The translations under genes and the position numbers were made by a program. A DNA stretch of 24,614 bases, taken from positions 1-24,614 of IMG/VR virus record IMGVR_UViG_3300035698_018157; one strand, written 5' to 3'. Shown here in pieces: positions 1 to 24,614 of this stretch; position 1 is the stretch's first letter, and every line of letters begins with the position of its first letter. The stretch is from a virus. A model generated the notes under the pieces. The model had not been told where the DNA came from, did not search any database, and worked only from the letters and a program-made list of their open reading frames with translations.

Positions 1-92
1 GTTGTGATAACCAATTCAAACGGTTGCTTGACCGGTCCTGCACCTAAAGTTCCATAACTAAACTTTCTCTTAGAAAAATATCCTGACTTCAT
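1..92 (-). CDS. Partial leftward gene, unknown protein (N-terminus only)
   Basis: On the minus strand an ATG at 92-90 opens a frame that stays open for 30 codons to the window edge; it begins MKSGYFSKRKFSYG. A good Shine-Dalgarno-like stretch (AAGGAACAAGG) lies immediately upstream, unlike many genes here that lack one. The residues look protein-like, but no family is recognised from 30 residues. It is the only supported minus-strand gene, so 93-162 is a divergent intergenic region between it and the rightward promoter at 163-191. It could mark the boundary between two transcription units. Confidence 0.5.
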   Translation of the reverse strand, partial: MKSGYFSKRKFSYGTLGAGPVKQPFELVIT

Positions 93-162
93 CCTTGTTC
101 CTTGATTATTTTACAGCCACGCAAACAAAATTTAAATTTAACGCTTAATTTAACAATTTTTA

Positions 163-191
163 TTGTCAATCACCACAAAATCTGCTATAAT
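163..191 (+). promoter_or_regulatory. Sigma70-type promoter P0
   Basis: TTGTCA (163-168), a 17-base spacer, then a perfect TATAAT (186-191) preceded by TGC, an extended -10. Its spacer holds ATCACCACAAA (169-179), identical to 11 bases in the spacer of the promoter at 1299-1327. It points into a region with no convincing protein gene, so its product may be an RNA. An imperfect hairpin (CAACAA at 202-207 with TTGTTG at 220-225) lies just after the expected start site. Confidence 0.75.
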
Positions 192-197
192 ATATTG

Positions 198-655
198 AAT
201 GCAACAAAAAGTAGCGCAGTTGTTGTTTGCACTTCAGTTCCAGTGCTCGCATCGTAAAGGTGGATAAGCGTTCTGCAAATACAAACTATTTCGCCAAAAT
301 TTACTAAAATAAAAAACAAACTATTGATAAAATCAAAATAAAAGCTATTATATATTAATAGGTGGCGAACGCAGACGGGGGCCATACCAAACACCCACTG
401 CTACAGAATACAGAGACAAGGCTTATCTTAGTGACACTAACCAAGGAGAATTTAATCAACTTATTATTTTCTTGGGTGTTGCAACCGTTAATAAAATCAA
501 ATTGTTACCCGATAACCGTAGGCCGCAAGGCATCTCTCCTAGAAAGCGTCCAGTGTGAAAGAATAACTGGCGAATGCGAAATACGTGAACGGCATTATCT
601 AGGAATGAGGGGAAGAATGTGCAAGCCAAGTTGAATTGTTTCGCCTTTTTGTAAT
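198..655 (+). ncRNA. Candidate structured non-coding RNA downstream of P0
   Basis: This stretch follows a near-consensus promoter and has no convincing protein-coding frame; the longest open frame (362-634) starts with GTG and has an implausible composition. Several potential helices can be seen: GCACT/AGTGC around 229-246, TTAGT/ACTAA at 428-440, GCC-GCAA-GGC (a GNRA-type loop) near 522-532, and CCAGT/ACTGG at 550-570 extended by CG/CG around a bulge. AACACCCA (390-397) can also pair with TGGGTGTT (473-480). These are visual pairings without covariation support. I do not recognise a known RNA family, and neither the 3' end nor a terminator is clear. Confidence 0.3.
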
Positions 656-1298
656 AAACAGTTAGTTTAAGTGATCCAGACTATAGGCGAGTAGGCCGAA
701 AAGGTGCGAACGTAGCATCCTAATAGTTGCACAAAATGGGGCTTGGCTAAATATGAGAGGATATTTTTCTCGAAAGCTGTACAATCGGGGAAGACTTGTG
801 AAACTTCTTTTAAAAAGCAATACATAATAAATTGATTTTTTAATGTATCAGAAGTTAATAATTCTTTAATAGAGACCTCGTTGTTTTTGCGATAGCAAAA
901 ATCTACGAGTAGAGTAGCGATAGCTACGATATCGTAACGCTGACTCACTATTAAAACTTGTTAATCAATCCTCTTGATAATAATTGCGCTGCTTTAATGT
1001 GTGGTGAATTGTTCGGCGGGATATTATAAAGAATGTCTTTTTAATAATAGGATTTGAAATAGGGTTTTGTCATTAATGGTGGATTGACTCCGCTATCGCT
1101 ACGTCAAGACTTGGGCTTTCTTTTTTCCAGATTTCATAATAGGGTTATTGATAGGTTTCTTTCTTTATAAATACTTCGCTTGATAAGCGTTTACTCGTAC
1201 TACGTACTCACACCACCAATCAAGAACACCAAACTATTTGGTACAGCATTCGCAATTAAAATAATCGCGGTGAACAACGGCGCGGCGCAAACTCAAAA
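656..1298. other. Long intergenic region without a convincing gene
   Basis: No supported protein gene is seen. A 93-codon minus-strand frame (948-667) starts with GTG without a Shine-Dalgarno and lies over a stretch that folds on the plus strand: ACTAT (680-684) pairs with ATAGT (723-727) around a small hairpin and a bulged one (AGGTGC 702-707 with GCATCCT 715-721). Short inverted repeats are scattered here, such as CGCTT-GAT-AAGCG near 1169-1181. This may be a continuation of the structured RNA, a decayed gene, or a regulatory or replication region. No origin-like iteron array was seen. Confidence 0.5.
914..1102. repeat. Dispersed inverted repeat pair GTAGCGATAGC / GCTATCGCTAC
   Basis: GTAGCGATAGC at 914-924 (part of the palindrome-like GTAGC-GATA-GCTAC, 914-927) recurs in inverted orientation as GCTATCGCTAC at 1092-1102. 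Both copies lie in the gene-poor left region. The 11-base exact match could be a remnant of a dispersed small repeat of the host or phage; chance is not excluded. Confidence 0.4.
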
Positions 1299-1327
1299 TT
1301 GACATATCACCACAAATACGCTATAAT
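1299..1327 (+). promoter_or_regulatory. Consensus sigma70 promoter P1
   Basis: Perfect TTGACA (1299-1304), a 17-base spacer and perfect TATAAT (1322-1327). It lies 40 bases before the first clear gene of the rightward cluster (ATG at 1368) and probably drives the genes from 1368 to 4494. The spacer carries the ATCACCACAAA element (1306-1316) shared with P0. A fully consensus promoter fits strong, probably early, expression by host RNA polymerase. Confidence 0.85.
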
Positions 1328-1335
1328 AGATAACA

Positions 1336-1355
1336 GGCGCAACTCTCGATGCGCC
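1336..1355 (+). promoter_or_regulatory. 5' leader hairpin after P1
   Basis: GGCGCA (1336-1341) pairs with TGCGCC (1350-1355) around an 8-base loop, starting within a few bases of the predicted transcription start. A hairpin at the extreme 5' end often protects mRNA from decay; the same arrangement is seen after the promoter at 4507-4535. The gene's ATG follows 12 bases later with no Shine-Dalgarno. Confidence 0.5.
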
Positions 1356-1367
1356 AATCACTAAAAA

Positions 1368-1793
1368 ATGACAATCCAAGAACTCAAATCCAAATTATTA
1401 AACCACTTCATGCAGTCAGACTCTTTTGATATCGCATGTGATATGCCAGAGATAGACCTAGAAATTTCTCTTGACATGCAACAAAAACTCTACGTGGCAG
1501 CATTAAAAGACCTAGCTGCAAACGGAATCATACACGAAATTGACGAGTCTAAGATTTGGGTGCTTGAAAAACCATTGATTTCTTGGAATCAGTCTGTTTC
1601 TATTGACGGCAGCACTATTAATGCTATTTGCCAAATCCTCACAGAGTATTCAAACACGCTTGCAAAAGGCTCTATTGTTGCTCCAGATCCATTGCGCATA
1701 GCTAACGATGATATTCAATCGCTAATCAAGCTGTTTAATTCTATGGAAGCACTCAGGCTAGACCAAACACAAGAAAAAATCAAAAATAACTAA
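1368..1793 (+). CDS. Conserved-looking small phage protein, unknown function
   Basis: This 141-residue protein is the first gene after promoter P1. The ATG has no Shine-Dalgarno and follows an A-rich leader. No signal peptide or membrane segment is seen. The N-terminal half (about residues 1-70) reads as several amphipathic helices followed by a short beta hairpin (IHEIDESKIWVLEKPL), which would suit a winged-helix fold, but no diagnostic motif is present. The C-terminal part is helical and ends in a charged tail. It sits 1 base before the kinase-like gene, so the two are co-transcribed. Function unknown; a role in nucleotide metabolism or regulation would be a guess from position. Confidence 0.8.
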   Translation: MTIQELKSKLLNHFMQSDSFDIACDMPEIDLEISLDMQQKLYVAALKDLAANGIIHEIDESKIWVLEKPLISWNQSVSIDGSTINAICQILTEYSNTLAKGSIVAPDPLRIANDDIQSLIKLFNSMEALRLDQTQEKIKNN

Positions 1794-1794
1794 C

Positions 1795-2400
1795 ATGAGC
1801 TTTCCTCAAATTTTCGCTGTTGGCGCAGAAAAAAGAGTCGGCAAAGACACGCTTTGCGACCGACTAATCCAAAACTTTAAACTTTCTGGTATTTCATCTG
1901 TTAAATTATCCCTAGCGGAACCATTAAAAAACTCTTGTAAGTGTATCGTAATGAACGAGTTCGGCATTGACATTCATAATTGCTCGGATCAAGAAAAAGA
2001 ACTTGTACGACCGCTGCTTGTAACTGTTGCTGCCGTTCATAGGTCAAGAACTCGCGGACACTACTTCGTGAACAAACTGTTAAACAAAATCGCAAATAGT
2101 CCATCGTTAAACTCACTCGCAGCAATCTTTGTTAGCGATTTGAGATTTGACGAATATGGAGAATCAGACGAACTAGAAACACTCAAAAGCGTTGGCGCAA
2201 AAATTATACACCTTGGCTTGGTAACGCCCGATGGATATTACCTGAAATCAAACATTGAAAGTGAAATTAAAAACTCTCCGCTTATTGAAAAAAAGGCAGA
2301 TTATCCGATCTTTTGGTTCAAAGAAAAGGGTAGATCAGCCGAAATCAACAATCTTTTTGTTAAAATTTTGGCGCGACAACTCGTAAAGGACATTAAATGA
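1795..2400 (+). CDS. Deoxynucleoside monophosphate kinase-like P-loop protein
   Basis: The 201-residue protein starts with a beta strand and P-loop, GAEKRVGKDT (about residues 10-19), the G-x4-G-K-D-T form typical of T4 gp1-type dNMP kinases and related dephospho-CoA kinase-like proteins. Enzymes of this group phosphorylate dNMPs to dNDPs using ATP in the cytoplasm. Basic residues in the middle (RSRTRGH, about 82-88) could belong to the LID or substrate region. Length fits a compact phage dNMP kinase. It overlaps the next gene by ATGA (2397-2400). The RNR genes at 19063-22496 support a dNTP-supply role, but substrate specificity cannot be read from sequence; another small-molecule kinase is possible. 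Confidence 0.7.
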   Translation: MSFPQIFAVGAEKRVGKDTLCDRLIQNFKLSGISSVKLSLAEPLKNSCKCIVMNEFGIDIHNCSDQEKELVRPLLVTVAAVHRSRTRGHYFVNKLLNKIANSPSLNSLAAIFVSDLRFDEYGESDELETLKSVGAKIIHLGLVTPDGYYLKSNIESEIKNSPLIEKKADYPIFWFKEKGRSAEINNLFVKILARQLVKDIK

Positions 2401-3479
2401 ATTTTGCCACACAACTAAGTCTTCAATCAGTATCGTTTGGACAAGTAAATTATGCCTTGTTACGAGAATTTAAAAATCAAGGCTACGATCCTGACATCCT
2501 GCCAATTGGACAAGTAGATGTTTCCGCGCAAGACATATCAGACAAGGAATTCTTCGAATGGCTAAAAACGCGCATTGGTGGTTTTCAAGAAAGCCACAGT
2601 AGAAATAATCCCGCGCTTAAACTATGGCATCTTAGCGGAAGCCTTGAATCCGTATCCAAAGAACAATCACTGTTTACTTTTCACGAAACTAATTCTTGCA
2701 CGCAGTCAGAAATCAATGCAATCAATAATCAAAAGGCAACCCTAGTTTCCTCCAAAGAAACAAAAGAGGTTTTTGAAACCTTTGGTGCTGAACGAGTTGT
2801 GTATTGTCCGCTTGGATTTGACAAAGCAAACTTTCATCGCATAGATAAACAGTTTTATCCTGACACAGTTACGACCTTTGGCCTTACAGGAAAACTTGAA
2901 TCAAGAAAGAATACCGTTAAAACTCTCAAGCTTTGGGTCAAGCTGTTTGGTAACAACAGAAAGTATCAACTCAAATGTTTGATTACAAATCCATTTATTC
3001 CTGTGGACCAACAAGAAGCATATCTTTCGCAGGAACTCGACAAACACTACTGGAACGTTCAGTTTTATCCAAGGCTTCAAACCAATGCTGAAGTAAACCA
3101 ATTGCTTAATCAGGTAGATGTTAATCTAGACGGACTAAGTTCTTTTGAAGGATTCAATCTTCCGTTGTTTCACAGCTTATGCTTAGGGAAAAACGCCGTG
3201 GTGCTTAACGCTCATGTTCACAAAGATTTTTGCAACAGCGAAAACTCTATTCTTGTAGAGCCTTGTGGATTTAGACCAGCAGTAGACAACATTTTCTTTA
3301 GGAACGGCGAGCCATTTAATCAAGGGTTCTGGTACGACTGGAACAATGATGACGTAGCCGCCGCGCTTGAAGAATCAGTGAAAATAAGTAAGAATAGAAA
3401 TACCGAAGGAGAAAAACTAAAAGACGAATTCTCCTATGAAAAAACTGTAAAAATCATTACACATACCCTAAAAAGTTAA
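2397..3479 (+). CDS. GT4-like glycosyltransferase
   Basis: This 360-residue protein has the two-domain layout of a GT-B fold enzyme. The C-terminal half begins at about residue 160 with a glycine and basic segment (GLTGKLESRKNT), where GT4 enzymes bind the donor phosphates. Further on comes EGFNLPLFHSLCLGK (about 251-265), which corresponds to the acidic donor-binding motif of the family (EGFGLP...EAM), although the second acidic residue is missing. The N-terminal half is shorter and divergent. No membrane segment is visible. The start overlaps the kinase stop by 4 bases and has AAGGA upstream. The acceptor is unknown: DNA, virion protein or host glycan are all possible. GT4-like assignment is fairly secure; activity is not. 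Confidence 0.75.
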   Translation: MNFATQLSLQSVSFGQVNYALLREFKNQGYDPDILPIGQVDVSAQDISDKEFFEWLKTRIGGFQESHSRNNPALKLWHLSGSLESVSKEQSLFTFHETNSCTQSEINAINNQKATLVSSKETKEVFETFGAERVVYCPLGFDKANFHRIDKQFYPDTVTTFGLTGKLESRKNTVKTLKLWVKLFGNNRKYQLKCLITNPFIPVDQQEAYLSQELDKHYWNVQFYPRLQTNAEVNQLLNQVDVNLDGLSSFEGFNLPLFHSLCLGKNAVVLNAHVHKDFCNSENSILVEPCGFRPAVDNIFFRNGEPFNQGFWYDWNNDDVAAALEESVKISKNRNTEGEKLKDEFSYEKTVKIITHTLKS

Positions 3480-3486
3480 ACAAACT

Positions 3487-4107
3487 ATGAAAGATAAAAC
3501 ACTAGTCTGCTTTGTTGTAGACAATTCCGGTTCGATGGCCAACATCAAAGACGATCTTGAGCAGTCGATTAAAACCCTCATCGAAGAACAGCGCGAAATT
3601 TCAGGCAAATGCTTGATTTCTCACTTTCCGTTTTCAGCAAACGTTAAGAAAGATTTTGTGATGATTGATGCTGAAGACGTTCCTAATATTAAGATCAGGC
3701 CACTTGGCAGCACAGCATTGTTTGACGCAGCCTGTGCAGCAATCGATGATACTGGCAAACAACTTGCAGAAACATCTGAACAAGACAGGCCAAACAGGGT
3801 TATTTTTGTTATTCTTACTGATGGATATGAAAATGCCAGCAAATATTTTTCTCGCAACGATCTTAAGAATAAAATCGAACACCAGCGAAGTAAATATTCT
3901 TGGGACTTTATATTTCTCGGCTCTAATCAATGTGCCATAACCGAAGCAGCATCGCTTGGGATTCCTTACGAAAAATCAATTACTTTCGATAGTTCTTCGG
4001 CCAAAAACTGCGGAACTGTTCTCAATAGTTATCTTTCAAGCACTCGCTCTGGAGTTGCTTACGCTTTTAATGAAGCCGATAGAAACCTCGTGAACGCAAA
4101 GATTTAA
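3487..4107 (+). CDS. von Willebrand factor A (vWA) domain protein
   Basis: The whole 206-residue protein is essentially one vWA domain. The metal-binding MIDAS motif is complete: D12-N-S14-G-S16 after the first hydrophobic strand, T76 in LGSTALFDA, and D112 in ILTDGYEN. vWA domains bind a divalent cation and mediate protein-protein contacts, often with an AAA+ partner or as part of a larger assembly. No signal peptide or membrane anchor is present, so it is probably cytoplasmic. It lies 7 bases after the glycosyltransferase and 3 bases before the FmdB-like gene, without a Shine-Dalgarno. No MoxR-like ATPase is present in the window, so its partner is unknown. Confidence 0.85.
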   Translation: MKDKTLVCFVVDNSGSMANIKDDLEQSIKTLIEEQREISGKCLISHFPFSANVKKDFVMIDAEDVPNIKIRPLGSTALFDAACAAIDDTGKQLAETSEQDRPNRVIFVILTDGYENASKYFSRNDLKNKIEHQRSKYSWDFIFLGSNQCAITEAASLGIPYEKSITFDSSSAKNCGTVLNSYLSSTRSGVAYAFNEADRNLVNAKI

Positions 4108-4110
4108 ATT

Positions 4111-4494
4111 ATGCCGATCTACCTTTTTGAAAATAAAAAAACGCTAGAAGTAAAAGAAGTTATTCAATCAATGATTGACGAACACACCTATTCGGAAAAT
4201 GGCGTTGCTTGGCAAAGAATTTACACGGTTCCACAAGCAGGAATTGACACGAAAATTGATCCTTGGAGTAGCAAGTCTTTTGTGGAAAAAACAAGGGATA
4301 AAGGCACTCTTGGCTCGTTATTCGATAGAGCTAAGGAGCTAGGACTAAAGCGAGCAGAAAAAAATGGCGGAGTAGACCCGCTTGCAGTCGCATCTAAGCA
4401 AAAAAGAGAAGATTCCATTAACGCAGCAAAAAAGCAAAACAACGAAGCTATCAAGGCGCACAATCAAAAACTGCGCAAACAAAAGCAAAAGTAA
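4111..4494 (+). CDS. FmdB-like small protein lacking its zinc ribbon
   Basis: The 127-residue protein starts MPIYLFENKKTLEVKEV, matching the opening of FmdB-type small zinc-ribbon proteins (MPxYxF...) and of related proteins I recall from T4-like cyanophages. No cysteine is found anywhere, so the zinc-binding knuckles are absent. The region after about residue 60 is strongly charged and helical (long runs of K, R, E, Q and N), probably flexible and possibly nucleic-acid binding. It ends the operon begun at promoter P1. The FmdB relationship rests on the N-terminus only; the function is unknown. Confidence 0.6.
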   Translation: MPIYLFENKKTLEVKEVIQSMIDEHTYSENGVAWQRIYTVPQAGIDTKIDPWSSKSFVEKTRDKGTLGSLFDRAKELGLKRAEKNGGVDPLAVASKQKREDSINAAKKQNNEAIKAHNQKLRKQKQK

Positions 4495-4506
4495 AACAAT
4501 TTGTAG

Positions 4507-4535
4507 TTGTCTGACCACACAAAAGACGCTATAAT
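4507..4535 (+). promoter_or_regulatory. Sigma70-type promoter P2
   Basis: TTGTCT (4507-4512), a 17-base spacer and perfect TATAAT (4530-4535). It lies in the only gap of the 1368-5233 cluster and drives the SSB-like gene. Its spacer (ACCACACAAAA, then ACGC before TATAAT) resembles the element in P0 and P1, and the last bases before the -10 (ACGC) equal those of P1. Confidence 0.8.
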
Positions 4536-4539
4536 AGAA

Positions 4540-4561
4540 AGAGAACAGCGTTCTGCTCTCT
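4540..4561 (+). promoter_or_regulatory. 5' leader hairpin after P2
   Basis: AGAGA (4540-4544) pairs with TCTCT (4557-4561) and CAG (4546-4548) with CTG (4553-4555), with one A-C mismatch and a CGTT loop. The structure starts at about the expected transcription start and is followed by an unstructured A-rich leader up to the ATG at 4589. This is the same plan as after P1, fitting a transcript-stabilising 5' hairpin for an abundant mRNA. Confidence 0.5.
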
Positions 4562-4588
4562 AACAAAAAACAATAAAAACAAAATAAT

Positions 4589-5233
4589 ATGTTCGACGAA
4601 GGAAACACTAAATCAAATCGCAATGTCTATTCTTTTAGACTTCGCAGCAAAGTAGACGGAAAAGATGTTGCCCCATTTTTTGAGGTAAGCACTCCAGACG
4701 AAGCGGGCCAATGGAATAAGCTTGATAAGCAAATCAAGAATATCACTGGCAAGCTGATTCAAGTAAAAACCAAAGAAGACGTTTGGGAAGGCTCTCCACA
4801 GAGAACTTTTAACATTCGCCTTGAAGATGAAGAAGGACTTTATCTTGTGAACTTGGGATATACTAAGCTGGGCCGTTCACTAGCAAATTCATTTCTCGCC
4901 CTACAGGACGTTGAAACACCAATTCAAATCTCTGTTTATGTTAATAAAAACAACAAGACCGGAGCATCAGTTAGGCAAAACGGCGAAATGATTGGCTGGA
5001 AATTTTCTGGCGAAGATCTTCCTCGTCCGACTAGTGTTACGCTTCGCGGCCAAGAGGTTTACGACTACTCTGAAGTAGAAGTATTTTTAGAGCAAGAGCT
5101 TAACGGATTTGCTGAATATAACGGCCTCACAGAGTCCGCTCGTAAATCAACAAGTAAACCCACAAACAAGGCACAGCCAGAACAAGACCGCAACGATACG
5201 GATATCGTCGAAGACGAAGAAGACTTGTTCTAA
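4589..5233 (+). CDS. Probable single-stranded DNA-binding protein
   Basis: The 214-residue protein has a beta-rich first half with regularly spaced aromatic and basic residues (about 1-145), compatible with an OB fold. A Q/N/K-rich linker follows (about 165-195), then a strongly acidic tail ending EDEEDLF. A flexible linker plus an acidic tip ending in a hydrophobic residue is the hallmark of SSB proteins, where the tip recruits replication and repair partners. It has its own promoter (4507-4535) and is followed by a strong terminator, which suits a protein needed in large amounts. No classical SSB signature is recognised in the core, so the call rests on architecture and context (recombinase, helicase and primase downstream). 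Confidence 0.6.
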   Translation: MFDEGNTKSNRNVYSFRLRSKVDGKDVAPFFEVSTPDEAGQWNKLDKQIKNITGKLIQVKTKEDVWEGSPQRTFNIRLEDEEGLYLVNLGYTKLGRSLANSFLALQDVETPIQISVYVNKNNKTGASVRQNGEMIGWKFSGEDLPRPTSVTLRGQEVYDYSEVEVFLEQELNGFAEYNGLTESARKSTSKPTNKAQPEQDRNDTDIVEDEEDLF

Positions 5234-5253
5234 TCTTTAGGTGGCTAGTAGTG

Positions 5254-5294
5254 AGCGCGGGATAGAAATTAAAACTTCCCGCGCTTTATTTTTT
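5254..5294 (+). terminator. Strong intrinsic terminator after the SSB-like gene
   Basis: AGCGCGGGA (5254-5262) and TCCCGCGCT (5277-5285) form a perfect 9-bp GC-rich stem with a 14-base loop, followed by TTATTTTTT (5286-5294). It ends 4 bases before the next ATG (5299). No new promoter is visible between it and that gene, so downstream genes would depend on read-through, antitermination or an unrecognised promoter. Confidence 0.85.
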
Positions 5295-5298
5295 AAAA

Positions 5299-7233
5299 AT
5301 GCAATCAACAGAAAATCTCATTGAGCCAAGCAAAAAGCGATTAAAAGTTGGCTTTATCACAAGCCATCCTTCGCTAAAAACAGGCTTTGCTCGCAACGCC
5401 AAATTAATTCTATCAGAACTTTACGAGCGCGATGTTTGCGATATCTTTTTACTGGCCCAAGGACTTTCCAACAACAATCCAGAGTTTGCTCGCTGGCCTT
5501 GGAAAACCACTGGCGCAATTCCAAGTAATGTAGATCAAGCAAGATGGAAAGTTGACGAAGCCTATCAAAGATGGGTTGCTTATGGAAACCAAACCGTAGA
5601 AAGATTCGTAACCGAAAACAAACTCGATGTGGTTTTTCATATCGAGGATATTTGGAGCAGCGATTCGGGAGTTTATCTCGGCGCAGATTGGTTTAATAAA
5701 ATCAAGCAAAATTTTGTTCAATGGTCAACTGCTGATTCTTTGCCGATTTTAGAACAATATAAAATTTGGGCAGACGAATGTCCTAATGTTTGGATGTGGT
5801 CTAATTTCGCTGAAAACGCACTCAAGCAAGAAGACGCTGAAAGATTTTCTCACGTTAAAACTCTTGGCGGAGCCAGCGACTCTGATAAATTCAAGCCAAT
5901 TAGCAAGTCTGAAAAAAACGAATTACGCGATAGGTTTGGAATCGCTAGAGACGACTTGATTTTTCTTTATCTAGGTAGAAATCAAAGTCGTAAATTATTT
6001 TGGGCCAATATCGAAGCATTAGCCAAAGCCAAGAAAACGATTTCCAATAAAAACATAAAATTATTGTTTCATACTAATTGGTCCGAAGGTTGGAATATCA
6101 AGGGACTAATAGACGAATTAAAGTTAGATCAAAAAGATATTCTCGCAACTTATTTTTGCAAAAGCTGCGGACATATTGAAATCAAACCTTATGCTGGAGA
6201 CGGAATTGCTTGCAAAGCTTGTGGAGCAAAAGATCAACTGTTTACGCCCGGAATTGACTCAACAATCACCGAAGATGAATTAGCGCAAATTGTATATGGA
6301 ATTTCTGACGCATCAAGTAGCGTGTTTAATAGTGGGGGACTAGAATATTTCAACGTAGAGTCCTTGTTGTGCGGACTTCCACTGGCAACTACTCCTTATA
6401 GTTGTGGAGAAGATTTTGCCGCACAACCATTTGTTCACTCTATTGAAGGCAGCTACACAAGAGAAATAGGAACAAACTTTAAAAAATACGTTCCTAATTC
6501 TAATTCTATTGTTAAGTTTTTCAGGGCAGTCTCAGAAGCCTCAGAAAACAAACTAAACAACATAAAAAACGCAGGAAGAGCCTGGGCAACAAACAAGTTT
6601 TCAAAATCCTCAGTTACGAACAAGGTTCAAGAATTTATTGAGTCTTGCGATGCGATTGATTGGGAAGGTTGGGTTCCTCGCGGCAAAGCACGTAAAAATG
6701 CTTCTTATGAGATTCCTAATATCGCAGATAACTTTGAATTTATTAAAGACTTGTATAATAATATCTTGTTGATGAATCCGTCGCGCAAGGATTCTGGTGT
6801 TGAAAATTGGCTAAATCAACTTGAAAATGGAACACCAAGACAAGATATTCACCGCTTTTTCATTGGAGAAGCCATGAAAGACAACGCTCTTTTAGACGAA
6901 ATTCGTATTGAAGATATTTTTGAGCCTGAAAATGGCCGCAAAAAACTAATGCTTGTTGCCAAAGAAAGCATTGGCGATGTATTTATTGTGACTTCCCTGC
7001 TTGACGATATTAAAAACAAATATCCAGAACACGATGTTTATTTTGTTACAGACGAAAAGAACTTTGAGCTTGTTGAGGGCAACGAAAACATCCATAAGAT
7101 TGTTCAATACTCCCCAATGCTCGACAACGAAATGTTAGTTTGCGGTTTCGGTGGCAGACCAAAACTCGTTGATGTTTACATAAACCCATTTATTTTAACC
7201 CAAAAGTATTTAGGATACCTTTCTCAAAATTAA
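5299..7233 (+). CDS. Multidomain glycosyltransferase: GT4-like, zinc ribbon, DUF4214-like, GT9 N-half
   Basis: This 644-residue protein seems to hold several modules. Residues about 15-445 look like a GT4 GT-B enzyme: LKVGFITSHPS at the N-terminus, FLYLGRNQSRKLF near 222-234 at the donor-phosphate region, and EYFNVESLLCGLP near 349-361. A probable zinc ribbon is inserted in the second Rossmann domain (C287, C290, C305, C308). Residues about 478-525 (FIKDLYNNIL...GVENWLNQLENG) resemble DUF4214. From about 547 (KLMLVAKESIGDVFIVTSLL) the sequence matches the N-terminal half of GT9 heptosyltransferase-type enzymes, but the protein stops at 644; the matching C-terminal half is in the next ORF. The start lies just after a terminator and has no Shine-Dalgarno. 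Acceptor unknown. Confidence 0.75.
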   Translation: MQSTENLIEPSKKRLKVGFITSHPSLKTGFARNAKLILSELYERDVCDIFLLAQGLSNNNPEFARWPWKTTGAIPSNVDQARWKVDEAYQRWVAYGNQTVERFVTENKLDVVFHIEDIWSSDSGVYLGADWFNKIKQNFVQWSTADSLPILEQYKIWADECPNVWMWSNFAENALKQEDAERFSHVKTLGGASDSDKFKPISKSEKNELRDRFGIARDDLIFLYLGRNQSRKLFWANIEALAKAKKTISNKNIKLLFHTNWSEGWNIKGLIDELKLDQKDILATYFCKSCGHIEIKPYAGDGIACKACGAKDQLFTPGIDSTITEDELAQIVYGISDASSSVFNSGGLEYFNVESLLCGLPLATTPYSCGEDFAAQPFVHSIEGSYTREIGTNFKKYVPNSNSIVKFFRAVSEASENKLNNIKNAGRAWATNKFSKSSVTNKVQEFIESCDAIDWEGWVPRGKARKNASYEIPNIADNFEFIKDLYNNILLMNPSRKDSGVENWLNQLENGTPRQDIHRFFIGEAMKDNALLDEIRIEDIFEPENGRKKLMLVAKESIGDVFIVTSLLDDIKNKYPEHDVYFVTDEKNFELVEGNENIHKIVQYSPMLDNEMLVCGFGGRPKLVDVYINPFILTQKYLGYLSQN

Positions 7234-7235
7234 AA

Positions 7236-8447
7236 ATGTCTAAATTACTTGATATATATAGTCGGGCCTCGGGCCTAGAAATTGGCAAGCCCGACATTAG
7301 AACTGTTGGTGTGGCACTGCCATTTGAAAAATACATCACCATTCACAATTCTTCTGGTCAAACAGCTAAGAACTACGAATATTGGAGCGATGTAATAAGA
7401 TTAATCTTCACGCACTTGGAAGAACGAGGAATCGAAGTCGTTCAAATCGGAACAAAAGGAGATTTGCCTGTGCTTCACGCACACAATCTTTGTGGGCAAA
7501 CCTCGATTAATCAAACAGCATTTTTAATTAAAAACTCGTTGTGCCACCTGTCAAATGATAGTTTCAGTGCACACATGGCCGCATCTTTTGGAACAACGCA
7601 GGTTGAACTTTTTGGTTCGACTTCAATGAAAAATCACGGACCGCACGAAAGTTGGCTAACTAATCCCAACTCGATATTTATTGAAAGCACTAGGAATGGA
7701 AATTTGCCTTCCTACCAATCGTTTGAAAGTCCCAAGACAATCAACCTAATTAAGCCCGAAAACGTCGCACAGGCAATCCTCAAAGCAATGCAGATAGACG
7801 CAGAGATAAATATCGAAACGCTTTGGATTGGGCCTAAGTACGGACAAGGACTTTTTGAGTTCGACAATTCTTTTGTGATGAATCCCTCGGTATATTCTGA
7901 TTTGTCATTTAATCTATGGTTCAATAGAAATCCTGACGAAGACACGCTGTTTAAGAATTTGCTAGGACGGAGTTTTTACATAATTACAGATCGTGTTATT
8001 TCAGATGGAATTTTTAATAAGTCGTTATCAAAAAACATCAAAGTGTTAGCAGTGGAACTTAAAAAAGAAAACTGTGATGAAGTTCTTGAGTTTGTTAAAA
8101 AGCTGGCAAAATCAAATCTCAATTACATCATTCCGTGTTACGAAAGTTCTGATTGGATAGACTCACAAAGAATTAGATTTTCTGACTTTGCAATTATTCA
8201 ACAGGAAAAAAAGTTTAGCCTAGATTCTGTTACAGACGAACAAAAAGACTCGTTAAAAGCCGCCACTCATTTTAGAACATCGAAGTTTTTACTAACAAAG
8301 GCTGGATTGACGCTTTCCAAATCGCATAAAAATGCTAATATAATAGTAGAGAGTGGAGACAGCACCGATAACGAAGCTCAAATCATCGACGATCCTTTGT
8401 TTTGGTCCGATGCAGAATCACAGTGGATATACAAAAAAACAAAATAA
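7236..8447 (+). CDS. GT9 C-terminal half plus unknown domain
   Basis: Residues about 30-140 of this 403-residue protein match the C-terminal, donor-binding half of GT9 heptosyltransferase-type enzymes: YITIHNSSGQTAKNYEYW at the domain start, CGQTSINQTAFLIKN near 86-100, and LSNDSFSAHMAASFGT near 105-120, the counterpart of the family's nDsGpmHlAaAlG motif, then ELFGSTS. Its partner N-half ends the preceding ORF, 2 bases upstream and in another frame. Residues about 190-403 form a further alpha/beta region that I do not recognise. No membrane segment is present. The two ORFs probably make one functional enzyme from two chains, or derive from an ancestral fusion split by a frameshift. Confidence 0.7.
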   Translation: MSKLLDIYSRASGLEIGKPDIRTVGVALPFEKYITIHNSSGQTAKNYEYWSDVIRLIFTHLEERGIEVVQIGTKGDLPVLHAHNLCGQTSINQTAFLIKNSLCHLSNDSFSAHMAASFGTTQVELFGSTSMKNHGPHESWLTNPNSIFIESTRNGNLPSYQSFESPKTINLIKPENVAQAILKAMQIDAEINIETLWIGPKYGQGLFEFDNSFVMNPSVYSDLSFNLWFNRNPDEDTLFKNLLGRSFYIITDRVISDGIFNKSLSKNIKVLAVELKKENCDEVLEFVKKLAKSNLNYIIPCYESSDWIDSQRIRFSDFAIIQQEKKFSLDSVTDEQKDSLKAATHFRTSKFLLTKAGLTLSKSHKNANIIVESGDSTDNEAQIIDDPLFWSDAESQWIYKKTK

Positions 8448-8459
8448 CTAATAAATAAA

Positions 8460-9257
8460 ATGCCAAGAGCAAGCAAAAAAACAGAAGAAGACATCGCTGA
8501 AGTTAATAATCTTTTAGTGCCAGAGCGAGAACACACACTTGACACTAAAAGTGCGATTTGCCGAGACGATGAAGGATTGGTCGCTTCGATCCACCACGCT
8601 AGAACGCCGCAAGGATACGTTGATTGGCGAGCAATGTTGAACGCTGAATATGTTGTGCCTAATGCTGAACAATTTAAGAAATACGGCAAGGCAGTTCCAG
8701 AATCAGCAGAAGGACTTAAAGACAAAGAAGTTTTAATTTTACTTCCCGCGCTAAAAGAAGTAGCAAAGCTTCGTGGATATTCCCGCGTTAATCACAAGGC
8801 AATCATTACGAGTCCAGAATACGTTTCAATCAAAACAACAATTACTTGGCTTCCTAATTTTGAAACAGATTTTCGCTTCGTGGAATTTTCATCACTTGCT
8901 TCGGCCCACCTTGGAAATACCGATAGCTTTGCACAAAGATATCTTGTTGAAATCGCAGAGAACCGTGGATTTTGCCGCGCTGTGCGAAACTTTCTAGGAA
9001 TTCACATTGTTGCTCAAGACGAAGTATCGAAAAATCAAGGCGAGGATAGTGCCGTAACAATGACTAAGAAATTTAGTCCACAACAGTTGTTAGAAGACAA
9101 GCTTGGAGAAAAAGGAATTACATTTGATAAGTTCTTGGTGTCTATGCAAAAGCTAGGCGAAGATACTTCTATGTGGAAAGCGGTTAAGGACGTGCCTGAT
9201 GAAAAAATATTTCTGGCTCTTAATAAAATTGCCGAAAAAGAAAAAGGAGAAAAGTAA
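8460..9257 (+). CDS. Putative recombination/ssDNA-annealing protein (Rad52/Sak-like?)
   Basis: The 265-residue protein lies 3 bases before the RecA-like gene. Its middle has a beta-rich part (about 113-145, with alternating hydrophobic residues) followed by a helix with EIAENRGFCRAVRNFLGI (about 164-181). That recalls the helix of Rad52-like and Erf-like annealing proteins in which acidic and arginine residues precede a glycine (AETRArgRALr). The C-terminal third after about 200 is a separate helical region rich in lysine. If correct, it would anneal complementary strands or mediate loading of the recombinase. The family call is inference from a short motif and position; an unrelated phage protein remains possible. 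Confidence 0.45.
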   Translation: MPRASKKTEEDIAEVNNLLVPEREHTLDTKSAICRDDEGLVASIHHARTPQGYVDWRAMLNAEYVVPNAEQFKKYGKAVPESAEGLKDKEVLILLPALKEVAKLRGYSRVNHKAIITSPEYVSIKTTITWLPNFETDFRFVEFSSLASAHLGNTDSFAQRYLVEIAENRGFCRAVRNFLGIHIVAQDEVSKNQGEDSAVTMTKKFSPQQLLEDKLGEKGITFDKFLVSMQKLGEDTSMWKAVKDVPDEKIFLALNKIAEKEKGEK

Positions 9258-9260
9258 TTT

Positions 9261-10412
9261 ATGGCAATTACATTAAAAAAAATCGAAGACAAAGAACTCA
9301 TTGAGAAGGCTGTGCCTGTTGCAACAGGAAAGTCTGTTTTAGCCGCAACACTCAAGGCTACCAAAGACACCCATTACAATTTTCACGAAAGAAAGACTTG
9401 GCAATGCTCTACTGGTTCGTTTATACTTGACTCGCTGCTTGGTCCTATTACGCCCGGAGTCGTAAGGCTTTGTGGACCAGCAGGTTCCGGCAAAAGTAGT
9501 CAGGCCCTAGAGATTTTAAGAAACTTTTTAATCTCTGGTAAAAATCGCAAAAGTGTTTGGGTATTAGCAGAAGGCAGAGGTCTATCTGAAGAAATGATCA
9601 CTCGCTGTGGACTAAAATTTGTATATAACGCCGAAGATTGGGAAGACGGTACTGTTTTTATTCTTGAAACAAATATCTTTGAAACCTTTATTAAGGTAAT
9701 GGCAGATCTTTCGATTAACAATCCCGAAGGAACATGTTATGGGTTCGTTTTGGATTCTGTTGATGGTTTGATTTTAGAAGCAGATTCTAAAAAAGAAATT
9801 GACGGCGAATCAAAAGTAGCGGGAGTTCCTTCGCTTTCCAAGAAAATGTTTCAAAAGTTAAGCGTTTCGCTTTTCAAGCGCGGTCATTTTTTAATAGCTA
9901 TGTCTCAAGTTACCTCTGATATTAAAATCAACCCTTACGCAAAGCAAGCCCCAAGACTAGGAAATTTTTCTGGTGGTTCTGCATTAAATCACGCTGCTGA
10001 TTGGATCATAGAATACGGAATGTCATATAAAGGAGATTTTATTATGCCTAGTTCTGGCGGAACTTTAGACGATGGCAAGACCAGAGCCTTAGGCAAACTA
10101 GTCAAGGTTACTATCTTAAAGTCAGTCTTAGAAAAAAGCAAGCTAATCACCACGACATATCCAATTAAATTTGGCCGCAAACCCTCAGGGGTCTGGCTAG
10201 AAAGAGAAATTGGCGATATGTTGTTTTCTTGGGGCAAGGCTATTAAGAAAACATCTTGGATCACCATGTCTCCAGACACTGTGAAAGAAATTGCCGACGC
10301 TGGCTTTGAGTTTCCCGAAAAAATTCAAGGCGAAGACAACTTCTATCAAGAACTAGAAAACCATCCAGAAGTAGTTAAATTCTACTACGAAAAATTCAAA
10401 GCGATCTTGTGA
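9261..10412 (+). CDS. RecA/UvsX-like recombinase
   Basis: This 383-residue protein is a RecA-fold ATPase. An N-terminal segment is followed by the core: Walker A GPAGSGKSS (72-80), an acidic residue after the second strand (LAEGRGLSEE, near 102-111), and Walker B YGFVLDS with D165. It continues with a DNA-binding-loop-like region and an MSQVTSD motif near 214-220. Recombinases of this kind coat ssDNA and drive strand exchange; in T4-like phages UvsX also starts recombination-dependent replication. The start has a good Shine-Dalgarno (GGAGAAAAG). It overlaps the next gene through GTGA. It is more divergent than host RecA; a DnaB/KaiC-like RecA-fold ATPase is a less likely alternative. Confidence 0.8.
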   Translation: MAITLKKIEDKELIEKAVPVATGKSVLAATLKATKDTHYNFHERKTWQCSTGSFILDSLLGPITPGVVRLCGPAGSGKSSQALEILRNFLISGKNRKSVWVLAEGRGLSEEMITRCGLKFVYNAEDWEDGTVFILETNIFETFIKVMADLSINNPEGTCYGFVLDSVDGLILEADSKKEIDGESKVAGVPSLSKKMFQKLSVSLFKRGHFLIAMSQVTSDIKINPYAKQAPRLGNFSGGSALNHAADWIIEYGMSYKGDFIMPSSGGTLDDGKTRALGKLVKVTILKSVLEKSKLITTTYPIKFGRKPSGVWLEREIGDMLFSWGKAIKKTSWITMSPDTVKEIADAGFEFPEKIQGEDNFYQELENHPEVVKFYYEKFKAIL

Positions 10413-10822
10413 AGTTTAAAAAATTAAACGGCGTAGTTGTATCAAAAAACATATCAAAGTATGCTGCTGATTGGGACGCAGCTTGTCTTTCTAAGTTTCA
10501 GCGAGGCGTAAAAGATTTCTTTCGGCCCTATTGGCAGTATCACTTATGCTATGAAGAAATTCCGTTAGTTGGAACTCGTTATCGCTTAGATCTTTATAAT
10601 GCATCTTTAAGATTGGCCGTGGAAAGTCATGGCGATCAGCACACTAAATACTCGGAATTTTTTCACGGCAACGTGATTGGATACCTAAACCAAATAAAAA
10701 GAGACTCTAAAAAACTAAACTGGTGCGAAATCAACGGAATTAGACTAATTGAAATTTACTACGACGAATTAAAGTTGCTCACGCCTGAGTGGATAAAAGA
10801 AAAATTCAACATTGAACTATGA
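10409..10822 (+). CDS. Small PD-(D/E)XK / Vsr-type nuclease (DUF559-like)
   Basis: The 137-residue protein begins with GTG inside the stop of the recombinase gene (GTGA). Its core has RLDLY (D61), a strand ending LRLAVESHGDQH (E72, H74, Q77, H78), then a helix with RD (98-99) and a strand IRLIEIYYDE. Acidic residue, E-x-H, then an H-rich segment is the layout of the Vsr/DUF559 branch of PD-(D/E)XK nucleases, which bind metal and cut DNA. The first 40 residues are helical with a basic face. It probably processes recombination or replication intermediates with the RecA-like protein. A homing-type nuclease is also possible, but no intron or repeat flanks it. Confidence 0.65.
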   Translation: MKFKKLNGVVVSKNISKYAADWDAACLSKFQRGVKDFFRPYWQYHLCYEEIPLVGTRYRLDLYNASLRLAVESHGDQHTKYSEFFHGNVIGYLNQIKRDSKKLNWCEINGIRLIEIYYDELKLLTPEWIKEKFNIEL

Positions 10823-11652
10823 AAAAATATAATTTGCTTGCAACTCCAATAGAGCCAAAAATAGCATTTATCATTGCCGGATACGAGTGCGCACACTTAA
10901 TTAGAAAGTGTGTTGCGCCGTTGAAAAGCATTGAGAACTCTAAAACTTATTTTATTCACGGATTGTTTCGTGAATACGAAAAGATGGGTAAACCAATCGT
11001 TAGTCAGGACGGAACAGCACTAGAGGTTGCCAAGTTAGAATCAGAAAATCTTATTGATAAAGTTGTTTTTTTAAAACACGCTTATCTTGAACATGAGATT
11101 AGAAACGTAATGCTCGAAGAGGCAAAAGAAGACGGATGCGACATTGCGTATATCGTTGATGCCGACGAACATTACAACGTAGAGCAACTAAAAGATATTA
11201 TTAAGTTTGTGAAAAACACTCCGAATTTTTTGTGGTATAAGGTTGCCTTTCAGAACTTTGTGATTAGTCCAGAAACTTACGTTGATAATTTTATTGCTCC
11301 AAGGATATTTAGAATGGCAAGAGATTTCGCGTGGACCCACGATAACGACGCCAAATTTGGAGACGCAAACATGTATTCTGTTCCTTGGTGCGTTATTCCC
11401 CGAAACACTTCTAAATCTATCCGCCACCTTTCTTGGGTTTACGATGGAACGCCAGAAAGTAAAAAAAGACTTATAGATAAAATTGAATTTCAAAAAGATC
11501 ATCACAACGGATTATGTTCTTACGCTTGGGACGAGGAAAAAAACAAATTGACATTTGACGAATCATACTATATATTGACTAACCAAACGATTCCTCCGCT
11601 TCGTAGGTTAGCTGTAAAAAAAGATGAGGATATAAATGAACAAAGAAAATGA
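10819..11652 (+). CDS. GT-A fold (GT2-like) glycosyltransferase
   Basis: This 277-residue protein starts KIAFIIAGYECAHLIRKC (about 14-31), a strand and helix typical of GT2-like enzymes, and carries YIVDADEHY (about 111-119), a DxD-type motif (D114, D116) that binds the metal and sugar nucleotide. No transmembrane helix is present, so the enzyme is soluble. It overlaps the nuclease gene by ATGA and is embedded between recombination and helicase genes. Its position suggests it is made together with replication proteins; possible acceptors include modified DNA bases or phage or host proteins. GT-A fold is fairly sure, substrate unknown. Confidence 0.7.
   Translation: MKKYNLLATPIEPKIAFIIAGYECAHLIRKCVAPLKSIENSKTYFIHGLFREYEKMGKPIVSQDGTALEVAKLESENLIDKVVFLKHAYLEHEIRNVMLEEAKEDGCDIAYIVDADEHYNVEQLKDIIKFVKNTPNFLWYKVAFQNFVISPETYVDNFIAPRIFRMARDFAWTHDNDAKFGDANMYSVPWCVIPRNTSKSIRHLSWVYDGTPESKKRLIDKIEFQKDHHNGLCSYAWDEEKNKLTFDESYYILTNQTIPPLRRLAVKKDEDINEQRK
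11548..11576 (+). promoter_or_regulatory. Candidate internal promoter before the helicase genes
   Basis: TTGACA (11548-11553), 17 bases, TATATT (11571-11576), inside the 3' end of the glycosyltransferase gene and 60 bases before the ATG at 11636. It lacks the spacer element seen in P0-P2. A consensus -35 with an exact 17-bp spacer in AT-rich coding DNA can arise by chance, so support is moderate. Confidence 0.4.
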
Positions 11653-11941
11653 ACATGAATTTGAAGATGGTGAAGATAATAAACTCAACAAAATCTCTAC
11701 TACTGAGCTACCTCAATGCTTTTTGCACCAACTTAACGAATTTACTACCGGCGGCTTCCTCTATTTTCGGATAGACGAGCTAGGCGGCGTTCAGCCTATT
11801 TATTGTTTTGATAATGAGGTTTGTGCGTTAGCACTAACTAGTTATGCCACAAAATTCCTAAGACAAATTGAAATCCAATCAAACAAACAAGTCCAACACG
11901 AATTCCTTGAGTCTCAAGAAGACGAAGACGAAGAAGAATAG
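11636..11941 (+). CDS. Small acidic protein, unknown
   Basis: The 101-residue protein has an acidic start (NKENEHEFEDGEDN), a middle of about 60 residues with beta strand and helix character (GGFLYFRIDELGGVQPIYCFD), and a very acidic end (QEDEDEEE). GAGGA lies a few bases upstream of the ATG, and the gene overlaps the previous one by 17 bases. It ends in TAG, rare in this window. Its last 74 bases overlap the next ORF in another frame. No family is recognised. The acidic tails would suit a binding partner of a basic or DNA-bound protein, but this is speculation. Confidence 0.65.
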   Translation: MNKENEHEFEDGEDNKLNKISTTELPQCFLHQLNEFTTGGFLYFRIDELGGVQPIYCFDNEVCALALTSYATKFLRQIEIQSNKQVQHEFLESQEDEDEEE

Positions 11942-12305
11942 TCGCGGCCAAAAAATTGAGTATATACTTTCTCGACTGTTAGAACAAAAACCAGACACAG
12001 CAGCTTTGCTGAAAGCAGAATTTATGTTCTTCTCTCAGGTGTTTAAGAAATATCCAGAGTGGAACTTTTGGAGATTTATTGAACTAGGCTTTGTGATGAA
12101 AAGCGTATCTTGGCTAAAAACTGAGAGAGCAGATCGCATGATAAGCAACATGTGGAAATTACATCTTGGACGAAAGAAATTCAAGGTCGAAGAGTCGGAG
12201 CCACCAGTATACGAAGATTTTTTGCCAAAGAAATCAAGAGTTAGGTTAAGACAATCACAAGTAGACAAAATAAGAGAATTTGAAAAACTAAACAATAATG
12301 CTTAA
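11868..12305 (+). CDS. Small basic protein upstream of the helicase, start uncertain
   Basis: The frame is open from 11868 (TTG) to TAA at 12305, but the first ATG comes only at about 12024. The region before it (RGQKIEYILSRLLEQKPD...) looks genuinely coding, so the true start may be TTG at 11868 or 11907, or the ORF may be reached by a +1 frameshift from the preceding gene. The body is helical and rich in aromatic residues (FFSQVFKKYPEWNFWRF), with a basic C-terminus. It overlaps the helicase start by 8 bases. Sitting directly before a DnaB-type helicase, a helicase-loader or accessory role is conceivable but has no motif support. Maximum length 145 residues. Confidence 0.65.
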   Translation: MKSNQTNKSNTNSLSLKKTKTKKNSRGQKIEYILSRLLEQKPDTAALLKAEFMFFSQVFKKYPEWNFWRFIELGFVMKSVSWLKTERADRMISNMWKLHLGRKKFKVEESEPPVYEDFLPKKSRVRLRQSQVDKIREFEKLNNNA

Positions 12306-13818
12306 ATCAAAAGAAATTGCCAGTGCAGATTTAGAAAAAAGTGTAATCTCTGGAGTATTGAACAATCCAGATGTAATTTACGACATAGATTTTCTAGAAG
12401 TCGAAGATTTTTATTCGCATGAATATCACCGCGCAATTTGGAGCGTAGTTAAAGATTTCCATAAGAACGGGCAAGAATTAAATAAATTGTTAATTGCACA
12501 GCGCATTACGGCCTTAAAGTTAGATGCCAGAGCAGAATTCAAGGCCGCTGACTATCTCGACGCATTATTTTATCTTCCTGATGCAAAAACAGCAGATTCA
12601 ACGCGAAAATATTCAGCAGAACTAAAAAAGATTAGTATGCGGCGACACATTATCGAAGCCTCAGAGCAAGTAATCTCTGAAATGGTCAATGGTGCAGAAG
12701 GCAAAACCTACGACGAAATCCAAGAACTAGCAGACAAAACCTTTAACCACAACATTGATTTTTACGACTACACACAAGAATTTGAAGACATTTATGAAGA
12801 CCTAGAAGAAAAAATAGAATTCTTAGGTGACACTCAGCCCGAACCCCAAGGATTCTACGGACCGTTCAAGCGATACAATGAGCTTTACGGACCATACAGG
12901 CCCGGCTCTATCACTGTTACAGGAGCTAGGAGCGGCGGTTCTAAAACAACCTCTGGAATGTTTATCTGCACGGATATCGCAAAAAACTACGGTGTTCCAA
13001 TTCTACATTTAGATCACGGAGAAATGAGCAAAGAAGAATTGCAATTTCGAGTTGTTTGTATGCTTTCTGGCGGCAAAATACCTTTTCATGCTGTAGAGTC
13101 GGGTAAGTGGAAGAGCAACGAAGCATTCCGCAAAATTATGATTAATGATGTTTTTGCTACGATTAAAAAGTATAATCTAAAAAATTATTATCGAGACATT
13201 AGTCATAAAACAGGCCGAGAAGCAGTATCCATGATTAGAAGGTTTTATTATAAAAACATTGGTCGCGGAAATCCATTTTTCACCCACCTTGATTATCTCA
13301 AGCCTTTTGATGGCGAAGACCCTAATACTCCAGAGTGGAAAGCTATGGGTAGCTTTGTGCAAAGCATTAAGAGTTTATACAGCAACGAAATGAAAACTCA
13401 GTTTTACACAAGCCTTCAGCTTAATCGTTCTGGTATCACAAAGAATAAAAACTCAGCCTCGGTTGATGACTCTGAAAACACTTTTGGAATTTCTGACAGA
13501 ATCGTTCAACAAAGCACGCATTCATTTATTTTGCGCGAAATGCTTCTCGACGAAGTTGCAGTAGAAGGCGGCGATGCAAACGCTAAGATGATTTGCGTTA
13601 AACATAGACATTTAGGCGAAAAAGCAGAAGATGCCATTAAGTATGTAAAAATGCCTAACAACACATATCGCAAAAACCATATCAGGTTGGATATTAAGAA
13701 CTTTCATATTGAAGAGCGCGGAGACTTAAAACAATATGTCACGGCGCATCGTGATGATATTTTACTTGCGCAAGGCGGCGAAATATTTAGCGAAGAAGAT
13801 GGATCGATAGAATTTTAA
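12298..13818 (+). CDS. DnaB-type replicative DNA helicase
   Basis: The 506-residue protein has the two DnaB parts. The N-terminal helical domain (about 1-150) contains the typical LEKSVISGVLNNPD and FYSHEYHRAIW segments. The RecA-like ATPase starts near 185. Its P-loop is GARSGGSKT (209-217, K216); the residue before the lysine is serine where DnaB (GARPSMGKT) has glycine. HLDHGEMSKEEL (237-248) matches the strand with the catalytic glutamate (E242). Walker B is THLDYLKP (D332) and LQLNR (373-377) corresponds to DnaB's QLNR. It unwinds DNA 5' to 3' as a hexamer at the fork. The primase follows one small gene later. The identification is strong. Confidence 0.88.
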   Translation: MLKSKEIASADLEKSVISGVLNNPDVIYDIDFLEVEDFYSHEYHRAIWSVVKDFHKNGQELNKLLIAQRITALKLDARAEFKAADYLDALFYLPDAKTADSTRKYSAELKKISMRRHIIEASEQVISEMVNGAEGKTYDEIQELADKTFNHNIDFYDYTQEFEDIYEDLEEKIEFLGDTQPEPQGFYGPFKRYNELYGPYRPGSITVTGARSGGSKTTSGMFICTDIAKNYGVPILHLDHGEMSKEELQFRVVCMLSGGKIPFHAVESGKWKSNEAFRKIMINDVFATIKKYNLKNYYRDISHKTGREAVSMIRRFYYKNIGRGNPFFTHLDYLKPFDGEDPNTPEWKAMGSFVQSIKSLYSNEMKTQFYTSLQLNRSGITKNKNSASVDDSENTFGISDRIVQQSTHSFILREMLLDEVAVEGGDANAKMICVKHRHLGEKAEDAIKYVKMPNNTYRKNHIRLDIKNFHIEERGDLKQYVTAHRDDILLAQGGEIFSEEDGSIEF

Positions 13819-13822
13819 AATT

Positions 13823-14137
13823 ATGAGTGAAAAAAAAGTAAAATTTAATAACAAGGAACTCGACTATGAAAACCTATCTAATGTTGCAAAGGCTGACGTA
13901 GTAAAGTTACTGCAACTTTTTGAAAAGGTTAGCAAGGAAGCTGGTAAAATTGGAATTCCAGTAATGTGTTTGGCTGCCACTACAACTGGCTGTCTTTTTA
14001 ACTGCACCTACGAGCCTCAGAAAGACGACGACGAACAAACTAAGCTATGGATGCTACTTGGCGGCGTTAAAGAAAACCTAGAAGAAAGCTTTGGCATTAA
14101 AGTTGAATTTCACCCCACCAACGATCAAGAGGAATAA
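13823..14137 (+). CDS. Small protein between helicase and primase, unknown
   Basis: The 104-residue protein starts 4 bases after the helicase stop, with the sequence TAAAATTATG and no Shine-Dalgarno. The first half is lysine-rich and helical (VVKLLQLFEKVSKEAGKIG). A short segment holds three cysteines (MCLAATTTGCLFNCTYE, near 48-64), and the second half is acidic and helical. The cysteine spacing does not match a common zinc finger. No family is recognised. Position suggests a replisome-associated role. Confidence 0.7.
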   Translation: MSEKKVKFNNKELDYENLSNVAKADVVKLLQLFEKVSKEAGKIGIPVMCLAATTTGCLFNCTYEPQKDDDEQTKLWMLLGGVKENLEESFGIKVEFHPTNDQEE

Positions 14138-14138
14138 A

Positions 14139-15143
14139 ATGTTTGACGCAAAAACTAAACGAGCACTCATTGTTGAACCTAGCGATAATCACGAAGACCT
14201 AATTTATGATTCTTCTGACGTTAGATCGATTCTTGAGTCAATGGGATATGTAGCAATGGATGGCGGGGGAGACTTTTTTCGCTCTGCTGCCTTGTATCGC
14301 GGCGGAAGCAATCCCTCTTCGCTTTCTATCAACAAAAAAACTGGTAGATTCGTAGACTTTGCTGCGCAAAAATCAGGCAACCTAAAAGATTTAATTTCTT
14401 TAACTGTTGGCAGCGACCCACAAAATACCGAAAAGTTCCTAAAAGAACTAGGATCTTTTCAAAAAGAAACTCGCATACGTCCCAACATTATAGAAATAAA
14501 AAAAACAAAAGTCTATGACGAGTCAATGCTATCTAATTTGATTCCAGACTACTCCTACTATTTGTCTCGCAAAATTTCCGTAGCGGTGCAAAAAAGATTT
14601 CAGCTTGGTATTGCCAAACAACATCAAATGGCCAATCGCGTTGTTATGAACCTCAGGAACGACCAAGGACAAATAACAGGCTTTTATGGACGGTGGAACA
14701 GCGATGATGTTCCAAAGAATGTATTAAAGCACAAAATAGTTGGAGATAAGCAAAACTTCTTGTTTCCTTTGATGGCAAAAAAAGCTATAATGTATTCAAG
14801 GGAAGTAATACTTGTTGAATCACCATCAGATGTTCTTTCGTTATACGAAGCAGGAATAGAAAACTGTATCTGCCTTTTTGGAATAAAAATGTTTCCCATG
14901 CAAATTAAAAATCTAATCAAGTGGGGAACAAAAACAATTTTTATTTCTTTGAACAAAGATGGCACACACAATGAGTATGCCGGACAAAGAGCAACAGAAG
15001 TCATAGGTAAAAAACTAAGCGGCCTATTTTCCAGAATCGAAGGTGTTCAGCCTCCGCTTAACGACTGGAACGAAGTTTTAAAAGCAGAAACGCCAAGTTA
15101 CCTCAGAGACTTTTGGAGACAAAAATTAACAATTCCAGAGTAA
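14139..15143 (+). CDS. DnaG/TOPRIM-type DNA primase
   Basis: I choose the ATG at 14139, 1 base after the previous stop, because it has a good Shine-Dalgarno (GAGGA); a TTG-initiated extension to 14091 is unlikely. The protein has 334 residues. Residues about 58-86 (PSSLSINKKTGRFVDFAAQKSGNLKDLI) match the sequence around a CHC2 zinc finger, yet no cysteine remains there. The TOPRIM part contains VILVESPSDVLSLYEAG (E227) and FISLNKDG (272-274), where the first Asp of the DxD pair is Asn. PPLNDWNEVL near 305-314 matches the DWN motif of phage primases. It would make RNA primers for the DnaB-type helicase at the fork. The changed metal-site residue and absent zinc site are unusual. Confidence 0.75.
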   Translation: MFDAKTKRALIVEPSDNHEDLIYDSSDVRSILESMGYVAMDGGGDFFRSAALYRGGSNPSSLSINKKTGRFVDFAAQKSGNLKDLISLTVGSDPQNTEKFLKELGSFQKETRIRPNIIEIKKTKVYDESMLSNLIPDYSYYLSRKISVAVQKRFQLGIAKQHQMANRVVMNLRNDQGQITGFYGRWNSDDVPKNVLKHKIVGDKQNFLFPLMAKKAIMYSREVILVESPSDVLSLYEAGIENCICLFGIKMFPMQIKNLIKWGTKTIFISLNKDGTHNEYAGQRATEVIGKKLSGLFSRIEGVQPPLNDWNEVLKAETPSYLRDFWRQKLTIPE

Positions 15144-15151
15144 GCAAAATT

Positions 15152-16618
15152 ATGATTGATAAAAACATTTCAGACAAAGCCAAGAAACTTATCTTAGCTG
15201 GTCGTCGCACCGAAGCAAGAAAGTATATTCAAGCAGCTACAGGACTCAAAGAGCGTCAGGCGCAAGAATACACAAAGAGGCTCGCTGAAGAGCCAGAGGC
15301 AACAGACAGTTGCAGCGAAAAATTTGATAGTAAAAGTTCGCTTGAGTTTTCTGAAGAATACGTTTATAATTCCGACACAAAAAAATACATATTCTTTTGC
15401 AAAAAAGCTGGCAAGAATATTGTTTTAGAATCATCAGTAGTAGAGGCAATTATTTCTAGCTATTCTAATTTTGACGGCGAACAAGGATCAATTAATCAAA
15501 TTTCTGCGAAGTTTCAAATTCCAAGAGTTGTTCTTATGGAAATCTTACGCATTCTTTCTTTTACCCATGACTCGGTTCCAGTTACTCAGGAAAAATTAGC
15601 CGAAAAAGATGAAGATGTAATCGTTGGAGACTTATTGAACGAAAAGCGATTTTCTCTTCTTCAGCGTTTTCAAAAGAAAGATTGGGAACAAACAAAAAAT
15701 GATGCAGTAAAGTGGAATGAATATCAGTCTGGATTAATAAAGCCACTTGAAAATTTTCTTGACACTTGGCGGCCGCCAGCATATAAGACGTATAAGCCAA
15801 TCGTTGCCAAAGAAAAAAATGCAGTTTCGTTCTTAGCAGTTCTTTCCGACTTGCATTATGGTGCAAAATCAAATGCCAAGTCTATGTTTAGGGGTGAATC
15901 AATGTCAACTCAGTGGACCGTTAATTGCGTTAACAAGTATTGGCAGGAAATCATTACTGATATCAAAAAGTTTAATCTTAACATTGAATGCCTTAATATT
16001 ATTTCCTTAGGTGACATTTTGCACTCTTCGAACAATTTAGGCATGACTACCAAGGGCACGCCGCTTCGCTGCGACTTAATGAACGAAGAAATGTTTGATG
16101 CAGCATTTAACTCACTGTGCGAATTTATTGACCAGCTTTCGCGCGTTGCGCAAAAAACAATTATTAGATCGTGTCCGGGCAATCATTTTGGTGTTGGAGA
16201 TTCGATTTTATTCAAAGCTCTTTCTATGTATTTCAGAGAACAGCCAAACATCAGCTTTGAAATTATTTATGCGCCACTAGGAGTTTTTGTAGAAAGAAGC
16301 TTGGGCGTAGTCTATGGACATGGAGCTTCTAATTTTTACAAAGCAAAAGTGTTTGGGCCAAAACTACAATCTATTGTTCAAAGCGCAATCATTCATTGCA
16401 ATGAGGATTTTCGCGGAGTAAAAGCAAAAGCTGCACTTTTTGCAGATCTTCACCATACCGAGCAAAAGCAATTCAATGATTTTGATTTTTACTTGTTTCC
16501 TTCGGTTACTAGGAGCGATGAATACGCCGATTCATTAGGCTTGTATGGACAGCCGCGCCAACAATCTTTGGTTCTTGACGATGAAGGAATCAAAGCTGTG
16601 CTCAACTACCGCTTCTAA
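15152..16618 (+). CDS. HTH-containing calcineurin-like metallophosphoesterase
   Basis: I use the ATG at 15152, which follows the primase stop by 8 bases; the upstream TTG is unlikely. The 488-residue protein has two helix-turn-helix-like segments (about 14-47 and 112-136), then a calcineurin-like phosphoesterase domain from about 224. Its metal motifs are complete: LSDLHYG (D233, H235), SLGDIL (G287, D288), PGNHF (G343, N344, H345), YGHG (H390) and ADLHH (D432, H434, H435). Such enzymes hydrolyse phosphodiester or phosphomonoester bonds with two metal ions; Mre11/SbcD nucleases are one branch. N-terminal DNA-binding segments suggest action on DNA. No SbcC/gp46-like ATPase partner is present in the window. 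Confidence 0.75.
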   Translation: MIDKNISDKAKKLILAGRRTEARKYIQAATGLKERQAQEYTKRLAEEPEATDSCSEKFDSKSSLEFSEEYVYNSDTKKYIFFCKKAGKNIVLESSVVEAIISSYSNFDGEQGSINQISAKFQIPRVVLMEILRILSFTHDSVPVTQEKLAEKDEDVIVGDLLNEKRFSLLQRFQKKDWEQTKNDAVKWNEYQSGLIKPLENFLDTWRPPAYKTYKPIVAKEKNAVSFLAVLSDLHYGAKSNAKSMFRGESMSTQWTVNCVNKYWQEIITDIKKFNLNIECLNIISLGDILHSSNNLGMTTKGTPLRCDLMNEEMFDAAFNSLCEFIDQLSRVAQKTIIRSCPGNHFGVGDSILFKALSMYFREQPNISFEIIYAPLGVFVERSLGVVYGHGASNFYKAKVFGPKLQSIVQSAIIHCNEDFRGVKAKAALFADLHHTEQKQFNDFDFYLFPSVTRSDEYADSLGLYGQPRQQSLVLDDEGIKAVLNYRF

Positions 16619-16619
16619 C

Positions 16620-17201
16620 ATGACCATTACTATCGCAGGAACAGCCGGACGCAAAGAAGATGGTCCAAAGCTAAACAAGTCTTTGTATTCAGCGATGTGT
16701 TTAAAAACACTGGAGATTATTGATTCGCTATATTTAGATAGCGAAAGCAAAATAACCTTAGTGAGCGGTGGCGCAGCTTGGGCAGATCATATTGCTGTTT
16801 TACTTTTCTTAAAGTATCCCGGAAAATTTAATCTCAACCTGTGCTTGCCAACAAATATCGAACTAGAAGCGTATTTCGATGACGGCTCTGTTGATTGGGT
16901 GAATAATCCCGGTAGAACATGTAATTGTTACCACAGAAAGTTTGGATTAGCAATAGGCCGAAGATCAATAAAAGATATTAATAAAGCCATAGAGTTTGAG
17001 GCGAAAGTCCAAGTATTTGACGGATTTTACGCGCGAAACGCAATAATGGCGCAATCAGATATTGTAATCGCCTTGACATTCGGAAATAATGTGGTAAAAA
17101 ATGGTGGAACAAAACACATGACAGATTTATACATCAAGGATGGCGGCAAAGAGCTATTTCATATCTCGCTGCCTTCGCTCGAAATAAAAAAATTGACCTA
17201 A
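16620..17201 (+). CDS. SLOG/DprA-like Rossmann protein
   Basis: The ATG at 16620, 1 base after the previous stop, is preferred over an upstream in-frame ATG at 16545 inside the previous gene. The 193-residue protein starts with a hydrophobic strand and small-residue loop (TITIAGTAGR), contains VSGGAAWADHIAV (about 48-60), and later ARNAIMAQSDIVIALTFG followed by a GGTKH segment. The alternation of strand, glycine-rich loop and a second site with NGGT is characteristic of the SLOG superfamily (DprA, YpsA, LOG-like), which bind nucleotides or nucleotide-derived ligands. No membrane segment is present. The neighbours are replication genes, so DprA-like DNA handling or nucleotide sensing are possible. 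Confidence 0.55.
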   Translation: MTITIAGTAGRKEDGPKLNKSLYSAMCLKTLEIIDSLYLDSESKITLVSGGAAWADHIAVLLFLKYPGKFNLNLCLPTNIELEAYFDDGSVDWVNNPGRTCNCYHRKFGLAIGRRSIKDINKAIEFEAKVQVFDGFYARNAIMAQSDIVIALTFGNNVVKNGGTKHMTDLYIKDGGKELFHISLPSLEIKKLT

Positions 17202-17202
17202 A

Positions 17203-17475
17203 ATGAGTGAGGCGAAAAAAACTAGGCCAGCAATCGCAGCAGAAAGGCGTAAAAAAAATCCCAACAGAAAAGCCGAGTCGCTTAAATTTCTTGAGAGTTA
17301 CGAGTCGCCAAAAACAAAAAAAGTAAAAACAATTACCCTGCTAAAGAATATTGAAGTATTAAAAGCCGAAACAGCAAGCTCTTGTTTTCGTCCAGACCTT
17401 TACCTAAACGGCGGAAGAAGTTGCATTTTCTGCAACCTGTATGAGCACTGCGCTTGCCCAATCAAAAAACAATGA
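17203..17475 (+). CDS. Small basic protein with a C-terminal cysteine cluster
   Basis: The 90-residue protein has a lysine/arginine-rich N-terminal 45 residues and five cysteines near the end: C61, C74, C77, C83 and C85 in the segment GGRSCIFCNLYEHCACPIKK. The spacing (C-x12-C-x2-C-x5-C-x-C) would suit a small zinc or Fe-S site. The ATG follows the previous stop by 1 base, and the stop overlaps the next small ORF as ATGA. A nucleic-acid-binding role fits the charge but no family is recognised. Confidence 0.7.
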   Translation: MSEAKKTRPAIAAERRKKNPNRKAESLKFLESYESPKTKKVKTITLLKNIEVLKAETASSCFRPDLYLNGGRSCIFCNLYEHCACPIKKQ

Positions 17476-17624
17476 ACAGAGAAGAATACGATAGGTTGAA
17501 AAACTCAGGAATGCTTTGGGAAATCTATCCTGATTTTACGGGATATTTTTTTGAAGATTTGAGGATACTAAAACGGAAAGCAGAAAACAAAGATGAAATT
17601 GAAAACAACGAACAACCGATTTAG
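17472..17624 (+). CDS. 50-residue ORF, unknown
   Basis: ATG at 17472 overlaps the stop of the preceding gene (ATGA), and TAG at 17622-17624 lies 32 bases inside the next gene. The translation starts MNREEYDRLKNSGMLWEIY and continues through an aromatic stretch (PDFTGYFFEDL) to a charged tail. The segment SGMLWEIYPDFTG resembles short proteins I recall from other tailed phages, but I cannot name a family. The tight overlaps on both sides support a real gene. Confidence 0.55.
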   Translation: MNREEYDRLKNSGMLWEIYPDFTGYFFEDLRILKRKAENKDEIENNEQPI

Positions 17625-18588
17625 ACTAAGCGCATCAACACTCAAGAGTTATTCTTCTTGCAGTTGGCAGTATTTTGCTAAAAAACATCTTCGCTTACCC
17701 GACGAAGGTAACGATGGAAGCAACAGAGGCAGCATTAACCACACGCTCTTCGAATGCCTTACTAAGAGATTTCTACGTTCTGGCTGCAAAAAGCTCACAC
17801 AGAGCATCGTAGACGCTGGAAACCCCTTTCTAGTTCCAGTTATTAACAGGTTCCTAGAGAAACAGTTTAGAAAATACCAATTAGGAGATTTTGATAACAA
17901 AAATCAAAACAACAGGGACTTGGTTAGAACAATGATCGTTATGGCATTAACCAGCGATTTCTACAACGAAGGAATGCAAACGCTGTCTGCTGAACAGGAA
18001 ATTCTAATTGAAACTCCAGAATATGCTTTGGTTGGATACATCGACAAACTCGTTCACGACGAAGTAAATGATAAATTCCTAATCATAGATTACAAAAGCA
18101 GTCAGTCTATTGACGACCACAAAACACAAGCTCTTTGTTATGCCCTTTGGTGCTTAAAAGTTCGCGGCAAACAATCCAAGGCGGTTTTTGTAAACCTAAG
18201 ATTTCCCGATGAACCATTTAGCTGTTATGAGTTTTCAGACGAACAGCTTTGGGGTTTTGAACAATACTTAGTATACATGTATGGTTTGCTCACAAATTTT
18301 GATGAAAACAAAGCTAGTGCTAACTTTGCCGCAGACTTAGGCTACTTGCCCAAAGGTGCTCCGTTTGGCGGTCGAGCGCAATGCGGATATTCTAAGTTTC
18401 CGGGACATAAAAACAAACTCGGAAAAGAATACTACGTGTGTTTCGCAAAGTTTCCTCGAAAGTATTACGGAATCACTAATGAACAAGGAGATATTGTTCG
18501 AACCGCCGATACAGCAGAACAATTAGGCTGGAAACCCGGAGACGGACAAATCGTAGAATTAGCATACAAGGGTTGTCCTAAATTTTAA
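17593..18588 (+). CDS. Cas4/RecB-like PD-(D/E)XK exonuclease
   Basis: The 331-residue protein has the RecB/Cas4 nuclease layout. It opens with LSASTLKSYSSCSWQYF (C23), the helix that starts this family; a conserved His is placed near residue 50 (SINHTLFE). The catalytic strands are GYIDKL (D151) and LIIDYKSS (D166, K168), followed by QALCYALW (Q179, Y183). Three cysteines lie in the C-terminal part (C264, C283, C328). Together with C23 they could bind an Fe-S cluster or zinc as in Cas4/AddB, though their spacing is wider than usual. It probably resects DNA ends for recombination or replication. No cas1/cas2 or CRISPR array is present, so this is a phage nuclease rather than CRISPR adaptation. 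Confidence 0.75.
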   Translation: MKLKTTNNRFRLSASTLKSYSSCSWQYFAKKHLRLPDEGNDGSNRGSINHTLFECLTKRFLRSGCKKLTQSIVDAGNPFLVPVINRFLEKQFRKYQLGDFDNKNQNNRDLVRTMIVMALTSDFYNEGMQTLSAEQEILIETPEYALVGYIDKLVHDEVNDKFLIIDYKSSQSIDDHKTQALCYALWCLKVRGKQSKAVFVNLRFPDEPFSCYEFSDEQLWGFEQYLVYMYGLLTNFDENKASANFAADLGYLPKGAPFGGRAQCGYSKFPGHKNKLGKEYYVCFAKFPRKYYGITNEQGDIVRTADTAEQLGWKPGDGQIVELAYKGCPKF

Positions 18589-18592
18589 AATT

Positions 18593-18961
18593 ATGAAAAA
18601 ATACAAAAACATGCAAGAGTGGATAAGCGATCATTCGCCAAAAAACAAAGCCGAAGTTAAGCCGAAAAATAAAATAAGTATATTTTGGCGCATCAAGTCT
18701 TTATTTGAGCTAATTAGGGGTAGTATTGCAGCAATAGTTTTGCTATACAGGTTTAAAAACCTAGACATTAAGGTTTCGCCGCAAGACCCAAGGCTAAAAA
18801 GCAAACCGTTGATCTTAGAACTCAACGAAGACGAAAGCGGAAACATTTCATACATTGGAATTTCTCGCTCAACGTCCAACGATGACCAGCTAGAGTTAGA
18901 TTTGGATCAGGATAAAGGCACGAGCAGATTCACGTTTCCAGAAGGCCACGCAGCTATCTAA
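18593..18961 (+). CDS. Small protein with one hydrophobic segment, unknown
   Basis: The 122-residue protein starts 4 bases after the nuclease gene (TAAAATTATG, no Shine-Dalgarno). A basic N-terminus is followed by one hydrophobic stretch (LIRGSIAAIVLLYRF, about 40-54) that could be a short membrane anchor or a buried helix, then a beta-rich, acidic C-terminal part (LILELNEDESGNISYIGIS). It ends the replication block; the next gene has its own promoter. No family is recognised. Confidence 0.65.
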   Translation: MKKYKNMQEWISDHSPKNKAEVKPKNKISIFWRIKSLFELIRGSIAAIVLLYRFKNLDIKVSPQDPRLKSKPLILELNEDESGNISYIGISRSTSNDDQLELDLDQDKGTSRFTFPEGHAAI

Positions 18962-19006
18962 TACAGTTTTTTTCGTCTGTTGCTAGGAATATTTTTTCCT
19001 TATGGC

Positions 19007-19035
19007 TTGCTGCAAATAAGTATGTAAAATAGAAT
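19007..19035 (+). promoter_or_regulatory. Candidate promoter for nrdB-nrdA
   Basis: TTGCTG (19007-19012), 17 bases, TAGAAT (19030-19035), in the 101-base gap before nrdB (ATG 19063). The predicted start leaves a leader of about 20 bases with AGAGAAA just before the ATG. The match is weaker than for P1 and P2, and the CACCACAAA element is absent. A run of T (18967-18973) upstream has no strong stem, so no terminator is called in this gap. Confidence 0.5.
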
Positions 19036-19062
19036 ACAGCACGAAAAAAGAGAAATATAAAT

Positions 19063-20034
19063 ATGATTTTTGAAGAACAGATTAGTAGAAAACCCGACAA
19101 TTACCCTTGGACGCAGCAATTTATCGAGGCAGCACAAAACGGATTTTGGACGCACAGAGAATTTAATTTTCAAAGTGACGTTCAAGACTTTTTAGTTAAA
19201 TTAACAGAACAGGAAAGGCAGATTGTAGTGCGGGCACTTTCTACAATAGGCCAGCTAGAGATTAGCGTGAAAAAGTTTTGGAGCAAACTAGGGGATAATT
19301 GTCCACATCCTTCGCTATACGACTTGGGCTTTGTATTTGCCTCGCAAGAAGTTATACATGGAGATAGCTACGAAAGCTTGTTGGAAAAACTAGGATTAGA
19401 ACAAGCATTTGACGATCTTTTAAAGCAAGATATTATACAAGGCCGAGTTGGATATCTCAAAAAGCATTTGCACAAATTTCATGCTGATAATAAAAAACAG
19501 TTTGTTTATTCAATAATTCTTTTTTCTATTTTTATTGAAAATCTTGCGCTTTTTTCTCAGTTTTATACTATAATGTGGTTTGGAAGATTCAAAAACGTTC
19601 TAAAGGACACAGACAAGCAGGTAGATTACACATCGAGAGAAGAAAACTTGCACTTTGAAGCTGGGGCAAAAATTATCAATACCATTAGAGAAGAGCATCC
19701 AGAGCTTTTTGACGAAGAATTAGAGATTAAGATTCGTTCAGAATGCCAAGAGGCAATCGAGTATGAGTTTAAAATCATTGAGTGGATTGTTAATGGATAT
19801 AACGAGGATGGACTAAATTCGGAACTACTTAAAAACTTCATTAAAAACCGCTTGAATGAAAGCTTGGTTAAAATTGGGTATTCTGCAATGTTTGATATTG
19901 ATTCGCAGTTGTTAGCCAAAACTTCTTGGTTCGACGAACAAATACTTGGCAACAATCACAGCGACTTTTTCTTTGGTCGCCCCACCGAATACTCTAAGAA
20001 ATCAAAAAGTTTCGACGAAAACAGTTTATTTTAA
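19063..20034 (+). CDS. nrdB: Class I ribonucleotide reductase, small (beta) subunit
   Basis: The 323-residue protein carries the ligands of the di-metal, radical-generating beta subunit: E66 at the position of E. coli D84, E96 and H99 in QEVIHGDSY with the radical tyrosine Y103, E159 in FIENLALF, and E194/H197 in EENLHF. Y310 near the C-terminus (PTEY) matches the tyrosine that relays the radical, and the acidic hydrophobic tail (DENSLF) would dock in the alpha subunit. It works with NrdA, encoded 2 bases downstream, to reduce ribonucleotides to deoxyribonucleotides. The first ligand as Glu rather than Asp also occurs in some subclasses, such as Chlamydia-type Ic, but the tyrosine is kept here. 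Confidence 0.9.
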   Translation: MIFEEQISRKPDNYPWTQQFIEAAQNGFWTHREFNFQSDVQDFLVKLTEQERQIVVRALSTIGQLEISVKKFWSKLGDNCPHPSLYDLGFVFASQEVIHGDSYESLLEKLGLEQAFDDLLKQDIIQGRVGYLKKHLHKFHADNKKQFVYSIILFSIFIENLALFSQFYTIMWFGRFKNVLKDTDKQVDYTSREENLHFEAGAKIINTIREEHPELFDEELEIKIRSECQEAIEYEFKIIEWIVNGYNEDGLNSELLKNFIKNRLNESLVKIGYSAMFDIDSQLLAKTSWFDEQILGNNHSDFFFGRPTEYSKKSKSFDENSLF

Positions 20035-20036
20035 TA

Positions 20037-22496
20037 ATGCAAAACGAAAAATACAAATGGCTTAACAGCGCAAGTAAACAATTTTTAGCCAACGGTTACT
20101 TAGAACAAGACGAAGATGCTATTGAAAGATTTTCTAATATTGCAATGTCAGCAGAAAAATCACTAGGGATAAAAGGGTTTGCAGAAAAATTTGAAAATTA
20201 TCTTTCTTTGGGGTATTATTCTTTATCTTCGCCTATCGTATCAAACTTTGGCAAAAAAAGAGGGTTGCCAATTAGTTGTTTCAGCGTGCTTGTTCCTGAC
20301 AATACTGCGGGGATTCTAAACAAAGCATCTGAGGTTGGCATTATGAGTAAGAGCGGGGGCGGCACAGCAGGATTCTTTGGAAAAGTAAGGTCAAGAGGTT
20401 CTGTTATTTCTACTGGTGGCGCAACAGACGGACCAGTTAGATTCATGCAAATCTTTGAAACAGTTACAGATGTGATTAGTCAGGGCGGAGTTCGCAGGGG
20501 TTCATTTGCAGCGTATCTTCCGGTAGAGCATCCAGACATTTTAGAATTTTTACAAATAAGAGGCGAAGGCCACCCAATTCAAAACATTAGTTTGGGAGTT
20601 ACCATTACTGATAACTGGATGGAAGAAATGATTGGTGGAGACAAGCCAAAAAGAAAAATTTGGGGAAAGATTTTAGAAAAAAGAAGTGAGACTGGATATC
20701 CATATATTTTCTTTACTGACACGGCTAATAATAATGCGCCGCAAGTTTACAAAGATAAGGGCAAGACTATTCATTCGAGTCAACTTTGTGTTACTGGCGA
20801 CCAAAGAGTCGTATCGCAGCACGGAATGTTAACCGCCAAAGAGCTTTGTGAAATTGGCGGCGAGTTACAATTATTTGACAATAAAAACATTGTTGGTGCA
20901 GAACCAATGACTTTGGTTGAAAGAAATGCCGATGTTTACAAAGTTTGTTTGAGTAACGGTATGGAGCATAAAGTAACTGGATATCATAAGTTAGTGAAAT
21001 TCATCAACAAAAAACAAAATGTTGGAGAAGCACAGGTAATAACCACAGAAAATACAGAAGTTAAAAATTTAAAAGTTGGTGATTTTGTTGCTGTTCAAAC
21101 TGCAAAAGGCATTTTTGGAAAGAAAAAGATGCCAGCCGAAGCTTTTTTATTGGGCAAGCGACTAAGGAACGAAACAAAAGAACACGTTCCAAGCTGGATT
21201 TGGCAATCTGACGAAGAAACCGTTTGGCAATACATAAGGGGTCTTTTTTATGTAAAAAACTCTGTTCTCATTGGCAAGTCTAACGGCAAGGCAATTCAAC
21301 CCTACATTTCTTCTACTAACGTTGAGTGGTTAAAAGAAATCCAGTTGCTTCTAAGCAACCTTGGAGTAAAAACATCTATCAAAATATTAAGGACTCTTTT
21401 GCCTAACAGCAAGAGCGACCGCTCAGAACGCAAAACAAAAGACTGCTGGAGGCTCATCATAGGCAATGAACTCGACGCCAAGAAATTCCACAAAATAACC
21501 TCGATTAGTTATGAAGGAAAAGAAGATGTTTATTGCACCACAGTTGATTCAAAAGAACACCTTTGGGTTTGCAACGGATTCGTAACGCACAATTGCGCGG
21601 AGATTTTTTTAAGCACAGATGAAGACGAATCGTTTGTATGCAACCTTTCGTCAATGAATCTTTTGAGCTATGAAGAATGGAAAGACACTGATGCTGTAGA
21701 AACACTTATTTATTTTTTAGACGCTGTGATGTCTGAATTTATTGAAAAAACAACAGGCGTTCAACACATGGAATGTTCAAGAAAATTTGCTGTTTCTCAA
21801 AGGGCTTTAGGGCTAGGCGTTTTAGGTTGGCACAGCTATTTGCAGTCAAAATCAATTCCATTCGAATCAATGGAAGCCAAAATCAAGAATGTGGAAATAT
21901 TTAAATTGTTGAGAGACAAGTGTTTACAGGCCTCAAAAGATCTAGCCGTGATGTTTGGCGAACCAGAACTATTAAAAGGATATGGTTTGCGCAACGTAAC
22001 GCAAATGGCAATCGCGCCAACAACTTCATCTTCTTTTATTTTTGGCGGGGTTTCACAAGGAATCGAACCAATGAATAGTAATTATTTTGTTAAAAAGCTG
22101 GCCAAAGGAAATTTTACTTACAAAAACCCTTTTTTAAAAGAAGTATTAAAGAAATACAACAAGAACGACGAAGGCACTTGGAAGTCAATTCTAGTAAAAG
22201 GCGGCTCGGTGCAGCACTTGGAATTTCTTTTGGAAATCGAAAAGAATACTTTTAAGACCTTTGGGGAAATCAGCCAAAAGGAAATTGTTATACAAGCCGC
22301 GCAACGTCAAAAGTATATTGATCAAGGTCAATCGCTCAATCTAATGATTCCTTCGGATGCAGAGCCTCGGGATATTAACGCCCTGTTGATTGAGGGCTGG
22401 AGATTGGGAATTAAAACTTTTTATTATCAGCGCGGGGCCAATCCTGCACAAGAATTAGCAAGAAAGTTGAATCATTGCGTTAGTTGCGAGGCGTAA
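20037..22496 (+). CDS. nrdA: Class I ribonucleotide reductase, large (alpha) subunit, intein-containing
   Basis: The 819-residue precursor contains a 269-residue intein (residues 251-519), leaving a mature protein of 550 residues, short for NrdA (commonly 700-850) and without an evident ATP cone. Catalytic residues of the exteins are present: C81 (GLPISCFSV) and C535 (SFVCNLSSMNL) as the redox pair, C520 as the thiyl-radical cysteine (CAEIFLS), Y796-Y797 in TFYYQRG for radical transfer, and the C-terminal CVSC pair (C814, C817) that re-reduces the site. GGVRRGS and APTTSSSFIFGGVSQGIEP are further family motifs. It converts ribonucleotides to deoxyribonucleotides with NrdB. Activity requires protein splicing. 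It ends 19 bases before the next promoter's -35. Confidence 0.92.
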   Translation: MQNEKYKWLNSASKQFLANGYLEQDEDAIERFSNIAMSAEKSLGIKGFAEKFENYLSLGYYSLSSPIVSNFGKKRGLPISCFSVLVPDNTAGILNKASEVGIMSKSGGGTAGFFGKVRSRGSVISTGGATDGPVRFMQIFETVTDVISQGGVRRGSFAAYLPVEHPDILEFLQIRGEGHPIQNISLGVTITDNWMEEMIGGDKPKRKIWGKILEKRSETGYPYIFFTDTANNNAPQVYKDKGKTIHSSQLCVTGDQRVVSQHGMLTAKELCEIGGELQLFDNKNIVGAEPMTLVERNADVYKVCLSNGMEHKVTGYHKLVKFINKKQNVGEAQVITTENTEVKNLKVGDFVAVQTAKGIFGKKKMPAEAFLLGKRLRNETKEHVPSWIWQSDEETVWQYIRGLFYVKNSVLIGKSNGKAIQPYISSTNVEWLKEIQLLLSNLGVKTSIKILRTLLPNSKSDRSERKTKDCWRLIIGNELDAKKFHKITSISYEGKEDVYCTTVDSKEHLWVCNGFVTHNCAEIFLSTDEDESFVCNLSSMNLLSYEEWKDTDAVETLIYFLDAVMSEFIEKTTGVQHMECSRKFAVSQRALGLGVLGWHSYLQSKSIPFESMEAKIKNVEIFKLLRDKCLQASKDLAVMFGEPELLKGYGLRNVTQMAIAPTTSSSFIFGGVSQGIEPMNSNYFVKKLAKGNFTYKNPFLKEVLKKYNKNDEGTWKSILVKGGSVQHLEFLLEIEKNTFKTFGEISQKEIVIQAAQRQKYIDQGQSLNLMIPSDAEPRDINALLIEGWRLGIKTFYYQRGANPAQELARKLNHCVSCEA
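20787..21593 (+). mobile_element. Intein in NrdA with degenerate LAGLIDADG core
   Basis: The intein runs from C251 (block A, CVTGDQRVVSQHG) to N519 (block G, VTHN) and is followed by extein cysteine C520. Block B is VTGYHKL, a TxxH-type match, and block F is VYCTTVDSKEHLWVCNGF. Splicing residues (first Cys, His-Asn at the end, +1 Cys) are all present, so splicing should work. At 269 residues it is longer than a mini-intein but shorter than one with a full homing endonuclease. The middle retains a piece resembling the second half of a LAGLIDADG domain (VPSWIW..., YIRGLF, STNVEWLKEIQLLLSNLGVKTSI), yet the DADG part reads YVKN, so endonuclease activity is probably lost. Confidence 0.9.
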
Positions 22497-22515
22497 AACA
22501 AATTTTAAATAAAAA

Positions 22516-22544
22516 TTGACAACGTATCGAGCGTTTGCTATGAT
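22516..22544 (+). promoter_or_regulatory. Sigma70 promoter before the DNA-modification genes
   Basis: Perfect TTGACA (22516-22521), 17 bases, TATGAT (22539-22544) with TGC immediately upstream (extended -10). The predicted start is at about 22551, so an ATG at 22553 would be read from an almost leaderless mRNA. It should transcribe the broken small ORF, the methyltransferase and the Mom-like gene. Its spacer differs from the P0-P2 element. Confidence 0.75.
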
Positions 22545-22552
22545 AATAACAA

Positions 22553-22795
22553 ATGGTAAAGCCTCCAACGCAAAAACAAAAAATACAAAAATACGAATCA
22601 CTTCTTCACGAAATAAATCTTTGTTTTGTTTTTTTTAGTGACAAAATTCTTCCTATTAACAAGAACAGATTGGATAAGCTATTGGATAATGTAGATAAGT
22701 AGAGTTATGCCCATCGCGTAGGCAATGGAGAAATTAGCGATAAAAAACAACAAGAGCTAATCAACGATAGGTTCTGGCAACTATTAGAAAAGTAA
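22553..22795 (+). pseudogene. Small ORF interrupted by one in-frame TAG
   Basis: From ATG at 22553 a frame of 49 codons ends in TAG (22700-22702), and the same frame continues without a break to TAA at 22793-22795, giving 79 sense codons plus the TAG. The part after the TAG (SYAHRVGNGEISDKKQQELINDRFW) looks clearly coding and resembles small proteins I recall from T4-like phages. A single change of a sense codon such as TGG to TAG is the simplest reading, leaving a 49-residue truncated protein. Suppression of TAG or a sequencing error are alternatives. TAG ends only two other annotated genes here. Function unknown. Confidence 0.55.
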
Positions 22796-22839
22796 TGATG
22801 AATAATTTAGATTATTTCAACAGAAAAGATTAATTGATA

Positions 22840-23775
22840 ATGAATAAAATGAATGTATTAAGTTTATTTGATGGTATTTCATGTGGGCAAATCGCTCTTG
22901 AACGCGCGGGAATTAAAGTAAACAAATATTTTGCTAGTGAAATCGACAAACACGCAAATCAAGTCACGCAACATAATTATCCTAACACAATCCAACTAGG
23001 TAGCGTAATCGAACTTAAGCCCGATTACTTACCTAAAATTAACCTTTTGCAAGGAGGAAGCCCGTGCCAGTCTTTTTCTTTTTCGGGAAAACAAAATGGA
23101 ATGACAACAGTAGATAATGTTGAAATTACTACACTTGAACAATATTTAGAATTAAAAGAAAACAACTTTAAGTTTGAAGGTCAGTCTTATTTATTTTGGG
23201 AATACGTTAGAATACTCAAGCAAGCCAAGCCAGATTATTTTTTGCTAGAAAACGTAAAGATGTCAAAAAAATGGCAAGATGTAATTTCTTCTACGTTGGG
23301 CGTAGAACCCATAAAGATTAACAGCTCTTTGGTAAGTTCGCAAAACAGAGTCAGAAATTATTGGACAAATATCTCCAAAATAACTCAGCCAGAAGATAAG
23401 GGAATAGTTCTTAAAGATATTCTTGAGTCAGATCAAGAAAAAATTAAAAAGCATTTTTTGAGCGAAAAAGCAACGGCCTCAATTAAAAGATACCAAGATT
23501 CGAAATTAAAAAATAATAAAAATACTTCAAAGTCCCCAACCTTAACTACAGAGTTGTCCCGTCTATGGGGCTTTCAATTCGCTCCTAGATGGTGCAAGGA
23601 AATAGATTGCTATAGAATGCCTTCGCCTATAGAGTGTGAAAGGCTTCAAACATTACCAGACGATTATACTAATAGAATTAGTAATACGCAAAGATATAAA
23701 GCATTGGGCAATGGCTGGACAGTAGACGTAATTGCTCATATATTTAGTTTTCTTACTAAAGATGACAATTTTTAA
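22840..23775 (+). CDS. DNA (cytosine-5)-methyltransferase
   Basis: The 311-residue protein has the ordered C5-methyltransferase motifs: I, VLSLFDGISCGQ (SAM binding); IV, GGSPCQSFSFSG with catalytic C76; VI, FLLENV (E137); VIII, SSQNRVRNYW; IX-like, RMPSPIECERLQTLPDDYT; X, YKALGNGWTVDVI. It methylates cytosine at C5 in a specific DNA sequence using SAM. The organisation is the compact type seen in phages and resembling Dnmt3 in motifs I and IV. No restriction endonuclease gene is adjacent, so it is probably an orphan, protective or regulatory methylase. I take ATG 22840; ATG 22849 is also possible. It overlaps the Mom-like gene by 14 bases. Confidence 0.9.
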   Translation: MNKMNVLSLFDGISCGQIALERAGIKVNKYFASEIDKHANQVTQHNYPNTIQLGSVIELKPDYLPKINLLQGGSPCQSFSFSGKQNGMTTVDNVEITTLEQYLELKENNFKFEGQSYLFWEYVRILKQAKPDYFLLENVKMSKKWQDVISSTLGVEPIKINSSLVSSQNRVRNYWTNISKITQPEDKGIVLKDILESDQEKIKKHFLSEKATASIKRYQDSKLKNNKNTSKSPTLTTELSRLWGFQFAPRWCKEIDCYRMPSPIECERLQTLPDDYTNRISNTQRYKALGNGWTVDVIAHIFSFLTKDDNF

Positions 23776-24385
23776 GAACATAGATATTAGACTTATCAGC
23801 AGAAACGATTGCAAGCCATTCTTGTTGCAAATACATTATGCAAAAAGAATGCCTCATGTAAAATTTGCATTCGGCGCTTTTTACGACAACGATTTATTAG
23901 GGGTAATAACCTATGGCGTTCCAGCGAACAACAATTTAAATTCATTAGGCAATTTTAGCTGTTTAGAATTGAACCGATTATGCTTAAAAGATAATATTAA
24001 GAACTTATCGTCTTTCCTAATTGGCAATTCATTAAAATTACTGCCAAGACCGTTGGCGTTAGTTTCTTATGCAGATTCCTTGCATAACCATTGCGGCTAT
24101 GTCTATCAGGCGACTAATTGGATTTACTGCGGAATATCAAAAGGTGATAAAGAATATGAAATAAACGGTAAGTTGTTTCATAGGAAAAATTGTTTTAATA
24201 AATTTGGGACAGGATCGTTAGTAAAGATTCAAGAGTTATTCGGCGTAGATAACGTAAAGGTTATTTTACAAGGAGATAAATATAGATATTTTCAGTTATT
24301 AGGTAATAAAAAACAAAAAAAAGAAATGAAACTAACTTTGGAATCTAAATATAAAATATTACCTTATCCGAAAATAGTTAAATAA
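23762..24385 (+). CDS. Mom-like DNA modification protein (GNAT-type)
   Basis: The start at 23762 is preferred: it overlaps the methyltransferase end by 14 bases, while the upstream ATG at 23732 adds a hydrophobic stretch encoded by the methyltransferase in another frame. The 207-residue protein shows the pattern of the phage Mu Mom family: HYAKRMPHVKFAFGAF (about 25-40), LLGVITYGVPA (about 45-55), LELNRLCL (about 68-75), LVSYADS and GYVYQATNWIYCG (about 99-124). Mu Mom, a GNAT-related enzyme, converts adenine to N6-(methylcarbamoyl)adenine and makes DNA resistant to many restriction enzymes. The exact base product here cannot be read from sequence. No com-like zinc-finger translation activator is visible next to it. 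Confidence 0.8.
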   Translation: MTIFKNIDIRLISRNDCKPFLLQIHYAKRMPHVKFAFGAFYDNDLLGVITYGVPANNNLNSLGNFSCLELNRLCLKDNIKNLSSFLIGNSLKLLPRPLALVSYADSLHNHCGYVYQATNWIYCGISKGDKEYEINGKLFHRKNCFNKFGTGSLVKIQELFGVDNVKVILQGDKYRYFQLLGNKKQKKEMKLTLESKYKILPYPKIVK

Positions 24386-24427
24386 GGCAAACAACGGATA
24401 GAAAGCTTAAAAAAAACAATAATAATT

Positions 24428-24516
24428 GGATAGTAAACCTCTAAGGTAGAGGGCATCCCTGCTAAGGATTGCGGTCCGTAACCACTCGGGCTTGGCTTCG
24501 ATTGCTATGCTATCCG
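24428..24516 (+). tRNA. tRNA-Ser(GCU)
   Basis: The acceptor stem GGATAGT (24428-24434) pairs with GCTATCC (24509-24515), including one terminal G-T pair, with discriminator G (24516). The D arm is CCTC (24438-24441)/GAGG (24449-24452) with a TAAGGTA loop. The anticodon loop CTGCTAA (24459-24465) gives anticodon GCU, for AGC/AGU serine codons. A long variable arm and the T loop TTCGATT fit the serine class. CCA is not encoded in full (GCATAC follows). Odd points are A at position 8 instead of U, three unpaired A before the D stem, and a weak T stem (mismatch plus G-T). Probably functional, but more degenerate than a host tRNA. Confidence 0.75.
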
Positions 24517-24544
24517 CATACTAAACAGAAAATTATATTATAAT

Positions 24545-24614
24545 ATGATAAAGCAAGATGAATACGATAAAATTTTCAGCCAAGTCCCGCGACTTTGCAT
24601 AGATTTATTATTCA
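24545..24614 (+). CDS. Start of a small ORF running off the window
   Basis: ATG at 24545 opens a frame of 23 codons to the window edge, beginning MIKQDEYDKIFSQVPR. It follows the tRNA by 28 bases and has no Shine-Dalgarno; TATAAT directly abutting the ATG is too close to be its promoter. The opening (EYDKI) resembles that of the 50-residue ORF at 17472 (EEYDRL). Too short for identification. Confidence 0.35.
   Translation, partial: MIKQDEYDKIFSQVPRLCIDLLF

Follow-up and report, generated by a model that had tools for sequence, protein, structure and literature searches.

A decayed homing intein at the predicted radical cysteine of a phage ribonucleotide reductase

The gene for the α subunit of ribonucleotide reductase (RNR), nrdA, in the virus record IMGVR_UViG_3300035698_018157 contains a 269-codon in-frame insertion. 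We interpret it, with a probability of about 0.9, as an intein of class 1 that splices in cis and occupies the radical-cysteine site of a phage NrdA, derived from a LAGLIDADG homing intein of ~376 aa whose endonuclease has been lost, with purifying selection on the splicing halves remaining strong. The window, that is, the whole stretch of 24,614 nucleotides analyzed here, is a 24.6-kb virus record carrying phage replication genes (helicase, primase, recombinase, and exonucleases). Both the element and its site are of known kinds; the window copy is an unusually clear intermediate and reveals no new mechanism. All the states that the homing cycle of a selfish intein predicts are displayed at this single RNR insertion point, and the window copy, with its sibling and its intact sisters, provides a clean intermediate and a good test set for the loss of intein mobility; it might also supply splicing elements for direct attachment to a catalytic cysteine.

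The nrdB-nrdA locus and the insertion site

An intact nrdB is directly followed by nrdA, and the open reading frame at 20037-22496 (819 aa) corresponds to the RNR α subunit NrdA (NCBIfam TIGR02510, 683 bits for the whole protein, above the cut-off). The features of the locus are as follows:

19063..20034, + strand: nrdB, RNR β subunit, 323 aa (Pfam Ribonuc_red_sm, 8.1e-52)
20037..20786, + strand: N-extein of NrdA, residues 1-250, ending in SSQL (aligns to 6dqw up to Cys286)
20787..21593, + strand: intein, 269 aa, precursor residues 251-519 (profiles, alignment, and fold)
20787..21134, + strand: N-terminal splicing half, intein residues 1-116, with Cys1 and block B T64-x-x-H67 (conservation, dN/dS)
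21135..21482, + strand: endonuclease relic, intein residues 117-232 (dN/dS, loss of conserved positions)
21144..21155, + strand: remnant of LAGLIDADG motif 1, FLLG only, followed by a large deletion (alignment)
21231..21260, + strand: decayed LAGLIDADG motif 2, YIRGLFYVKN, family YIRGLxYxDG (alignment)
21483..21593, + strand: C-terminal splicing half, intein residues 233-269, with VYC (block F position 4, Cys250), H258, and VTH268-N269 (conservation)
21594..21596, + strand: codon of C520, the +1 splicing nucleophile and predicted thiyl-radical cysteine, equivalent to E. coli Cys439 (aligned to 6dqw Cys286)
21594..22493, + strand: C-extein of NrdA, residues 520-819, stop codon to 22496 (NCBIfam TIGR02510)

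The intein occupies 807 nt (269 codons) between the flanks SQL/CVTGDQ and VTHN/CAEI, and the two exteins combined amount to 550 aa. The best solved structure match of NrdA is 6dqw (2.9e-187), and both flanks of the intein align to one and the same residue of this RNR α chain, Cys286. Together with the match of the SQL/C520 site to the E. coli motif SNLC439, this makes C520 at once the +1 nucleophile and the cysteine predicted to carry the radical. In E. coli RNR, the thiyl radical forms at Cys439 (PMC4728125). The initial annotation had placed the intein at 20787-21593, just before the predicted radical cysteine, and these coordinates proved exact.

For NrdB, the best solved structure matches are 6sf4 and 5olk (E about 1e-80). 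These nearest known structures, 6dqw (α) and 6sf4/5olk (β), belong to manganese class Id enzymes, and the reductase encoded at 19063-22496 may be class Id-like, an interesting cofactor type for a phage; class Id membership would also call for a matching metal site in NrdB. Close to the radical cysteine, Gln249 (20781-20783) replaces E. coli Asn437, a residue that contacts the substrate ribose; the Asn437Gln change inactivates the E. coli enzyme. Among phage RNRs with an empty site, one large group commonly carries Gln at this position (many loci within L175-L252), which rules out a special change caused by the intein. Because Gln249 stands in for a substrate-contacting Asn, activity of the spliced NrdA is assumed. 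Downstream of nrdA, a Mom-like DNA modification protein (23732-24385; PF25680, 1e-35), encoded beside a DNA methyltransferase (22834-23775), suggests that the phage DNA is modified.

Splicing domain and endonuclease relic

The element matches Pfam Intein_splicing (PF14890, 5.5e-9) and the NCBIfam models for the intein C-terminus, above the cut-off, and N-terminus, at 6.4e-4 and below the curated cut-off. Its AlphaFold model (pLDDT 87) matches intein crystal structures with a best E of 7.6e-10; the splicing domain is modeled confidently, whereas the endonuclease relic is uncertain, with the region around residues 204-215 under pLDDT 50. The residue set of class 1 is complete (C1, T64-x-x-H67, H268-N269, and C520 at +1). 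Across 37 members of the intein family, C1, H67, C250, T267, and N269 do not vary at all, and T64 and H258 hardly do; the window intein keeps 33 of the 35 family-conserved positions in its splicing halves, including all 10 in the C-terminal half. A HINT domain recognized by profile and fold, this residue set, and an in-frame insertion into a conserved host protein with empty-site relatives together characterize a class 1 cis-splicing intein. Class 3 inteins have no N-terminal nucleophile and carry the WCT set (Trp at B:12, Cys at F:4, Thr at G:5); despite Cys250 at F:4 and Thr267 at G:5, this class is ruled out by the presence of Cys1 and by Leu69 at B:12. Searched for structured RNAs, group I introns among them, the window gave no Rfam match at gathering scores.

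The intact and constrained frame of both exteins argues that the intein still splices. The reaction would start with an N-S acyl shift at Cys1, continue with transfer to C520 and cyclization of N269 aided by H268, and end with an S-N shift yielding the 550-aa NrdA with SQL-C-AEI restored.

The endonuclease has fared differently. Alignment with full-length sisters bears out the decay proposed in the initial annotation: motif 1, FLLGxYQxDG in the sisters, is cut to FLLG, and motif 2, YIRGLFYTDG in the sisters, reads YIRGLFYVKN, the lost Asp and Gly being conserved positions. Relative to the 376-aa sisters, the in-frame deletions comprise a gap of 75 plus 8 alignment columns immediately after FLLG, followed by gaps of 4 and 26; the first half of the endonuclease is largely gone. 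An intact LAGLIDADG pair, set beforehand as the finding that would speak against decay, was sought by profile search and not found: LAGLIDADG_3 (PF14528) matches once (1.2e-4), starting at profile position 19, so that a single partial stretch compares with two in the full-length relatives scanned. The core keeps 28 of the 40 positions conserved in full-length members; six such members, each scored in turn, retain 36/42 to 40/40. The AlphaFold model of full-length L025 is confident throughout and matches both intein endonucleases and I-DmoI. In a survey of 62 inteins, the only members of the window's family without both motifs are the window copy, its sibling, L092, and L164; L159 shows a single Asp-to-Asn change. 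A functional LAGLIDADG homing endonuclease has two motifs with catalytic acidic residues, which the window intein lacks; profile search and alignment rule out an intact enzyme, and by comparison with full-length relatives of the family the endonuclease is judged to be dead. Mini-inteins, defined by absence of the endonuclease domain and a length of about 130-200 aa, are likewise distinct from this 269-aa element with its relic of about 116 residues, which stands between full-length and mini-intein, as had been proposed.

The same state is found in the sibling contig IMGVR_UViG_3300023301_002423 (L005/L011/L091), which encodes a 269-aa decayed intein of 88% amino acid identity with the deletions of the window copy and YVRN in motif 2, its divergence lying mostly in the core. 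A separate contig with identical in-frame deletions at 12% protein divergence rules out an assembly artefact. The ancestor would have been a full-length LAGLIDADG homing intein of about 376 aa, which presumably lost its endonuclease through in-frame deletions and the loss of the second catalytic Asp-Gly. The window intein would no longer home, persisting through vertical inheritance and because its inexact loss would destroy NrdA.

Selection on the intein and alternative readings

Substitution rates and counts refer to one pair of contigs, the window and its sibling. In this comparison, the splicing halves have a dN/dS of 0.035 (bootstrap 0.007-0.095) and intein residues 1-110 one of 0.03, the exteins 0.037 as bootstrap median (0.061 for N and 0.021 for C), and the core, intein residues 111-232, 0.35 (bootstrap 0.20-0.69). 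The splicing halves are thus as constrained as the NrdA enzyme, and the core is relaxed about tenfold relative to them. Replacement and silent changes number 30/20 in the core versus 4/24 in the splicing halves (Fisher p 1e-4), with no difference between splicing halves and exteins (p 1) in the same pair. The constraint on the splicing halves, set against the relaxed core and its lost positions, indicates that splicing has been maintained and homing has not. Since the core value lies below 1, part of the relic may stay constrained, perhaps for folding.

The initial annotation held that any loss of excision must be lethal to the enzyme. This stands for the loss of splicing, which would kill the product, but not for precise loss of the intein DNA: 71 of the 80 closest NrdA relatives carry no insertion at the site, and the intein is therefore losable by precise deletion.

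The decayed endonuclease could also belong to a dying intein that no longer splices, residing in a pseudogene or an inactive nrdA, and intein-bearing phage nrdA genes have become pseudogenes elsewhere, as in Campylobacter phage Cpt10 (PMC3653736). We consider this very improbable, given that the exteins and splicing halves have open frames under strong constraint (dN/dS about 0.02-0.06), that all splicing residues are kept, and that nrdB is intact; Gln249 at the place of Asn437 would fit an inactive enzyme, but the same residue is common in empty-site phage RNRs. Least credible of all is continued homing of the shortened intein as a half-size LAGLIDADG dimer. Single-motif LAGLIDADG enzymes do exist as homodimers, and the core dN/dS is below 1, but in the two copies known, the sole remaining motif (YVKN/YVRN) is without the catalytic Asp and the Gly, and 26 aa of conserved sequence are deleted.

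A different type of explanation holds that the intein is kept since conditional, for example, redox-sensitive, splicing delays or controls dNTP synthesis. RNR offers a precedent in the Aquifex R2 intein, which increased iron loading and gave a twofold rise in activity (PMC8772380). Strong conservation of the splicing halves would fit as well, although it is equally expected if excision is simply maintained. The sequence shows no feature that calls for regulation, and most of the nearest relatives do without an intein at this site, making such a role very unlikely; we found no evidence supporting the post-translational control suggested in the initial annotation. Scarcely more probable is the related proposal that, after loss of the endonuclease, the intein was retained as splicing at the radical cysteine benefits the phage, e.g., by delaying or redox-gating the activation of NrdA, with the relic core still helping.

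Inteins at the same RNR site

Earlier work describes inteins in phage RNRs and a general preference of inteins for conserved catalytic regions (PMC3653736, PMC8772380, PMC10448857); among the papers searched, we found none that states the exact radical-cysteine site. In translated nrdA/nrdE loci, inteins occur at exactly the window position in SPbeta, a Staphylococcus SPbeta-like phage, Brochothrix A9, a Silviavirus, Salicola SCTP-2, Pectobacterium phiTE, Curvibacter P26059A, and the huge phage LR756511. An alignment-based scan recovered 79 loci in viral contigs, and every junction read out corresponds to the same RNR site, with a downstream shift of one codon in two cases; genome contigs yielded three loci, all at this site, and plasmids one weak match only. 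Placement of an intein at this catalytic residue of RNR is thus recurrent and not special to the window phage.

Among the 80 nearest NrdA relatives, the empty sites read (S/T)NL/C without an insert (L032, flagged by the pattern only through its reading TNL, is empty). The nine occupied sites comprise the sibling (L011), full-length inteins (L025, L027, and L036), mini-inteins (L013, L014, and L019), and split inteins (L028 and L035). The radical-cysteine site accordingly holds empty, full-length, partly decayed, mini, and split states.

Relatives of the window's family at this site are mostly 362-377 aa long, with both LAGLIDADG motifs intact. The nrdA intein of LR756511.1 (367 aa) and those of L025, L027, and L036 (376 aa) share the family and site of the window intein, with 49-57% identity in the alignment, but differ in being full length with both motifs intact. 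L092 (242 aa) and L164 (187 aa), of the same family and site, also have a reduced endonuclease; because their deletion edges differ from those of the window copy, these are probably separate losses. On the best tree, endonuclease loss in the family takes 2 changes (1-3 over bootstraps). L164, like L019 (144 aa), is a true mini-intein at the window's site.

More distant are the SPbeta BnrdE intein (385 aa) and those of the Staphylococcus SPbeta-like phage and Brochothrix A9, at about 30% identity; they resemble the window intein in the SNL/C site of the RNR α subunit and in class 1-type termini, but retain both LAGLIDADG motif regions, reside in nrdE, and have VYD (Asp) rather than VYC (Cys) in block F. 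The split inteins of L028 (2456-5403) and L035 (2411-5403) have their halves at the window's site, recalling the fractured nrdA genes of Dassa et al. 2009, as cited in PMC3653736; unlike in the window, nrdA is divided into two genes around a free-standing HNH-type ORF, and the inteins belong to a different group. The Aquifex aeolicus NrdB (R2) intein also adjoins catalytic residues of a class I RNR, but in the β subunit, at another site, and with its LAGLIDADG endonuclease present (PMC8772380).

Several variants were observed at or near this site. The mini-inteins L013 and L014 (about 155 aa) and L019 represent another intein group with a different C-terminus. Eight loci (L002, L003, L009, L010, L173, L174, L189, and L202) carry inteins ending in LTGQ/C, with Gln for Asn and a Cys at block F position 4. 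Inteins of the window's family in L149 (4001-5125) and L159 (4001-5104) are inserted one codon downstream, SN(M/L)C/C...N/SEI, which leaves the radical cysteine at -1 and makes Ser the +1 nucleophile; use of the radical cysteine for splicing, claimed in the initial annotation, thus applies to the window intein but is not obligatory. These two do not group in the tree, though the topology test fails to reject their common origin (AU p 0.20). Finally, the nrdA genes of L004 (LR756511.1) and L092 each hold a further intein, at P(I/V)S/CF, just before the equivalent of E. coli Cys225; inteins therefore occur in both catalytic cysteine loops.
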